From: Edaphocola flava
GTDB lineage: Bacteria; Bacteroidota; Bacteroidia; Chitinophagales; Chitinophagaceae
Direction: 5' to 3'
Length of the DNA stretch: 64,000 nucleotides
NCBI RefSeq assembly: GCF_004118155.1
Contig: NZ_SAIQ01000003.1
Location: 434,001-498,000 of the forward strand
Position numbers and translations under genes: made by a program. The number at the start of each line of letters is the position of its first letter. The stretch's first letter is position 1. The notes under the pieces were generated by a model that worked only from the letters and a program-made list of their open reading frames with translations, made no database searches and was not told the origin of the DNA. Shown piece by piece: positions 1 to 64,000 of the stretch.

Positions 1-1127
1 TGCACCAATTTTATGAGCAGCAAAAAGGCCAACCGGAAAGCATTGGGGGTTCTGCACGATTCTCTCATCTATGGCTTTTGGAAAATGGCGTATGGAAGCT
101 GGCTAAATCATATAGCTTTGAGCATGTACGCGAAGCAGTAATTACCGATAATGCACTCCCAGAGCAGGATTCAGCAATAGAAAAATGGCTACAGGACAAT
201 AATGTTCCGGCATTGGGCATCGGCATTATTGAAAATGGAAAACTACAGCAGATAAAAGTTTTCGGCGAGCGATCGACAGGAAATGCAGCACCATACAATA
301 CCATTTTTAATGTCGCTTCACTGACCAAACCGGTTACGGCACTGGTTGCCTTAAAGCTGGTAAGTTCAGGAAAATGGAGCCTGGATGAGCCACTGACCAA
401 GTACTGGACGGATCCTGATATTGCTACTGATCCCAGGGCGAAGTTGCTGACCACAAGATTAGTGCTTAGCCACCAGACAGGATTACCGAACTGGCGCTGG
501 AATAATGCGGACAAGAAACTGAAATTTGAATTTGATCCCGGAACAAAATATCAGTATTCCGGAGAGGGATTTGAATACCTGAGAAGGGCTATGGAAAAGA
601 AGTTCGGTAAATCATTACAACAACTGGCCGGGGAACAGATCTTTACTCCCCTGAAATTGAAAGACACCCGTTATACCTGGAGCGAAGCAGTAGATACTGC
701 CCGTCTGGCAATTGGTTATGATGTAAACGGGAAGGCTTATGATATCGTAAAGAACAGAACAGCCAATGCCGCAGATGATCTGATGACAAGCATTGAGGAT
801 TATGGAGCATTTCTGCTCAGTGTACTGAACGGATCAGGATTGAGCAGCACTGTGTTTAAGGAAATGATCACCCCGCAGGTAGCCAGTGAAAAAGGGAAAC
901 ACTTTGGCCTGGGGTTTGAAATCTATGATCTCGGCGACGGAAATTATGCCTTATCTCACGGTGGATCGGATGATGGTGTGCGTACTATTGTATTTCTCTT
1001 ACCCAAAACACAAAAGGGATTACTGATCTTTACCAACGGTGATAATGGTGCACAACTGTATGCACCACTGATCAGGAAATACCTTGGAGCAGATGGCCAG
1101 CGTATTATTGATATAGAAATGAAATAA
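1..1127 (+). CDS. NTF2-like/serine beta-lactamase-family protein (5' end missing)
   Basis: The frame is open from the first full codon at base 3, so the true start lies left of the window; the TTG at 78 is only an internal codon. The first ~35 visible residues (with HLWLLENGVWKL) resemble the last strands of a SnoaL/DUF4440 NTF2-like domain. The rest is a class C beta-lactamase-like serine hydrolase: nucleophile motif SLTK at bases 318-329, YSG at 555-563, and HGG, the KTG equivalent, at 957-965. Such proteins are usually secreted or periplasmic esterases or D-Ala peptidases of unknown substrate; true beta-lactamase activity is not implied. A bidirectional terminator follows at 1173-1203. The family call is firm, the N-terminal domain less so. 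Confidence 0.85.
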   Translation, partial: HQFYEQQKGQPESIGGSARFSHLWLLENGVWKLAKSYSFEHVREAVITDNALPEQDSAIEKWLQDNNVPALGIGIIENGKLQQIKVFGERSTGNAAPYNTIFNVASLTKPVTALVALKLVSSGKWSLDEPLTKYWTDPDIATDPRAKLLTTRLVLSHQTGLPNWRWNNADKKLKFEFDPGTKYQYSGEGFEYLRRAMEKKFGKSLQQLAGEQIFTPLKLKDTRYTWSEAVDTARLAIGYDVNGKAYDIVKNRTANAADDLMTSIEDYGAFLLSVLNGSGLSSTVFKEMITPQVASEKGKHFGLGFEIYDLGDGNYALSHGGSDDGVRTIVFLLPKTQKGLLIFTNGDNGAQLYAPLIRKYLGADGQRIIDIEMK

Positions 1128-1172
1128 TCAGTTGTACCGGATTTGCCTTTCACATGGCGACAGTAAAAAATA

Positions 1173-1203
1173 AAAAGGGGACATGTATTACATGTCCCCT
1201 TTT
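1173..1203. terminator. Bidirectional terminator between two convergent genes
   Basis: Near-perfect hairpin with stem AAAAGGGGACATGT and its complement and a loop of a few bases, bounded by an A run on the left and a T run on the right. It lies between the convergent ends at 1127 (+) and 1242 (-) and can serve both. Confidence 0.8.
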
Positions 1204-1241
1204 ATAATTAAGGCACTACATAAATAGTGTATACTTCGTTA

Positions 1242-2846
1242 TTATTTCTTGATAACCGTTCTTGTATTCACACGCTGACCATCTACCATGGTATTTAGGA
1301 AATAAGTTCCGGCAATCACATGCTGCAATCCGCTGAGTTGCATAGGCCAGGTTCCTTTATCAGTCTTGGTTTCCTGTTGTGCTACTATGCGACCAGTAAT
1401 ATCTACCAGCTCCAGGCGTACTGTTCCTGGCGCATTCAATGTTGCTGTAGTGTTCAATACATCAGAGAATGGGTTAGGATATACGGTATTTGCTCCTAAA
1501 TCTAAAGTAACATTGTTTTTAAACACTACATTACCCCATTTATGGAAGGCATGGTGCAGCTCGTCCAGGTAGGTGCTGCTCGCATCACGATTATAATAAA
1601 CCGCATACATGAAATCCGGCGTCAGGTCTATATCAGATTTGCTGAACGCAATACCCGTATTAGGCAGATTGGTGTATGGCGAAGAAGTAGATCCGTTCGG
1701 CAGTTCCCAATAATCGGGATAACCAACGAAACCGCTTGCATCAGGTTTCATTTCCAGGGCAAGATAGCCATTATAGCTGCCATTGGTGGCATACCAACCC
1801 ACAGTAATATCATCATTGCCGGAACGACCACCACCATAGTGTAATGTCGGAGAGTATACATTGAATCCGTAAAGAGGCGTATTGCCCAGGGCACCGGAGT
1901 TAACACTCACATCACCGGTAGTACCATAATAATCATAACGAACAATTACATTGTCATGTGTCTGATCTGCAAAAGTATAGGCCCAGTTCTTAGAATCATC
2001 GGCATCTTTACAATCCAGTACAATTTTAGATCCTATCCCTGCCGGAGGATTATATACATCAGCAAAGAAAGGTGTAACAGAACCAAAACCATAGTATATA
2101 GCATTAAAATCGATAATGCTGGAATTGATTTGCGTACCTGCAGCATTCTGGTGTACAAAACGTACATAAGTATCTCCGCCAATTTCCGTTAAAGCCAGAT
2201 CCGGTCCGATTTCTCCGTTACTGCCATTCAGAAACACAGTACTACCCCAGTTACCATCCAGACAGGCTTTAGCAAAAATACCGCCGCCAGCAGGGCTATA
2301 CGGATCCTCATAAACAACTGCCGCTTTGCGTAAGTCAGTGCTTTGTGCATCCAGGCGAATGCGGTGTCCGAAATATCCAAGTGTAGAAGTAAGGGTAATG
2401 GTATTATTATAAACTACCGGATTTGTAGGAGATGAAGTAATGTCATACACGTCAATTTTATAGCCTGCCCACTCATAAGCCACCAGGATCTGTGTGTTGC
2501 CTGTAGCAGCATTATACACAGCACCCACCTGGAAAGAAGAAGCATCGTCGTAACGGAATGTTTCATGATACACTACATTGGAAGGATCGCTTGGTTTGGT
2601 AAACTGTACTGTAAACTCGCTCAGCCCGATACCCCATCCGGCAAGATATACATCTACATCTCCCCATGCTGTAGTACCATGTACATTTCTGAAGGAATAG
2701 CAGGAAGCCTCATCAGACTGACTAACAATATTGCCGTTGAATACATGTTCATAAGCATTTGGTGCGACAAATGTCTGTGCCTGCGCTGCTGCAGCTCCGA
2801 TACCTAATGGCACTGCAAGCAGGGCTACTTTGAAAAATTTGTTCAT
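1242..2846 (-). CDS. Secreted protein with T9SS type A sorting domain
   Basis: Predicted 534-aa secreted protein. The ATG at 2846 is preferred over the upstream ATG at 2903 because it places a typical signal peptide (MNKFFKVALLAVPLG...AQA) at the N terminus. The long middle is rich in Gly, Asn, Tyr, Asp and Thr with repeated beta-strand-like patterns; I recognise no catalytic domain. The last ~75 residues are a T9SS type A sorting domain: VYPNPF, then LELVDITGRIV, then a GTYFL segment and a basic end (RTVIKK). This directs export through the type IX system and surface anchoring or release. Function unknown; possibly an adhesin or a beta-propeller-like surface protein. Confidence 0.88.
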   Translation of the reverse strand: MNKFFKVALLAVPLGIGAAAAQAQTFVAPNAYEHVFNGNIVSQSDEASCYSFRNVHGTTAWGDVDVYLAGWGIGLSEFTVQFTKPSDPSNVVYHETFRYDDASSFQVGAVYNAATGNTQILVAYEWAGYKIDVYDITSSPTNPVVYNNTITLTSTLGYFGHRIRLDAQSTDLRKAAVVYEDPYSPAGGGIFAKACLDGNWGSTVFLNGSNGEIGPDLALTEIGGDTYVRFVHQNAAGTQINSSIIDFNAIYYGFGSVTPFFADVYNPPAGIGSKIVLDCKDADDSKNWAYTFADQTHDNVIVRYDYYGTTGDVSVNSGALGNTPLYGFNVYSPTLHYGGGRSGNDDITVGWYATNGSYNGYLALEMKPDASGFVGYPDYWELPNGSTSSPYTNLPNTGIAFSKSDIDLTPDFMYAVYYNRDASSTYLDELHHAFHKWGNVVFKNNVTLDLGANTVYPNPFSDVLNTTATLNAPGTVRLELVDITGRIVAQQETKTDKGTWPMQLSGLQHVIAGTYFLNTMVDGQRVNTRTVIKK

Positions 2847-3087
2847 AATGGGTTGTTTTTTTGGTTGTTTTAAATTTATATAGAGTGAAGAAAAATGCGT
2901 CAAAAAAAAATCTCACCGGAAAGTGATTTTATTGAACAATGCACAAAATAATCAAACCAACATTAATTCCAAATAAAATGAATTAAAAAATGACATGACT
3001 TAACTACCGTTAATATGGGGTTTTGACACATTCGTAAAGAGATATATGTAATAAATCCAACCTGAGCCATTACTAGAATATTTTTTA

Positions 3088-3248
3088 ACAGGGTATCCAC
3101 TAAAAGGAAACAAAATTTAGCATTATAATTTAAGTAGCCTATATATCTATTGCTACCTTTTGCCTTGATGAAAACAAAGTCATTTTTGGTCCTTTCGTTG
3201 CAGGATAAAAGGAGGAAGAAAATAGTAGACTATATGCGGATAGTAGGT
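3088..3248 (+). mobile_element. Short deletion derivative (copy D) of the intergenic MITE-like element
   Basis: 161 bp. The left part matches the first ~83 bp of the 480-bp copy at 39436 and the right part its last ~78 bp, joined at the 9-bp word GCCTTGATG that occurs twice in the full element, 320 bp apart (39510-39518 and 39830-39838). 480 minus 320 predicts 160 bp, close to what is seen. Ends are degenerate (ACAGGGTATCCAC and GCGGATAGTAGGT). No convincing target duplication. It ends 5 bp before the terminator hairpin of the next gene. Confidence 0.75.
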
Positions 3249-3253
3249 TATTT

Positions 3254-3299
3254 GTATGAAAATGAAAGCACACCAAAAGATGTGCTTTCATTTTCATAC
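3254..3299 (-). terminator. Terminator of the Cfr-like gene
   Basis: 19-bp perfect stem (3254-3272 with 3281-3299) and an 8-nt loop, directly after the stop of the minus-strand methyltransferase gene that ends at 3305. Confidence 0.8.
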
Positions 3300-3304
3300 A
3301 GCAG

Positions 3305-4378
3305 CTATTTACTGCGATTCTTCTTCTGTTCATAAGTTGCATGCAGCTGTCCGCAGGCGGCTTCTATGCCGGACCCAAACTGTGTTCTTTTGGTAGCATG
3401 TATACCGCGGGATTGTAATTGCGCGACAAACATGGAAACCTTTTCTGCAGTTGGTTGCTGATAAGCAGCATTGGCACCGAATGCCTGATTGTACCGGATC
3501 ACACTGATGTGGTACAACTCAGGCCGGTACTGTGCCTTGACCATTGCCACCAGCGCATCCAGGTGCTCCTCTGTATCATTTAGATCTTTGATCAGCAGGT
3601 AAGCGAGGTATACCTTGCGGTTGTATGTGCTCACGTATTGATCCAGGACTGCAAGGTTATCTGCCAGGGGAAATTTCGTTTCCAATGGAATGAGTTCTGC
3701 CCGCTGTTCAGGGAATGGTGAATGCACAGATAAGGTAATGGTCACATTTGGAAATTCCCGGACCAGCCGCTCCAGATGAGGTGCAAAACCAACCGTAGAC
3801 ATGGTAATCCTTGTTTGAGAAAAACCTCCGTAACCTTTAGTGGTAAAGGCTTTGATGGCTGTAAATATGTTAGGATTGGCCAGGGCCTCTCCCATTCCCA
3901 TAAAAGCGATACTGTCGGGCAATTTTCTTTGCCAGTGCGGATGAAAGACCTGTGCGCAGATTTCATCAGCAGTAAGATTTTTCATCAGCCCCATCGCGGC
4001 AGTAGCACAGAAACTACAGCCCAGGCCGCATCCGCACTGGGAGGAAATACACATGGAGGTCCATCCACTGCGGTAGTGAGAAAGGACGGTTTCTATTTTT
4101 GCTTTCGACCTGGTTTCAAACAGTATTTTCTCTACCTGCTTAGACGAATGGCTTTCCACTATAGTCAATGGCAGCGGTGTGATACCGAATCGGGATACCA
4201 ATTGCTCCCGCAAGGGCTTAGGCAGTTCTTTTACATCTTCAAAGTTTATGCTACCCTGCTGTAAAGCGTGTACCAACTGTCTGAAGCGGTACGAGGGTAT
4301 ATCCTTACTGGTCAGAAATGACTGTATATGTTCTAATATGCCGCCACTCGGCGGACTGGGTAAGCTGGTGATGTTCAT
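3305..4378 (-). CDS. Cfr/RlmN-family radical SAM 23S rRNA (adenine-2503) methyltransferase, Cfr-like
   Basis: Radical SAM methyltransferase of 357 aa, expected to methylate A2503 of 23S rRNA in the peptidyl-transferase centre. The [4Fe-4S] motif is C117-x3-C121-x2-C124, preceded by C110 and C115; the C-terminal methyl-carrier cysteine is C342 in AACGQL. Several signatures match the resistance enzyme Cfr (as I remember the staphylococcal protein) rather than RlmN: CISSQCGC, FMGMGEALAN (RlmN has a Pro after GE), SVHSPF, KVYLAY, LYHISVIRYN, and RTQFG before the final Cys. Cfr is ~349 aa. The ATG at 4378 aligns with the Cfr N terminus; in-frame ATGs at 4438 and 4474 would add 20 or 32 unlike residues. 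Family certain; C8 (Cfr) versus C2 (RlmN) specificity is inferred. Confidence 0.85.
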   Translation of the reverse strand: MNITSLPSPPSGGILEHIQSFLTSKDIPSYRFRQLVHALQQGSINFEDVKELPKPLREQLVSRFGITPLPLTIVESHSSKQVEKILFETRSKAKIETVLSHYRSGWTSMCISSQCGCGLGCSFCATAAMGLMKNLTADEICAQVFHPHWQRKLPDSIAFMGMGEALANPNIFTAIKAFTTKGYGGFSQTRITMSTVGFAPHLERLVREFPNVTITLSVHSPFPEQRAELIPLETKFPLADNLAVLDQYVSTYNRKVYLAYLLIKDLNDTEEHLDALVAMVKAQYRPELYHISVIRYNQAFGANAAYQQPTAEKVSMFVAQLQSRGIHATKRTQFGSGIEAACGQLHATYEQKKNRSK

Positions 4379-4890
4379 TTTGTATATTGTATTTAAGCTC
4401 CTGTTTTCAGAAAGCCTGATCAGATATTGCTGCTCCATGATTTTAAAGCAGTGTTTCGTTTGGATTTGCGGCAATAAAGAATCGTCAGGGATAGTGCCTA
4501 TGTGGCCTAAACATAAATACGCTTACACAAAATGTACGCACGCATGAAAGCAGGAAAACAGTCGCAGAATAATATTCAGCCAAAAGAAGTGTTCGCTACT
4601 TGTTACAACAAGACTATACCCTGTTTGTGTGTCACACCAGGTATATGTATTGAAACCGTAAATCTTTGTTGGGCTGTATATTGGAAAGGACTTGTACAAT
4701 AAGCATAACTTCTATCCATAAACGTTCATAAAGTTCGTGCCGGAATGCAGCACTGTCTTTATTCGCCAGAAAGAAATTATATTTTACATGCTTATTATAT
4801 TTTGTTTGAAGAATGCAAATGTACAAAAAATACTAAAGTAACAGGCAGTTGTCTTCACAGCACTTCACTACTATCATACATAAATAAGAG
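4379..4890. other. Intergenic region upstream of the Cfr-like gene
   Basis: About 510 bp with no gene I can defend. Short open frames exist on both strands (for example minus 4826-4632, 64 codons) but have no recognisable product, start signal or codon bias. It should contain the promoter of the Cfr-like gene; no clear TAnnTTTG box was found for it. Confidence 0.5.
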
Positions 4891-4915
4891 AACAGCGATT
4901 TATCAAATCGCTGTT
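4891..4915 (-). terminator. Terminator of the ALDH-AraC-SDR operon
   Basis: 11-bp perfect stem AACAGCGATTT with a 3-nt loop, followed on the minus strand by T-rich sequence, 18 bp beyond the SDR stop at 4934. Confidence 0.75.
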
Positions 4916-4933
4916 TATGATATTCATTTTATC

Positions 4934-5731
4934 TTACAGACAACGAATCGTACCCCCATCGACTCTTAATACCGCACCGCTGATATAATCAGCATAACGG
5001 CTGCAGAGATAAGCTACGGCGCCTGCAATTTCTTCAGGTGTTCCGAATCTGCCGGTATCATTCGGAATGAGTTCCTGTACCGCTTTATACCTGATCTCTT
5101 CCGGATCACTACCCCATCCGAATTTCGGTGCAGCCTGCTCCAGCCATTGCTCCACCATAGGGTTGATGATGGCGCCCGGCGATACAACATTGGACGTGAT
5201 GCCGGTTTCTTTAAGCTGCCTGGCCAGTGATACAGACATATTATGATGGGCCGCCAGCGTTGCATTATAATGCGGTTGTTCTTTAATCGGTTGTATGCCC
5301 AGTCCGCCACCGATGTGTATGACCCTGCCCCATCCGAGCAGTTTCATCTGTGGAACAATCCGTTGTACCATACGAACATAAGAAACCACATTGGTATTAT
5401 ACAGATCCAGCCAGTCTTCTGCACTTGCTTCACCCCATGACTGATGCGATGTTGCTCCGGCATTATTAATCAGAATATCCACCGGCCCTGACTTCAATGC
5501 GGCGGCGGCTACTGCATCTGCTCCTTCATTTGTGGAAAGGTCTCCTATGGCAACCTCTGCCGATCCGCCGGAAGCTATAATTTCAGCGGCAACTTCTTCG
5601 GCTCTTTTACGATTACGTCCATGTATAATAACCATGGCACCTTCACTGGCGAGCATTTTAGCAATGGCTTCGCCTAAACCGGAACTTGATCCGGTGACCA
5701 GGGCACGCATGCCCCTTACTTGTATGTCCAT
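4934..5731 (-). CDS. SDR-family protein lacking the catalytic Ser and Lys
   Basis: 265-aa Rossmann-fold protein of the classical short-chain dehydrogenase/reductase family. The cofactor motif TGSSSGLG is at residues 13-20, NNAG at 89-92, and the C-terminal LRVDGG motif is present. The active-site Tyr is Y155 (PHYNATLAA), but the Lys four residues on is L159, and the position of the catalytic Ser 13 residues before the Tyr is G142 in a GGGLG stretch. Either it uses unusual chemistry or it is a binding protein; some annotated SDR subfamilies carry the same YNATLA motif. It is the last gene of an operon with an aldehyde dehydrogenase and an AraC regulator, so a role in aldehyde/alcohol metabolism is plausible but not shown. 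Confidence 0.85.
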   Translation of the reverse strand: MDIQVRGMRALVTGSSSGLGEAIAKMLASEGAMVIIHGRNRKRAEEVAAEIIASGGSAEVAIGDLSTNEGADAVAAAALKSGPVDILINNAGATSHQSWGEASAEDWLDLYNTNVVSYVRMVQRIVPQMKLLGWGRVIHIGGGLGIQPIKEQPHYNATLAAHHNMSVSLARQLKETGITSNVVSPGAIINPMVEQWLEQAAPKFGWGSDPEEIRYKAVQELIPNDTGRFGTPEEIAGAVAYLCSRYADYISGAVLRVDGGTIRCL

Positions 5732-5750
5732 CTTTTAATTGATTTTTATG

Positions 5751-6581
5751 CTATGAATATTTTTTATTTGGTGCATAACCAAAGGCCTTTTTATAGGCAA
5801 AAGAGAAATGTGAGAGGTCCTCGAAACCCAGGTCCAGGTACACATCAGAAGGTTTTTCTTTTCGCTCTTCGATCAGGAAACGGGCGGCTTCCAACCGCTT
5901 TTGTACCAACCATCTGCTCGGGCTGATATGATATATCTTTTCAAAATCGCGCTTGAATCCCGAAAGGCTACGCCCTGTAAGGAAGGCAAACCGATCCATA
6001 GGTACATTATACCTGTAATGGCTGTTCATAAAGGCTTCCAGGTCTATCTTGCCCGGCTCACTAAAGTCGAAGAGTGCATTTTTAAACCCGGGATTATGTT
6101 GTATCAGCAGCAAAACAAGCTCTCTTGTTTTCAAAGCAACAATGCGTTCATCTTGCTGTTGCTGCTGCAGATAAGGAACCAATGAGTCAACAAAACCTTT
6201 CAACAGGATATCGGACTGTATCAGTATCGGCACTTCAGGAGGAAAACTTCCGTCGGCCTTTAGCCCGTATTGCTCGCTCATCTCCCTTAATGTGGACTGA
6301 TCGATATGTACGGCTATAGATCTGAAACTGCCGTCAGTTGTACTTTTGACGTATTTAGTAAGCTGGTTCCTTCTGAAGAAGCGAAAGTCTCCTTCACGAT
6401 AGGCATATTTATGATCGGCAAGCCAGACATCCTGTTTACCCTGCAGGATGTAACTGAAAATATGGTCGGCCACAAAAGCTTCCCCTTCGATATTGGCACC
6501 GGAATAGCTATTCAATACTATCCTGGGCCCCATACCGGGATCCTTTACACTATTTCCTGAGCGGTCATTTTTGCATTCCAT
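5751..6581 (-). CDS. AraC-family transcriptional regulator
   Basis: 276 aa. The N-terminal ~160 residues form a cupin-like sensing domain (LQGKQDVWLADHKYAYREGD), followed by two helix-turn-helix units from about residue 175 to the end, with the family signature DLGFEDLSHFSFAYKKAFG near the C terminus. It binds DNA in the cytoplasm and usually activates neighbouring genes. The gene sits between the ALDH gene (5 bp upstream) and the SDR gene (19 bp downstream), so it is co-transcribed with its probable targets and likely autoregulated. Ligand unknown. Confidence 0.9.
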   Translation of the reverse strand: MECKNDRSGNSVKDPGMGPRIVLNSYSGANIEGEAFVADHIFSYILQGKQDVWLADHKYAYREGDFRFFRRNQLTKYVKSTTDGSFRSIAVHIDQSTLREMSEQYGLKADGSFPPEVPILIQSDILLKGFVDSLVPYLQQQQQDERIVALKTRELVLLLIQHNPGFKNALFDFSEPGKIDLEAFMNSHYRYNVPMDRFAFLTGRSLSGFKRDFEKIYHISPSRWLVQKRLEAARFLIEERKEKPSDVYLDLGFEDLSHFSFAYKKAFGYAPNKKYS

Positions 6582-6586
6582 AATGA

Positions 6587-8002
6587 TCAGCTGATGATTA
6601 CTTTTGGTTCTAATTGTTCTTCCAGTCCATAAACGCCGCCTTCTCTGCCTACACCGGACTGTTTAAATCCACCGAATGGTGCCAGTGCATCATGATAGAT
6701 GGTATTGATGGCCACGCGTCCTGCATTAATCTGAGCGGCAACTTTGCGGGCCCGTTCCATATCCGATGAACTTACATATGCATGCAAGCCATAAATGGTA
6801 TCATTGGCAATGGCGATAGCCTCTTCTTCTGTTTTATAAGTAATAACTGATAATACCGGACCGAAGATCTCTTCCTGGGCAATTGTCATATCGTTATTTA
6901 CTCCTGTAAATATAGTGGGTTTGACATAAAACCCGTCCTGCAATCCTGCTGGTTTACCCGGACCGCCTGCTAAAAGTTCTGCCCCTTCTTCTATACCCAG
7001 GTTGATATAATGCTGTATACGATCAAACTGTTTCTGACTGGCCATCGGACCTATGACTGTATGCTCATCGCGCGGATCGCCTACTGTTTGTTTGGCTACG
7101 GTCTCCAGCAGGATGCGCTTAACCTCGGGCAGCAGTGCTTCCGGCACCAATAGCCGGGTACCTGCAATACAAGCCTGGCCGCTATTCATAAAAGCAGCAT
7201 TTACCGCCATCGGGATAGCGGTCTCCAGATGGGCATCGTCAAGAATGATATTTGGTGATTTGCCACTGAGTTCAAGCGTTATGCGTTTCATGGTATCTAC
7301 TGCATTCCGGGCAATGATCTTGCCAACAAGGGTAGACCCTGTGAACAGGATCTTAACTACAGCAGGATGTGTAGATAATACGGTACCCAGTACATCGCCT
7401 CTGCCATGCACCATATTGATCACTCCCGGAGGAAGGCCTGCACGATCAAAACATTTGGCCAATACCTGCGACTGTATAGCGCTCATTTCACTGGGCTTGA
7501 TCACCACAGTACACCCTGCAGCAATAGCCGCAGCCAGCTTTACGCTGATAGACCCTGAATTGGCATTCCATGCGGTCATGATTGCAGTAACTCCTACCGG
7601 TACCATGGATATTGTAGACTGACCCATGTTGCGCTCAAACTCAAAATCCTTAAGGATGTCTTTAAAATACAGGAAAGTTTCTGCTGCATACTGGTTTGAC
7701 CAGCGGGACCGCTGTACTGTAGCGCCATACTCGGTCGTAGTTGCCTCCTGCAGATCGTCGATCCGCTCCATTAGGGCATCATGCAGACGCTGCAGATAAT
7801 CCATACGTTGTGTGCTGCTTGTTTGCGCAAAAGTTGGCAAAGCAGCCGAAGCAGCAGCTATTGCAGCTGTTATATCCAGCTCATTGCCCAATACTACCTT
7901 GCCAATTTGGTTTCCATCAGAAGGATTGATGATATCCATCTCCTCTGTTCCAGTCGAAGGAATGAATCTTCCATTGACATAATGCTGATTGATTATTTTC
8001 AT
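6587..8002 (-). CDS. NAD(P)-dependent aldehyde dehydrogenase
   Basis: 471-aa member of the aldehyde dehydrogenase superfamily, oxidising an aldehyde to the acid with NAD(P)+. Visible active-site residues are N147 (TAWNANSG), E244 (LELSGKSP) and the nucleophile C278 (NSGQACIAG); the cofactor-binding GSTLVGK is at about 222-228. The ATG at 8002 gives the usual start (MKIINQHYVNGRF); the ATG at 8050 would add 16 residues and overlap the promoter box. First gene of the ALDH-AraC-SDR operon. The substrate cannot be read from sequence. Confidence 0.93.
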   Translation of the reverse strand: MKIINQHYVNGRFIPSTGTEEMDIINPSDGNQIGKVVLGNELDITAAIAAASAALPTFAQTSSTQRMDYLQRLHDALMERIDDLQEATTTEYGATVQRSRWSNQYAAETFLYFKDILKDFEFERNMGQSTISMVPVGVTAIMTAWNANSGSISVKLAAAIAAGCTVVIKPSEMSAIQSQVLAKCFDRAGLPPGVINMVHGRGDVLGTVLSTHPAVVKILFTGSTLVGKIIARNAVDTMKRITLELSGKSPNIILDDAHLETAIPMAVNAAFMNSGQACIAGTRLLVPEALLPEVKRILLETVAKQTVGDPRDEHTVIGPMASQKQFDRIQHYINLGIEEGAELLAGGPGKPAGLQDGFYVKPTIFTGVNNDMTIAQEEIFGPVLSVITYKTEEEAIAIANDTIYGLHAYVSSSDMERARKVAAQINAGRVAINTIYHDALAPFGGFKQSGVGREGGVYGLEEQLEPKVIIS

Positions 8003-8049
8003 TTTGTTGCTTTTAAAACGAGCCACAAAGAGCATCGTTATTTCAAACA

Positions 8050-8057
8050 CAAAATTA
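8050..8057 (-). promoter_or_regulatory. -7 promoter box for the ALDH operon
   Basis: TAATTTTG on the minus strand, matching TAnnTTTG, 47 bp upstream of the ALDH ATG. No clear -33 TTG at the expected distance. Confidence 0.45.
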
Positions 8058-8167
8058 CTCCGATACGCATGCTGCAGGTTTGCCCAAAAGCCCAGATTTC
8101 TTTGCTGAAAAGCCCGCCATTTTTATCTATAAAGCTCCCAAACATATCTTAATCCAGTTTAGCCACA

Positions 8168-8204
8168 AAACAAATACCGCCCGAAACCCGGACGGTATTT
8201 GTTT
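8168..8204 (-). terminator. Terminator after the membrane-anchored hypothetical
   Basis: Hairpin with 12-bp outer stem AAACAAATACCG, an interrupted inner CCG/CGG pairing and A/T-rich flanks, 26 bp beyond the stop at 8230. Confidence 0.7.
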
Positions 8205-8229
8205 TTACTGATTTAAAGGAATACTTGTA

Positions 8230-8841
8230 TTACTGCTTTTCCCATTCCTTTTCAAAATCTTTCTGCGTCTTCTCCGGTGCGAAGTAATGATTATGGTGCT
8301 GGTTTATATCATATGCGATAGCCTTATTGATCAACATATTTATTTCGGGTATTACCCATTCCGGTGAACCTTTCTTTTCCTGTCCGTTTGTGTACACTTT
8401 TACAGCCCGGCCATTCTCCATATCTACTTTCATTAATATGGAGGGTCCCATAAAGCCAGATACACTGTAGCCCGTATATACCTCTTTCTTACTACTTCCG
8501 TCTGTGAATGTTAGTTTCAACTCAATATAGTTATGTGGTTTTGTAGACTGCACACCGTAACGGGCATAACCCTCAATAGAGCGTAATGTTTTCAGGTAAC
8601 GGACTACATTCTGCCTGCTTTCCGGAATATAGCCCGGGTAGCTTGCACTTTGTGTATGGTTATCTATCTCTTTATCAATTTCTGTATTGAACATAGCAAT
8701 CATTTTATCATTGGGCTTGTCTACAACATCAAATTCTGAGCGGGAAGAGAAGATGGTATCGGAAAAAAGAATGAGTAAGGTAACTGCCACCAATACCACG
8801 ATCATTATGGGACTGAATATCCTTGTTTTGTTTTTGTTCAT
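8230..8841 (-). CDS. Hypothetical membrane-anchored protein
   Basis: 203 aa from the ATG at 8841, chosen because a short basic N terminus (MNKNKTRIFS) then precedes one membrane helix at about residues 10-29 (IMIVVLVAVTLLILF). The remaining ~170 residues are soluble, probably periplasmic, with mixed strands and helices and no motif I recognise. It stands alone, transcribed away from the tetR operon; its 5' end is about 130 bp from the TetR-type palindrome. Function unknown. Confidence 0.7.
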   Translation of the reverse strand: MNKNKTRIFSPIMIVVLVAVTLLILFSDTIFSSRSEFDVVDKPNDKMIAMFNTEIDKEIDNHTQSASYPGYIPESRQNVVRYLKTLRSIEGYARYGVQSTKPHNYIELKLTFTDGSSKKEVYTGYSVSGFMGPSILMKVDMENGRAVKVYTNGQEKKGSPEWVIPEINMLINKAIAYDINQHHNHYFAPEKTQKDFEKEWEKQ

Positions 8842-8969
8842 ATCGCAAAGGTTTAACTCGTGAGATTGATGCATTATTATACTATAAATATAAGCATAAC
8901 CAATCATAGCGCAGCTATTCTAAGACATCCCGGAATGCGAAACATCATGCGTTATGTTAAATTACCTTC

Positions 8970-8997
8970 ATTAAATAGACAATATTGTCTATTTAAT
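8970..8997. promoter_or_regulatory. 28-bp perfect palindrome, probable TetR-family operator
   Basis: The two 14-bp halves are exact reverse complements, with core TAGACAATATTGTCTA. It ends 3 bp before the -7 box of the tetR gene, so a bound repressor would block polymerase. Size and position fit an autoregulatory operator of the downstream TetR protein (9013-9576). Confidence 0.8.
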
Positions 8998-9000
8998 ACC

Positions 9001-9008
9001 TATCTTTG
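9001..9008 (+). promoter_or_regulatory. -7 promoter box of the tetR-MFS-ogt operon
   Basis: TATCTTTG, matching TAnnTTTG, with only 4 nt between it and the ATG at 9013. Transcription would start at or next to the initiation codon, giving a leaderless message. Confidence 0.65.
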
Positions 9009-9012
9009 CATT

Positions 9013-9576
9013 ATGAAACAAAGAGGACAAGTCGTTATTGACAAGATTCTTGATACCGCAGAGCGGTTATTCTATACCCAAGGCTATAGTAATACCGGCA
9101 TCAACCAGGTTATAGAAGAGGCTGATATTGCCAAAGCATCTTTGTATAAACACTTCGAGACAAAGACGGATCTGCTGGTGGCTTATATCCAACGCACACA
9201 TGAACGCTGGCATAGCCGCCTGCAAGAGGCTATAGATAAGGTGACCGATCCTAAAGATAAGCTGCTGGCGATTTTTGATTACCACATCGAACGTCAGGAG
9301 ATCAGACAGTTTGGAGGATGCCCGTTTATAAAAGCAAATGATGAGGCCGGAACCAGCGACCCGCGTGTATTGGCTGAGATACAGGCTACAAAAGTCCATA
9401 GCAAGTCTATTATCAAAAAACTGGTTGCAGCCTCGGGCCATCAGAAAAACCTGACTGATCAGGAACTGAGCGAACTAATATTCTTCACCCTGGAAGGGGC
9501 GCTTACCAGCGTATCGGTATTTAAACAGACTGCGGAACTGAAGGCAGCAAAAAAAATCATTAAAAAATTAATCTGA
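9013..9576 (+). CDS. TetR/AcrR-family repressor
   Basis: 187 aa. N-terminal helix-turn-helix at about residues 10-55 (ILDTAERLFYTQGYSNTGI, then ADIAKASLYKHFETK), followed by an all-helical ligand-binding and dimerisation domain. The ATG at 9013 is preferred; upstream in-frame starts would run through the operator and promoter. The gene overlaps the MFS start by 1 nt, so it is translated with the efflux pump it probably represses by binding the palindrome at 8970-8997. The inducer is unknown; a drug or reactive electrophile is a reasonable guess given the pump and Ogt. Confidence 0.93.
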   Translation: MKQRGQVVIDKILDTAERLFYTQGYSNTGINQVIEEADIAKASLYKHFETKTDLLVAYIQRTHERWHSRLQEAIDKVTDPKDKLLAIFDYHIERQEIRQFGGCPFIKANDEAGTSDPRVLAEIQATKVHSKSIIKKLVAASGHQKNLTDQELSELIFFTLEGALTSVSVFKQTAELKAAKKIIKKLI

Positions 9577-11012
9577 TGAAAGATGTAAAAAACAAATGGC
9601 TGGAACTGGCCATTGTATTATCAGCCCCTTTACTTTCCGTTATAGACGTATTCATTATAAACATTGCCGTGCCCTCTATTAAGAAAGGGGTACATGCGAC
9701 AGATGCTGAAATCCAGCTGGTCATTGCCGGCTACCTCCTTGGTTATGCAGCATTCCTGATAACCGGTGGCAGAGCAGGCGATCATTTCGGGCGTAAGAAG
9801 GTTTTCTTCTGGGGTATGTTTGCCTTTACGATAACCTCTTGCCTCTGTGGCTTGTCTGAGTCTGCCCTGCAATTAAATATTACACGGTTCCTGCAAGGGC
9901 TTAGTGCTTCATTTATGGTACCGCAGACCATCGCTTTTATACAGGTACTATTTACCGAAACTAAAGAACGAGCCAAAGCATTCGGCCTGTACGGCATCAC
10001 GCTGGGTACAGCTGCGGTAATAGGACAGGTGCTGGGCGGTTACCTTTCCGAAACCCATTGGGCCATTGAAGGCTGGAGACTGATCTTCTTTATCAATCTT
10101 CCGATAGGCATTGTTACCCTATGGGCCACTCATAAATATGTAACCGAAACCGAAAAGCATCAGCGTACTAAATTTGATTATACCGGTATTTTCATTCTGA
10201 CGGCGGCTCTGTTCAGCCTCATCTATCCTTTGATCGAGGGACGTGAAGCGGGCTGGCCCTTATGGAGTATAGGATTATTTGTTTTATCTGCTGTACTGTT
10301 TGCCTTCTTTATCTATAATCAGCGTATGAAGCTGAAGGCTAACCGTAATCCCCTGATTGATGTACGTTTATTTAAAATTAAGGACTTCAATATCGGCCTG
10401 ATAGCAGTGCTGTTCCACTTTATGCTGCATACGGCCTATCTGTTGCTGAGTGCGGTATACATACAGAACGGACTTGGTGTTTCGGCTGTAGATTGTGGCC
10501 TGTATTTTATTGCTCCGGGCATTTTGTTTATCATATCATCTGTACTGGCATCTGGCATGATCGTAACTTATGGCAAACGGGTGTTGCAGGTGGGTGTTCT
10601 GGTACTGACCGCTGCCTTTTATTTGCAGATGACCGTATGGAAACCGGGCATCAATACCTGGGCTATAATAGGACTGATGGGCCTTTGGGGTTTTGGTAAT
10701 GGATTGGTACTCCCCTCTCTGCTGAACCTGGCCCTTAAAAATGTACCTTCACAATATGCAGGTGCGGCAGCGGGAATCTATTCTACATTTCAGCAAACAG
10801 CCTCTGCATTGGGGGTAAGCATCATTGGTGGTATATTCTTCTACTTCTCTCAACAGAGCTGGCAGATGGCATATAAGGCCGGTGTAATTGCGATCCTGGT
10901 CTGTGTGGCGATGGTAGGCATCATGTTGCAGTTATTGCCTTCTGTCCGCACCACACGTCGTAAAAACAGCAAAGAACCTATTCATGAAAGCGTCGAACCT
11001 TTTGAATTATAA
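9576..11012 (+). CDS. MFS drug efflux transporter (DHA2-like, 14 TM)
   Basis: 478-aa inner-membrane major facilitator protein with about 14 hydrophobic segments. The MFS motif A-like loop GRAGDHFGRKKVF is near residue 68 and the motif C-like segment GTAAVIGQVLGGYL near 150, as in proton-driven drug exporters of the DHA2 (EmrB/QacA) type. It starts on the last base of the tetR stop codon (TGATG) and is followed by ogt with a 29-bp overlap: an operon under the TetR repressor. The exported substrate cannot be predicted. Confidence 0.9.
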   Translation: MKDVKNKWLELAIVLSAPLLSVIDVFIINIAVPSIKKGVHATDAEIQLVIAGYLLGYAAFLITGGRAGDHFGRKKVFFWGMFAFTITSCLCGLSESALQLNITRFLQGLSASFMVPQTIAFIQVLFTETKERAKAFGLYGITLGTAAVIGQVLGGYLSETHWAIEGWRLIFFINLPIGIVTLWATHKYVTETEKHQRTKFDYTGIFILTAALFSLIYPLIEGREAGWPLWSIGLFVLSAVLFAFFIYNQRMKLKANRNPLIDVRLFKIKDFNIGLIAVLFHFMLHTAYLLLSAVYIQNGLGVSAVDCGLYFIAPGILFIISSVLASGMIVTYGKRVLQVGVLVLTAAFYLQMTVWKPGINTWAIIGLMGLWGFGNGLVLPSLLNLALKNVPSQYAGAAAGIYSTFQQTASALGVSIIGGIFFYFSQQSWQMAYKAGVIAILVCVAMVGIMLQLLPSVRTTRRKNSKEPIHESVEPFEL

Positions 11013-11496
11013 AGATATGCCCTCGCCGGTTGGTACCATACGGCTGGTGGCCTCTGATAAAGGCCTGGTGGCTGTTTTATGGGAGGGCGAGGACTATTGC
11101 CGAACCAAACTACCCGGTGCAGTGCATAGTGAACATGCGCCTATACTACTGGCCGCAGAAAGGCAACTAGAAGAGTACTTTGCGCGGACAAGAACCGGTT
11201 TTGATTTGCCGCTCGACCTTCGGGGAACGGAATTTCAGATCAGGGCATGGGAAGCGCTGTTACAGATTCCTTATGGCAAAACAAGGACCTACGGAGAACT
11301 GGCCAGGATACTGGGTGATATAAAAGCGGTACGTGCAGTCGGTGGTGCGCTGAATAAAAATCCGGTGGCGATTATCGTTCCCTGTCATCGGGTGATTGGT
11401 GCCTCGGGCAAGCTTGTCGGTTTTGCCGGCGGCCTGGACCGTAAGTCCCTGCTCCTTTCCCTGGAACAGGAGCTCAGGATGCCGAGCTTGTTCTAA
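10984..11496 (+). CDS. ogt: Methylated-DNA--[protein]-cysteine S-methyltransferase
   Basis: 170-aa suicide repair protein that takes the alkyl group from O6-alkylguanine onto its active cysteine, C134 in the motif IVPCHRVIG. The C-terminal DNA-binding winged-helix signature (RAWEALLQIPYGKTRTYGE) is intact; a short N-terminal domain begins with SPVGTIRL. The ATG at 10984 overlaps the MFS gene by 29 bp; an ATG at 11017, just after the MFS stop, is a possible alternative but shortens the first strand. Co-transcription with a TetR-controlled pump links alkylation repair with efflux. Confidence 0.93.
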   Translation: MKASNLLNYKDMPSPVGTIRLVASDKGLVAVLWEGEDYCRTKLPGAVHSEHAPILLAAERQLEEYFARTRTGFDLPLDLRGTEFQIRAWEALLQIPYGKTRTYGELARILGDIKAVRAVGGALNKNPVAIIVPCHRVIGASGKLVGFAGGLDRKSLLLSLEQELRMPSLF

Positions 11497-11554
11497 GCCT
11501 TTATCCCTAAAATTATATTTGAACAAAACCGCGAAATGTATTCTATTTGTATTT

Positions 11555-11590
11555 CAGCACTGAAGCCGGACTAATCCGGGAACAGTGCTG
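11555..11590. repeat. Nested inverted repeat upstream of the DUF1801 gene
   Basis: Outer arms CAGCACTG (11555-11562) and CAGTGCTG (11583-11590) enclose a second pair, CCGGA and TCCGG. No T run follows, so it is not a standard terminator; it may be a leader structure for the gene at 11616 or an operator. Confidence 0.55.
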
Positions 11591-11615
11591 CAAATAAAGA
11601 AATATATTATTGCAT

Positions 11616-12071
11616 ATGAAAATAGAAGCCAGCTCACCAGAGCAATATATAGATCAACTGCCGGAAGACAGAAAGCAGGCCGTATCTGAACTGAAACGGG
11701 TTATAGCCAAAAATCTGCCTAAGGGCTTTTCTGAAACAGTAGGTTATGGAATGATCGCTTTTGTGGTACCCCACAGTCTTTATCCAAAAGGCTATCACTG
11801 TGATCCGAAATTGGCACTGCCTTTTATCAATATTGCCTCACAGAAAAATTTTATTGCCTTGTATCATATGGGTCTGTATGCCGATAAGGAACTACATGAC
11901 TGGTTTGTAAACGAATACCCAAAACACTGTAAAACCAAGCTGGACATGGGAAAGAGCTGTATCCGATTCAAAAAACCGGATCAGATACCCTTTGATCTGA
12001 TTGCTGAATTAGCTACAAAAATGAGTGTTGCGGATTGGGTAAGCATATATGAGCATAACCTGCAACGATAA
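11616..12071 (+). CDS. DUF1801 domain protein
   Basis: 151 aa. The ATG at 11616 is used; a TTG two codons upstream is not needed. The pattern fits DUF1801 (YdhG-like): EQYIDQLPEDRKQAVSELK, a central SETVGYGMIAF strand, and a C-terminal DMGKSCIRFKKPDQIPFDLI. These small cytoplasmic proteins have an SCP2/TATA-like fold and no firmly known function. Monocistronic, with a 15-bp hairpin following the stop. Confidence 0.85.
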   Translation: MKIEASSPEQYIDQLPEDRKQAVSELKRVIAKNLPKGFSETVGYGMIAFVVPHSLYPKGYHCDPKLALPFINIASQKNFIALYHMGLYADKELHDWFVNEYPKHCKTKLDMGKSCIRFKKPDQIPFDLIAELATKMSVADWVSIYEHNLQR

Positions 12072-12075
12072 GCTG

Positions 12076-12119
12076 CAATGCACTGTATGAAGCGATATAC
12101 CGATTCATACAGTGCATTG
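12076..12119 (+). terminator. Hairpin after the DUF1801 gene
   Basis: 15-bp perfect stem (12076-12090 with 12105-12119) and a 14-nt loop, 4 bp after the stop. No clear T run, so termination strength is uncertain. Confidence 0.55.
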
Positions 12120-12160
12120 AGCACCAACTTTTAGGAATCAACCATAGCTTCACTTATAAT

Positions 12161-12498
12161 TTTTGCTACCTTTTGCCTTGATGCAAAAGGTACCGCCAAA
12201 AAATCAAGGCTGTATAAATCCCTGGCTAAAAATCAATGTGTCGGTCGGTCGCAAACCAGACTCACTGCGTTCAGACAGTGGTTTCCGACGTTATCGACCG
12301 AGCCAATGATTTTATTAACGCCGGATTTATAAGGCCATTTTGAGCGATCTGTACGGTACGATCATTTACTATTTTGATTACGGGAATAGTCATTGTATCA
12401 ACTCTACAGAACATCAGCAGCCAAAATTTCGTGCCTGAGGTATAAAGTACGCAACGGTACAAAATGGCGTTGCTTGGCAATTACATTGATAAAAAAAA
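12161..12498 (+). mobile_element. Degenerate copy (C) of the MITE-like element
   Basis: Bases 12161-12354 match the 480-bp copies closely (CTACCTTTTGCCTTGATG, the CGGTCGGTCG hairpin, GCCGGATTTATAAGGCC); 12355-12445 diverge; 12446-12490 match again (ACGCAACGGTACAAAATGGC, then TTGAT-AAAA). Both terminal repeats are missing. The rest of the 12072-12567 gap holds no gene. Confidence 0.75.
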
Positions 12499-12567
12499 GT
12501 ACCTTTTATTCTTTTCTGGCCTGAGGTAAGACTAAAAATGATTGCCCACACATCGCTGATATTCCTA

Positions 12568-13032
12568 TTATTTTCTTATGGCCTGCTTATACTTCATTTC
12601 CTTCTCTATAAGGCTATCCATGCTGTAGGTAAATACTTTCTGGCCGCTTAATAAAAAGGCTGCTGCGCTGCCAACCCAGACAGCATAATCGAATGTTGAT
12701 TTTATACCTAATGTTATGGTCATGGAAATGGCAAAGATCATGAGCAAAATACCTGTAAGCATGGCTACCCATCTGGTTTTAAAGCCTGCGATGAGCAATA
12801 GGCCCAGGATTGTCTCTGCAAAGGTCGCCAGGTAAGCATTGATATTCTGCATTCCCGCAGGCAGAAAGGAAGTGATCTGTCCTGTGTATTCGATAAACTT
12901 ATCCATATTACCCCAGACCGCATATTCTACCGGCCACATGCCCAGCCGGTCTGCAACCGCTGATAATAGTGCCAGGGAAAGCGCGATCCTTAAAAATAAT
13001 TGTGCCCAATCGCTGCTGTGTAAATGCTTCAT
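12568..13032 (-). CDS. DoxX-family membrane protein
   Basis: 154-aa inner-membrane protein with four hydrophobic segments: near residues 10-28, 64-82, 85-105 and 115-132. The layout and the phrases LRIALSLALLSAVADRLG and ETILGLLLIAGFKTRWVA fit the DoxX/DoxD-like family, whose members take part in redox or quinone-linked processes but are mostly uncharacterised. The ATG at 13032 is preferred to the one at 13053, which lies almost on the -7 box (13051-13058). Monocistronic. Confidence 0.82.
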   Translation of the reverse strand: MKHLHSSDWAQLFLRIALSLALLSAVADRLGMWPVEYAVWGNMDKFIEYTGQITSFLPAGMQNINAYLATFAETILGLLLIAGFKTRWVAMLTGILLMIFAISMTITLGIKSTFDYAVWVGSAAAFLLSGQKVFTYSMDSLIEKEMKYKQAIRK

Positions 13033-13050
13033 ATCGACTTCGTTAAAGTA

Positions 13051-13058
13051 CAAATGTA
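13051..13058 (-). promoter_or_regulatory. -7 promoter box of the DoxX gene
   Basis: TACATTTG on the minus strand, 18 bp before the chosen ATG at 13032. Confidence 0.5.
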
Positions 13059-13130
13059 GGCCTGCTTTGTTTTTAAAAACTTAAGCTGGTTTAAGAAACA
13101 CGATTAAGCGTAGGGAAAGATTAAAACAAA

Positions 13131-13161
13131 AAAAGAGACATGCTTTATGCATGTCTCTTTT
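13131..13161 (-). terminator. Terminator of the initiator tRNA gene
   Basis: 13-bp perfect stem AAAAGAGACATGC, 5-nt loop, T run on the minus strand, 6 bp after the tRNA 3' end. Confidence 0.85.
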
Positions 13162-13167
13162 GCGGAG

Positions 13168-13239
<72 letters not shown>

Positions 13240-13251
13240 CTGTTGTGGGTG

Positions 13252-13282
13252 CAAAAGTAGAACTCTTTTTTTACTCTGCCAA
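13252..13282 (-). promoter_or_regulatory. Promoter of the initiator tRNA
   Basis: Minus-strand -7 box TACTTTTG (13252-13259) and -33 TTG (13280-13282) separated by 20 bp, the spacing known for the Bacteroidota primary sigma factor. It sits 12 bp from the tRNA 5' end. Confidence 0.75.
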
Positions 13283-13321
13283 ATCTTTTTGATAATTAAT
13301 CCAAAAATAATTTGCATCCGC

Positions 13322-13329
13322 TATCTTTG
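13322..13329 (+). promoter_or_regulatory. -7 promoter box of era
   Basis: TATCTTTG, 7 nt before the era ATG at 13337, so the leader would be a few nucleotides at most. No clear -33 element. Confidence 0.55.
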
Positions 13330-13336
13330 CATATAC

Positions 13337-14218
13337 ATGGATACACAACACAAAGCCGGATTTGTCAATATCTTCGGACCGCCCAATGCTGGTAAGTCTA
13401 CTTTACTGAACGCAATGATCGGTGAGTCTCTCGCGATCATATCGCCTAAGGTACAGACCACGCGCCATCGCATACTAGGCTTTATCACAGAAGAAAATTA
13501 CCAGATCATCTTTTCAGATACGCCGGGCATCATTAACCCGAAGTATAAACTGCACAATAAAATGATGCAGCAGGTAAAGAGTGCAATGGAGGATTCGGAT
13601 GTGGCCTTATTAATGGCCGATGCGACAGAAAGCATTGATGGCTTTGCGGAAATCATTTCCATCCTGAAATTAAAATCGCCCACTATTCTGCTGATCAACA
13701 AAATAGACCTGATCAAAGATAAAGCAGAGCAGGAGCGACTCATCGCGGCATTTACGGAGAAAATAAAACCTAATAAAACGCTGGCGATATCGGTTACGAA
13801 AAAGATTAATACCGATAAAATTCTGCCTGCCGTACTGGAATTCTTACCGGAGAATCCGCCTTTCTTCCCTGAAGATGATATCTCTGACCGTCCTACCCGT
13901 TTCTTTGTTTCGGAGTTGATCCGCGAAAAGATCTACATGCTGTATGACAAAGAGATTCCATATCACACAGCTGTACTGGTGCAGTCTTTCAAAGACTTGC
14001 CCCATATTGTGCGCATCAGTGCCGATATTGTAGTGACCCGCGAAACCCAAAAAATAATTATGCTGGGCGACAAAGGCAGTATGATCAAAAAACTGGGTAC
14101 TAAATCGAGGGAGAGCATTGAGCAGTTTCTGGGCAAAAAAGTATTCCTGGAACTGTTCATCAAAGTGCGCCCGAAATGGAGGGAGAATGACACTTACCTG
14201 AAAGAGTATGGCTATTGA
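13337..14218 (+). CDS. era: GTPase Era
   Basis: 293-aa essential GTPase that binds the 3' end of 16S rRNA during 30S subunit maturation, with some membrane association. G1 GPPNAGKS at 14-21, G2 in QTTRHR (about 40-45), G3 DTPG at 61-64, G4 NKID at 121-124; the C-terminal ~90 residues form the KH RNA-binding domain (GKKVFLELFIKVRPKWREND). The frame is open further upstream through the tRNA gene, but the ATG at 13337 just after the promoter box is the standard start. It overlaps the next gene by 11 bp. Confidence 0.96.
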   Translation: MDTQHKAGFVNIFGPPNAGKSTLLNAMIGESLAIISPKVQTTRHRILGFITEENYQIIFSDTPGIINPKYKLHNKMMQQVKSAMEDSDVALLMADATESIDGFAEIISILKLKSPTILLINKIDLIKDKAEQERLIAAFTEKIKPNKTLAISVTKKINTDKILPAVLEFLPENPPFFPEDDISDRPTRFFVSELIREKIYMLYDKEIPYHTAVLVQSFKDLPHIVRISADIVVTRETQKIIMLGDKGSMIKKLGTKSRESIEQFLGKKVFLELFIKVRPKWRENDTYLKEYGY

Positions 14219-15098
14219 TCTGCGGCCTGAAATCCGCATACAGCCTATTGATCACCCTATAAACCGTGCTGCAGGTATCTCTTTGAGTATCCTGCGGCTG
14301 GATGAAATTCATCCGGTGGTATCAGGCAATAAGTGGTTCAAACTACAGGAGTATATACGGCTGTTCCGCGAGGGAGATTATGCTTTTATACTCACCTTTG
14401 GCGGTGCACATTCCAATCACCTTATTGCTACCGCCGCTGCCTGTGCGGCTTTCGGTATTCCCTGCCGCGCATGGGTAAGGGGTTTTCACGGACAGGCCAT
14501 TGAAACAGAAACCCTGAAGGAATGCCGCAAACTAGGCATGGAACTGCATTTCATTGGCCGGGATGTCTATAGTCGTCATGATGAAATATTCCTGCATGAG
14601 GTACAACTGCAATACCCAAACGCTTTAATCATACCGGAAGGCGGCTATGGTCCTATGGGTATAGCAGGTGCAGCGGCAATTACAAATTATATACCGGCAG
14701 AAACAGAACTGGTGTGCTGTGCCATCGGCTCCGGCACTACCTTCTGTGGCATTGCCAATGGCTTACTGCCCCATCAGTCCGCTCTGGGCTTTACTGTTTT
14801 TAAGCAGGGAGCAACTATTGCAGAGGAGCTGCAGGCACAAATACCCCATCAGCGCTGGGTACTGGCTACAGACTACCATTTCGGAAAATTTGCCCGGCAT
14901 ACACCTGAATTGATTGACTTTATCCGTTATATGCAGCAAGAGCATAATCTTCCACTGGACTTTGTATATAATGCTAAAATGCTCTGGGGGCTGCTGGACA
15001 TGATAAAGCAGGACAAGATGGCTGCGCAGCATATATTATGCATACATACTGGTGGCCTCCAAGGCAACCGGAGCATTGCTCATCTGCTGGAAGCGTAA
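14208..15098 (+). CDS. PLP-dependent ACC deaminase/D-cysteine desulfhydrase family enzyme
   Basis: 296-aa fold-type II (tryptophan synthase beta-like) PLP enzyme. The cofactor lysine lies in SGNK (about residue 42), the substrate-binding loop is FGGAHSNH (about 65-72), and glycine-rich phosphate-binding segments follow (GGYGPMGIAGAA, AIGSGTT). Relatives deaminate 1-aminocyclopropane-1-carboxylate or release H2S from D-cysteine; the two cannot be separated here, and D-cysteine desulfhydrase is the more usual activity in non-plant-associated bacteria. It overlaps era by 11 bp, so it is translationally coupled. Confidence 0.87.
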   Translation: MAIDLRPEIRIQPIDHPINRAAGISLSILRLDEIHPVVSGNKWFKLQEYIRLFREGDYAFILTFGGAHSNHLIATAAACAAFGIPCRAWVRGFHGQAIETETLKECRKLGMELHFIGRDVYSRHDEIFLHEVQLQYPNALIIPEGGYGPMGIAGAAAITNYIPAETELVCCAIGSGTTFCGIANGLLPHQSALGFTVFKQGATIAEELQAQIPHQRWVLATDYHFGKFARHTPELIDFIRYMQQEHNLPLDFVYNAKMLWGLLDMIKQDKMAAQHILCIHTGGLQGNRSIAHLLEA

Positions 15099-15160
15099 AG
15101 GTTTTACTAAAAATAGTGCTACGCTGAAAAATCTATTGTGAATTACTTATTTTTGAACTC

Positions 15161-15919
15161 ATGAAGCAAATACAATCTGTCTCTATTAAAGGTTTTATAT
15201 ACGCGTTATTACTTTTATTCAGTTTCCAGGCGCAAGCACAGGAAGAAGGCCCTACTCCGACACTACCCGACTTTAATGCAGTGACCAAAGACGGAATCAA
15301 TATTTTATCTTTTATCAATCCGTACGAAAATGGCGTGAAACTGATCACCGTTCAACGCTCTGCAGACAGTAACTATAATTTTACAACCATTGGTACGGTG
15401 CCGAAAACAAGCAAGGGTGCCGCTGCATTCGTAGATCCGCATCCGATGGTGGGTAAAAACTGGTATCGTATCGTACTCGAATTCGGTTCTGGTATTGACT
15501 TTAAAAGTAACCTGAAATCACTCTACCTGGACAGTGCAACTATTGCCAAGCAAAAGCTGATTCCGACATCTTCTGAGGAGCTACAGAAAGTAATCAACCA
15601 GAATACATCAACGGAATCTCCGAAGCAAATCGTGAATGCGGTAGAAAAACAAGCGCAGGCGGTAACCTATCCGAAATCGAAGTATGTATATACAAACCCT
15701 TTTTCGGGTAATATCAATATCGAATTGCCAGATGCTCTGAGCACAAATTACTCTATTGAATTCTATGACGCTTCAAAGAAAAAGGTGCTGACAATACCGA
15801 GGGTAAATGAGAAAATGATCATCCTGGACAAACGTAATTTCAACCAATTAGGTTTATACCAGTTTACCATTTTCAAAGAGCATAAAGAATTTGAAAAAGG
15901 ATATGTAACTATATTTTAA
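15161..15919 (+). CDS. Secreted protein with fibronectin-like segment and T9SS-like C terminus
   Basis: 252 aa with an N-terminal signal peptide (hydrophobic YALLLLFSFQAQA, cut before QEEG). Residues ~60-115 read like the strand pattern common in Bacteroidota surface proteins (VQRSADSNYNFTTIGTV, then NWYRIVLEF). The last ~80 residues mirror a T9SS type A sorting domain in order (YTNPFSGNINIEL, YSIEFYDASKKKV, LGLYQFTI, GYVTIF), although the usual PNP is TNP. Probably exported by T9SS. No enzymatic motif. Terminator follows at 15927. Confidence 0.72.
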   Translation: MKQIQSVSIKGFIYALLLLFSFQAQAQEEGPTPTLPDFNAVTKDGINILSFINPYENGVKLITVQRSADSNYNFTTIGTVPKTSKGAAAFVDPHPMVGKNWYRIVLEFGSGIDFKSNLKSLYLDSATIAKQKLIPTSSEELQKVINQNTSTESPKQIVNAVEKQAQAVTYPKSKYVYTNPFSGNINIELPDALSTNYSIEFYDASKKKVLTIPRVNEKMIILDKRNFNQLGLYQFTIFKEHKEFEKGYVTIF

Positions 15920-15926
15920 ATAAACG

Positions 15927-15952
15927 AAAATGGGAGCGGGCTCCCATTTTTT
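15927..15952 (+). terminator. Rho-independent terminator
   Basis: 10-bp stem AAAATGGGAG, 4-nt loop, then a run of six T, directly after the stop at 15919. Confidence 0.88.
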
Positions 15953-15981
15953 CTTTCCATAACTATTCAATATACCAGATC

Positions 15982-16314
15982 ATGCTGACCGTATCTGTAA
16001 TGAATGCCCTGTTTAATGTGCCTGTAGGCCTGTATCCGCAGGAAGCACATACTATGAATAAAATACAGGTAGACCTGAGGGTAAGTGTACCTGCAGATAT
16101 TCAACAGCTACCGCTTATAGACTATACAGTTCTGTACAGCCTGTTGAAGGAAGTAATGCAACAGCCACATAAAACACTCGAGACAATCGTTCGCGATGTA
16201 TATGCAAAAATCAAAGGATTGCAGGATGAAAGTAAGGTTAGCATCAGTGTACGCAAACTGAATCCTCCGATTTCCGGTATCGTGGACTACATGGAAGTAA
16301 GCTTTTCAGATTAG
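15982..16314 (+). CDS. folB: Dihydroneopterin aldolase-like protein (FolB family)
   Basis: 110 aa, the usual length of FolB, which cleaves 7,8-dihydroneopterin to 6-hydroxymethyl-dihydropterin and glycolaldehyde in folate synthesis. The order of motifs fits: VGLYPQEAHTMNKIQVDL (the G-V-Y-x-x-E region), LIDYTVLYSLLKEV, HKTLETIVRDVYAKI, and a terminal strand with the expected Lys, VRKLNPPISG. Conservation is moderate, so the assignment rests on the full pattern. The stop overlaps the convergent BatA-like gene by 4 bp. folE, the first pathway gene, is 6 kb away. Confidence 0.75.
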   Translation: MLTVSVMNALFNVPVGLYPQEAHTMNKIQVDLRVSVPADIQQLPLIDYTVLYSLLKEVMQQPHKTLETIVRDVYAKIKGLQDESKVSISVRKLNPPISGIVDYMEVSFSD

Positions 16315-17321
16315 GTAATACTCCTGAATACGGTAAAGGAAAGTAGCAGCTCCAGTGCCAGCAAACACACGCCCAGTAAGGCAAATGGCCAGTACCATTC
16401 TTTATACTGCATATTACCACTGCCATCAATCTTACTCTTCTCGAGCTGATCGATCTCATTATATATTTTCTTCAGGGAAGCATTATCTGTTGCGCGGAAG
16501 TACTTACCTCCGGTCTGCTGTGCAATCTCTGTCAACAGGGCCTCATCGATCTGTACCGGCATAGCCTGGGTGCGCATTCTGCCGGAGGCATCCTGCACCG
16601 GGTACATGGCTGTACCCTTCGATCCTACACCAACTGTATATACCCTCACCTTATAGGTTTGCGCAATGCGCAATGCCGTTTGCGGATCAATATAACCTGA
16701 GTTATTAACCCCATCCGTAAGCAGGATCACGACCTTACTCTTAGCCGAACTGCTGCGCAGACGATCTACTGCTGTGGCCAGTCCCATACCAATGGCGGTA
16801 CCATCGGCCAGCATACCACTTTGCAGGTTTTCCAGCTGTTCGATGATGACATTATGATCGGTGGTGATGGGTGCCTGGGTAAAGCTCTCTCCTGCAAACA
16901 CAACAAGACCGATACGATCTGCCGGACGATCCATCACAAAATGTTCTGCCACTTCTTTTGCAGCTTCTATGCGGTTTGGCTTAAAGTCTTCTGCCAGCAT
17001 ACTTGTAGACAAGTCCATGCTCAACACAATATCTATACCTTCATTATATTTATTGTCCGGGGCATTGGTCTGCTGCGGACGGCTCAATGCAATGCAGAAT
17101 AAGATTAATGCCGCCATGCGCAGATAGTGCAGCCATTTACGGTAGCGTACTTTTGGTGCATCGGGCAGACTAGCTAAAGTCTTGGTTGTGGACAGATGAA
17201 AAGTCATCTCCCTCGACAACTGCTTTCTGCGTCTGATCCATAGCCAGAGCGGAATGCACAGCAGTAATAAAAGGTATGCCGGGCTATGTAAGGCTATATG
17301 GGTACCGGGTATCTGCATCAT
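16311..17321 (-). CDS. BatA-like VWA-domain membrane protein
   Basis: 336 aa: two N-terminal membrane helices (about 15-28 and 66-80), a von Willebrand A domain with MIDAS motif D103-L-S-T-S (IVLSMDLSTSM) and the second metal loop (LTDGVNNSG), and a C-terminal membrane helix (about 312-333). This matches BatA/BatB of the aerotolerance cluster, thought to act with a MoxR ATPase in the cell envelope. The ATG overlaps the upstream stop as ATGA, so it is coupled to the BatD-like gene. No batB, batC or full batD follows: the operon ends here. Confidence 0.88.
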   Translation of the reverse strand: MMQIPGTHIALHSPAYLLLLLCIPLWLWIRRRKQLSREMTFHLSTTKTLASLPDAPKVRYRKWLHYLRMAALILFCIALSRPQQTNAPDNKYNEGIDIVLSMDLSTSMLAEDFKPNRIEAAKEVAEHFVMDRPADRIGLVVFAGESFTQAPITTDHNVIIEQLENLQSGMLADGTAIGMGLATAVDRLRSSSAKSKVVILLTDGVNNSGYIDPQTALRIAQTYKVRVYTVGVGSKGTAMYPVQDASGRMRTQAMPVQIDEALLTEIAQQTGGKYFRATDNASLKKIYNEIDQLEKSKIDGSGNMQYKEWYWPFALLGVCLLALELLLSFTVFRSIT

Positions 17322-18271
17322 ACTACAGCGCCCTCCTCCGGCTCACGGCTTTTTGTTTTATAAATAATCTTGGTTGCAGCATCCATACAAGCAACCTGCT
17401 CCAGGTGTTCCGGGGCAGCTTTGGCAAATTTGGCCAGATCGGCCATTACAAATATTTGTTTCAATTCCTGTCGTATCTTCTTCAGCTCTCTGTTCTGTTT
17501 GGCCAGCTTCAGCAGATCGTCGGTGGTCAGTTCTGCTGCGGCAATGCCATAACGCTCTTCCAGGTAGGTTCTCAGGATATTGGTCAGATCAGTATAATAC
17601 TCTTTAATTAATCCTTCTGCCTCATAAGGCTTATGCGACATTTCTTCCAGCATACGCAGCGCTTTCTCATGTGGTTGTTCTACAGGTCCACGGAGTTTAC
17701 GCGGGGTCTTGCTGCGCTTACGCAGCCATTTCCACAAGAAGAACAATACTGCGGCTGCAAACAATGCCCCTAGAGCCCATGGCCAGTATTCCCACCAGGC
17801 CTTAGGCACCTGTATAATATCTTTGATCGGGCGTATAGGCTTTTGCAAGTCTACCAGGACCGTCTGTATCGTAACGGATGTACTGTCCGTATTCAATACC
17901 TTTTCCTGTCCGTCCGGGCTCTGTACCGTAAAGGCTACCGGCGGTATAATATAAGTACCGGAATCGAAGCCGGTCAGGGTCAATTTTTGTTTATACAGTA
18001 TTTGGCCGTTTGCTCCGGGCAGGGAATCTACCTTACCCGTATCTACGATTTCGAGGCCGCTGAGTTGTGGCACGGCAGGCCATACGAGTTTTCCATCCTG
18101 CTCTTTATGATTTACCTCCAGGAACAGGTGCAGCTGTTCGCCTATGGCAATACGGCGACTATCCACGCTTGCTTTAACCGTAGTCTGTGCCATTGTCACA
18201 AAGGGTTGCAGCAGTATGCTCAGGAGCAACAGGCATCCAAGTGCTATGGGGAAATAGTTCTTTCTGTTCAT
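17318..18271 (-). CDS. BatD-like membrane protein, short form
   Basis: 317 aa from the ATG at 18271 (a TTG two codons earlier is ignored). Signal peptide to about residue 29, an extracytoplasmic beta-rich domain resembling the start of BatD (KASVDSRRIAIGEQLHLFLEV), one membrane helix at about 165-183 (WPWALGALFAAAVLFFLWKW), and a basic, helical cytoplasmic tail of ~130 residues. Full BatD proteins are nearly twice as long. Third gene of the moxR-DUF58-this-batA operon, probably the link between the VWA proteins and the envelope. Confidence 0.75.
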   Translation of the reverse strand: MNRKNYFPIALGCLLLLSILLQPFVTMAQTTVKASVDSRRIAIGEQLHLFLEVNHKEQDGKLVWPAVPQLSGLEIVDTGKVDSLPGANGQILYKQKLTLTGFDSGTYIIPPVAFTVQSPDGQEKVLNTDSTSVTIQTVLVDLQKPIRPIKDIIQVPKAWWEYWPWALGALFAAAVLFFLWKWLRKRSKTPRKLRGPVEQPHEKALRMLEEMSHKPYEAEGLIKEYYTDLTNILRTYLEERYGIAAAELTTDDLLKLAKQNRELKKIRQELKQIFVMADLAKFAKAAPEHLEQVACMDAATKIIYKTKSREPEEGAVV

Positions 18272-18280
18272 CTGCAAATG

Positions 18281-19150
18281 CTATATTCTCGCTCTGAAAA
18301 AGCCTTGTAGTGTTTTGATATAATCCTGGTCGGTGCGTACAGAGAGCAATTGCGCTCCGGCCCTAAGGAATGTTTCTGTGTTGTATTGTTGTTGCTTTTT
18401 GAATCCGGTGGTATAACTGATGCGGGTTGCAGGATGCGAGCTGTCTATCCAGCGGTTGGCCCCGGTTTCGGAATCCTGTACCTGCAGCAGCCCGGCATCG
18501 GGCAATTCCATATCCATACGATCATACACCTGCATACCCACCAGGTCATGCCTTCTCGCTGCCATTTTGAGCGGATACTCATACTCTTCCGAGATAAAAT
18601 CACTGATCAGAAATGTAATGGCGCGTTTGCGCATCACATTATTCAGAAACTCCAGGCAACAGCGAATGTCGGTACCGCGGTTCTGTACCGGTTGCATGGT
18701 GATCAGCTCACGGATAATGCGCAGTATATGCGACTTCCCTTTTTTGGGCGGAATATATTGTTCCACTTTATCACTGAAAAAGATAACCCCTACCTTATCA
18801 TTATTGGTAGTTGCCGAAAAGGCAAGCACCGCACAGATCTCGGTGATCATTTCTCTTTTATTGAGCTGTGCTGTACCGAATAAGGAACTGCCACTGACAT
18901 CTACCAGCAGCATTACAGTCAGTTCGCGTTCTTCTTCAAAAACCTTTACAAAGGGGGTAGAGAAACGGGCAGTCACATTCCAGTCAATAGTGCGCACATC
19001 ATCGCCTGGCGAATATTCGCGCACTTCACTGAAGGACATGCCCCTTCCTTTAAATGCGGAATGATACTCGCCGGAAAAGATATGACTGCTCAGCCCTTTG
19101 GTCTTGATCTCTATCTTTCTTACCTTCTTTAAAATTTCTGCAGTAGTCAT
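18281..19150 (-). CDS. DUF58 domain protein
   Basis: 289 aa, cytoplasmic. The DUF58 signature is clear: GRGMSFSEVREYSPGDDVRTIDWNVTAR begins near residue 35 (only part quoted), followed by a VWA-like fold with LLVDVSGSS. DUF58 proteins are nearly always paired with a MoxR ATPase and a VWA membrane protein, as here. The gene is 70 bp after moxR and 9 bp before the BatD-like gene. Molecular role unsettled; a metal-dependent adaptor or chaperone partner is the usual suggestion. Confidence 0.92.
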   Translation of the reverse strand: MTTAEILKKVRKIEIKTKGLSSHIFSGEYHSAFKGRGMSFSEVREYSPGDDVRTIDWNVTARFSTPFVKVFEEERELTVMLLVDVSGSSLFGTAQLNKREMITEICAVLAFSATTNNDKVGVIFFSDKVEQYIPPKKGKSHILRIIRELITMQPVQNRGTDIRCCLEFLNNVMRKRAITFLISDFISEEYEYPLKMAARRHDLVGMQVYDRMDMELPDAGLLQVQDSETGANRWIDSSHPATRISYTTGFKKQQQYNTETFLRAGAQLLSVRTDQDYIKTLQGFFRARI

Positions 19151-19220
19151 TAAAGCTTAGCCTGTTGAATCCTGGTCAAATAAAAGATGTATTCGTAATG
19201 ATTACGAAGCCATGTACCTG

Positions 19221-20234
19221 CTATGGTACTTCTACTGCATTCAGTATTTCATCGATAATATTTACAGAGGTAATATTCTCTGCTTCGGCCTCGTAGGTAA
19301 TGCCAATACGGTGGCGCAGTACATCGTAACATACGGCACGGATATCTTCCGGAATTACATACCCACGGCGCCTGATAAAGGCATATGCCTTGGCGGCAAT
19401 GGCCAGACTGATACTCGCTCTCGGCGAACAGCCAAAGGCAATATAAGGCTGCAGTTTCTGTAAATTATAGTCTTTAGGATAACGGGTGGCAAATACGATG
19501 TCGATGATGTATTGTTCGATCTTCTCATCCATATAGACTTCCCTAACCAGTTCACGTGCTTCAACAATCTCTTGTGCAGTAACTACTGCATTGATTTTAT
19601 TCTTGCTCTGTGGTTCTATATTCTGACGGATGATCAGTCGCTCTTCTTCTTTTTCGGGATAACCGATCACAACTTTCAGCAGGAAACGGTCAACCTGTGC
19701 CTCCGGCAATGCATAAGTACCTTCCTGTTCTATCGGGTTTTGTGTAGCCAGTACGAGGAATGGCTCTGCAAGCTTATGTGTGGTATCGCCAATGGTTACC
19801 TGCTTTTCCTGCATGGCTTCCAGCAGGGCAGATTGTACCTTTGCCGGGGCGCGGTTGATCTCATCGGCCAGTACGAAGTTGGCAAATATTGGTCCGCGGC
19901 GCACTTCAAACGTATGCTCTCTGGGGTTATAGATCATCGTACCGATTACATCGGCCGGTAATAAATCGGGGGTAAACTGGATGCGGCTGAAACGCGCATC
20001 GATAGCGGAAGCCAGTGATTTTATGGCCAGTGTCTTGGCCAGTCCCGGTACACCTTCCAGCAGTATGTGTCCATTGGCCAGGAGTCCGATCAGTAATCGC
20101 TCTCCCATATGCTTCTGTCCCACAATAGCCTTACTTAATTCTAACAGCAACATATCTACAAATGCGCTCTTGGCATTGATCCTTTCATTCAGCGCTTTGA
20201 TATTCACTGAATAGCTGCTCGCAGATAACTCCAT
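19221..20234 (-). CDS. MoxR-family AAA+ ATPase
   Basis: 337 aa. Walker A GVPGLAKT at 61-68, Walker B VLADEINRAPAKVQ (about 119-132), a sensor-type LATQNPIEQEGTYALPEAQ, and a C-terminal lid with GCSPRAS. MoxR ATPases act as chaperone-like remodelers for VWA-domain partners, here the DUF58 and BatA-like proteins encoded downstream. First gene of the four-gene operon. Confidence 0.94.
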   Translation of the reverse strand: MELSASSYSVNIKALNERINAKSAFVDMLLLELSKAIVGQKHMGERLLIGLLANGHILLEGVPGLAKTLAIKSLASAIDARFSRIQFTPDLLPADVIGTMIYNPREHTFEVRRGPIFANFVLADEINRAPAKVQSALLEAMQEKQVTIGDTTHKLAEPFLVLATQNPIEQEGTYALPEAQVDRFLLKVVIGYPEKEEERLIIRQNIEPQSKNKINAVVTAQEIVEARELVREVYMDEKIEQYIIDIVFATRYPKDYNLQKLQPYIAFGCSPRASISLAIAAKAYAFIRRRGYVIPEDIRAVCYDVLRHRIGITYEAEAENITSVNIIDEILNAVEVP

Positions 20235-20323
20235 AAAATAATTCGGTTGTATTTTCTGTATCTAAAACTTTTCTTCTTGGAACTGCAATTTATGCGTTTC
20301 CTGTAAAATAAACGATTTATTGG

Positions 20324-20331
20324 CAAAATTA
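20324..20331 (-). promoter_or_regulatory. Possible -7 box of the moxR operon
   Basis: TAATTTTG on the minus strand, about 90 bp upstream of the MoxR ATG, with a TTG at 20356-20358 (24-bp spacer, slightly long). Confidence 0.4.
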
Positions 20332-20531
20332 TGAGCAAGGGAAAGTTAAATCCTGCAACGGTTTTGCCGGTACTTAAAACGGTAGCAGAACGTACTCAAA
20401 ATTATCTGTTTCCGACCTACAATATAGTCTTAATCGGGCAACTTTCCACGCTATTGTAGTATTTTCACTACAAACCAAGTGTAAACCTGAAAACATTCGA
20501 TACGACATTCTTTTATACACTTAACATTCTA

Positions 20532-20539
20532 TACATTTG
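20532..20539 (+). promoter_or_regulatory. -7 box without a following gene
   Basis: TACATTTG in the plus orientation. No credible coding gene follows; it may drive the structured RNA candidate at 20546-20742. Confidence 0.4.
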
Positions 20540-20545
20540 CGCCGC

Positions 20546-20742
20546 AGCAAGATTCAATTCACTCACAGGTGGCTATCAGAACTGCTGTACTCAGGCCACT
20601 ATTACTATATAATGCCGGTAAAATGGCAGCAAAAGTTTGTTGTAAGAGGAATATTCCTTACCCCAAGAACGGAATCTCCTTACACAACATTCCATATACA
20701 CAAGAAAGGTTCGTATTGTCTAATACGAACCTATATTTTTAT
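20546..20742 (+). ncRNA. Possible small structured RNA
   Basis: A ~195-nt stretch between a TAnnTTTG box (20532-20539) and an intrinsic terminator (20707-20732 plus T-rich tail), without a defensible ORF. It can fold into a GTGGC/GCCAC hairpin and a longer arm in which TGTTGTAAG pairs with CTTAC-A-CAACA and ATTCC with GGAAT around an internal bulge. A long bulged arm recalls 6S-type RNA, but no family could be assigned by eye. Confidence 0.3.
20707..20732 (+). terminator. Intrinsic terminator in the moxR upstream gap
   Basis: 11-bp perfect stem AGGTTCGTATT, 4-nt loop, followed by ATATTTTTAT. Confidence 0.65.
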
Positions 20743-20792
20743 ACCTCTTGGCTGTTCTTCTAAAAAGGTGATCCGAATAGATTATTGCATAA

Positions 20793-20920
20793 ACTGACTA
20801 TCCACATGTAGTCAACTATTTTCTTCGTCCTTTTGTCCGGCAACAAAAGAACCAAAAGATATAAATAGAATGCCTAAATCATAAGGCCAATCTTTGTTTC
20901 CTTTAAGCGGATAACTCAGT
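20793..20920 (-). mobile_element. Short deletion derivative (copy E) of the MITE-like element, inverted
   Basis: 128 bp, opposite in orientation to the other copies. Ends are ACTGACTATCC and GCGGATAACTCAGT. Read on the minus strand it equals the left ~65 bp and right ~63 bp of the 480-bp element, joined at TTTTG, which occurs at 39496-39500 and 39852-39856 in the full copy (356 bp apart; 480 minus 356 is 124). Flanks TTGCATAA and TAGCATAT agree at 6 of 8 positions, fitting an old 8-bp target duplication. Confidence 0.75.
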
Positions 20921-20979
20921 TAGCATATGCTGCCTCTTTCCTGTAAACCGGCTAAAGGATACTACAATTTATTGCACAA

Positions 20980-21009
20980 AAAAGCAGCGTATTTGAGTAC
21001 GCTGCTTTT
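20980..21009 (-). terminator. Terminator of the TPR-protein gene
   Basis: 12-bp perfect stem AAAAGCAGCGTA, 6-nt loop, T run on the minus strand, 21 bp after the stop at 21031. Confidence 0.85.
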
Positions 21010-21030
21010 CGTTATTCAATTCATTATTAC

Positions 21031-22347
21031 TTATTCGTAAGATTTTAATTTAGCCTTGTATTCTGCAGATTTAGCAGGATCATTTAATGCTGCGTGGATC
21101 TTACCCATTGCCTGTAATGCTTCCAGCAGGTATCCTTTTTCATCAGGAGAGATGCTGTTTGATTTTTGTTTTGGCTCCAGAATTCTTTCAACGGCAGTAA
21201 ACGGAGTTAAAGACTCTTTCAGGTAGCTGGTTCTCAGATTGAATAAACCATCGTATTTGGCATTATCTGCTTTGGTGCTCCCTAATTTGTTCATCTGGTT
21301 TGCGATATAATCAGATTTCTGTACAAACATATTACCTAACTGATACTGGTAAATCGGATTGTTGGATTCCAGTTCAATAGCTTTCTTCATTTGCGCTTCC
21401 GCTTTTTTGAACATTTCTTCTGCATTGGCTGGTGTATTACCATCCTTGCCGGTAGCCATGTTTAAGTACAGGATACCCAGGTTGCTGATATATTGCGGGT
21501 TTGAAGGATCCTGCGCTACTGCTTCTTCGAATTTTTTCACCAGCAGATCTTGCTGTCCCTGCGCTACATAATAGTTCAGTTCATCGGCAGCGATATCTTT
21601 ATTGCCCGGGAATTTTTTCTTAGCCGCTTCAATAGTAGCCATTTGTTTCGCATTATTTTTCTGCTCGCCATAGCTCATTGCTGCAACGCGGTACAGATCT
21701 ACAGTTCCTGTAGTAACAGGATTGGCCATTGCGGCTTCCAGTTTGGGAATTGCTTCATCATATTTTTTCTGGTAGTATGATGAGTAAGCGCTGTACATAT
21801 TGGCCTGTGCCAATACGGTATCATAAACGGCTTTGTTATCTTTGATATAGGCACCGTTTTTGTAGCCAAATGCTTTTTTGGTTACATCAAATGCAGCAAT
21901 AGCCGCATCATAATTACTTTTATTGAATTCAGAGATACCGTCGTTGAATGAGAAAATACCTGCATTCTTAACTACAGCATCAATACCATCTGTTTTATTT
22001 TCAATTTTAGCATCGAGGGATACTGCTTTTTCAAACGCATCAAAACCAGCTTTGTATGCTTTCTGATCCTGGAAAGCAGGCAGTTGTGACATGCTGATGT
22101 AGGTAACCGCTTTTGCCATCCATGCAGAAGCATTACCAGACGTTTCTGCATTAGCCACAGCTTCATCAGCAGCAGCTTTCGCCTTGTTTAACTGCGCTTC
22201 GGCTTCGGCTTTATTGTCCGCAATCAGCGCCAAGGTTGCTTTATCATAAGCATTGTTTGCTTCTTTGATCTTTGCTTTCTGAGCATAAGTGGTACCTGTA
22301 GCAGTAGCCAGTACTAAGCCCAATGTTACAAATTGTTTTTTATTCAT
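21031..22347 (-). CDS. Exported TPR-repeat protein
   Basis: 438 aa from the ATG at 22347 (signal peptide MNKKQFVTLGLVLATATGTTYA, cut before QKAK). The upstream ATG at 22392 would add a basic, non-signal extension. The mature protein is almost wholly helical and Ala/Lys-rich, with repeated tetratricopeptide-like units (NPQYISNLGILYLNMA, NPIYQYQLGNMFVQKSDY). It is probably a periplasmic scaffold; partners unknown. The start lies 46 bp after the folE stop, so it may be the last gene of a queD-folE-TPR unit. Confidence 0.85.
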   Translation of the reverse strand: MNKKQFVTLGLVLATATGTTYAQKAKIKEANNAYDKATLALIADNKAEAEAQLNKAKAAADEAVANAETSGNASAWMAKAVTYISMSQLPAFQDQKAYKAGFDAFEKAVSLDAKIENKTDGIDAVVKNAGIFSFNDGISEFNKSNYDAAIAAFDVTKKAFGYKNGAYIKDNKAVYDTVLAQANMYSAYSSYYQKKYDEAIPKLEAAMANPVTTGTVDLYRVAAMSYGEQKNNAKQMATIEAAKKKFPGNKDIAADELNYYVAQGQQDLLVKKFEEAVAQDPSNPQYISNLGILYLNMATGKDGNTPANAEEMFKKAEAQMKKAIELESNNPIYQYQLGNMFVQKSDYIANQMNKLGSTKADNAKYDGLFNLRTSYLKESLTPFTAVERILEPKQKSNSISPDEKGYLLEALQAMGKIHAALNDPAKSAEYKAKLKSYE

Positions 22348-22393
22348 GATCTTTTTCTTTTTTCCCCTTTTAATGGTTTTTTGTCCACGCAAT

Positions 22394-22990
22394 TTAAGAT
22401 AATTCTGATGAAATCAAGCGTAAAAATTCAGAACGGGTTTCATTTTTAAGGAACTGCCCGCTGAATGCAGAAGTGGTCGTAGTACTGTTTTGCTTTTGTA
22501 CACCACGCATCATCATGCACATGTGTTTTGCTTCGATTACGACGGCCACGCCCAATGGTTGCAGGGTATCCTCCAGTGCTGCCAGTATCTGGTCGGTCAG
22601 TCTTTCCTGTACCTGCAGGCGGCGGGCGTATACATCCACTACCCTGGCCAGCTTGCTGAGCCCGGTGATATAGCCGTTAGGAATATAGGCAATATGTGCC
22701 TTACCGATAAATGGCAGTAAGTGATGCTCGCACATAGAATACAGTTCTATGTCCTTCACAATAACCATTTCATTATAATCTTCCTTGAACTTAGCCGAAT
22801 TCAGAATTTCTCTTGCATCCAGCTGGTAGCCATGCGTCAGGTATTGCATCGCCTTGGCCATGCGCTCTGGTGTTTTCTGTAATCCCTCTCTCTCTGCATC
22901 CTCTCCCAGCGCAACAATTACCGATTTGTATAAAGAAGACAATTCTTCGGTAGTGTGTTCGTCGTACGTTTCAATTTTTTTATAAGCCAT
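22394..22990 (-). CDS. folE: GTP cyclohydrolase I
   Basis: 198 aa. Converts GTP to 7,8-dihydroneopterin triphosphate, the first step of folate, biopterin and queuosine precursor synthesis. Zinc ligands C87 and H90 ([10 protein letters not shown]) and C158 (KHMCMMMRG) are all present, as is the substrate loop [10 protein letters not shown]. It follows the PTPS-type queD gene by 13 bp on the minus strand; together they cover the first two steps from GTP to a 6-substituted tetrahydropterin. Confidence 0.96.
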
Positions 22991-23003
22991 TCTTTCTTAT
23001 TGA

Positions 23004-23414
23004 TTAACCGTAGTACTCTACGTATATATTTCTTGTTTCCAGTAATTTAATGCAGTGCATCTGCACACCGTCTTTTTCGATATGCGGCTTCAGCTGATCC
23101 CAGATACCAATGGCCAGGTTTTCGGCGCTGGTAAATTTACCTTCCATAAAGTCAACATCAAGGTTCAGGTTACGGTGGTCTATTTTCTCCAGTACTACGT
23201 CTTTAATGATCTGGCTCAGTTCTTTGGCATTATACACAAAGCCGGTCTGAGGATTAGGCTCCCCCTTTACGGTTACATGCAATTCATAATTGTGGCCATG
23301 CCAGTTGGGATTGGAACATTTACTGAAGACTTCAAAATTTTTCTCAGCCGACCATTCAGGATTATACAGTTTATGGGCGGCATTGAAATGTTCTACTCGG
23401 GTAAGATATATCAT
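23004..23414 (-). CDS. queD: 6-pyruvoyl/6-carboxy-tetrahydropterin synthase family protein (PTPS-type motif)
   Basis: 136 aa. Zinc ligands H14, H39 and H41 (NWHGHNY) and catalytic C33. The spacing C-x5-HGH (CSNPNWHGH) is that of eukaryotic-type 6-pyruvoyl-tetrahydropterin synthase; classical QueD has C-x3-HGH. IDHRNLN carries the second catalytic His. The product from dihydroneopterin triphosphate may be 6-pyruvoyl-tetrahydropterin (biopterin route) or 6-carboxy-tetrahydropterin (queuosine); the gene symbol is the common annotation, not a claim. Operon with folE. Confidence 0.88.
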   Translation of the reverse strand: MIYLTRVEHFNAAHKLYNPEWSAEKNFEVFSKCSNPNWHGHNYELHVTVKGEPNPQTGFVYNAKELSQIIKDVVLEKIDHRNLNLDVDFMEGKFTSAENLAIGIWDQLKPHIEKDGVQMHCIKLLETRNIYVEYYG

Positions 23415-23436
23415 GTATATATAAATATAATCACGG

Positions 23437-23444
23437 CAAAGGTA
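23437..23444 (-). promoter_or_regulatory. -7 promoter box of the queD-folE operon
   Basis: TACCTTTG on the minus strand, 22 bp before the queD ATG. Confidence 0.5.
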
Positions 23445-23491
23445 AAATGTTTTTCTTGTTTCCGTTTCTTAAATCTTCACAAAATAAGCAA

Positions 23492-23521
23492 CCGCAGGTA
23501 TCCTGTACGGAAGGCCTGCGG
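23492..23521 (-). terminator. Weak hairpin after the T9SS protein gene
   Basis: Arms CCGCAGG and CCTGCGG with a 16-nt loop, 30 bp past the stop at 23552; no strong T run. Confidence 0.35.
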
Positions 23522-23551
23522 CTGAGCTATTGATTGTTTAACTATAAAAAC

Positions 23552-24529
23552 CTACTTCAATACGATTTTACGATATACCGACCCTTTATCTTTAGTGTTG
23601 ATACGTAATATATAAGTACCCTTGCTTACATTGCTCAGATCTGTCATAGTCTTGTTAGTGCCCGCTTTATATTCCTGCAATAATACCCTGCGGCCCAGCA
23701 TATCCAGTACTTCTACCGATTGTATTGCAATGCCATCAAGCATAATGGTTACCTGATCAGTAGCCGGATTAGGATAAACGGACAGTTTGCGGGACAGGAA
23801 ATCTACATCTGCAATAGAGGTAGGTTCAGGCGGTACGGAATCACAGGCCATTGATGCATTCGCAAAGTGTACATCAAAGCTATCATCCTGGTAGCAACGG
23901 AGATCGTATCTGGTATAATAATCTTCCGGTATGGCTGGTTGCTGATAATATATACCCCATTCTCCTTGCAACTGTCCGAAGTACTGGTAATACGGCGGGC
24001 TTTCCCAGCCTGCAATCGGAGACACTTCATGATGATACACTGCTTTTACCTGTTTGCCATTAAATACCGGGTATCGTATACTATCCACAACCGTTTGCCA
24101 GGTATTTACAAACAAAGGATACACCGGTGCTCCAATAGAATGATGGGTAAGCGTATCTCCTACTGCTACATTAAATATATACAATGGCATGAACCGGTTA
24201 GAGTCAACATTATAACTAAAGATGGTATCTGCTGTAGCGTACATGTATATGCTGCTGATCGGTCCACTGACAATTGTATTCTGTGTATTGCGGGCAGAAT
24301 AAGTGCGTTGCAGCTTCCGGGCTGTAATACCATTAATTACCGTATCGGATACAGACTCCTGAAATACGTACCCTTGAAAATGCAGTGCAGAAGGGCCTAC
24401 ATTGTACGTACCCGAACTGTAATACCATTTCGCCCCTATCGGTGCAAAATCAGCCTGGGCGGTAGCAAGTACAGGCAAGTTCAGCAAGCCCATAAAGGCC
24501 ATCATAAAGTATAAAAAAGACTTCTTCAT
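23552..24529 (-). CDS. Secreted protein with T9SS type A sorting domain
   Basis: 325 aa from the ATG at 24529, which begins a clear signal peptide (MKKSFLYFMMAFMGLLNLP...ATA); the frame is open ~100 codons upstream but that part runs back across the divergent mqnB promoter. The mature part (starting near DFAPIGAKWYYSSG) is a beta-rich domain of a type common in Chitinophagaceae; no catalytic motif. The C terminus is a T9SS sorting domain: LSVYPNPATDQVTI, VEVLDMLGRRVLL, KGTYILRI, KIVLK. Surface or secreted, function unknown. Confidence 0.87.
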   Translation of the reverse strand: MKKSFLYFMMAFMGLLNLPVLATAQADFAPIGAKWYYSSGTYNVGPSALHFQGYVFQESVSDTVINGITARKLQRTYSARNTQNTIVSGPISSIYMYATADTIFSYNVDSNRFMPLYIFNVAVGDTLTHHSIGAPVYPLFVNTWQTVVDSIRYPVFNGKQVKAVYHHEVSPIAGWESPPYYQYFGQLQGEWGIYYQQPAIPEDYYTRYDLRCYQDDSFDVHFANASMACDSVPPEPTSIADVDFLSRKLSVYPNPATDQVTIMLDGIAIQSVEVLDMLGRRVLLQEYKAGTNKTMTDLSNVSKGTYILRINTKDKGSVYRKIVLK

Positions 24530-24625
24530 GGCAGGATTATTTGTTAATACTAATTTATCACTATTTGTTGATAAAAGCAAGAAACGATTAACATTTTCTA
24601 CATTAACCAGCCGTTCAGATTTTAT

Positions 24626-24633
24626 TACCTTTG
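24626..24633 (+). promoter_or_regulatory. -7 promoter box of mqnB
   Basis: TACCTTTG with 4 nt to the ATG at 24638, predicting a leaderless transcript. Confidence 0.55.
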
Positions 24634-24637
24634 GTAA

Positions 24638-25318
24638 ATGAAGCAACTCCTGATCATATCTGCCACTCCTTTTGAAGTAGCCGGTGTACAGGCCTACCTG
24701 GATACCTGCGGCACAGCCGACCCAATGGGCTGGTTCTGCCTCGGTCACTGGAAGATACGCATGGTATGTACCGGTATAGGACTGGTCTCGACTACCTATA
24801 ATCTGACCCGGATGGTGATGCAGGAGCGTCCCGATTTTGTACTGCAACTAGGTATTGCAGGCGTACTGGAACCAGGCATTCCCCTGGGCACCACCGTATG
24901 GGTAAAGGATGATCTGATCGCTGATCTGGGCGCACGCGACCAGGAGGGCAATCTGCTGAACCTGCTGGCCATGGGCCTTTCAGACAACAGTGCGGCCTTG
25001 CTGAGAAGTAATCCTATACAGGAGTTTATGCCCTATATAGATCCGCTGCCCAAAGCACTGGGGCTGTCAGTAAACCAGATCAGCGGCAATCCGGAAGATG
25101 CTACAGTGCATATACAGCAAATGGTATATGACTGCCATATAGAAAGTATGGAAGGTGCAGCAATGCACTATGTCTGCAATGAACTGGATATTCCTAACCT
25201 GCAGATACGCAGTATCTCTAATTATATAGAACCCCGTGACAAAAGCCGCTGGCAGATGAAAGATGCCATTGATAATCTAAATGGCTTTATCATCTCCCTG
25301 CTGGAGAATATATCTTAA
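24638..25318 (+). CDS. mqnB: Futalosine hydrolase
   Basis: 226 aa of the purine nucleoside phosphorylase/hydrolase fold. MqnB removes the base from futalosine in the futalosine route to menaquinone. Visible signatures are ISATPFEVAGV at the start, LQLGIAGVLEPGIPLGT in the nucleoside pocket, IESMEGAAMHYVC (the Glu that holds the ribose) and ISNYIEPRD near the C terminus, which suit futalosine hydrolase better than MTA/SAH nucleosidase. Divergent from the T9SS gene; the downstream DUF2007 gene begins 30 bp later. Confidence 0.85.
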   Translation: MKQLLIISATPFEVAGVQAYLDTCGTADPMGWFCLGHWKIRMVCTGIGLVSTTYNLTRMVMQERPDFVLQLGIAGVLEPGIPLGTTVWVKDDLIADLGARDQEGNLLNLLAMGLSDNSAALLRSNPIQEFMPYIDPLPKALGLSVNQISGNPEDATVHIQQMVYDCHIESMEGAAMHYVCNELDIPNLQIRSISNYIEPRDKSRWQMKDAIDNLNGFIISLLENIS

Positions 25319-25323
25319 TTTTG
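25316..25323 (+). promoter_or_regulatory. -7 promoter box for the DUF2007-dnaG pair
   Basis: TAATTTTG overlapping the mqnB stop, 25 bp before the ATG at 25349. Confidence 0.45.
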
Positions 25324-25348
25324 CACATCACCCTATCAATAGCCTATT

Positions 25349-25774
25349 ATGAGTAAACTGGTCACCATCCGTTCATTCGGCGACTATTTTTCGGCCCATG
25401 TAACCCAGCAGAGCCTGGATGCCTATGGCATACCTTCTACTTTGCTGAATGACAATCTGGGCACGGTATTTATGCCCCTTGCTGTAGGTGGTATTAAATT
25501 ACAAGTCAGAGAAGAGGACGAAACACGCGCCCTCTCCCTGCTGGATCAGCTGGAAAATAAAGCGGATGCGGAGCAGGATACTCCGGCTTACTGGGAAGAA
25601 CAGGCCGAAGGTCTGGACCCGGACAACCGTGTATGTATTTATTGCGGCAGCAAGAATACGACTATAGTGGATGCGAGCCGCAAAACCTTTCTGGGACAGC
25701 AGGTTTTCCGCATAGCACCGGCATTGTTTGATAAGGAAAAGTGGCATTGTTTCCACTGCGGTAAAGATTTTTAG
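25349..25774 (+). CDS. DUF2007 domain protein with C-terminal zinc ribbon
   Basis: 141 aa. The first ~70 residues fit DUF2007 (putative signal-transducing protein): ITVRSFGDY-like start, SAHVTQQSLDAYGIPSTLLND, GGIKLQVREEDETRA. The C-terminal part carries two CxxC pairs (CIYCGSKNT and CFHCGKDF), a likely zinc ribbon. Cytoplasmic, function unknown. The stop is 9 bp before dnaG, so it is probably co-transcribed. Confidence 0.82.
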   Translation: MSKLVTIRSFGDYFSAHVTQQSLDAYGIPSTLLNDNLGTVFMPLAVGGIKLQVREEDETRALSLLDQLENKADAEQDTPAYWEEQAEGLDPDNRVCIYCGSKNTTIVDASRKTFLGQQVFRIAPALFDKEKWHCFHCGKDF

Positions 25775-25783
25775 CAACAACAC

Positions 25784-27715
25784 ATGATCTCGAACGAAAG
25801 CATACAGAAAGTACTCAACCACACGGATATTGTAGACGTAATAGGCCATTTCATCAGCATAAAGAAGAGAGGTGCCAATTATATTGCCAACTGCCCGTTC
25901 CATAATGAGAAGACGCCTTCCTTTAATATTAACCCGGCCAAGGGCATTTTTAAATGTTTTGGTTGCGGAAAGGGAGGTGATGCTGTAGCATTTATCGAAG
26001 AACATGAGAAATTCTCTTTTGTAGAAGCCATCCGCTGGCTGGCCGAGTTTTACCATATAGAACTGGATGAGACGGCACCCAGCGAGTCTTATGTGGCCCA
26101 GCAACAGGTAGAAGAAAGCCTGCGCATCATCAATGATTTTGCGGCTAACTACTTCCACGACATTCTTTTAGAAAACGAAGAAGGTCAGAATATCGGGGGC
26201 AGCTACTTTGCCGAGCGCGGATTTACAAAAGATACTATAGAAAAATTCAAACTGGGGTATAGCCTGGATCAGTGGGACGCTTTTATCAAAGCGGCTACTG
26301 CCAAAGGGTTCAGCCAGGAATTAATGGAGAAAGCCGGTCTCATTAAAGTAAAACCGGAACGGACCTTTGATAACTATCGCGGTCGTGTGATCTTCCCCAT
26401 CTTCGCCAATACCGGTAAGGTACTGGGCTTTGGTGCCCGTATTCTAAAGAAAAATGATAAGGCTCCAAAATATGTCAATAGTCCGGAGAATGAACTGTAT
26501 GTCAAAAACCGGGTCTTATATGGTTTGTACCAGTCGCGCAAAGCGATCAGTGACAAACAGGAATGTTACCTGGTAGAGGGTTATACCGATGTCATCTCCC
26601 TGCACCAGGCCGGTATAGAGAATGTAGTGGCCTCCAGTGGTACCTCACTGACTACCGGGCAGCTAAAGCTGATCGGTCACCTGACCCGCAACCTGACGAT
26701 ATTATATGATGGTGATGCGGCCGGTATCAAAGCAGCCCTGCGCGGACTGGACATGGCGCTAGAAGAGAACTTTATCGTAAAACTGGTACTACTACCGGAA
26801 GGTGAAGACCCGGACAGTTATGTGCAGCAAAACGGCAGCAGTGCTTTTGAACGTTATGTACAGGAGCACAAAAAAGATGTGATCGACTTCATGATGGAGC
26901 TGGGCCTGAAAGAAGCCCAGAATGATCCGTTTAAAAAGTCGGCACTGGTTAATGAAATAGCAGAATCGATCAGTAAAATAGACCGGACCAAAAACCCGGC
27001 ATTACAACTGCATTATATAAAAGAAGCCTCACAGCGATTAAAACTGGAGGAGGATGCCTTCGTTGGTATTGTCAACAACTTTATCCGCGAAAAGGTAAAG
27101 CAGCAGCAGAAAGGAGAGGCTACACGACAACCTACTCCACGTGAATATGAGGAACAACCTGATGTGCTTAGTAGCAGCGAGAGCGAATCGCTCAACCTGT
27201 TTCAGAAGGATTATAAAGAAGAATGGCAGCTGATCAAAATGCTGATCGAGTATGGATTCCGTCCTTATGAAGAATCGCCTTCTGTGGCCGATTACTTCTT
27301 TGAGCATGTAGATATTACCAGCTTTGAAAATGCACTGGCACATGATATTGCCATGGCCTATTACCAGTACTGGTCCGATAAGCAGGAGCACCCTCCCCTG
27401 CAGTTCTTTGTCAATCACCCGATGAAGTCGATCAAGGAAAAAGTGGTAGACCTGGTGCATGTAGAACACCTGCCTAGTGAGAATTGGGAGAAAAAATACA
27501 ATATTGAACTGCCCAGGATGGAGGATCTGTATGAGAATGATGTACGCAGTTCATTCGCCTACTTCAAATTGAAACTGCTGAAACGTTACCTGCAGGAGAA
27601 CCTGGATCAGCTGAAAAGCTGTGCCGATCCTGCCGAGGCGGAGAAACTGGTGCGTACCAATATACTCCTGAAACAGCAGGAAAAGGAGCTGATGAATATT
27701 GTGATTGTTCGATAG
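25784..27715 (+). CDS. dnaG: DNA primase
   Basis: 643 aa, the normal size. It makes the RNA primers of DNA replication. The N-terminal zinc finger has C37, H40, C58 and C61 (CPFH, CFGCGKGG); the catalytic Toprim domain shows VEGYTDVISLHQAG and YDGDAAG; the C-terminal ~200 residues are the helicase-interacting region. The start is the ATG at 25784, 9 bp after the DUF2007 gene. Confidence 0.97.
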   Translation: MISNESIQKVLNHTDIVDVIGHFISIKKRGANYIANCPFHNEKTPSFNINPAKGIFKCFGCGKGGDAVAFIEEHEKFSFVEAIRWLAEFYHIELDETAPSESYVAQQQVEESLRIINDFAANYFHDILLENEEGQNIGGSYFAERGFTKDTIEKFKLGYSLDQWDAFIKAATAKGFSQELMEKAGLIKVKPERTFDNYRGRVIFPIFANTGKVLGFGARILKKNDKAPKYVNSPENELYVKNRVLYGLYQSRKAISDKQECYLVEGYTDVISLHQAGIENVVASSGTSLTTGQLKLIGHLTRNLTILYDGDAAGIKAALRGLDMALEENFIVKLVLLPEGEDPDSYVQQNGSSAFERYVQEHKKDVIDFMMELGLKEAQNDPFKKSALVNEIAESISKIDRTKNPALQLHYIKEASQRLKLEEDAFVGIVNNFIREKVKQQQKGEATRQPTPREYEEQPDVLSSSESESLNLFQKDYKEEWQLIKMLIEYGFRPYEESPSVADYFFEHVDITSFENALAHDIAMAYYQYWSDKQEHPPLQFFVNHPMKSIKEKVVDLVHVEHLPSENWEKKYNIELPRMEDLYENDVRSSFAYFKLKLLKRYLQENLDQLKSCADPAEAEKLVRTNILLKQQEKELMNIVIVR

Positions 27716-27882
27716 ACGATCATATCAGCACACTATCATTATTCTGCTCTGGATAGCACCATCTCCCTTTGGCAAAACAATAAGAGTGTGCTATTTAATT
27801 ATAAATTTTCGCTTATTCATTACAAGAGTGCGCACATATCGGATTGTGAATAGTAAGTTTGTACTCTAAAAAAGCTATTTAC

Positions 27883-30150
27883 ATGCCTAAATTGCGCAAT
27901 CTTCTTTTCTATACCCTTACGATTGTACTATTTTCTGTATTAATATATTTCATCATTAATCAGGGTCATGCCCTGGAGCAGAAAGAGCTGAACAAAATCT
28001 CGGGCAGTTCCGATACCCTGGGTCAGATATGGGATACCACTAAGCATAATCTTACCCATCCTTTAGCGACATTACTCTTACAGATTATTACCATTATCCT
28101 GGCAGCCCGCTTCTTCGGGATGCTGTTCAAAAAGATGAACCAGCCATCTGTGATTGGTGAGATTATCGCCGGTGTTATGTTAGGCCCCTCCTTCCTGGGG
28201 CATTACTTTCCCGGCATGTTTGAAGTGATCTTCCCAGCCAGTTCATTGGGTAACCTGCAGTTTCTGAGTCAGATCGGACTTATCCTGTTTATGTTCGTGA
28301 TCGGTATGGAACTGGATCTGAATGTAATTAAATCCAAGGCCAAAGATGCTATTGTGATCAGCCATGCCAGCATTATATTCCCCTTTTTCCTCGGCATGCT
28401 GCTGGCCTTATTTCTCTATAACGAATTTGCCCCGCAGGGTATCGGCTTCGTGTCCTTTGCTTTATTTGCCGGTATCTCTATGAGTATTACCGCCTTTCCC
28501 GTACTGGCAAGGATTGTACAGGAACGGGGATTGTCCAAGACACGGTTGGGCACCATAGCCATTACCTGTGCAGCGGCCGATGATATTACCGCCTGGTGTA
28601 TACTGGCTGCCGTAATTGCTATTGTAAAAGCCGGATCGGCCATGAGTGCCCTGGCCACCATTTTTGCAGCACTACTGTATGTGATATTGATGCTGAAAGT
28701 GGTACAGCCTTTGCTGGCCCGTATCGGCAAGAAATATGCACATAAAGAAGCCCTGAGCAGACCGGTGGTCGCTATATTCTTCATTACCCTGCTCATCTCT
28801 TCTTACACTACAGAGGTGATTGGTATCCATGCATTGTTCGGTGCTTTTATGGCGGGGGTGATCATGCCTTCCAACATCAGCTTCCGCAATGTATTTATTG
28901 AAAAGGTAGAGGATGTATCGGTAGTGATCCTGCTGCCCCTGTTTTTTGTATTTACCGGTCTCAGAACAGAGATCGGGTTGCTGAACGATGTCCCTTTATG
29001 GGGTATCTGCGGCCTCATCATTCTGGTGGCTGTAGTGGGCAAATTTGTAGGTAGTGCATTGGCGGCCAGATTTGTGGGCCAGTCCTGGAAAGACAGTCTG
29101 TCTATAGGGGCACTCATGAATACCCGTGGCCTCATGGAGCTGATCGTGCTCAATATCGGTTATGATCTGGGTGTATTATCTAAAGAGATTTTTGCCATGC
29201 TGGTCCTCATGGCACTGGCTACTACCTTTATGACCGGACCGGCACTGGACCTGATCAATAAAATATGGCGCCGCAGTCCGGGCGAACAAACGGAGCATTC
29301 CAACAACGGCAGATATAAAGTACTGGTTTCCTTTAACCACAGTGATACCGGAAGGGCTTTACTGCGACTGGCCAATGCCTTTACCCGCAAATCTTCTGGC
29401 AATAGTGTGGTGACCTGTATGCACCTCTCCCCTAGCAATGACATTAATGCCTATAACCAGGCAGAGTATGAGAAGGAGGTATTTATGCCCATATATGATG
29501 CTTCGGATTCGCTGGCCATGAAGGTCAAAACGGTGTTCAAACCAGTACAGAATATAGAAGAAGAAATTATTAAAACCGCCAATTCGGGCACCCATGACCT
29601 GCTGCTATTAGGCACCGGCACCTCTATTTTTGACGGCACTTTGCTGGGCCGCATTCTGGGAGTTACCTCTCAGATCATTAATCCAGAGCGCCTGTACAAT
29701 ACCCTGACCGGCAAGGAAAAGCTGTTCGGACAGGCGGTACTGGGCGAGCGTATGAAGACCCTGGTACGCAGTTGCAACATTCCGGTAGGTATCCTCATCA
29801 ACCGGGAGGAGACGGTGAGTACAGAAAGAATACTGATTCCTTTCTTTTCGATCAGCGATAGCTTCCTGCTCATCTATGCGCAGAAACTGATCCAGAATAA
29901 TAAATCTGTTGTGGTGATTGTAGATATACTGGGTACCATAGCCCAGAATCCGGAGCTGAAAGAATCGATCCGGATGATAGAGCAGGTGGCTCCGAATCAT
30001 ATTGCACTCTACGGGGGGCAGACGGTTACCGAGGAGCAACGTAATCATAATGATATGATGATGATCTCTATCGAGAGCCTTAAACGTGCCGTGACAACGC
30101 ACAGCACATGGCTATCTTCCCTGCCCTCTATTTTAGTAATGAAACCGTAA
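27883..30150 (+). CDS. CPA2-family cation:proton antiporter with C-terminal Usp-like domain
   Basis: 755 aa. After an N-terminal helix and periplasmic segment come about 12 membrane helices of the monovalent cation:proton antiporter-2 family (QPSVIGEIIAGVMLGPSFLG, ILFMFVIGMELDLNV, SITAFPVLARI). The ion-binding pair of aspartates is visible in AAADDITAW. From about residue 480 the protein is soluble and resembles universal-stress-type folds (YKVLVSFNHSDTGRALLRLA). Likely Na+/H+ or K+/H+ exchange. The ATG at 27883 is preferred to the TTG at 27859. Confidence 0.9.
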   Translation: MPKLRNLLFYTLTIVLFSVLIYFIINQGHALEQKELNKISGSSDTLGQIWDTTKHNLTHPLATLLLQIITIILAARFFGMLFKKMNQPSVIGEIIAGVMLGPSFLGHYFPGMFEVIFPASSLGNLQFLSQIGLILFMFVIGMELDLNVIKSKAKDAIVISHASIIFPFFLGMLLALFLYNEFAPQGIGFVSFALFAGISMSITAFPVLARIVQERGLSKTRLGTIAITCAAADDITAWCILAAVIAIVKAGSAMSALATIFAALLYVILMLKVVQPLLARIGKKYAHKEALSRPVVAIFFITLLISSYTTEVIGIHALFGAFMAGVIMPSNISFRNVFIEKVEDVSVVILLPLFFVFTGLRTEIGLLNDVPLWGICGLIILVAVVGKFVGSALAARFVGQSWKDSLSIGALMNTRGLMELIVLNIGYDLGVLSKEIFAMLVLMALATTFMTGPALDLINKIWRRSPGEQTEHSNNGRYKVLVSFNHSDTGRALLRLANAFTRKSSGNSVVTCMHLSPSNDINAYNQAEYEKEVFMPIYDASDSLAMKVKTVFKPVQNIEEEIIKTANSGTHDLLLLGTGTSIFDGTLLGRILGVTSQIINPERLYNTLTGKEKLFGQAVLGERMKTLVRSCNIPVGILINREETVSTERILIPFFSISDSFLLIYAQKLIQNNKSVVVIVDILGTIAQNPELKESIRMIEQVAPNHIALYGGQTVTEEQRNHNDMMMISIESLKRAVTTHSTWLSSLPSILVMKP

Positions 30151-30683
30151 TCATATTTGTTAAGGCTTAAAAATGATGATGCATCCCGGCCGTTCGGTCA
30201 GGGCTAGCACACGCTAGGGTGCCTGCTCCATTCATGAGATTGGCTAAGGTGTTCCATTCCAAGTTGAATGCAAGGATCCAAAAGCTAGATTGGCCTGATC
30301 ATCAGTACAATAGGTGCTATAACAACCTAAATCGATCTACTCTTTTGTCTGATCTTTGGGCAGAAAACCTGCTTCAACGCGCAATAAAGGTCAATATCAT
30401 TTAGCTTTTTAATTGCCTGATGCACCTGTTTTCTGAATGCGCGCAGCTTTTATACAAATGAGATTAAGCAAAAAGCTGGAAGCCCGGAGCTTTTTGTTGC
30501 TCGCGCGCAGCTATTGTATACCCTCGATTATCCTTTGTGGTGGCTTCATGCAGCTTTTGTCCGGGTGGAATTAAGCTTTTTTATGAATTCATTGAGGTTT
30601 CGGGTACCCGGGGGTACCTCAGAGGTGGGGTGTAAGGCACGCTTCGGGAGCGCGCGCCAGCCAATGCAAGCAGCAAATATTTT
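30151..30683. other. Long intergenic region with repeated AGCTTTT words
   Basis: No gene. Six copies of AGCTTTT on one strand or the other lie within about 180 bp (near 30403, 30445, 30471, 30488, 30552, 30574). One pair forms a hairpin, CAAAAAGCT/AGCTTTTTG at 30469-30496, which could terminate transcription. GCGCGCAGCT occurs twice (30439 and 30503). A GGTACCC/GGGTACC inverted repeat lies near 30602-30617. Confidence 0.5.
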
Positions 30684-31874
30684 TTACTGTTCGATTAACG
30701 TCTCTTCCACTACCGGAGCAACCGGTACACGGGCGTATTTGCGGGCATAAGCCATAGCAATCATCAATCCGATAAAAGTCATCCCGAAACCAACCAGTGC
30801 CGGATAGTTATAAGGCAGACCAAACTCCAGCGGAATGCCTCCCAGGAAAGCGCCCAGTGCATTGGCTACATTAAAGGCAGCCTGCATAAAGGCCGCGGCC
30901 ATCATTTCGGCATGGGGTGCTGCACGCATCATCATAATATTGACCGGAGAGGCAATAGACATAGATAATCCACCACAGATAAAGGTCAGTGCCAGAGACA
31001 CGGGCTGACTGGCAGAAAAGAAGAATACGCCAACCAGCGCAATCATCATGGAGCAAAGTAAGACGATACTCACCTTTGCAGCGCCCATGCGGTCGGTCAG
31101 GTAACCGCCAGCCAGGTTGCCGACTACCATGCCGCCGCCGGCCAGTGTCATGATATAAGCCATATTGTTTTTAGACACTCCGGCTATATCGGTCATAAGC
31201 GGGGTAATATAACTCAACCAGCTGAACAGTCCTCCGAAACCGATGGCGGTGATGAGCAGTACATACCAGCTTTGTTTGTTTTTCAGGAATTTAAGTTCGT
31301 CACGGAAGTGGGCACCGTCTTTGTGCTCCATCACCGGCAACCAGAGGTACAGAGATAATAAAGCCAGCAAACCGATCAGGGCTACGATGGCAAAGTACCA
31401 GCGCCAGTGATAGGTATGTCCGATATAGGTAACCAGGGGCACCATAGCAAGATTGGCCACCGTAAGTCCGGTGAACATGAGGGCAATATACCGGGCTTCC
31501 TTCCCTGCCCCTCCCAGCCTGGAGGCGACAACGGTACCCACTCCGAAGAAGGCACCATGTGGCAGACCGGACAGGAAACGCACAAAAAGCATGGACCAGT
31601 AGCCGGGCATGAGCGCAGATAATGCATTAAATATCGTAAAAAGGATCATGAGGGCAATAAGTACTTTCCTGGGCGGGAACTTTACGGCGTAACCGATGAG
31701 TAAGGGCGCCCCTATTACTACGCCTAAGGCATAGGCCGAGATGAGGTGTCCTGTTTCGGGAATGCTCACCTGTAATGATTTTGCCATATCCGGCAGTAAA
31801 CCCATAATGGTAAATTCTGTAGTGCCGATGCCTAAACCACCGATGGCCAGTGGCAATATTCGCTTATCTATCAT
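30684..31874 (-). CDS. MFS transporter (AraJ/YdhP-like drug:H+ antiporter)
   Basis: 396 aa with 12 predicted membrane helices. The opening IGTTEFTIMGLLPDMAKSL and the loop GYAVKFPPRKVL are typical of the DHA1 branch that includes AraJ, YdhP and NepI-type exporters; the second half repeats the fold (GYLTDRMGAAK). It is an inner-membrane exporter of sugars, nucleosides or drugs; substrate not predictable. Alone on the minus strand, divergent from the T9SS gene at 32059. Confidence 0.87.
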   Translation of the reverse strand: MIDKRILPLAIGGLGIGTTEFTIMGLLPDMAKSLQVSIPETGHLISAYALGVVIGAPLLIGYAVKFPPRKVLIALMILFTIFNALSALMPGYWSMLFVRFLSGLPHGAFFGVGTVVASRLGGAGKEARYIALMFTGLTVANLAMVPLVTYIGHTYHWRWYFAIVALIGLLALLSLYLWLPVMEHKDGAHFRDELKFLKNKQSWYVLLITAIGFGGLFSWLSYITPLMTDIAGVSKNNMAYIMTLAGGGMVVGNLAGGYLTDRMGAAKVSIVLLCSMMIALVGVFFFSASQPVSLALTFICGGLSMSIASPVNIMMMRAAPHAEMMAAAFMQAAFNVANALGAFLGGIPLEFGLPYNYPALVGFGMTFIGLMIAMAYARKYARVPVAPVVEETLIEQ

Positions 31875-32003
31875 TGATCCGTTGTTTCTTGAGGGAGTGG
31901 TGAGGGAAGCGCAAATTTCCTTAAAACAACCGGGTTCTGCTATTGAATTTATTTATACAGGATTTCTGAATTATTTTTTCACAAAATATTAAGATACAGA
32001 TAG

Positions 32004-32031
32004 TTGTAACAAATAAATTCTATTACATTTG
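32004..32031 (+). promoter_or_regulatory. Promoter of the T9SS protein gene
   Basis: -33 TTG (32004-32006) and -7 TACATTTG (32024-32031), 17-bp spacer, 27 bp before the ATG. Confidence 0.6.
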
Positions 32032-32058
32032 TCTGCACTTAAAAACACTCTTTTATTT

Positions 32059-33231
32059 ATGCGCAAAACTGTACTTCGTTCCTTTATCTTACAATCATCG
32101 CGTTATTTCAAAACCTTTTTACTAGCTGCGGTCACCCTGGGCACTATAAACAGCTATGCTGGTACACCTGTATCCGGCACTACTAACTTCAACAGTTTAT
32201 ACACCAATGCCTTTGTAGACCTTACGGGTATTCATCCGGCAGGCAGCACAGGTTTATCGGCATTAAATGTTGCAGGATACGATTTTACGGTATTTTCCAG
32301 CAATAATGCTTCCGATGCCGGTATAGGTATTGAACCATATACGGGACAGACGGCAATAGTGTATGGCTATACACAAAGTGGCGGTACTGTCATTACTGCT
32401 TTAGAAGTCAAATCGAACGGATTACCTCTTTTTGACCTGAACACTATTGATATATCTATTGACGGCGCCCCTTCTAATGGTATTGCTAGTGTTACCCTTA
32501 CCGGTTATCGTAATAATGTTGCCGTTAGTGGAGCGACCATGACCACTTCTTTATCTACAGCCAGCAATGGAGATCCTTTGACCACCTATAATGTATCCAG
32601 CAATAATGCGTTCAAGGGAATAGACAAAATCAGAATCACGGCTACGGGTATCACCGTGGGTGCCATAGGGGTGGATAATATCAATGCGACCAACTTCGCA
32701 GCTCCGCTTCCACTGGTTATGACTTCTTTCTCCGGCCGTCAGGTAGGCACCCAGGTACAGTTAGACTGGCTTACGACTGATGAGTCTGGTATGAAAATAT
32801 TCAACGTACAACGTTCTGTAGATGGCAAACGCTTCAGTACAATCGGTAGCTTACCGGCTGGCAAAGCGGGCGCGCACCAGTTTATGGATGAGGCCATTAA
32901 TGGTAAGATCTATTATCGTCTCGAAACCATTGGTGATGATAACAGTACAATATATTCTAAAGTGATCTCTGTACAGGTACAAACCGGAGCGCAGATCAGC
33001 ATTGCTCCTAACCCGGTACTGAATAAGGCTACGGTATACAGCCTGCCTCAGGGTACAGTACACTACCAGCTGGTTGATGCTGCAGGTCGTTGTGTGCTGC
33101 AGGGCCATAAAATGGTGAGCGCTGCGGGACAGCTCTCTCTTGACCTGAGCGGACAAGCTAGTGGTAGCTATCATCTGCTGATCAGTGGTGATGCTGTAGC
33201 TCCGCAATCATTGAACCTGGTGAAACCATAG
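32059..33231 (+). CDS. Secreted protein with T9SS type A sorting domain
   Basis: 390 aa. The ATG at 32059 is used; the TTG at 32029 belongs to the promoter box. Signal region MRKTVLRSFILQSSRYF...NSYA. The mature protein starts with a Ser/Gly/Asn-rich beta domain (residues ~35-220), followed by a fibronectin-like linker (VQRSVDGKRFSTIGSLPAG, IYYRLETI) and a C-terminal sorting domain (ISIAPNPVLNKATVYS, YQLVDAAGRCVL, GSYHLLI, SLNLVKP). Exported by T9SS; binding or structural role likely, no catalytic motif. Confidence 0.86.
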   Translation: MRKTVLRSFILQSSRYFKTFLLAAVTLGTINSYAGTPVSGTTNFNSLYTNAFVDLTGIHPAGSTGLSALNVAGYDFTVFSSNNASDAGIGIEPYTGQTAIVYGYTQSGGTVITALEVKSNGLPLFDLNTIDISIDGAPSNGIASVTLTGYRNNVAVSGATMTTSLSTASNGDPLTTYNVSSNNAFKGIDKIRITATGITVGAIGVDNINATNFAAPLPLVMTSFSGRQVGTQVQLDWLTTDESGMKIFNVQRSVDGKRFSTIGSLPAGKAGAHQFMDEAINGKIYYRLETIGDDNSTIYSKVISVQVQTGAQISIAPNPVLNKATVYSLPQGTVHYQLVDAAGRCVLQGHKMVSAAGQLSLDLSGQASGSYHLLISGDAVAPQSLNLVKP

Positions 33232-33258
33232 TTATATATATTAGCTCAAATACGAATA

Positions 33259-33291
33259 GGCCGGATTTATTAGGCCATTTTTGAGCGATCT
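33259..33291. repeat. Fragment related to the MITE-like element interior
   Basis: GGCCGGATTTATTAGGCC followed by GAGCGATCT matches bases around 39655-39686 of the full element with few changes. No terminal repeats nearby. Confidence 0.5.
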
Positions 33292-33306
33292 ATTCTATAC
33301 TGAGTA

Positions 33307-33523
33307 CTTCGTCATATCGACCGAAGCATCAGCCTAGTGGAGATATCTCCTGATCGCTTGAGAAATAGAGGAGATTTCTCGACGCCGCTACGCTGTGCTC
33401 GAAATGACGGGAATAAAAAGCTACGCTAGTACACGGTCTGAAATGCGTACAACATTGTCGCTTTGAGCTTTCCTCTCCTGCTTCGTCATATCGACCGGAG
33501 TGCAAAGAAGCGGAGATATCTCA
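33307..33523. repeat. Short intergenic repeats with GAGATATCTC palindromes
   Basis: CTTCGTCATATCGACCGAAG (33307-33326) recurs with one change at 33481-33500. Each is followed by a GAGATATCTC palindrome (33340-33349 and 33513-33522), and the first also by GGAGATTTCTCGACG and CTCGAAATGACGG. This style of repeat is widespread between Bacteroidota genes. Confidence 0.65.
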
Positions 33524-33524
33524 T

Positions 33525-33585
33525 TTTAGTTTACATATAATAAGGCCGGATACGTGGTATCCGGCCTTATTATATGTAAACTAAA
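33525..33585. terminator. 29-bp perfect inverted repeat, probable terminator
   Basis: Arms 33525-33553 and 33557-33585 are exact complements around a 3-nt GTG loop. It lies between convergent genes; probably stops transcription from the T9SS gene, though no T run is present. Confidence 0.6.
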
Positions 33586-33612
33586 GATCAATTGAAAGAA
33601 ATTATCTCCATA

Positions 33613-33647
33613 ATAAACCCTCAGCATAATAGATGCTGAGGGTTTAT
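33613..33647 (-). terminator. Terminator of the lipase gene
   Basis: 15-bp perfect stem ATAAACCCTCAGCAT with a 5-nt loop, 26 bp beyond the lipase stop at 33674. Confidence 0.8.
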
Positions 33648-33673
33648 TGTATGTTTAATTTTGAAAAAATTGT

Positions 33674-34774
33674 CTACTTCAATTTATCCAGCAGGTAGAG
33701 ATAAGGCTTGTGGAGGTGGTGTATAAATATCTGGCTCTGATCGGTATTGGGGAATTTTTCGAAATACGCCGCATCCGGATATAACACGATAAGATTGCCG
33801 GTACGCACATAGTGATTGCTGTGATAGTATGCTGGCTGCTTGTACTCTTTCAGGGTTTTGGTAACTATACCTCCGGCCTTTTTGCCCAGGAAGCGTTCAT
33901 AGATGCGCTGTGACCTACGGGTCGGACGGTCAAGCTTGCCGAACATATACCCCATAACGGTACGCTGTAGAAATGGTTGCTTGCGTATGATCTTGCGGGC
34001 GTTCTTAAAAGGATTGATGGTATTAAAGTCGTTCAGCGCTTGTATAGACATAGGTGTTTCCGGCACCCAGTCAGCAGCATTGACCACATTATAAGCCCAT
34101 CCCATTTGTGTATGTGCTTCGTAATCATAGGCAAAATAAAGGTTACCTGGCTTAGGCCCCGCACTGCAATAAGTTTTGATGCGTAAGTCCTTAGGCAATT
34201 TACCATTATCCTGCAGGCGGTACAGGTAGGCATTCAGCAGATAGGCTATGGCACCACCTTGACTATGCCCAATGATGATCACATTTTTGATACCGGCTTT
34301 GTATACCGAATCGAGTTTAGGCATAATATCGCGGCTCAGGTAGCCGGTACTCAGGAGCCAGCCTACATGAACTGCAGCTTTAGGATCGGCAGAAAGGTCA
34401 TAATCGAACCTGAAGGAATTATCGAGCTGCAGGCTACCTTTTGCAGGAACCATAGCAGCATAAAAGTTGTTCAACCAGCTTTCTGATTTCTCTGTGGTGC
34501 CCCGCAGACTGATCACGGCCTGGTCGCCAGTATTGCTGATCCAGAAATCCCAAAGATTTTCCAAACCCATTGTACCAGATCGGTATAGCATCTTATAATC
34601 GGGATCGGGAAAGTCCTTGTAGTAATCCGGACTACCGGCTCCGGTACGGGCAGAGATGTACATCATCTGGCGGTACTCATCGCGGTCAAAACCGGGTTTT
34701 AAAGATTGGGCGCTAAGGGTTTGTGTGCACCATGTACACAGCATCAGCAGGAGAAAGGTAAGAGATCTGTTCAT
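33674..34774 (-). CDS. Secreted class 3-type lipase (alpha/beta hydrolase)
   Basis: 366 aa with a signal peptide (MNRSLTFLLLMLCTWCTQTLSA). The nucleophile S171 is in GHSQGGA; the oxyanion-side motif ISLRGTTEKSESW precedes it, as in Lipase_3 proteins. Probable acid and base are the Asp in NAADWVPETP and a His in YYHSNHYVRTG. It likely hydrolyses acylglycerols or other esters outside the cytoplasm. Monocistronic. Confidence 0.85.
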   Translation of the reverse strand: MNRSLTFLLLMLCTWCTQTLSAQSLKPGFDRDEYRQMMYISARTGAGSPDYYKDFPDPDYKMLYRSGTMGLENLWDFWISNTGDQAVISLRGTTEKSESWLNNFYAAMVPAKGSLQLDNSFRFDYDLSADPKAAVHVGWLLSTGYLSRDIMPKLDSVYKAGIKNVIIIGHSQGGAIAYLLNAYLYRLQDNGKLPKDLRIKTYCSAGPKPGNLYFAYDYEAHTQMGWAYNVVNAADWVPETPMSIQALNDFNTINPFKNARKIIRKQPFLQRTVMGYMFGKLDRPTRRSQRIYERFLGKKAGGIVTKTLKEYKQPAYYHSNHYVRTGNLIVLYPDAAYFEKFPNTDQSQIFIHHLHKPYLYLLDKLK

Positions 34775-34892
34775 TACACAGGTATTTAGAGGAGTTAAAT
34801 ACGATTGCCAGCTCTACCCTTCCTTCACCATACCAATACACACTAAAAACTGACAAACAGTAATTTATTAGCTTTATATAAAGTCATTCTAA

Positions 34893-35393
34893 TTAAAAAT
34901 CATATTCCGATTCGATACGTTCCTTTAGTCTGGAAACCAGCTCGTATGTAGCGGGGCAACGGTGTACATTCTGTATAAATGTCTCGTTATAATCATCAAA
35001 CGGGCGCTTGTCATGATGCGGAAACTCTGCACAGTCGATCGGGCGCACTGCATATATACTGCACTTGTTATCTACCAGGAAGACGCAGGGAAATACTTTA
35101 TTGATGGTACTGCCGGTTTCTTCTTCTACCTCCAGGTATTGCTCGAAGAAGGCCTCAGGTGTTATACCCAGGTGCGCCGCAATGCGGGCAGTGTCCTCTT
35201 CTGTAAAGATCGGGGTCATGGTCTTGCAGCAATTGGCACAGGCCATACAGTCTGTATGTGCCCACATCTTACGATCTTCTTCCTCCACGATCTCGCTGAG
35301 ATCGGGAGGAACAATTTCGTCAAACTTCTGCAGGAAGGCTGTAAGCTTCTTACGGTCTTTCTCCGCAGCTTTAAGTATTTTCGCTACATCCAT
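34893..35393 (-). CDS. YkgJ-family cysteine-cluster protein
   Basis: 166 aa, cytoplasmic. The Fe-S or zinc-type cluster CMACANCCK is followed by FPCVFLVDNKCSIYAVRPIDCAEFP and HRCPATYEL, the order of conserved cysteines seen in YkgJ (CxxCxxCC) proteins. Function unknown; some homologues act in metal-dependent modification. Starts 10 bp after map, as the last gene of gpmI-map-ykgJ. Confidence 0.88.
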   Translation of the reverse strand: MDVAKILKAAEKDRKKLTAFLQKFDEIVPPDLSEIVEEEDRKMWAHTDCMACANCCKTMTPIFTEEDTARIAAHLGITPEAFFEQYLEVEEETGSTINKVFPCVFLVDNKCSIYAVRPIDCAEFPHHDKRPFDDYNETFIQNVHRCPATYELVSRLKERIESEYDF

Positions 35394-35403
35394 TGAGGAT
35401 CAA

Positions 35404-36207
35404 TTAATAGTAAGAAGAATTCAGGTTTATATTTTGCTTCTCAGCCGCTTCGATACGGGCATAATCAGACAGGATAATCGGCTTGCCCGGCTTCACGCAT
35501 ACATTGTGTTCAAAGTGTACGGAAGGCTTGTTATCGCGGGTTACGATCGTCCAGCCATCTTCCAGTGTTTCTACGTGGCGGGTGCCCAGGTTGATCATCG
35601 GTTCGATAGCCAGTACCATATTCTCGACCAGGCGCTTACCGCTGCCTCTGCGGCCATAGTTAGGCACCTGAGGATCTTCGTGCATCTGACGACCCACACC
35701 GTGACCTACCAGTTCTCTTACCACTCCGTAACCATGTTTGCCATGTGTATGATTTTCAATAGCAAAAGCGATATCACCGGTTCTGTTGTTTACCACTGCC
35801 TGGTTGATACCCAGGAACAGGGATTCTTTGGTAATACGCACCAGGTCCAGCACTTCTTTAGGCACCTCACCCATAATAAAGGTATAGGCATGATCTCCAT
35901 GAAAACCGTTCTTATAGAAACCACAGTCGATAGAAACGATATCACCTTCTTTCAGTTCATATTTGCCTGGAAAACCATGTACTACCTGCTCATTTACAGA
36001 AATACACAGGGAGTAAGGGTAACCATGATACCCTTTAAAGGATGGCTTGCCGCCATTATCTTTAATGAATTCAAAAGCAAATTCGTCGATAGATAATGTA
36101 GTCATACCTGGCTTTAAGATCTTGGCTACCTCTGTAAGTGTATTGCTTACCATAAGACAGCTTTCTCTTTGAATTTCAACTTCTTCGTTAGTTTTATATA
36201 AACTCAT
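35404..36207 (-). CDS. map: Methionine aminopeptidase, type I
   Basis: 267 aa. Removes the N-terminal Met from new proteins. The metal ligands are visible: two Asp in VSIDCGFYKNGFHGDHAYTF, His in ELVGHGVGR, Glu in AIEPM and Glu in SVHFEHNVCV. The substrate-pocket His is in NEQVVHGFP. The N terminus lacks an added zinc finger. It lies 12 bp after gpmI and 10 bp before ykgJ. Confidence 0.96.
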   Translation of the reverse strand: MSLYKTNEEVEIQRESCLMVSNTLTEVAKILKPGMTTLSIDEFAFEFIKDNGGKPSFKGYHGYPYSLCISVNEQVVHGFPGKYELKEGDIVSIDCGFYKNGFHGDHAYTFIMGEVPKEVLDLVRITKESLFLGINQAVVNNRTGDIAFAIENHTHGKHGYGVVRELVGHGVGRQMHEDPQVPNYGRRGSGKRLVENMVLAIEPMINLGTRHVETLEDGWTIVTRDNKPSVHFEHNVCVKPGKPIILSDYARIEAAEKQNINLNSSYY

Positions 36208-36219
36208 TTATAGTTCTTT

Positions 36220-37749
36220 TTATGCTTCAATTAAAATGTTTCCGGTCATCTCTTCCGGAATAGGAATACCCATGTATTGCAGTATGGTAGGAGCAATATC
36301 GCCCAGCTTACCGTTCTGCAGGCTACCCTTGTAGTCATTTGAAATAAGGAACAGGGGCACCGGGTTTAAGGTATGAGCCGTATTCGGCGAACCGTCTTCG
36401 TTCACCAGGTAATCAGAATTGCCGTGATCTGCCGTCAGGAATACTGCATAGCCATTTTCCAGGGCTTTAGGTACGATTTCCGACACACACTGATCTACGG
36501 TTTCTGCGGCCTTAATAGCGGCTTCCCATACTCCGGTATGGCCAACCATATCGGCATTGGCAAAGTTAAGGCAAATGAAATCAGCACTTTGTACCTCAAT
36601 TTCCGGGATAATGGCGTCTTTTAACTCATAAGCGCTCATTTCCGGCTTCAGGTCATAGGTAGGCACATCTTTAGGCGAAGCCTTCATAATGCGCGACTCT
36701 CCGTCAAACGGCACCTCACGCCCTCCGGAGAAGAAGAATGTTACATGCGGATATTTTTCAGTTTCAGCTATTCTAATTTGCTTTTTACCAGTATTTTGCA
36801 ATACTTCACCTAATGTATTTTTGAGATCGTCTTTGTAAAAGATTACCGATACATTTCTAAACGTAGCATCGTACTCGGTAGCCGTAACCAGGTGCAGATT
36901 AAGCGGATGCATATTATACTCCTGGTATGCCTGCTGGGTCAGTACCTCTACAATCTCGCGGCAACGGTCGGTACGGAAATTGAAACAGATCACGATATCG
37001 TCATCCTGTATCATCCCTATTGGTTGCTCCTGCTCATCCCACTGTACCAGCGGCATCATAAACTCATCAGTCACCTGCTCTTCATAGGCAGATGTTATAC
37101 TGCGCACAAAATCATTGGTCGGCGTACCGGCTCCTTTAGTCAACAAGTCATAAGCCTTTGATATTCTTTCCCAACGCTTATCTCTGTCCATGGCATAATA
37201 ACGACCGATTACGGTTGCAATACGACCACGGGTACCGGTCAGGGCATTGTCCAGTTCCTGAATAAATCCGGCTCCGCTTTTAGGATCGGTATCGCGGCCA
37301 TCGGTAAATGCATGTACGTAATACTGAGGCACTCCCGCATCCTCTGCATAGCTGCATAAAGCCTTCAGGTGATCGATATGTGAATGCACCCCTCCGTTGC
37401 TCACCAGTCCGACAAAGTGTACTTTAGTTCCTTTCACCTTAGCCAGATCAAATGCAGCAACCAGTACCGGGTTCTGGCGCAGGCTACCATCTTTAATGGC
37501 CACATTGACCCGTTGTAACTCTTGGTAAACAATGCGTCCGGCACCCAGGTTCAGGTGTCCGACCTCAGAGTTCCCCATCTGTCCATTAGGCAAGCCTACC
37601 ACTTCGCCGCAGGTAATGATTTCACTATTGGGATATTGATGATATAAATTATCTGTGTAAGGTGTGTGGGCAGCACGGATGGCATCGGAAGCCGGCACCA
37701 GTCCTTTTCCCCATCCATCCATAATGATCAGCATGGCTTTTTTACTCAT
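36220..37749 (-). CDS. gpmI: 2,3-bisphosphoglycerate-independent phosphoglycerate mutase
   Basis: 509 aa, the normal length. Interconverts 3- and 2-phosphoglycerate in glycolysis using two Mn ions. The catalytic S61 is in GQMGNSEVGHLN; metal motifs IIMDGWG, LTADHGNSD and ANADMVGHTG are intact. The ATG at 37749 is used; the upstream ATG at 37767 would overlap the -7 box. First gene of gpmI-map-ykgJ. Confidence 0.97.
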   Translation of the reverse strand: MSKKAMLIIMDGWGKGLVPASDAIRAAHTPYTDNLYHQYPNSEIITCGEVVGLPNGQMGNSEVGHLNLGAGRIVYQELQRVNVAIKDGSLRQNPVLVAAFDLAKVKGTKVHFVGLVSNGGVHSHIDHLKALCSYAEDAGVPQYYVHAFTDGRDTDPKSGAGFIQELDNALTGTRGRIATVIGRYYAMDRDKRWERISKAYDLLTKGAGTPTNDFVRSITSAYEEQVTDEFMMPLVQWDEQEQPIGMIQDDDIVICFNFRTDRCREIVEVLTQQAYQEYNMHPLNLHLVTATEYDATFRNVSVIFYKDDLKNTLGEVLQNTGKKQIRIAETEKYPHVTFFFSGGREVPFDGESRIMKASPKDVPTYDLKPEMSAYELKDAIIPEIEVQSADFICLNFANADMVGHTGVWEAAIKAAETVDQCVSEIVPKALENGYAVFLTADHGNSDYLVNEDGSPNTAHTLNPVPLFLISNDYKGSLQNGKLGDIAPTILQYMGIPIPEEMTGNILIEA

Positions 37750-37755
37750 AGAATG

Positions 37756-37763
37756 CAAAGTTA
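37756..37763 (-). promoter_or_regulatory. -7 promoter box of the gpmI operon
   Basis: TAACTTTG on the minus strand, 6 nt before the ATG at 37749; the message would be leaderless or nearly so. Confidence 0.5.
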
Positions 37764-37896
37764 TCATTATGCTGCTAATATTAAAAATATGTAGTCACTT
37801 TTATATGATTTTACCGGGCGTGGTATCAACCTGGTCTATATAAATAACAATGCGACCCATAAAGGCCGCAATGTATCGTTGTTGTATTGAAAGGAA

Positions 37897-38586
37897 TTAA
37901 GATTCAGTTTTTTTATCTTTAATGCCACAGCCGATGGCCACCGTCTTGGTCGTTTCTACCGGCTTACCGGCCAGCAGTGCATCGACAGCAGCTTCTGCAT
38001 AGCGGTGTTTCACCTGATCGGCATGCTCGTAGTTATCATCAATGGCACCGATATATTTTACGATGTTCTGGTTATTTTCTTTCTGCAGGATAAATACATG
38101 CGGTGTTTTATTGGCTCCGAATGCAGGGTATACCGTCTGTCCTTCATCGATGAGGTACGGGAACGTATATCCTTTGGCCTTAGCCAGCTTCTGCATCTCT
38201 TCATAGCTGTCTTTAGGCTCAATTGCAGGATCATTAGGACTGATGGCAATAACCGGGTAGCCTTTATCTGCATAGCGCTTGTTCAGGTCTATAATACGTT
38301 GCTCGTAAGCCTTTGCATAAGGACAGTGATTACAGGTAAAGATTACAATGAACCCTTTGGCATCTTTGTAATCAGCCAGGGCCACCTGCTTACCGTCAAC
38401 ATTCTTCAGGGAGAAGTCAGCTGCTGCATCACCTATAGCATAACCTTTTGCCGCAGGGGCTGCAGGTGTCGAAGGAGTGGTATCTTTTGCAACGGTAGCG
38501 GCTTCTGCCGTTGTAGCATCAGAATTACCGGCACAGGATGCCATTGATAATACAGCAGCACCGCAAAGGAGCATCAGTTTATTCAT
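37897..38586 (-). CDS. Thioredoxin-fold lipoprotein (AhpC/TSA-redoxin like)
   Basis: 229 aa from the ATG at 38586; the ATG at 38616 would precede the signal. Lipoprotein signal with lipobox SMASC (C18), a low-complexity Ala/Thr/Pro linker, then a redoxin domain whose redox pair is C85-N-H-C88 (FTCNHCPYAKAY) and which contains the AISPNDP and PHVFIL strands. Probably a periplasmic thiol peroxidase or reductase anchored in the membrane. Downstream of the tlpA gene by 19 bp: a two-gene thiol-redox operon. Confidence 0.87.
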   Translation of the reverse strand: MNKLMLLCGAAVLSMASCAGNSDATTAEAATVAKDTTPSTPAAPAAKGYAIGDAAADFSLKNVDGKQVALADYKDAKGFIVIFTCNHCPYAKAYEQRIIDLNKRYADKGYPVIAISPNDPAIEPKDSYEEMQKLAKAKGYTFPYLIDEGQTVYPAFGANKTPHVFILQKENNQNIVKYIGAIDDNYEHADQVKHRYAEAAVDALLAGKPVETTKTVAIGCGIKDKKTES

Positions 38587-38605
38587 GTATTTATGTTTTG
38601 AGGGG

Positions 38606-39181
38606 TTAATGTACATATGATTGCAGCAATTGGGTCAGGCCCTTTTCATCCAGTGAACCTTCATGAAATGCTCTTTTCTCTCCTTTCTCATACACAAAAG
38701 TTGCCGGAATGGCACCGGACCAGGTAGCCTCAAATTTAGGAATCCATTCATTCATGCGGGTATTATCATCCAGCAGGTAATGCTGTGCATTGATATTTCT
38801 TTCTTTCAGGAAGGGCACTACTTTATCCTGCAGTATATCGGACTGATCAAGCGATACCATAATCAGGCGGAAAGGTTTATGCTCTTTAGCCATACGGTCG
38901 CTGAACGATTTAAAATGCGGCAGCTCCTTAACGCAAGGACCACACCAGGTAGCCCAGAAGTTGACTACATATACTGTATCATTGTCCTGTTGCAGCCGAC
39001 TTTGTAATTGTTCATATTTGATCACGGTTACCTCAGGGTTTTCTGCGGCGGGCAATGGCTTTGCCGGTGCCTCAGATTCCGAAGGCCCCTTTTGAGGGTT
39101 TTCAGAGTCATTTACACTATTACAGGAGGCTGCTATAAAAATGCTGCACAATGCAGCCCAGCCTAAAACAGATTTTTTCAT
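38606..39181 (-). CDS. TlpA-family thiol:disulfide reductase, lipoprotein
   Basis: 191 aa. Lipoprotein signal with lipobox Cys C20 (FIAASC), a Pro/Glu-rich linker to about residue 50, then a TlpA/ResA thioredoxin fold with active site W-C80-G-P-C83 and the cis-Pro region AIPATFVYEKG. Acts in reducing periplasmic thiols, for example in cytochrome c maturation. First gene of the tlpA-redoxin operon. Confidence 0.92.
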   Translation of the reverse strand: MKKSVLGWAALCSIFIAASCNSVNDSENPQKGPSESEAPAKPLPAAENPEVTVIKYEQLQSRLQQDNDTVYVVNFWATWCGPCVKELPHFKSFSDRMAKEHKPFRLIMVSLDQSDILQDKVVPFLKERNINAQHYLLDDNTRMNEWIPKFEATWSGAIPATFVYEKGEKRAFHEGSLDEKGLTQLLQSYVH

Positions 39182-39435
39182 GAATAACTTGATTTAATCC
39201 TTCTTTAAAAGTATTACAATATCGGCAGAACCTTAAATCTGCCCCTGTTTTATAACATAACTTTACAAATACATAGTTTGTACATATCCCTCAGTATATG
39301 GTTACAGGCTTTTCGTAATATCATCAACGACCAGTTTTTCATATTGCGGAGCACCCCCAACTGCCCTACAACAGTAAGACAGCAAGTGTAATGAGCCTCA
39401 TCTCAGATTGGTATTTAAGTAAGCTAAAATTATAT
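39182..39435. other. Intergenic region upstream of the tlpA gene
   Basis: About 250 bp with no gene and no clear structured element; it should contain the promoter of the tlpA-redoxin pair. Its right edge is the target duplication of element copy A (39428-39435). Confidence 0.5.
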
Positions 39436-39923
39436 ACTGAGTATCCGCTTAAAGGAAATAAAGTTTAGCATTATGATTTAAGTATCCTATATATCTTTTG
39501 CTACCTTTTGCCTTGATGCAAAAGGTACCGCCAAAAAATCAAGGCTGTATAAATCCCTGGCTAAAAATCAATGTGTCGGTCGGTCGCAAACCAGACTCAC
39601 TTCGTTCAGACAGTGGTTTCCGACTTTATCGACCGAGCCAATGATTTTATTAACGCCGGATTTATAAGGCCATTCTAAGCGATCTGTATTTGTACAGATC
39701 GCTTATTGTTTTCATCACAGCGATAGCTATTTTGGAGTGGAGCTGCGATCGTTGAGCAGCGAACGGATCACACGTTAAGCTCAGACGATCAATGCACGCA
39801 ACGGTACAAAATGGCGGTGCCCCGCAATCGCCTTGATGAAAACAAAGGCATTTTTGGTCCTTTTGTTGCCAGACAAAAGGACGAAGAAAATAGTGACTAC
39901 ATACGGATAGTCAGTAATTATAT
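39428..39923 (+). mobile_element. MITE-like element, full-length copy A, with 8-bp target duplication
   Basis: The element is 39436-39915 (480 bp). It starts ACTGAGTATCCGC and ends ACGGATAGTCAGT, imperfect inverted repeats. The flanks are identical 8-bp AATTATAT repeats (39428-39435 and 39916-39923), as left by transposition. No coding frame is shared between copies. Inside are hairpins: TACCTTTTGC/GCAAAAGGTA near 39502-39527, AAGCGATCTGTA/TACAGATCGCTT near 39677-39704, and GTCCTTTTGT/ACAAAAGGAC near 39857-39882. Confidence 0.88.
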
Positions 39924-40002
39924 TATGTTTTTAATTACCGAATCAGACCGGATTATTTAATATCTCCACCCATACCCTATTCTTAAAAATTATAAAAACA
40001 TT

Positions 40003-40033
40003 TTGCGCAACCAAACAATTGCACTTATATTTG
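40003..40033 (+). promoter_or_regulatory. Promoter of the ArsR-SRPBCC pair
   Basis: -33 TTG (40003-40005, within TTTTG), 20-bp spacer, -7 TATATTTG (40026-40033). GCAACC (40007-40012) and GGTTGC (40043-40048) form an inverted repeat around the box, a possible operator for the ArsR protein. Confidence 0.7.
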
Positions 40034-40070
40034 CAAATGAACGGTTGCATATAAAAAACCAGGACATGAT

Positions 40071-40379
40071 ATGAGAAGAGATGTATTTCAGGCAATTGCC
40101 GACCCGACCCGAAGAGCCATTATAGCATTGATTGCTTTACAGGCAATGACTCCCAATGCAATTGCGGAACATTTTCATACTTCGAGACAAGCTGTCTCCA
40201 AGCACATTAAAATACTGACGGAATGTGAACTGCTCACGCAGCAGCAATCCGGAAGAGAGATTTACTATCACTTTAATCCTCATAAAATGAAAGAAGTAGC
40301 CGACTTTGTTGAGCCGTACCGCAAGATGTGGGAAAGCCGCTTCGATCAGCTAGACCAATTATTAAACCAATTAACCTAA
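40071..40379 (+). CDS. ArsR/SmtB-family winged-helix regulator
   Basis: 102 aa. The whole protein is one winged-helix domain: [16 protein letters not shown], recognition region [15 protein letters not shown], wing EREIYYHF-like ([10 protein letters not shown]). No metal-binding Cys pair is seen, so it is probably not metal-sensing; ArsR-SRPBCC pairs like this are common and usually autoregulated. The SRPBCC gene starts 6 bp after the stop. Confidence 0.93.
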
Positions 40380-40385
40380 AGTACT

Positions 40386-40874
40386 ATGCAAAACATTCAA
40401 ATCAAAAAAGATCTGGCCGCAAAAACCATCCAGATCACGAGAGACTTCAATGCGCCACTGAACAAAGTATGGCGTGCATTTACCGAAAAGGAATTGCTGG
40501 ACCAATGGTGGGGACCGCAACCCTGGAAAGCCGAGACCAAGCATATGGACTTCACTGAAGGGGGCTACTGGCTGTATGCCATGGTAGGACCTAATGACGA
40601 AAAACACTGGTCCCGTGCCGATTTCGTGACCATAGATCCGATGAAAAGCTTCAAAGGCAAAGATGGTTTCTGTGACGAAAACGGAACAATGAATCCGGAA
40701 ATGCCACTTACGGACTGGACTAATGTATTTACAGAAACTGCAGAAGGTACGAGAGTGACCAATACACTGCAATTCCAGGACGTAAAAGACCTGCAAACGC
40801 TGGTGGATATGGGCTTCGAACAAGGCTACAGCATGGGCCTGAACCAGCTGGAAGCATTGCTGGACAGTCTGTAA
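40386..40874 (+). CDS. SRPBCC (AHSA1-like) domain protein
   Basis: 162 aa of the START/Bet v1-like fold, AHSA1 branch: ITRDFNAPLNKVWRAFTEKELLDQWWGP (quoted in part) opens the fold, followed by GGYWLYAMVGP and a C-terminal helix GYSMGLNQLEALLDSL. It binds hydrophobic ligands or acts as a small chaperone-like factor; ligand unknown. Co-transcribed with the ArsR gene and ended by a strong terminator. Confidence 0.9.
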   Translation: MQNIQIKKDLAAKTIQITRDFNAPLNKVWRAFTEKELLDQWWGPQPWKAETKHMDFTEGGYWLYAMVGPNDEKHWSRADFVTIDPMKSFKGKDGFCDENGTMNPEMPLTDWTNVFTETAEGTRVTNTLQFQDVKDLQTLVDMGFEQGYSMGLNQLEALLDSL

Positions 40875-40893
40875 GCACAAATTCCCTAAAAAC

Positions 40894-40926
40894 AAATAAA
40901 CCCGGCGCCATACGCCGGGTTTATTT
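40894..40926. terminator. Bidirectional terminator
   Basis: 14-bp perfect stem AAATAAACCCGGCG, 5-nt loop, A run on one side and T run on the other, between convergent genes ending at 40874 (+) and 40946 (-). Confidence 0.88.
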
Positions 40927-40945
40927 TATATCAATACCTTATTAA

Positions 40946-42346
40946 TTACAGGATTGTTTCTTTTACTGCTTTCAGGATGTCCAGTGTTTCTTCCTCACTG
41001 CTGCCTTCTGCATAGATACGCAGCAATGGCTCTGTACCGGATGCACGCAGCATTACCCAACCACCATTCTCCAGGTGGTATTTCACGCCGTCGATCTTCT
41101 CTACATGCGTAGCGGCATATTTGCCAAAACCACTATTGTACACATCATTACCAGCATTGTTGATGATGGTTTCTTTCAGTTCATTAGGCAGGGTCAGATC
41201 ATCTCTCTGGTATACAAATGGTCCTACCACATCATACACTTCCTGTATCAGCTCTTTCAGCGATTTGCCGGTAGCCACCATAAACTCCAGTAATACCAGT
41301 CCGTCGTAGATACCATCTCTTTCCGGGATATGGCCTTTTACTGCAATACCACCACTCTCTTCACCGCCAACAAGCACATCTTCTGTTACGATTTTTTCAC
41401 TGATGTATTTAAAGCCGATCGGGGTCACCTCTACTTCCAGACCATACTGCTCGCACATGCGCTTAACACGGTCAGTCACAGAGAAGGCGATAATTACCTT
41501 ACCGGTCATCTTTTTATACTTAGCCAGGTAGTGTACCAGTAACAACAGGATATGATGTGCATCTACAAAGTTTCCGTCTTCGTCATACAGACCAATGCGA
41601 TCTGCATCACCATCTGTAACCAGGCCCAGCTTCAGCTCCGATGTGTTTTTCATCATCGCCGCCAGTTCTTTGGTATTTTTATATAATGGCTCCGGAGCCG
41701 TTCCGTTAAATGTAGGATTATGCTCACAGTGCAGTAATACAGCAGATGGCATCAGTTTTCTGACTACGTTCTGTCCGGCACCATACATTGCATCATAAGC
41801 CAGTTTGAATGCCGAATTGTTCAGCTGTGCAAAGTCAAATTTGGTGTGCAGGTAATCCAGGTACATTTGCTCCAGGTCTATGAACTCCAGCAAGCCTTTC
41901 TGCTCATAGTGCTCCATACTCTCTTCCGGAACAGTGTACTGATCCGGGATCAGGGCCTCAACCTCGGCGATATCGCCAGGATTGGTCGGTCCGCCATGAG
42001 CACCTTTTAATTTATACCCGTTATAGGCAGGCGGGTTATGAGATGCAGTGATTACAACACCCTGGTCTGCTTTCTTGGCCAATACGCCATAGGAAACCAT
42101 AGGGGTACTTACAAACCCTTTGGCAGCATATACCTTAATCCCATTGTCGCAGAGTACGCGGGTAACGGTATCTACAAACAATGCTCCCCCGAAACGGCAA
42201 TCGTGTCCGATAACAACAGATGGCTTTTGGGTTTTGGTATATAACCAGTCAGCCAGACCCTTAGAGACTCTGGCAACATTCTGTACGGTAAAATCTTTTG
42301 CGATAATGGCACGCCATCCATCGGTACCGAATTTAATTTTTTCCAT
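40946..42346 (-). CDS. Phosphoglucomutase/phosphomannomutase family enzyme
   Basis: 466 aa alpha-D-phosphohexomutase. Catalytic phosphoserine S102 in ITASHNPPAYNGYK; Mg loop TDGDADRIG; sugar-binding loop GGEESGGI; phosphate-binding loop RASGTEPLLRIY. It moves phosphate between C1 and C6 of glucose, mannose or glucosamine; the specificity is not clear from these motifs. Last gene of the DUF2071-dapB-this unit (35 bp after dapB). Confidence 0.92.
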   Translation of the reverse strand: MEKIKFGTDGWRAIIAKDFTVQNVARVSKGLADWLYTKTQKPSVVIGHDCRFGGALFVDTVTRVLCDNGIKVYAAKGFVSTPMVSYGVLAKKADQGVVITASHNPPAYNGYKLKGAHGGPTNPGDIAEVEALIPDQYTVPEESMEHYEQKGLLEFIDLEQMYLDYLHTKFDFAQLNNSAFKLAYDAMYGAGQNVVRKLMPSAVLLHCEHNPTFNGTAPEPLYKNTKELAAMMKNTSELKLGLVTDGDADRIGLYDEDGNFVDAHHILLLLVHYLAKYKKMTGKVIIAFSVTDRVKRMCEQYGLEVEVTPIGFKYISEKIVTEDVLVGGEESGGIAVKGHIPERDGIYDGLVLLEFMVATGKSLKELIQEVYDVVGPFVYQRDDLTLPNELKETIINNAGNDVYNSGFGKYAATHVEKIDGVKYHLENGGWVMLRASGTEPLLRIYAEGSSEEETLDILKAVKETIL

Positions 42347-42381
42347 TATGGAGTATAATATTTTTGGAGTATAATAATAGG

Positions 42382-43107
42382 TTATGCTTTGTCGGGAAAT
42401 AATACGTCCTGCATGGTGAATACCCCCTGACGGCCTTTCAGAAATTCTGCAGCCAGTACAGAGCCCAGGGCAAATCCATCGCGGGTATGTGCCGTATGCT
42501 TGATCTCGATATCGTCAATCTCGGAGTGGTAGGTCACTACATGGGTACCCGGCACTTCCGGCTCACGATAAGCTTTGATCGCCAGTTCTGCAGGATTGTT
42601 TTCTCTTTCTTTAGCCCATGTATCTTTACGGGACAGTTGCTGTATGATCTGCTCTGCGATGGTAATGGCTGTACCGCTTGGTGCGTCCAGCTTTTGCAGA
42701 TGATGGGTTTCTTCTACCAGTACATTATAGGCATCCTGCTTGTCCATCAGTTGCGCCAGGTATTTATTTACTGCAAAGAAAATGTTTACCCCCAGGCTAA
42801 AGTTCGATGATTGGATCATGGCGGTATTATATTCCGCACACAAGGTTTCTGCCTTCGGCACATCTTCATTCCATCCGGTGGTACCGCAAACAACCGGTAC
42901 ACCTGCCTTCAGGCATTTGGATACATTCTCCAGCGCAGCTTCCGGCTGGGTAAATTCAATGGCTACATCAGCTTGTTTGATTGCTTCTGCAGTAAAGGTT
43001 TCACTATTTTCTCTTCCTATTTTCAGGACAATTTCATGGCCACGGCTCAGGGCAATCCTTTCAATGGTTTTTCCCATTTTACCGTATCCAATCAATGCAA
43101 TTTTCAT
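42382..43107 (-). CDS. dapB: 4-hydroxy-tetrahydrodipicolinate reductase
   Basis: 241 aa, somewhat shorter than the E. coli enzyme (273), as is common in Bacteroidota. Reduces hydroxy-tetrahydrodipicolinate with NAD(P)H in lysine and diaminopimelate synthesis. Nucleotide loop GYGKMGK (8-14), the CGTTGW loop, and catalytic ETHHLQKLDAPSGTA with the conserved His pair and Lys. It starts 4 bp after the DUF2071 gene. Confidence 0.95.
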   Translation of the reverse strand: MKIALIGYGKMGKTIERIALSRGHEIVLKIGRENSETFTAEAIKQADVAIEFTQPEAALENVSKCLKAGVPVVCGTTGWNEDVPKAETLCAEYNTAMIQSSNFSLGVNIFFAVNKYLAQLMDKQDAYNVLVEETHHLQKLDAPSGTAITIAEQIIQQLSRKDTWAKERENNPAELAIKAYREPEVPGTHVVTYHSEIDDIEIKHTAHTRDGFALGSVLAAEFLKGRQGVFTMQDVLFPDKA

Positions 43108-43111
43108 ATGG

Positions 43112-43849
43112 TTACTTTATTAAAAATTTAGGCCAGAACAGTTTTTGAATGCCTGGGGAGTAATGTATAAAATCGGGGGTATGCATCAGCTCCAGGCCGC
43201 CATACACAAAATGTGAACGGAATTTTTCCAGTTTTATATCCTGAAAATTCCATTCCTTGTGATGCACACTGTATTCGTACAGGTTATTCTGTTTTTCGTA
43301 GAAGTATCTGAAGCGGTTAGACAACCAGGACTCCAGGGCAGATTCTTTGATCTCTGCACCCAGCTTATATTTCAATCCGAGTTTGAATCCGGTCAGGTCA
43401 TTTTTGGCAAAGAATTTATGCTCTTCATCATTACGTTCTCTCACGATCTCCGTCTCGCCCGGTTTCAGCTTGAACAGTCTTTTGTACAGGTTTTTTGTAA
43501 ATGATTTTTCAAGCTCCTGGTTAAAGATGTACAGGCCCGGCTTTCCGTTATGGATCACATAAGTCTGCATGATTACCTGGTCGAAACTAAAGCCTTGTTT
43601 GATGACGGTAAAGAAGCGGTTCATGAAATTTTCTACACTGGCCACACAAATAGTCACCCAGGCACCACCCTCAAAAGTATCGATAGACAGCTCTTTAGGC
43701 AAAATACGCTTTACTGTACTGGCATCAACTTTCCAATGCAGCATCAGCACATCACTCCATTCACTCAGTACAATCCAGTCCTGATTAGGCATTGGGAAAG
43801 GACGATGTGCAGTAGATTTTAAAATTTCTTCAGGTTTAAATACTTCCAT
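43112..43849 (-). CDS. DUF2071 (YqjF-like) protein
   Basis: 245 aa, cytoplasmic. The first half follows DUF2071: HRPFPMPNQDWIVLSEWSDVLMLHW (quoted in part), then VDASTVKRILPKELSIDTFEG and AWVTIC. No catalytic residues are known for the family. Position before dapB with a 4-bp gap indicates a shared transcript but gives little functional hint. Confidence 0.85.
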   Translation of the reverse strand: MEVFKPEEILKSTAHRPFPMPNQDWIVLSEWSDVLMLHWKVDASTVKRILPKELSIDTFEGGAWVTICVASVENFMNRFFTVIKQGFSFDQVIMQTYVIHNGKPGLYIFNQELEKSFTKNLYKRLFKLKPGETEIVRERNDEEHKFFAKNDLTGFKLGLKYKLGAEIKESALESWLSNRFRYFYEKQNNLYEYSVHHKEWNFQDIKLEKFRSHFVYGGLELMHTPDFIHYSPGIQKLFWPKFLIK

Positions 43850-43944
43850 TACGCTTGGTCGAACAATAATTCACGGTTTTCGGGTACGAAACTATCTAAC
43901 GAAAAGGTTCTTCGCAAAATAACATAAAAACTTTAACAATCCCT

Positions 43945-46386
43945 TTAGGGCTTCATACCTACGTGCAGCAAGTTAACAAATAATCTCATTGCGCCAACAT
44001 TTCCCGCTGGTAATTGGCGAAAAAAGGCCAGGCCGGTATATACGAACCATCCTTTACCATATGGTGCATACAGGATCGCACTGTTGAGCGGCTGCTCGCC
44101 AGGGTCTTGCATAGATAATACAGGCACATAAGCCTTATCCCATTTAGAAGGGTAATAGATACCGCGCTCCTGCACCCAGTTATCGAAATCTTTGCTGGTG
44201 ATTACATTGGGATATTGCAGCAGCGGATCGGCAGGGTTAATAAAGGTAACAGTCGCTTTCTCATCCGTAATACGGTCACGGGACAGGCTCAGTGGCAAAG
44301 GACTGAATTCGGGCAATTCCAGTCCCATGCTGGTATTGTACTGCATCACTACCCTGCCGCCCTGGGCTACATACTGCCAGAGACCAGGCATGTAGCGCGC
44401 CAGGTCTTTACGCACATTGGCGACCCTTACGCCGCAAACGATCACATCATACTTGGCCAGACCGGCAGGATGACTCAGATCAGCATCGCTCAGCATACTC
44501 ACCTCAAACCCGCTCAGGGAGAGGGCTTCAGCAACCTTATCTCCGGCACCGGCTATATAACCGATCTTCTGTACTTTCGGAGCAACCCAGTTTTTCTGCA
44601 CCAGCACCGATTGCGCCGGTTCAAAATACTGTAAGGCAGGAATGTGTTCATACTGTATCAGGTGCAGCGTTTTGTCATATTGCTGATTACCGGACTCCAG
44701 TACATATCTTAGTACCGGACCTTGCTTCAGTGCTGCTGCCGGAATGGTAATATCGATAACAGAACGGCTGTCTTTAGCCAAAGCAGACAATGCTTTGCGG
44801 GCCACGATATCTTTATCCTGATATACCAGTAATGTGGCCTGATCTATTGGCTGGCGTACTGTAATGCGTACCGAGGTCTGCAGATCTTTTTGCGGTTCGG
44901 CCACCAGCATAGGTTGCAGTGGTTCAATGTCCGCCACAGGCATTACCCGTACCGGCTCTATTACATCGCCGCGGGTCGGGTTCAGCTGTTTGTATGAAAT
45001 CGGCACCGGAAGCGTAAATGCCTCTGCACCTATATTGATCTGTAAGGACAATACAAAGTCCGGTATATTCAAGGCTTCGTTTTTATACGGAGCCGGATAG
45101 ATGTATTTATGTTCTTTCTGCTCCTGCTGCATCCAGAAAGGCTCTGTAAGCGGTACCTGCGCGGTAACCGGGAAGGCGAATGACAAGGTACGTACACTGT
45201 CATTACCGATAGCTGTAGCAGCCGGTATGCAATTGTTCCGATCTCTGTAGTATACAGCAGCAAGTTGCACACCATTCATACGGGAAGTAATGTTGAGCGT
45301 AACCGGCAGGCTATCCCCATTACTCACGGTTGGCTTTGCCGCTAGGGCCTCGGCTTGTATACCCGCACAGTGCAGGATAATTCGGTCCAGTTCTTCCAGT
45401 TTAGTTTTGCTCCAGAAGGCATTTTTAATATTCAGTGCCACGATCTGCTTGCGGATCTTCACTAAGGCTTCCACACTTTTTTCGGGATGGGTAAAATCAA
45501 AACGATTGACAACCGCAGCAATCTGCTTTCCGATCTGCGGCGCACCTACTCTATTCCATGAAGTGTCTACCCCATCGTAAAGCGACTTGCTCATGGGTGC
45601 ACCACCCAGTACTTCAAAATTTTCATTGGCAATACCATAGGTCTGCGGAGTGCCCGCTCCCTGGCTCTTATGCTCTGAGCGGCTGCGTCCGGCCAGTTCT
45701 CCGTAACTCTCGCCCAGTAAAGGATCATACTGGTTGATCGGCAGCAGGAATTGCCCTTCGCGAATCGTATTGCTGGTCCCAAATTTGAATGCATTAAACA
45801 ATAATCGTTTGGGCTTCCAGATATTGGGATCAGTACTGGCCTGCAGTTCTTCAAAAGCCAGTTTAGCCGCTATTGCAGAAGCAGTATGTTGTCCGTGCCC
45901 GCCCTCGCCTGTTGTAGGAAAGCGACAGATCAGCACATCGGGACGATACTGTTGTATCGCTTGTTTTACAGAATTCACCACTTCTGTCTTGTTCCAGAAA
46001 GAGAAGGTCTCATCCGGCGACTTGCTGAAACCGAAATCGACAAACTGGGTAAAGAGCTGACCGGCTCCGTCCAGTTGGCGGGCCCGCATCATTTCATTGG
46101 TACGGATCAGTCCCAGTGCAGCACCCTGTTCATTGCCCAGTATATTCTGTCCTCCGTCTCCACGGGTAAGTGACAGATAAATGGTATTGATATGATCGTG
46201 GTGTACCAGGTAGGTGATCAGCCGGGTATTCTCATCATCCGGATGCGCTGCGATGTACATTACGGTACCCAGTCGCTGTAACTGTTGCAGTTCCTGGAAG
46301 ATAGCCGATGAGGGCTGCGGGCGAAACTGCTGCGCGGTAGCATACCGGCTGCATAATATCGAAAGTAGTAGTAATAAACGTTTCAT
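43945..46386 (-). CDS. Secreted PIG-L family deacetylase, multidomain
   Basis: 813 aa. Signal peptide (to about residue 18), then a PIG-L/LmbE zinc deacetylase domain (about 30-260) with metal motif A47-H-P-D-D-E52 and a later zinc His in GEGGHGQHTAS. The middle is beta-rich; residues ~590-800 resemble a class I glutamine-amidotransferase-like fold without an obvious nucleophile (KYDVIVCGVRVAN, GGRVVMQYNTS). Probably de-N-acetylates a GlcNAc-containing glycan or conjugate in the periplasm. 21 bp after the M1 peptidase gene, so co-transcribed. Confidence 0.88.
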   Translation of the reverse strand: MKRLLLLLSILCSRYATAQQFRPQPSSAIFQELQQLQRLGTVMYIAAHPDDENTRLITYLVHHDHINTIYLSLTRGDGGQNILGNEQGAALGLIRTNEMMRARQLDGAGQLFTQFVDFGFSKSPDETFSFWNKTEVVNSVKQAIQQYRPDVLICRFPTTGEGGHGQHTASAIAAKLAFEELQASTDPNIWKPKRLLFNAFKFGTSNTIREGQFLLPINQYDPLLGESYGELAGRSRSEHKSQGAGTPQTYGIANENFEVLGGAPMSKSLYDGVDTSWNRVGAPQIGKQIAAVVNRFDFTHPEKSVEALVKIRKQIVALNIKNAFWSKTKLEELDRIILHCAGIQAEALAAKPTVSNGDSLPVTLNITSRMNGVQLAAVYYRDRNNCIPAATAIGNDSVRTLSFAFPVTAQVPLTEPFWMQQEQKEHKYIYPAPYKNEALNIPDFVLSLQINIGAEAFTLPVPISYKQLNPTRGDVIEPVRVMPVADIEPLQPMLVAEPQKDLQTSVRITVRQPIDQATLLVYQDKDIVARKALSALAKDSRSVIDITIPAAALKQGPVLRYVLESGNQQYDKTLHLIQYEHIPALQYFEPAQSVLVQKNWVAPKVQKIGYIAGAGDKVAEALSLSGFEVSMLSDADLSHPAGLAKYDVIVCGVRVANVRKDLARYMPGLWQYVAQGGRVVMQYNTSMGLELPEFSPLPLSLSRDRITDEKATVTFINPADPLLQYPNVITSKDFDNWVQERGIYYPSKWDKAYVPVLSMQDPGEQPLNSAILYAPYGKGWFVYTGLAFFRQLPAGNVGAMRLFVNLLHVGMKP

Positions 46387-46407
46387 GTCTAATAAACAAT
46401 GCAGATG

Positions 46408-48942
46408 CTATTGCAGCAAAGCCTTTTTCTTACGGGCCAGCTCAGTACCATCACTGCTTGTATTCAGTTTTATATAATTATCCAGATTTTTATCCAGCTC
46501 TTTTAATAATTGATTGATGCCCTCTTTATTCGCACCTTCGTTCAGGTTTTGAATCTTACGGAGGAATGCCAGTCCGCGGGTATAGGTCTCCAGATCTCTG
46601 CTCTGTAACAGATAGGTGCCAAAATGGGTGATGAGTGTACTGCGCACCCCATCATAATTGTGTACGATCTTTTCCTGCAGGTAAGGATAATCTTCCGATC
46701 TACCCTCCTTCGCCAGCACCATGTAGGATACATAGAGTAGCTGATCTCTCGGATCACTTGCTTTCAGGCTTACCGCATGATCATAGGCCAGCTTATGATT
46801 CTGGGCATATAGTGCCATCAGGGCGCTGCCAGCTACAATATAAGAAGGACTAGCTATGGCCTGTTCGTACATGGCTGTATACTTTGTATCATATACCTTG
46901 GTCAGCAGATAAAAAGCCGCTGCCCTTACTTTATTAGAAGGATCATTTTCTGCCAGTGCAGCTACCATTGCTGTAAAAGCAGCAGCATCTGCTTTAGTAC
47001 TGAGGTCTATATCCTTTAATGCATATAAACGCACTTGTGATATGGTATCTGCTAATGCATCTTTTAAAATTGTATTTCTTTGGGTTGCATCCGGATTATT
47101 GTTCAGAAAATCGGTCAGGGCATTGCGTTTGCTTATATAGCTGGGCGATTTTTGCAGGATCGTTATGACATCAGTGGCGGAAGGTTTTAGCACCTTGATC
47201 TCACCCGGTAACCAGTGCATAGCATCCGGTACAAATACCGGTGCTTTACCATTTACATACGAATAGGTAAATACCTGCTCTCTTTCAGTTACCATCCAGT
47301 CAATGGTCTTGGTACCCATGTCGCTGATCAGCTGTGCTTTTAAGGGCATGTGGTATAACCCAATGCTGTCGCTCTGCTTCTGCTTAACCACAACGTTCAT
47401 CTGCTGTGCAACATTATCATACAGGTATTGGAGTTCCAGTTTAGGATGCCCGGCACGGAAATACCATTCATCAAAAAACCATTTCCAGTCCTTACCACTT
47501 ACCTTTTCAAAAGCCAGTCGCAGATCGGTAGCCTCAGCAGTACTTAATTTATGTTGTGTCAGGTACTCTTTCAGTCCGGCAAAGAAAGCCTCATCGCCCA
47601 ACAGGTTACGCAGGTAATGCAGGGTACGGCCGCCTTTGTTGTACGATACGCGATCAAACATTTCTCCGGCCGACTGGTAATGATAGCGCACAAGTGAAGG
47701 ATCATTTTTAGCAGCCTGTGACAGATAGCGATTCATGGCATTCTGCCATATCTCTTCGGCACGGTTAGGTCCGTATTTATACTCCGTCCACAGGTATTCG
47801 CTGTAGTCGGCAAAAGATTCATTTACGGTCAGCTGTCCCCAGGATTCGCAGGTCACATAATCTCCAAACCATTGGTGAAACAGCTCATGCGCTACGATGA
47901 AATCGTTTGGTGCATCGGCCAGCTCACGGTCATTCTTCAGGTTAAAGGAACCGAATAGACTGGCGGTTACATTTTCCATCGCACCGGATACATAGTTGTA
48001 TCCCACCACCTGGCTGTACTTATCCCAGGGATAAGGCACACCCAGCTTGTCCGAAAAGAATTGCATCATTTCCGGGGTATGGTTAAATATATTGCGGGCA
48101 TAAGGCCCATAGGCCTTAGGCACATAATAGGCCACCTCTTTACCTTTCCAGGTATCTTTCTGTACTGCAAAATCGCCTACGGCCATCATAGCCAGGTATG
48201 GCGCAAAAGGTATATCCTGCACCCAGCGATCGGCACGCATACCATTGGCCTCTTTTATAGATGTTTTCAACAGACCATTACTCAAGGTGACCAGTGTATC
48301 GGGCACATGCATGGTCAGGTCCAAAGTGGTTTTAAAGTTTGGACTATCGAAAGTCGGGAACCATTTGCTATTGGCCTGGGTCTCGCCCTGGGTCCAGATC
48401 TGCATTGGTTTTTGCGGCTCTTCCAGTCGGGTATTGATAAAGAATAGTCCTTTATCGCTGCGAATCGCATCGGTACCACCCTCTTTTACCGTATAAGGAC
48501 GGGCCGTATATTTAATATGAATATTCAGTAAGTCTTCTTTTTTTACCGTTTGCTTCAGCTTAATATGCAGGCGTTCATTATCGTAATGATAGGAATCGAG
48601 TAAGGAAACCGGCATGGTTTCTACCGCATCGATCTGCATACCCACCGCATCCAGAACAATGGAGTCGGAATTATAGAAATAAGGATGCATCTGCAACACA
48701 GCATGTCCGCTGGCCGTACGTTGTGCAAAGTCAAAGGTCAGGTCCAGTTTGGTATGCTTCAACTCCCATTCTTTGGTACGACTGGGCTGATACGGCGGCG
48801 GTGTTACCGCTTTAGCCGTTTTCTGCGGTGCTGCGACTGTCGCGGGTTTGTTTTTAGATACCGCGCAGGAGGCGGAACATATAAGGATACCCGATAGACA
48901 AATAAAGGGCTTTAATAATGTATAATTTGCCAATGAAAACAT
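46408..48942 (-). CDS. M1-family metallopeptidase (aminopeptidase N-like), lipoprotein
   Basis: 844 aa. The ATG at 48942 gives a lipoprotein signal ending in SASC (C26); the ATG at 49005 would add 21 residues. Zinc site H352-E-L-F-H356 with E375; substrate motif G-A-M-E-N at 320-324; catalytic Tyr likely in RVSYNKGG. The C-terminal ~250 residues are helical and HEAT-like. It trims peptides from the N terminus outside the cytoplasm. First gene of an operon with the PIG-L gene, divergent from the DUF3142-like gene. Confidence 0.94.
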   Translation of the reverse strand: MFSLANYTLLKPFICLSGILICSASCAVSKNKPATVAAPQKTAKAVTPPPYQPSRTKEWELKHTKLDLTFDFAQRTASGHAVLQMHPYFYNSDSIVLDAVGMQIDAVETMPVSLLDSYHYDNERLHIKLKQTVKKEDLLNIHIKYTARPYTVKEGGTDAIRSDKGLFFINTRLEEPQKPMQIWTQGETQANSKWFPTFDSPNFKTTLDLTMHVPDTLVTLSNGLLKTSIKEANGMRADRWVQDIPFAPYLAMMAVGDFAVQKDTWKGKEVAYYVPKAYGPYARNIFNHTPEMMQFFSDKLGVPYPWDKYSQVVGYNYVSGAMENVTASLFGSFNLKNDRELADAPNDFIVAHELFHQWFGDYVTCESWGQLTVNESFADYSEYLWTEYKYGPNRAEEIWQNAMNRYLSQAAKNDPSLVRYHYQSAGEMFDRVSYNKGGRTLHYLRNLLGDEAFFAGLKEYLTQHKLSTAEATDLRLAFEKVSGKDWKWFFDEWYFRAGHPKLELQYLYDNVAQQMNVVVKQKQSDSIGLYHMPLKAQLISDMGTKTIDWMVTEREQVFTYSYVNGKAPVFVPDAMHWLPGEIKVLKPSATDVITILQKSPSYISKRNALTDFLNNNPDATQRNTILKDALADTISQVRLYALKDIDLSTKADAAAFTAMVAALAENDPSNKVRAAAFYLLTKVYDTKYTAMYEQAIASPSYIVAGSALMALYAQNHKLAYDHAVSLKASDPRDQLLYVSYMVLAKEGRSEDYPYLQEKIVHNYDGVRSTLITHFGTYLLQSRDLETYTRGLAFLRKIQNLNEGANKEGINQLLKELDKNLDNYIKLNTSSDGTELARKKKALLQ

Positions 48943-48962
48943 TTTAGAAACAAACAAAAATA

Positions 48963-48970
48963 TACTTTTG
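48963..48970 (+). promoter_or_regulatory. -7 promoter box of the DUF3142-like gene
   Basis: TACTTTTG, 20 bp before the ATG at 48991. Confidence 0.5.
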
Positions 48971-48990
48971 TATGCTAAAACCAATACAAA

Positions 48991-50037
48991 ATGTTGCTCC
49001 GGCATAAAGCCCTTTTTCGGACTTGTTTATTACTGCTGCTCTACAGCTTATTTGCTGCCGCCTGTACACGACATGAGCGACAGGTGCGCCGCGGCATGTA
49101 TTACTGGAAGACCAATGTGACCTTATCTCAGGAGGAGCAAGCGTTCCTGAAGCAATACCATTGTGAGGAGTTGTATGTCCGTTTTTTTGATGTAGATCTG
49201 GACCCGAATACCGGCCGTATTGTACCGGTTGCTCCCGCCCGGATTGACCTTACAGACTCTGCGCTGAACATTGTACCCGTTGTTTTCATTACCCCTGCGG
49301 CTATTGCACAGCTGGAGCAAAATACTATTGCGGTACTGGCACAAAACATTACGGGTTTACTGCAACGAAAATGTACAGAAGCAGGTATCGTTCCCAAAGA
49401 GATACAGATCGACTGTGACTGGACGGCTAGTACTAAAGAGGCGTACTTCAATTTACTGCATCACCTGAAACGGGAAGCCTTTTTTACAGGAAAGCAGTTA
49501 AGTGTAACCATCAGACTGCACCAGGTCAAGTATATTGTCAAAAGCGGCATACCTCCGGCAGACAAGGGTTTACTGATGTGCTACAACATGGGTAAACTCC
49601 GGAATATAAAAGAAGAGAACTCGATCCTGAATGTTGCAACGGCACAACAATACCTCGATAACCTGGAACACTACCCGCTGCCGCTTGATGTGGCCCTGCC
49701 CGTTTTCCACTGGAGTGTATTATTTGAAAAGGAACAGTACAAAGGCATACTCCGGGATATAGACTTAGACCGCCTGCAAGACAGGCAACTGTTTCAACCA
49801 CAGACGTCTCATACCTTTACCGTGGTGAAAGATACTTTCTGGAACGGGTTCGAACTAAAAAAAGGACAATGGATCAGATATGAAAACAGTCCGGCAGAAG
49901 ACGTGCAAAAACTTGCTACTTTTGTAGCCGAACATATACCTAATGATTCTTTAAAGGTATTACTATACCACCTCGATCAGCAAAACCTCAAAAATTATAC
50001 TCCTGATGAACTGGAAAAAATATTTACTCGCTTTTAG
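48991..50037 (+). CDS. DUF3142-like lipoprotein
   Basis: 348 aa. N-terminal hydrophobic segment ending in AAAC (C25), a lipobox. The body resembles a TIM-barrel, glycosidase-like fold of the DUF3142 kind: GMYYWKTNVTLS, YVRFFDVDL, IQIDCDWTASTKEAYFNLL with acidic residues at strand ends, and LLMCYNMGKL. No activity is established; a glycan substrate is possible. The stop overlaps the start of the 808-aa gene by 32 bp, implying a functional pair. Confidence 0.7.
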   Translation: MLLRHKALFRTCLLLLLYSLFAAACTRHERQVRRGMYYWKTNVTLSQEEQAFLKQYHCEELYVRFFDVDLDPNTGRIVPVAPARIDLTDSALNIVPVVFITPAAIAQLEQNTIAVLAQNITGLLQRKCTEAGIVPKEIQIDCDWTASTKEAYFNLLHHLKREAFFTGKQLSVTIRLHQVKYIVKSGIPPADKGLLMCYNMGKLRNIKEENSILNVATAQQYLDNLEHYPLPLDVALPVFHWSVLFEKEQYKGILRDIDLDRLQDRQLFQPQTSHTFTVVKDTFWNGFELKKGQWIRYENSPAEDVQKLATFVAEHIPNDSLKVLLYHLDQQNLKNYTPDELEKIFTRF

Positions 50038-52432
50038 CAGCATTGCCGCACTGGTGGCCTCAGAGCAGATCATTCATGCCTGTGCAGACTTCGACAACTA
50101 CGATACCTACCCTTCTTTTTTTGGAAATAAGGGAACACAGACACCGGCATATACACCTTTCTTTTATGTGTCTGCTGATCTGTACTACAATGATTATAAT
50201 GATGAACATAATCCCGGCCCGGAGCAGGTCAACAAGATGCTGCTGTTGCAGGAGTGGCAGGAGTATACCCGGAAGGAAAGCTCTGTAAAAGATATTGAGA
50301 CCATCCTGTACAATACCAGTATTGATGCGATACAGGCACTGGACCGCAAAGTTCCGGATTCGCTTGCTGCCAATACTTTTGCACAATGGCTCAACAAGGC
50401 AAAGAACAAACCGGCACTGCAATACCTGAATTATGCCAAAACCTGCGAGATCAATGCAACGGCAATCATCTCTGACTGGGATACTACCAGAGCGAAGCCT
50501 GTGGCCAGTAATATGATGCTGATGGAAGAAGGCATAGGCCTGAGGAAAAAGACGAAAGACGACTTCCTGAAGATGAAATACAACTTCCAGATCCTGCGTA
50601 TGGCTTTTTATGATCAGCAATATGATAAAGTATTGTCTTTATACGAAGAACTGCTGGGCAGCAGCGCGGACAATAGCGTAGCCTATGCGCGTTGTATCGG
50701 TTTTAAAGCCGGTGCTTATTATAAGAAAAAGGAAAAAGCCAAAGCCGGATATTATTACAGTAAAATGTTTGCCAGCAGTGATGCTTATAAGAGCGAAGCT
50801 ATGGTCTCTTATGAGTGGAGCCGCAGTACTTATGATCCGGACAAAGGTGAAAGAACAGAAGACTTCACCGATGCGATATATAAGTTATGCCAGAATGATA
50901 AAGAACGCGCTGTCGTTACGGTTATGAATGCCCTGCGTAATGTGGGTGATGCACTACAGGACATCGAAAAGGCCTATCAGCTCGACCCTACAGTGGCCGG
51001 ACTGGATGTGTTGCTGAACCGCGAAATCAATAAGGTGGAAGAAAACTACTTTTCTTCTATTGTATATAGTCAGAACAAACTGCCAAATACGTCTTACTGG
51101 TATTATGATATCCGCAATTATAATTACAATTACGGCGAGCAAACCCAGGCACAAAAAGACTCGGTTACCCGTACTTATACCACCTACCTTTCTTCCCTGA
51201 ACCGATTTGCGGAAAAGATGGTGGCTGATAGAAAGAACGGCACTCCTGCATTCTGGCACCTTTCTTCTGCCTACATCTCTTATATGATGCAGGATAAAGC
51301 GAAGATGAATGCGGCTCTGGCAGCGGCTAAAGCCTCTGGCATGCAGCCCCGCGAGCAAGGATTGTATAATGTGATCGAAATCCTGGCTGTGCTCAAAAAT
51401 GCACAGAGCCTGACACCTGCTGTTGAAGCGCAATTATTGCCTAAGCTACAGGCACTGAATACGCTGGCGATCAAAGATCATGATGCGGATAAAACATTCC
51501 GCAATATGATGCAGCACCTGATTGCAGGCCAATACCTGCAACAAAAAGATACGATCAAAGCGGTGTATGCAATGGCACATGCCAGCAGTTATGACAGTGC
51601 ACGCAATACCTTCTATACCGATGAGAGCTTTAAAGACATACAAGGCAGCGTGCTGGATGCAATGTCTATACCTCAGCTGAACAATGTACAGGCTTTCGCG
51701 GCCAACACGCAGAAATCGGCCTTTGATCAGTGGCTGGTCAAAGGGACTTATTACACTCCGGAAAACCTCAAAGAACTGGAAGGTACCAAGTACATCCGCG
51801 AATATAAATTCAAAGAGGCCGCTAAAATATTCGCACAGATCAACCCGAGTAAAAAATTCCCGAGTCCGTTCATGCCGCAGATCAATGATATTGTCGAGGC
51901 AGATGAAACAGAGATTAATAAGGGGTATAATAAACTGAGCTTTAGCAAGCGCATGGCGGAACTACAGGAAATTATTGCCAAAAATCCGAATGATGCAGGT
52001 GCGCTATACGGTTATGCAGTAGCCTTGTACAATATTTCTTATTACGGTAAGTCCTCTAATATGGTGGATTATACCCGAGACTATACCAATGAAATGGCTT
52101 ACTACATAACGGACTACTGGAAACAGCTCAGCCGGCCATTCCAGGAGTATTACGGGGTCTATACCGCAGAGCAGTATTTCAATAAGGCGGCGGCTGTGGC
52201 TACCGATCCTGAAGTAAAGGCCAAAGCGATATGGGGTGCAGCTAAATGTTGGCAGAAAAGATGTCCGATAGTGCCTGAGAACCGCTATGGCGATGATAAC
52301 GGTTACTTCCAGAATGCATTGAAGAATCCTCATTTCCAGAAACTGCAAAGCGGCTATAACCAAACCAAATACATGCAAACCGTATATAATACCTGCGATT
52401 ATTACGGATCATACATCCGCAGAAACAGATAA
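50006..52432 (+). CDS. Large exported helical protein of unknown function
   Basis: 808 aa with a signal peptide (MNWKKYLLAFSSIAALVASEQIIHA), then a Tyr/Asn/Asp-rich start and a long helical, TPR-like solenoid (AYARCIGFKAGAYYKKKEKAKAG quoted in part; repeated Tyr-Lys-Ala rich units). No catalytic motif or sorting domain. The start lies inside the DUF3142-like gene (32-bp overlap) and the polysaccharide deacetylase follows 6 bp after the stop. The pairing suggests a periplasmic scaffold serving the DUF3142 protein. Conserved hypothetical. Confidence 0.8.
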   Translation: MNWKKYLLAFSSIAALVASEQIIHACADFDNYDTYPSFFGNKGTQTPAYTPFFYVSADLYYNDYNDEHNPGPEQVNKMLLLQEWQEYTRKESSVKDIETILYNTSIDAIQALDRKVPDSLAANTFAQWLNKAKNKPALQYLNYAKTCEINATAIISDWDTTRAKPVASNMMLMEEGIGLRKKTKDDFLKMKYNFQILRMAFYDQQYDKVLSLYEELLGSSADNSVAYARCIGFKAGAYYKKKEKAKAGYYYSKMFASSDAYKSEAMVSYEWSRSTYDPDKGERTEDFTDAIYKLCQNDKERAVVTVMNALRNVGDALQDIEKAYQLDPTVAGLDVLLNREINKVEENYFSSIVYSQNKLPNTSYWYYDIRNYNYNYGEQTQAQKDSVTRTYTTYLSSLNRFAEKMVADRKNGTPAFWHLSSAYISYMMQDKAKMNAALAAAKASGMQPREQGLYNVIEILAVLKNAQSLTPAVEAQLLPKLQALNTLAIKDHDADKTFRNMMQHLIAGQYLQQKDTIKAVYAMAHASSYDSARNTFYTDESFKDIQGSVLDAMSIPQLNNVQAFAANTQKSAFDQWLVKGTYYTPENLKELEGTKYIREYKFKEAAKIFAQINPSKKFPSPFMPQINDIVEADETEINKGYNKLSFSKRMAELQEIIAKNPNDAGALYGYAVALYNISYYGKSSNMVDYTRDYTNEMAYYITDYWKQLSRPFQEYYGVYTAEQYFNKAAAVATDPEVKAKAIWGAAKCWQKRCPIVPENRYGDDNGYFQNALKNPHFQKLQSGYNQTKYMQTVYNTCDYYGSYIRRNR

Positions 52433-52438
52433 ACAGAC

Positions 52439-53224
52439 ATGCGCTTTAAATATTTTATTGTCTTTACAATTGTAGTGATCGGACACCTGGTTGCTGGCAT
52501 CTATTTCAATCATTATTCTGCCTGGTGGATTGCACTGGCACTATTGGTATTCCTGGGTATTACGGTACTGGCCTGTATAAAAATACAGTGGAACTTTTTT
52601 ATCACTTCTGTAAACCGTGTACCCCTGACCATACAGCAGTTCAGCTCGGGCATTAAACCGGTAGCCCTTACTTTTGATGATGGTCCGCATGAATGTACCC
52701 CAGCGATACTGGATATCCTGAAGCAGGAGCAGGTACCGGCTACCTTCTTCGTAATCGGAAAAAATATCGCGGGTAAGGAAGCATTACTGCAGCGCATGGC
52801 TTCGGAAGGTCACCTGATCGGCAATCATTCCTTCAGCCATAGTGTGCATTTTGACTGGCAATCTACCCGGCAGATGAAGGCCGATATACAGCAGTGCAGC
52901 GATGCCATAACTGCTGTAACGGGAACAGCACCAACTATCTTTCGTCCTCCATTTGGTGTTACCAATCCTAATCTGGCACGGGCTATACAGGGCCTGAACC
53001 TGGTGAGTGTGGGCTGGACTATACGCAGCATGGATACGGTAGCTAAAGATGCTGATGCACTACTGCAAAAAATACTGAAACAGGTCAAGAGCAACAGTAC
53101 TGTATTATTGCATGATCGTTGTCCGATTACGGTACAGATATTGCCGGAACTGATCCGCAACCTCAAGGAACGGGGATATACGTTCACCTTCCCGGTACGT
53201 ATGGAGTCTGTTGCTGTACTATAG
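52439..53224 (+). CDS. Membrane-anchored polysaccharide deacetylase (NodB domain)
   Basis: 261 aa. Two N-terminal membrane helices (about 5-23 and 29-47), then a NodB homology domain: catalytic base D80 and metal D81 in LTFDDGPHE, metal ligands H130 and H134 in GNHSFSH, the RPPFG motif and a C-terminal LLHD. It removes acetyl groups from GlcNAc polymers such as peptidoglycan or chitin-like glycans. Last gene of the three-gene run from 48991. Confidence 0.92.
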   Translation: MRFKYFIVFTIVVIGHLVAGIYFNHYSAWWIALALLVFLGITVLACIKIQWNFFITSVNRVPLTIQQFSSGIKPVALTFDDGPHECTPAILDILKQEQVPATFFVIGKNIAGKEALLQRMASEGHLIGNHSFSHSVHFDWQSTRQMKADIQQCSDAITAVTGTAPTIFRPPFGVTNPNLARAIQGLNLVSVGWTIRSMDTVAKDADALLQKILKQVKSNSTVLLHDRCPITVQILPELIRNLKERGYTFTFPVRMESVAVL

Positions 53225-53456
53225 GTTATTTCCAGGAGCAAACATCCGAAAGTATCTTACCCTCAGGTTATCGAAGGGTATTATTAAAGCATTCAGAAAT
53301 TCCTCACCTTAAATACTTTAGTATTGAGTATGAGACCATAAGAAATAATTGATATTTCCCTTATAAAAAAGACTGCCTACTAATATCTTAATTATAACTA
53401 TTTCAAAACCATACAAAAGTTAGTTTAAGTACATTTTTTAAATTAACGAGCACTAA

Positions 53457-53464
53457 TATATTTG
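53457..53464 (+). promoter_or_regulatory. -7 promoter box of the AT-rich lipoprotein gene
   Basis: TATATTTG, 31 bp before the ATG at 53496. The remaining ~230 bp back to the deacetylase stop holds nothing else clear. Confidence 0.55.
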
Positions 53465-53495
53465 TCCTATTGTAAATCACTAAAACAATAGTACA

Positions 53496-54494
53496 ATGAA
53501 AAAAAACTTATTAATTGCAACAGTAATCTCAGTAGGATTAACATCAACTACTTTCTTAGCTTGCACCAAAGAGTCAGGAAATGACAAGAATCCACTTATT
53601 AAAAATGATTATTCGACCGCACAAAGGATGGTCAATAATGGTATAAGCGTAGAAAATGGAATCATGATTTTCTCAAAAATTGAAGATGTAAAAACCCAAA
53701 TTGATGAGTTGGCCAATTTATCAGGAGAAGAACTGGATGCCTATAATAAGGCGCAATCAGATTTCACGAGTTTATATCGACAATATCAAATTATGGATGA
53801 GGCAGCAGACAAGGACCTCGCTATATCTGCCGACAGTGCTATTGCAACAAAACAAATAACTGATATACCGGATGATTTGTTGGCAAGCATAGTAAATAAA
53901 GATGGAATTGTAGTAGTTGGAGACTCTGTGTATCAGTTCCTTGCAGACCAGTACAGAACTACTGCTAAAACCAACTTAAATGATGATGGTTCTGTTGACT
54001 GGAGCAATGGAATACATGTGTATGCAATGAATTCTAACTATGGTGATCAAAACTGGGCTTCATTTAATCCAGAATCTAGGTTTTTATATGAAGACAACAA
54101 TAACAACACATGGCCTAAATCTAATAACAAACGTGTAAGGGCCCTTCACACAACATGGTGCTCATACTATGGTTTTTATTCCAGTATAGGAGCTAAGGTA
54201 AAAATGGAAAGACATGGTACATTTGGCTGGATTAATATACCTCATGATGTGGCTACATTTAATGACTTACATGCCTATTTCCGCTCATGGGAATTCACAT
54301 ATTATGTTCCTTACACCCGTAGTTATATTAATCATACTACATATAACCAGAATGTACATCAGAAAACACTATATTATTTCTGGGGAGTTCCGATGGCTAT
54401 TAGTGGTCCTATACAACATAAGGTAAATGAGTTTGTCTCTAAAGTTACCATTACATTTAAGGGTGCTACTAAGGCCGATACCTGGATACATTAA
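53496..54494 (+). CDS. Hypothetical lipoprotein (AT-rich region)
   Basis: 332 aa. N-terminal lipoprotein signal with lipobox FLAC (C23). Residues ~45-130 are helical and acidic; the second half is aromatic- and Asn-rich (RALHTTWCSYYGFYSS, HAYFRSWEFTYYVPYTRS), suggesting a beta-sandwich. Not recognised. Codon use is visibly AT-richer than in neighbouring genes, as in the next two genes, hinting at recent acquisition or low expression. A long-stem terminator follows. Confidence 0.75.
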   Translation: MKKNLLIATVISVGLTSTTFLACTKESGNDKNPLIKNDYSTAQRMVNNGISVENGIMIFSKIEDVKTQIDELANLSGEELDAYNKAQSDFTSLYRQYQIMDEAADKDLAISADSAIATKQITDIPDDLLASIVNKDGIVVVGDSVYQFLADQYRTTAKTNLNDDGSVDWSNGIHVYAMNSNYGDQNWASFNPESRFLYEDNNNNTWPKSNNKRVRALHTTWCSYYGFYSSIGAKVKMERHGTFGWINIPHDVATFNDLHAYFRSWEFTYYVPYTRSYINHTTYNQNVHQKTLYYFWGVPMAISGPIQHKVNEFVSKVTITFKGATKADTWIH

Positions 54495-54516
54495 TTTAAA
54501 TAAAACTACTCATTAA

Positions 54517-54559
54517 TTGAAATCGGAGGCAGCATTAAAAATGCTGCCTCCGATTTCAA
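54517..54559 (+). terminator. Terminator with a 20-bp perfect stem
   Basis: Arms 54517-54536 and 54540-54559 pair exactly around an AAA loop, 22 bp after the lipoprotein stop and 12 bp before the next ATG. Confidence 0.82.
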
Positions 54560-54571
54560 ATCTTTAAAAAA

Positions 54572-55357
54572 ATGCGCACAATATCAATTTTCGCTTTCCT
54601 TGCGCTGTCATTTACTGCAACGGCAAAAGATCAGAAACCAGAAAAAGCTCACCTACCCAAAAAAAGAGTAGAATTTGGATTGAAGTTTGACGTGACTAAA
54701 AGGCACAGCAATGAATACTTCAATAATGATACAACAAATTATGGTCATTTTGTACCAGATCCAGCATACGCCTTCAAGGATAACTTTCAGGCAATTAATT
54801 TTAATCTGAAGTATTATTATCCTAAATACTTTATTGTTTTATATGAATTCAGGTGGAGAATAGATGGCTTTAAGGGTTTAATAAATATACCAGATTCCAG
54901 AGGTTTAAGTCATTATGGATTATTAGGGTATAGATCAACTATTGCAAATCTTGATTTGAATATTAGTCTTATGAGACGATTTAAGTTAAAGTCATTTGAA
55001 TTTAGACCTAAGGCAGGATTTCATCTATTCTGTCCAAATCTGATTTCGAATTCAGGTGTAGATTCCAACATTTATCAGAACTTCGGAGAGACTGAGTATA
55101 ATATTAATTACCAGGGATCAATTTTAAAGTTTGGTTATAATATAGGATCAGAATTATGTTATAAATTGTCCCGTACTATTCATTTTAATCTTACAGCAAC
55201 ATATTACAGTCCATTTAATAATACTTATGGTTGGCATCGTGGGGAGCGGGTAGCAGGCTCACAATATCCATGGCATAAATGGAGAATAAAGAATGATGGA
55301 TTTTATATAGGTTTAGGAGTAAGTATTGATCTAAGGAAAAATGAACGTAATTATTAA
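54572..55357 (+). CDS. Hypothetical exported protein, possible outer-membrane beta-barrel
   Basis: 261 aa. Signal peptide MRTISIFAFLALSFTATA. The mature part alternates aromatic and polar residues in short strands (AINFNLKYYYPKYFIVLYEFRWRI quoted in part, SILKFGYNIGSELCYKL, IHFNLTATYYSPF) and ends in GFYIGLGVSIDLR, the pattern of a small outer-membrane barrel. No family recognised. AT-rich like its neighbours; its transcription probably starts within the short gap after the terminator, since little room is left for a full promoter. Confidence 0.68.
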   Translation: MRTISIFAFLALSFTATAKDQKPEKAHLPKKRVEFGLKFDVTKRHSNEYFNNDTTNYGHFVPDPAYAFKDNFQAINFNLKYYYPKYFIVLYEFRWRIDGFKGLINIPDSRGLSHYGLLGYRSTIANLDLNISLMRRFKLKSFEFRPKAGFHLFCPNLISNSGVDSNIYQNFGETEYNINYQGSILKFGYNIGSELCYKLSRTIHFNLTATYYSPFNNTYGWHRGERVAGSQYPWHKWRIKNDGFYIGLGVSIDLRKNERNY

Positions 55358-55373
55358 ATAATCAGTGGCTAAC

Positions 55374-55457
55374 ATGGCCATTCTGGTGGGTCTCGCGTTG
55401 GACGCAATTTATGGATCTGGTATAGGCGCTATTGTAGGACTTGCAACAATAAAATGA
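55374..55457 (+). CDS. Possible 27-aa glycine-zipper peptide
   Basis: A short frame, ATG at 55374 to TGA at 55455-55457, with MAILVGLALDAIYGSGIGAI then VGLATIK. It is hydrophobic with a GxGxGxxxG-like run that could cross a membrane, and its stop overlaps the ATG of the next small membrane protein. It could also be a remnant of a longer deleted gene. Low confidence that it is translated. Confidence 0.3.
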   Translation: MAILVGLALDAIYGSGIGAIVGLATIK

Positions 55458-55636
55458 TGAAAAAATATCTACCCTATATAATTTTCTTTATTGTGTTTTT
55501 TCTTTTATTTAAACTGATAAATAAAATCCCGCAAATTCATACCACAATAAGTAATATCACAATTTTAATTATAGATGCACTCATCGTTGGTATCATGTAC
55601 CTGAAAGATAAATTGATAAAAAGACATAAAAATTAA
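55454..55636 (+). CDS. Small membrane protein, 60 aa
   Basis: Two hydrophobic segments (about residues 5-22, YLPYIIFFIVFFLLFKLI, and 32-50, ISNITILIIDALIVGIMYL) between short basic ends (MMKKY and KDKLIKRHKN), so a two-helix inner-membrane protein with both ends inside. The start overlaps the stop of the 27-aa frame. No family recognised; AT-rich. A 42-nt palindromic terminator overlaps the last codons. Confidence 0.5.
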   Translation: MMKKYLPYIIFFIVFFLLFKLINKIPQIHTTISNITILIIDALIVGIMYLKDKLIKRHKN

Positions 55637-55676
55637 AATTATTACGGCCCCGGAATTCCGGGGCCGTAATAATTTT
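55635..55676. terminator. 42-nt perfect palindrome, bidirectional terminator
   Basis: Each half of 21 nt is the exact reverse complement of the other, with a GC-rich centre (CGGCCCCGG) and A/T-rich ends, between convergent genes ending at 55636 (+) and 55695 (-). Confidence 0.85.
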
Positions 55677-55694
55677 ATAAACGATGGCTTATAC

Positions 55695-56864
55695 TTAGTA
55701 AGTATAAGTACCGAATTCTCCTTCGATGATCAGTTCATTTTTAGGAGCGGCTTCTACTCTACCGCTGATCTGTGCATCGATTTTGAAATCCTGCGCAATC
55801 TGGATCAGTTCGTTGGCAGTAGCCTCATCTGTAAAGATCTCCAGGCGCTGACCCATGTTGAACACCTGGTACATTTCTCTCCAGTCTGTACCGGCTGCTT
55901 TCTGAATCATACGGAAGATCGGCGGTGCGGAGATCAGGTTATTCTTCACTACGCGCAGGCCCTGTGGCATGTAGTGCATACATTTAGTTTGTCCGCCACC
56001 GCTGCAGTGAATGATACCATTGATTTTATCAAAGTGTTTATCCAATATTTTCAGCAGTAAAGGAGCATATGTCCTGGTTGGAGATAAGATCATCTTTCCC
56101 GCATCCAGAGGCGTTTCTGTCTTATCGGTCAGGTGGTAGATCCCGTTATATAATACCTCTTTAGGCAGGTTAGGGTCTACACTTTCCGGGTATTTGGTTG
56201 CATAGTCATGGTGTAATAATTCATGACGGGCACTGGTCAGTCCGTTAGAACCGATACCACTGTTATATTCTGTTTCATAGATCGCCTGTCCGAAAGACGC
56301 AAAAGATACGATCACATTACCCGGTACGATATTATCCGTAGTAATGATCTTACGGCGAGGCATACGGCAAGCCATAGTACCATCTACGATGATGGTGCGC
56401 ACAACGTCTCCTACATCAGCAGTCTCACCACCCATAAAGTGTACGTCGATACCGTATTCGCCCAGGGTATTAAAGAAAGACTGGCTTCCGTTAATTACTT
56501 CAGCGATTACCTCGCCCGGTACCAGGTGCTTGTTTCTGCCAATCGTAGAAGAGTAAGTATAAGGACCTACAGCACCTACACACAGCATATCATCCGTATT
56601 CATCACAATAGAATCGATCGCGATTCCCTTCCACACACTCAGGTCTCCGGTTTCTTTCCAGTACATATAAGCCAGGATAGATTTGGTACCGGCTCCATCT
56701 GCATGCATGATATTGCAAAATTCAGGATCATTACCCCAGAAATCAGGGTAAATTTTACAGAATGCTTTTGGGAATAAACCTTTGTCCAGGTCAGCTACGG
56801 CTTTGTGCACCTCTTCTTTCTGGGCAGAAACGCCGCGCAGGGCATAACGATCTTGTGGATTCAT
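55695..56864 (-). CDS. purM: Phosphoribosylformylglycinamidine cyclo-ligase (AIR synthase)
   Basis: 389 aa, a little longer than E. coli PurM (345). Closes the imidazole ring in purine synthesis with ATP. PurM-fold signatures are HADGAGTKSILAYMYWK, AIDSIVMNTDDMLCVGA, HFMGGETADVGDVV, FASFGQAIYETEYNSGIGSNGLTSAR (quoted in part), and HCSGGGQTKCMHY. The call is firm at family level; the exact PurM role fits the Bacteroidota form. Monocistronic. Confidence 0.9.
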   Translation of the reverse strand: MNPQDRYALRGVSAQKEEVHKAVADLDKGLFPKAFCKIYPDFWGNDPEFCNIMHADGAGTKSILAYMYWKETGDLSVWKGIAIDSIVMNTDDMLCVGAVGPYTYSSTIGRNKHLVPGEVIAEVINGSQSFFNTLGEYGIDVHFMGGETADVGDVVRTIIVDGTMACRMPRRKIITTDNIVPGNVIVSFASFGQAIYETEYNSGIGSNGLTSARHELLHHDYATKYPESVDPNLPKEVLYNGIYHLTDKTETPLDAGKMILSPTRTYAPLLLKILDKHFDKINGIIHCSGGGQTKCMHYMPQGLRVVKNNLISAPPIFRMIQKAAGTDWREMYQVFNMGQRLEIFTDEATANELIQIAQDFKIDAQISGRVEAAPKNELIIEGEFGTYTY

Positions 56865-56885
56865 ATTTGACTATCGAATAATGTG

Positions 56886-56893
56886 CAAAGGTA
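56886..56893 (-). promoter_or_regulatory. -7 promoter box of purM
   Basis: TACCTTTG on the minus strand, 21 bp before the ATG. Confidence 0.5.
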
Positions 56894-56928
56894 ATTGATT
56901 TCTCGCAATGTTACTACTGCCTAAAGGC

Positions 56929-56959
56929 TTGTAACTCATTTTAAATATTCCTATATTTG
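56929..56959 (+). promoter_or_regulatory. Promoter of the MBOAT-SGNH pair
   Basis: -33 TTG (56929-56931), 20-bp spacer, -7 TATATTTG (56952-56959), 28 bp before the ATG at 56988. Confidence 0.68.
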
Positions 56960-56987
56960 CCCGTCAAAAATTAATAGTCTCTTATTA

Positions 56988-58433
56988 ATGCTGTTTAACT
57001 CCTTTGCCTTTGCTATCTTCCTGCCTATAGTCTTTATACTATACTGGTTTGTGTTCAATAAGAAACTAAGGACGCAGAATATCCTGTTGTTGGTTGCCAG
57101 TTATTTTTTCTATGCCTGCTGGGACTGGCGCTTCCTCTTCCTGCTCCTGTTCTCTACCGCACTGGATTATTTTTCCGGCCTGAAGATCGAAAAGGCAGCA
57201 AGACCTGCTACCCGAAAATTCTGGTTATGGCTGAGCATCGGCATCAACCTGGGCTTCCTGGGTATTTTTAAATACTACAATTTCTTTGCGGAGAACATGT
57301 CGGCCCTTTTGAGCCAGTTCGGGTTGAAAAGCCATCCGGCACTGATACAGGTAATCCTGCCGGTAGGTATCTCATTTTACACCTTCCATGGCCTGTCATA
57401 CATCATTGATATATACCAGCGCCGCATTGATGCGGAAAAAAGTTTTGTAGACTACAGTGTTTTTGTAAGCTTTTTCCCCTTGCTTGTAGCTGGCCCGATT
57501 GAGCGCGCAACGCACCTCCTACCCCAGATTAAACGTAAACGCAGCTTTGATTACGCTACTGCAGTAGACGGCTGCCGTCAGATTTTATGGGGTTTGTTCA
57601 AAAAAGTAGTGATTGCCGATAACTGTGCCGAACTGGCGAATGAAATGTTCAACTACCCGGGAGCACATAATGGCTCGGCCTTGTGGTTGGGTGCCCTGTT
57701 TTTCACCTTCCAGATCTATGGTGACTTTTCCGGCTATTCGGACATTGCTTTAGGTACAGCCAAGCTGTTTGGTATAGACCTGCTGCGTAATTTTGCCTAT
57801 CCGTATTTCTCCCGCGATATAGCAGAATTCTGGCGCAGATGGCACATTTCTCTTTCCTCCTGGTTCCGGGACTATGTGTACATCCCTCTTGGAGGCAGCA
57901 AGGTACCGGCATGGAAGCGTATCCGCAATACCTTTATCATTTTCCTACTCAGTGGTTTCTGGCATGGTGCCCAATGGACTTTTATAGCCTGGGGAGCCAT
58001 CAATGCCATCTATTTTCTGCCTTTACTGCTGACTAAACGTAATCGCAGTAATATAGAAATTGTAGCGGCAGACAAGGCGCTGCCCAGCCTGAGAGAGCTA
58101 TGGTCTATAGGCATTACCTTTATCCTTACCATGATTGCCTGGGTTTTCTTCCGGGCCGAAAGTATTGGTAGTGCATTGAAGTACCTGAAAGGAATGTTCT
58201 CTTCAACGGTATTTCAGAAACCGGACATTGATGGTATGGGCAGAGCCTGGATTGCTCTGGGACTGATTGCGATTATGTTCCTGATCGAATGGCAGGGCCG
58301 CAGAGATCCCTTTCCGCTCCGTAATATCAGACAGCGGTCTTATGCATTCCAGTATGCTGTGTATATCCTTTTTATCCTGGCGATATTCCTCTGGGCCGGA
58401 ACACCGCAACAATTTATTTATTTCCAATTCTAA
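56988..58433 (+). CDS. MBOAT-family O-acyltransferase (AlgI-like)
   Basis: 481-aa polytopic inner-membrane protein. MBOAT signatures: VILPVGISFYTFHGLSYIID, FFPLLVAGPIERATHLLPQI, FWRRWHISLSSWFRDYVYIPLGG (quoted in part), and the catalytic His in LSGFWHGAQWTF (about residue 325). AlgI-type proteins pass acetyl groups across the membrane to a periplasmic partner that O-acetylates a polysaccharide. The next gene, 3 bp downstream, encodes a likely SGNH-type partner. Target glycan unknown. Confidence 0.93.
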   Translation: MLFNSFAFAIFLPIVFILYWFVFNKKLRTQNILLLVASYFFYACWDWRFLFLLLFSTALDYFSGLKIEKAARPATRKFWLWLSIGINLGFLGIFKYYNFFAENMSALLSQFGLKSHPALIQVILPVGISFYTFHGLSYIIDIYQRRIDAEKSFVDYSVFVSFFPLLVAGPIERATHLLPQIKRKRSFDYATAVDGCRQILWGLFKKVVIADNCAELANEMFNYPGAHNGSALWLGALFFTFQIYGDFSGYSDIALGTAKLFGIDLLRNFAYPYFSRDIAEFWRRWHISLSSWFRDYVYIPLGGSKVPAWKRIRNTFIIFLLSGFWHGAQWTFIAWGAINAIYFLPLLLTKRNRSNIEIVAADKALPSLRELWSIGITFILTMIAWVFFRAESIGSALKYLKGMFSSTVFQKPDIDGMGRAWIALGLIAIMFLIEWQGRRDPFPLRNIRQRSYAFQYAVYILFILAIFLWAGTPQQFIYFQF

Positions 58434-58436
58434 GAA

Positions 58437-59417
58437 ATGAAGAAGTTTCTCCGCAACATATTATGGTTACTCCTTCCGCTGGCCCTGCTGGCCTGGCCTG
58501 CAGACCGATGGCTTAGTAGCCGGTTGAAGCACTCCTTTGGGATGGCGCAGGGAGAATTCTCGGTATGGGAGGATATCTATTCTGCCAAAATGCAGAATGA
58601 AGTAGCGGTGTACGGCTCATCCCGCGCCTGGTGCCATTATGACCCGGAAATACTGAAAGACAGCCTGAATGCGGAGACCTATAATCTGGGTATGGACGGT
58701 TATGGCTTCTATATGCAGCATATGCGTCACCTGGAATACTTCAGATACAATAAGCATCCGAAATATATAATCCTGAATCTGGACCTTTTTACTTTTGAAA
58801 TGCCCAAAGGATTGTATAATGCCACACAGTTTATACCATATATGAGCCACAGTGAAAACATGCAGTCTTATATGTGGCCGCTGCAAGGGTTTACCCACTT
58901 CGATTACTACGTGCCTTTATTGCGTTATTATGGCCGCAAATCAGAATGTATAAGCCTGATCAGCGATGCAGTGCAGGGCAAACAATCCTTACCAATGCGG
59001 CATAAAGGTTATCATGCCCATGCCAGTGAATGGAATGAAGATTTTAAGAACGCGGCAAAGCTGATGGAAAAATACAGCATCGTTATTGATAGTCCTGTTG
59101 TGCAGCTGATGGATCGTTTTCTTACAGATTGTGCGCGCGAAAAAATACAAGTGATTATGGTCTACAGTCCGGAAAATATTGCGATCCGTGGCTTCTTGCG
59201 CAACAAACAGCAGCTGGTAGATCTGTATCGCGAGATTGCTCAGCGGCATCATCTTGTATTCCTGGACTATTCTGACGATCCGCTCTGCTATGACCGAAGT
59301 AATTTTTACAATGCGTCTCACTTAAATGCAAGAGGATCGCGCCTCTTTTCACAAAAACTGGGCCATTATCTGAAAACGAATGGTTTTATACCTAAAAATA
59401 TGGCCGTTACACCTTAA
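58437..59417 (+). CDS. SGNH-like membrane-anchored protein, probable partner of the MBOAT acyltransferase
   Basis: 326 aa. One N-terminal membrane anchor (about 5-22), then a periplasmic domain with SGNH/GDSL-like blocks: the possible nucleophile in [13 protein letters not shown], a conserved NLGMDGYG turn, and [16 protein letters not shown] near the C terminus, where the catalytic Asp position may be Asn while the His is kept. Three bases separate it from the MBOAT gene. By analogy with AlgI/AlgJ-type pairs it would transfer or dock acetyl groups. Confidence 0.75.
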
Positions 59418-59435
59418 GTTATCCCGTTTGCGCTG

Positions 59436-59443
59436 TATCTTTG
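59436..59443 (+). promoter_or_regulatory. -7 promoter box of pyrD
   Basis: TATCTTTG; its last three bases read TTG in the pyrD frame and should not be taken as the start codon. 9 nt separate it from the ATG at 59453. Confidence 0.6.
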
Positions 59444-59452
59444 CTGCCAATT

Positions 59453-60472
59453 ATGTACGGTTTACTCAAATATTTTTTATTCAAGAAAGATCCTGAATAC
59501 ATTCACTATTGGGCCATGCGCATGCTGCACAGGGCATCCAATATGCCTTTTGTACGCGGTTTCTTTAAGAAAGAATGCACTACCGATCCGCGCCTGGAAA
59601 GGGAGTTGTGGGGTATTAAGTTTAAAAACCCTGTAGGCCTTGCCGCGGGTTTTGACAAGGATGCCAAATTCATCGACGACCTGTCTATCCTCGGCTTCGG
59701 CTTTATTGAAGTAGGTACAGTAACGCCATTACCGCAACCGGGTAATGATAAACCAAGACTGTTTCGCCTGCCGGCTGATGAGGCCCTGATTAACCGCATG
59801 GGTTTCAATAATGACGGTGTCGTGGCTGCTGCGGAACGTTTGCGCAAGCGCAAATCGGATATTGTGATCGGTGGTAATATCGGTAAAAATAAGGTAACCC
59901 CTAACGAGCAGGCCGATGATGACTATGAAAAATGTTTCCGTGCCCTGTACGATGTGGTTGACTACTTCACGGTAAATGTGAGCAGTCCGAACACGCCTAA
60001 CCTGCGCGAATTGCAGGAAAAGGAACCGCTGCAGAAATTGCTGACCCGCCTGCAGATCATCAATTCTCAGCTGGGCAAAGAGAAGCCAATCTTATTAAAA
60101 ATAGCACCAGACCTGACTTTAGAGCAATTAGACGATATCGTAGACATCGTTGAAACCACTAAAATTCACGGTATCGTGGCGACCAATACTACTATTGAGC
60201 GCAGCGGCCTGATTTCTTCCAAAGAGGAGATTGAGGCTATTGGCGCCGGAGGCCTGAGCGGCAAACCGGTTAAAGATAAATCGACTGATGTGATTCGTTA
60301 CATTCACCAGAAGAGCAAAGGTACAATTCCTATCATGGCGGTAGGTGGTATTGCTACTGCTGCCGATGCCCAGGAGAAACTGGATGCCGGTGCCAGCCTG
60401 GTACAGGTCTATACCGGATTTATCTATGAAGGTCCGCTGATCGTTAAAAAAATCTGCGCCGGACTAAACTAA
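59453..60472 (+). CDS. pyrD: Quinone-dependent dihydroorotate dehydrogenase (class 2)
   Basis: 339 aa. Oxidises dihydroorotate to orotate, passing electrons to membrane quinone. The N-terminal helix region ([20 protein letters not shown]) is the class 2 membrane-binding part; FMN and substrate motifs are [20 protein letters not shown] and the catalytic S178 in [20 protein letters not shown] and MAVGGI hold the FMN phosphate. The ATG at 59453 is used rather than the TTG at 59441. Confidence 0.95.
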
Positions 60473-60501
60473 TACTATTATCTTTTTCAATCATTACCCA
60501 T

Positions 60502-61512
60502 ATGACTCATAAACTCGTTACGCTGGATGATTTTACTATCAATCAGACGCGTCAGTTCCCTAAAGCTACCGGACAGCTCTCTTCTATCTTAAGAGACATC
60601 TCTCTGGCTTGTAAAATCATTAATAAACAAGTAAACAAGGCTGGCCTGGTAGATATCATTGGTCAGTTTGGTGCAACCAATGTACAGGGTGAAGAGCAAA
60701 TGAAGCTGGATGTATATGCAGACGAAGCCCTGATCAATGTTTTAAAGCGCAGTGAACACTGTGCCGGTATTGCTTCTGAAGAGAATGACGATTTTGTTGC
60801 TTTTGAAGATGAGTTCTCTGTTAATTCAAAATATGTAGTATTATTTGATCCGCTGGATGGTTCTTCCAATATTGATGTGAACGCGCCTATTGGTACGATC
60901 TTCTCTATCTATAAAAGAGTAAGTGAATTAGGCAAACCAGTTACTGCTGACGACTTTTTACAGGATGGCACTAAGCTGATGGCTGCCGGTTATGTGATCT
61001 ACGGAAGCAGCACGATGCTGGTATATGCTACCCGTCTGGGAGTTAACGGATTCACCCTGGAGCCTTCAATCGGTGAGTTCTGTTTATCTCATCCAGATAT
61101 GCAGATGAAAGAAGATGGTAATATTTATTCCCTGAACCAGGGCAATACCATCAAATTCGAAGAAGCTACCTGTCAATTCCTGCAGTATTGTATGGAGGAG
61201 CATAAAGAAGAAAAACGCCCTTACTCTCACCGCTATATCGGTTCTATGGTAGCAGATCTGCACCGTACACTAATCAAAGGTGGTATCTTCCTTTACCCTG
61301 CGGATAAGAAGAACAAAAACGGTAAACTGAGACTGCAATACGAATGTAACCCGATGTCCTTCATCGTGGAAGCTGCAGGTGGTATGTCTTCTACCGGTAC
61401 GCAACGTGTGCTGGAGGTACAGCCTACAGAACTGCACCAGCGTGTGCCGATCTATATCGGTTCTAAAAACATGGTAAAAAAAGCGATCTCTTTTATCGAA
61501 GAGCAGGCTTAA
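60502..61512 (+). CDS. fbp: Fructose-1,6-bisphosphatase, class I
   Basis: 336 aa. Removes the C1 phosphate of fructose-1,6-bisphosphate in gluconeogenesis. Metal-binding residues are in IASEENDDFVAF and LFDPLDGSSNIDVNAP; the substrate region includes RYIGSMVADLHRTL and KLRLQYECNPMSFIVEAAGG (quoted in part). It starts 29 bp after pyrD and may be co-transcribed. Its stop is only 6 bp from the target duplication of element copy B. Confidence 0.96.
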   Translation: MTHKLVTLDDFTINQTRQFPKATGQLSSILRDISLACKIINKQVNKAGLVDIIGQFGATNVQGEEQMKLDVYADEALINVLKRSEHCAGIASEENDDFVAFEDEFSVNSKYVVLFDPLDGSSNIDVNAPIGTIFSIYKRVSELGKPVTADDFLQDGTKLMAAGYVIYGSSTMLVYATRLGVNGFTLEPSIGEFCLSHPDMQMKEDGNIYSLNQGNTIKFEEATCQFLQYCMEEHKEEKRPYSHRYIGSMVADLHRTLIKGGIFLYPADKKNKNGKLRLQYECNPMSFIVEAAGGMSSTGTQRVLEVQPTELHQRVPIYIGSKNMVKKAISFIEEQA

Positions 61513-61518
61513 GTCATA

Positions 61519-62013
61519 AAGTATAAACTGAGTATCCGCTTAAAGGAAATAAAGTTTAGCATTATGATTTAAGTATCCTATATATCTTTTGCTACCTTTT
61601 GCCTTGAAGCAAAAGGTACCGCCAAAAAATCAAGGCTGTATAAATCCCTGGCTAAAAATCAATGTGTCGGCCGGTCGCAAACCAGAACGCTGCGCTCAGA
61701 CAGTGGTTTACGAATTATCGACCGAGCCAATGATTTTACTAACGCCGGATTTATAAGGCCTTTCTAAGCGATCTGTACTTGTACGGATCGCTTAATGTTT
61801 TCATCACAGCGATAGCCATTTTGGAGTGGAGATGCGATCGTTGAGCGCCGAACGCATCACACGTTAAGCTCAAACGATCAATGCACGCAACGGTACAAAA
61901 TGGCGGTGCTTTGCAATCGCCTTGATGAAAACAAAGGCATTTTTGGTCCTTTTGTTGCCGGACAAAAGGACGAATAAAATAGTTACCTAAATGCGGATAG
62001 TCAGTAAGTATCA
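61519..62013 (+). mobile_element. MITE-like element, full-length copy B, with 8-bp target duplication
   Basis: The element is 61527-62005 (479 bp), highly similar to copy A over its whole length. Ends ACTGAGTATCCGC and GCGGATAGTCAGT are complementary at 12 of 13 positions. Flanks AAGTATAA (61519-61526) and AAGTATCA (62006-62013) match at 7 of 8. In the hairpin near 61767-61794 most pairs are kept, one as G-T. An 87-codon frame on the minus strand (61751-62014) is not kept in copy A, so it is not a gene. Confidence 0.88.
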
Positions 62014-62062
62014 ATAATAAAATAAGGCGCGGTATGTATACCGCGCCTTATTTTATTATTGA
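62011..62062. terminator. 25-bp-stem bidirectional terminator
   Basis: Arms 62011-62035 and 62038-62062 are exact complements around a 2-nt gap, GC-rich core (AAGGCGCGGTAT), A/T-rich ends. It ends 15 bp before the ribBA stop. Before the insertion of copy B it would also have followed fbp closely. Confidence 0.85.
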
Positions 62063-62077
62063 TGCAATCTAATTATA

Positions 62078-63277
62078 TTATTTCAGGATATCATGTCCCA
62101 GTTTGTCTCTTTTGGTTTGCAGGTAACGCTCGTTATGAGGGTTAGGCACAATCTCCAGAGGCACTACATCCACGATCTCAATACCGTAACCCAGCAGGCC
62201 GGCACGTTTTCTGGGATTGTTGCTCATCAGGCGCAGTTTAGAGATATTCAGGTGGCGCAGGATCTGTGCCCCTACTCCATAATCTCTTTCGTCCATTTTG
62301 AAACCCAGGGCCAAATTAGCTTCTACAGTATCTTTACCTTCTTCCTGTAATTTGTATGCTTTCAGTTTATTGATCAGGCCTATACCTCTTCCCTCCTGGT
62401 TCATATAGAGTACACAACCCCTGCCTTCCTGCTCTACCATTTCCATGGCTTTCTGTAATTGCTCTCCGCAATCGCAGCGTAAAGAGTGCAGGATATCGCC
62501 GGTAAAACAAGAACTATGTACGCGGGTCAGTACCGCTTCGCCATCGTTCCACTCACCTTTGATCAGTGCCAGATGCTGCTCACCTGTATTTTTCTGGCGG
62601 AAAGCAACCAGTTTGAAATCGCCGTATTTAGTAGGCATATCTACCCGTACTTCTTCCTCGATCAGGCTTTCTTTTTCCAGTCGGTAAGAGATGAGGTCTT
62701 TAATAGAGATAATTTTCAGATCAAATTGTTTGGCGATCTCCAGCAGCTCCGGTAAGCGGGCCATGGTACCATCATCATTCATGATCTCTACCAGCACACC
62801 AGCAGGCTCCATTCCTGCCAGTCTGGCCAGGTCTACGGTTGCCTCGGTATGACCGGTACGGCGCAGTACACCACCCTGTTTAGCTCTTAATGGGAAAATA
62901 TGTCCTGGTCTGCCCAGATCCTGAGGTTTGGTATTAGGGTCGATCAACGCCTGTACCGTTTTTGCACGGTCATGGGCAGAAATACCGGTAGTACATCCCT
63001 GACCGATCAGGTCTACCGATACGGTAAACGGGGTCTGGTGCAGTACGGTATTATCTTCTACCATCAGGTTCAGGTTCAGTGCATTTGCGCGCTCTTCTGT
63101 AATCGGTGCACAAATAAGGCCACGGCCGTATTTGGACATAAAATTGATGATTTCAGGGGTAACATTAGCCGCAGCAGTTACGAAATCACCTTCATTCTCT
63201 CTGTCTTCGTCGTCAACAACAATTATGAGCTTACCTTTTCTTATATCTTCTAATGCTTCTTCTATGGTATGTAGCAT
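62078..63277 (-). CDS. ribBA: Bifunctional 3,4-dihydroxy-2-butanone-4-phosphate synthase/GTP cyclohydrolase II
   Basis: 399 aa. The N-terminal ~200 residues are RibB ([13 protein letters not shown] with the metal Glu, [17 protein letters not shown]); the C-terminal half is RibA with the zinc cysteines in [17 protein letters not shown], the catalytic region NQEGRGIGL, and RLMSNNPRK. Together they begin both arms of riboflavin synthesis from ribulose-5-phosphate and GTP. Monocistronic here. Confidence 0.96.
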
Positions 63278-63305
63278 AAAATAAAATGTTTGGAATTGAA
63301 TCCTG

Positions 63306-63313
63306 CAAAATTA
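63306..63313 (-). promoter_or_regulatory. -7 promoter box of ribBA
   Basis: TAATTTTG on the minus strand, 28 bp before the ATG. The short leader leaves no room for an FMN riboswitch downstream of it. Confidence 0.45.
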
Positions 63314-63372
63314 AGGTATATTCTTTGTATCTACATCTTTAGGATAAAGTATTGCAATATTCTAACAAATAT

Positions 63373-63398
63373 TAAAGCCCGGTTAATACCGGGCTTTA
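63373..63398 (-). terminator. Terminator of the DUF2723-like gene
   Basis: 11-bp perfect stem TAAAGCCCGGT with a 4-nt loop, 23 bp beyond the stop at 63422. Confidence 0.8.
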
Positions 63399-63421
63399 GA
63401 CACTGAAAATATTAGTTTTTA

Positions 63422-64000
63422 TTATTGTTGCGGAGCACCTTGCTGTTGTTGCATCATTTGCTGCTGCATCATCTGCTGCATTTGTTGTCTGAATGGTTCA
63501 GACTCCTGCAGTCTTTTGGTCAGGGCTTCTACCTGGCTGTTCCATTTTTTAGCCATACCATCCTGCTTGGCCTGTTGTGCCATACCGATCAGGTTATGTA
63601 CTACTTCAATGTTTCTGAATGCATTACCGGTAACAACTACTTGTTTAGATTCCGGCAGATCGAGGTAATAGTTACTGAAATCTGTAGCAAATTTAATCAG
63701 TTTGTTAGCCACGGCTTCTGCTTTCTGAGGAGCATCTGCTGCAAAATAAGCTTGTGTAAACATCATAGCTGTCTGCTCAAAGTAATTGATTTCTGTAGGG
63801 AAAGATGCTTCTGAAATCTGCTCCAGAGATTTATCCAGTACTTTTACCGCATCTGCTTTTCTTCCGGAAATAGCCAATTGAATCGCTAAAGAAGCAGCAT
63901 CGTTTCTGTAACCCCAGAATGTACGTCTGTTCGGCTCATCATAGTACACTTTATTGGTATTAGCCTTACCGAAGCTATATTGCTTGGTGAAGATATCTAA
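63422..64000 (-). CDS. C-terminal part of a probable DUF2723-family membrane protein (5' end missing)
   Basis: The frame stays open to the window edge, so the gene begins outside. The visible 192 residues are the soluble C-terminal tail: KQYSFGKANTNKVYYDEPNRR, then a TPR-like helical region (QLAISGRKADAVKVLDKSLEQI) and a Gln/Met-rich end (QQMMQQQ). The YYDEPNRR-type transition into TPR helices is what I recall at the end of large Bacteroidota DUF2723 (glycosyltransferase-like) proteins. The GTG at 63949 is an internal Val codon. Identity depends on the missing part. Confidence 0.6.
   Translation of the reverse strand, partial: LDIFTKQYSFGKANTNKVYYDEPNRRTFWGYRNDAASLAIQLAISGRKADAVKVLDKSLEQISEASFPTEINYFEQTAMMFTQAYFAADAPQKAEAVANKLIKFATDFSNYYLDLPESKQVVVTGNAFRNIEVVHNLIGMAQQAKQDGMAKKWNSQVEALTKRLQESEPFRQQMQQMMQQQMMQQQQGAPQQ

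Follow-up and report, generated by a model that had tools for sequence, protein, structure and literature searches.

Short, multi-copy elements with inverted ends and no transposase have been described in other Bacteroidota. MITECca01 of Cardinium (derived from IS982) and BrickBuilt of Porphyromonas gingivalis are of this build; both differ from the family described here in parent family and ends, and the duplication length of BrickBuilt is inconstant. Likenesses are also found among autonomous elements of the IS1595 family. ISBbi1 and its relatives (Bacteroides, Myroides, and Sphingobacterium plasmids) have similar ends (TTCTGATTCTCCG / TTCTGATTATCCG) and a transposase 40% identical to a gene of Edaphocola aurantiacus, but they are approximately 1 kb long, carry their own transposase, and differ at the inner end; no 8-bp duplication could be fixed in the copies compared. 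ISAcr1 from Acidiphilium has the ends CTTGCCTATCCGG within an exact 8-bp duplication and in the same register as in our family, but it is autonomous. The GGCA-ended IS1595 elements of the genomes studied here make 8-bp AT-rich duplications, e.g., TAAATTTA, but have other ends and a transposase of another clade. IS1595 members usually duplicate 8 bp (PMC8101967), and AT-rich duplications are preferred by ISApl4 (PMC12561309).

The window (the whole 64,000-nt stretch of the Edaphocola flava genome that was analyzed) contains the following copies and parts of a repeat:

39436-39915, plus strand: full-length MITE copy A, 480 bp; site empty in E. aurantiacus
39428-39435, unstranded: left target duplication of copy A, AATTATAT, 8 bp
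39916-39923, unstranded: right target duplication of copy A, AATTATAT, 8 bp
61527-62005, plus strand: full-length MITE copy B, 479 bp, with convergent ORFs on either side; site empty
61519-61526, unstranded: left duplication of copy B, AAGTATAA
62006-62013, unstranded: right duplication of copy B, AAGTATCA
3088-3248, plus strand: internally deleted short copy, 161 bp, common to E. aurantiacus
20793-20920, minus strand: internally deleted short copy, approximately 128 bp, near-identical in build to the copy at locus L055
12155-12499, plus strand: internal MITE fragment with no recognizable ends

The initial annotation had presented copies A and B as a MITE-like element and its near-repeat. This was confirmed: copy B is 94% identical to copy A, and the flanks match at 8/8 positions for copy A and, as had been noted, at 7/8 for copy B. 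The two short copies and the fragment had been overlooked. The fragment corresponds to MITE positions 53-253 followed by 361-412 at 97% identity, and E. aurantiacus has a full MITE copy within the same flanks. A BLAST search of the host genome (3.54 Mb), which had been suggested as a check of copy number, gave 43 matches at approximately 40 places (40 of 100 candidates scored). Identity among twenty host copies was 86-96% (median, 91%), and short copies of 101-163 bp retained the ends with the interior mostly gone. The end sequence ACTGASTATCCG occurred 32 times in the host genome, compared with 0 for the reversed control; one partnerless occurrence (L058) looks like chance. The inverted terminal repeats (ACTGAsTATCCGC) set consistent boundaries, and copies shared the boundary at the ACTGA ends, as predicted. 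No transposase is encoded, and no conserved ORF was found in 38 aligned copies, in agreement with the original claim: the longest ATG ORF was 25-91 aa (median, 60), spread over all six frames. The repeat is a non-autonomous MITE family. In the parts of the literature accessible to us, we found no description of it.

Of the copies at 120 loci, 55 were retained on the basis of their length and the quality of their ends, and target duplications were analyzed in these 55, which include orthologous pairs. The 8-bp flanks were 84% identical, whereas shuffling the flanks 200 times gave 50% and at most 55%; at the other lengths between 3 and 13, identity was 36-56%. An exact 8-bp duplication was present in 29/55 copies against an expectation of 0.7, and 7, 7, 2, 7, and 3 copies matched at 7, 6, 5, 4, and 3 positions, respectively. 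The target is AT-rich, with a consensus near TAATATTA. The constant duplication length of 8 bp bears out the original view of a non-autonomous transposon moved by an 8-bp-duplicating enzyme.

Sites were compared with those of the sister E. aurantiacus H2, whose flanks are approximately 95% identical. Among 52 host copies, 9 sites were empty in the sister, 10 were occupied, and 33 were unclassifiable (stretch unfetched or unaligned). Both window sites of full-length copies were empty, as the proposed check of relatives had anticipated. The copy A site holds a single AATTATAT, followed by two extra bases, with a diverged stretch further left. At the copy B site, the sister has a single AAAGTATCA, with AAAGTATCAATAAT read once; the empty site reads AAGTATCA, showing that the left duplication AAGTATAA of copy B has mutated. 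At the empty sites, the two flanks overlapped by roughly the length of a duplication; the measured values ranged from -5 to -16 and were -8 at two sites, and the most extreme one is due to an end set 7 bp short. Nine of the occupied sites were common to both species, and one contained an independent insertion. At this last site, an orthologous intergenic one (L021 and L045), the two insertions are 6 bp apart and in opposite orientation, with the duplications AAATACAA and TTTAATAT. An ordinary intergenic repeat of the ERIC or BOX kind, vertically inherited and immobile, would fit the nine common sites, but the nine empty sites with their overlapping flanks, as well as the duplications themselves, make this very improbable. 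With nine empty sites, nine common sites, and an independent insertion, the element is not shared at all sites, an outcome that would have spoken against mobility. These data show that MITE copies have inserted since the split of the host and E. aurantiacus. Ends, duplications, and empty sites are resolved for this MITE family, which numbers dozens of copies.

The short form was also mobile. Three sites of short copies (121, 155, and 163 bp) were empty in E. aurantiacus, and the 128-bp copies at 20793 and L055 were near-identical, indicating that the short form spreads as such. The site of the short copy at 20793-20920 itself was unaligned in E. aurantiacus and is unclassified.

Next to the host, same-genus genomes had 45 (E. 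aurantiacus H2) and 60 (Taibaiella sp. KBW10) MITE matches, and few, partial matches were found in genomes G004 (14) and G002 (2). A longer end pattern was detected in 5/294 Chitinophagaceae genomes (control, 0), three of the Edaphocola type and two Taibaiella (the T. lutea-like G510 and T. lutea). G510 contained 183 end matches at ≤3 mismatches (control, 0); among the matches listed (approximately 100 of 183), the ends flank short MITEs whose lengths are approximately 131 and 300-360 bp and whose interiors differ from that of the host MITE, and large inverted pairs considered as a parent resolved into such short MITEs. The 131-bp MITEs of G510 (L231, L241, L246, L262) have like ends and an interior of TGCTTCGACAAGCTCAG-like hairpins. 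In T. lutea (KVB11), elements of approximately 262 bp have such ends, and the interior of two of them (L187, L195) repeats a CCCGTAGGGATTTAATA phrase. A scan of named genomes for the end pattern yielded 26 stretches: 16 from E. aurantiacus, 5 from KBW10, 2 from T. lutea, 2 from Saprospiraceae, and 1 from a cyanobacterial MAG, which looks like chance. On the two Saprospiraceae MAG contigs, the elements bearing ends of this kind measure approximately 133 and 222 bp, and the latter is flanked by matching AAAAATTG. Single ends in L058, L168, L172, L178, L183, and the viral contigs L278 and L279 were by inspection chance matches or located in coding sequence. When phage and plasmid records were searched with the MITE, the phage records gave nothing and the plasmids a single 59-bp match.

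The parent family had been left unnamed. We propose IS1595, and within it the ISBbi1/ISAcr1 branch, with a probability of roughly 0.8. Transposase profiles PF01609 and PF12762 were run on the five carriers; PF01609 (IS4-like DDE) was found in 0/5 and PF12762 (IS1595) in 5/5 carriers, with 14 genes. One of these, the E. aurantiacus gene at L294 (G001:C3:259944-260903), is preceded by a MITE-like end that faces it and lies 158 nt before the start codon, and its product is an IS1595 protein with zinc ribbon and DDE domains. Within 300 nt of the 13 other PF12762 genes, no MITE-like motif was found. The L294 protein shares only 26-30% identity with its best matches among the other carrier IS1595 proteins. 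Its best plasmid relatives are ISBbi1-like (39.8%), followed by Rhodococcus, ISCsp2, and ISAcr1 copies (ISAcr1, approximately 31%). In a midpoint-rooted tree, with unusual letter make-up in three rows and the broken gene L297 left out, L294 grouped with two ISBbi1-like proteins (support, 100/100), and the six-row L294 clade was split from 12 other carrier IS1595 rows (100/100). None of the other 13 carrier IS1595 matches (12 in the tree) fell on the L294 branch, and none of the four IS1595 matches in the host genome belonged to the ISBbi1/ISAcr1 branch. IS1595 genes are also present in G002, G004, and G005, genomes without these ends.

The ends point to the same branch. ISAcr1 and the MITE agree in having TG at positions 3-4 and TATCCG at positions 7-12. 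A second ISBbi1-like element has AAATGAATGTCCG at both ends, and the ends of five plasmid relatives contain TGATTCTCCG/TGATTATCCG, TGAATGTCCG twice, TGCTTATCCGG, TGCCTATCCGG, and GGGTATCCCC. An exact 8-bp duplication fixes the register in only two of these five (L353 and L354), and L354 has TATCC without TG. The likeness to family members thus extends to the TG..TATCCG core; the inner MITE end AGGAAACA is absent from the ISBbi1 and ISAcr1 ends. The 8-bp duplications agree with the family as well.

The expectation of a transposase with ACTGA[G/C]TATCCG ends was borne out only in part, by the single gene at L294 with a single end. A second end was sought at L294 and not found, and therefore we file the MITE as probable IS1595-type, not proven. 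A lone end near-identical to that of L294 is present in the host (L170/L295) beside unrelated genes, and the end at L294 may therefore be no more than a stray from a MITE. A less probable alternative is a MITE moved by a transposase of another 8-bp-duplicating family (DDE families of this kind include IS256, IS66, ISL3, IS6, and IS1) whose parent is unsampled. In line with this, an autonomous element bearing both ends was sought in 59 relatives, in 294 Chitinophagaceae, in 395 Bacteroidota, and in a second family of the order (298 genomes), and none was detected; the short contigs of G510 yielded no parent either. Beyond Edaphocola/Taibaiella, matches stayed at the chance level given by the reversed control (Bacteroidota, 7 matches outside the host genome and 8 for the control; second family, 2 and 1). 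However, the TG..TATCCG of ISAcr1 in a register set by its duplication, the ISBbi1-like ends, and the placement of L294 render an unsampled parent of another family unlikely. A search with L294 gave no viral and two weak phage matches.

Ends were resolved for 5/13 other carrier IS1595 elements (GGCA, with 8-bp AT-rich duplications), 8 being unresolved. A 4.2-kb IS1595 element in MITE copy L060 was rejected as the parent because it is nested in that copy, with ends and a target duplication of its own. This 4,219-bp element (L060 2746-6964; G000:C9) encodes a 363-aa transposase and several small unassigned ORFs, has the ends GGCATTAATATAC/GGCACTAATATAC, and is flanked on both sides by CTATTTAT. 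Beside the L294 transposase, positions 4703-6866 contain a retropepsin-like ORF and a gene for a TIR-domain protein that bears a weak resemblance to anti-phage TIR proteins. In L297 (G001:C1:81516-82133), an IS1595 transposase frame is broken by a TGA stop.

With IS1595 as the probable parent family, named here for this MITE, the transposase would bind the terminal TG..TATCCG motif. The enzyme may come from an element now gone from the host assembly or from one persisting elsewhere in the clade; L294, with its one recognizable end, could exemplify a transposase kept in the clade. The puzzle is the recent spread of the MITE in genomes where a matching transposase was not found.

The initial annotation had also suggested that folding matters. 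The predicted structure of copy A comprises five hairpins:

39502-39527, plus strand: hairpin 1, TACCTTTTGC...GCAAAAGGTA (predicted fold, pair counts)
39543-39671, plus strand: hairpin 2, large imperfect palindrome (predicted fold; mostly invariant, little covariation)
39676-39705, plus strand: hairpin 3, TAAGCGATCTGTA...TACAGATCGCTTA (predicted fold, pair counts)
39706-39845, plus strand: hairpin 4, nested (predicted fold; inner stem altered on both sides in Taibaiella sp. KBW10 copies)
39851-39888, plus strand: hairpin 5, GTCCTTTTGT...ACAAAAGGAC (predicted fold; 9/16 pairs changed on both sides)

The predicted RNA fold (-178.9 kcal/mol) is far beyond chance (z, -9.5; 100 shuffles), as is the DNA fold of the other strand (z, -10.6). 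Across 38 aligned copies, pairing is preserved in 91% of pair cells, and 39/169 pairs are changed on both sides, compared with 18.6 (SD, 3.0) in shuffles, most clearly in the inner stem of hairpin 4 and in hairpin 5. Such values would fit an interior that is a functional structured RNA or a bidirectional terminator or insulator retained by the host, with the MITE as its vehicle. Other measures speak against this: slid structures gave 21-37 double-changed pairs, with 37 when the 3' partners were slid by +1; the RNAalifold covariation term was slightly unfavorable (+0.23), with 14/81 pairs doubly changed; Rfam at the gathering threshold identified no structured-RNA family in the window, only a tRNA; and the related MITEs of G510 and T. 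lutea have quite different interiors. Template switching can homogenize hairpins without selection. With moderate confidence, the stems appear to be maintained by selection or template switching. The suggestion about folding holds for the strength of the fold and the covariation of some stems but not for mobility: short copies without most stems also spread, showing that the folds are not needed for it. The folded interior would thus be cargo dispensable for mobility.

Genomic placement bears on the same idea. Only 6/49 host copies were inside ORFs, compared with 72% of random positions (crude ORF finder). Among 40 copies between two ORFs, 25 were in convergent, 14 in tandem, and 1 (copy A) in divergent gaps. 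Of all intergenic bases, 24% lie in convergent gaps (excess of copies, P = 3e-7) and 23% in divergent gaps (deficit, P = 3e-4). A terminator-like hairpin was located within 60 bp of 15/49 copies, compared with 45/600 random intergenic and 71/600 convergent positions. All of these tests were devised after the sites had been seen, and their outcome could be explained by survivorship. The convergent bias and the nearby hairpins fit a host function of the interior; overall, we consider such a function possible but doubtful. The folded interior together with the bias toward convergent gene ends makes a test of cargo function possible. More speculatively, and improbably in our estimate, the MITE set of Edaphocola/Taibaiella may have outlived its ISBbi1-type parent in most carriers, with interchangeable, species-specific folded cargo kept as bidirectional transcription boundaries at convergent ends; one immobile transposase gene, such as that of E. 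aurantiacus, might drive all of it.

MITE-like lone ends of approximately 28 bp adjoin terminator-like hairpins at L170, L180, and L062, where no partner end was found. Separately, a palindrome at 33260-33430 of the window contains GGAGATTTCTCGA...TCGAAATGACG-like phrases and is partly common to the MITE; two variant copies, L057 and L173, have similar phrases.
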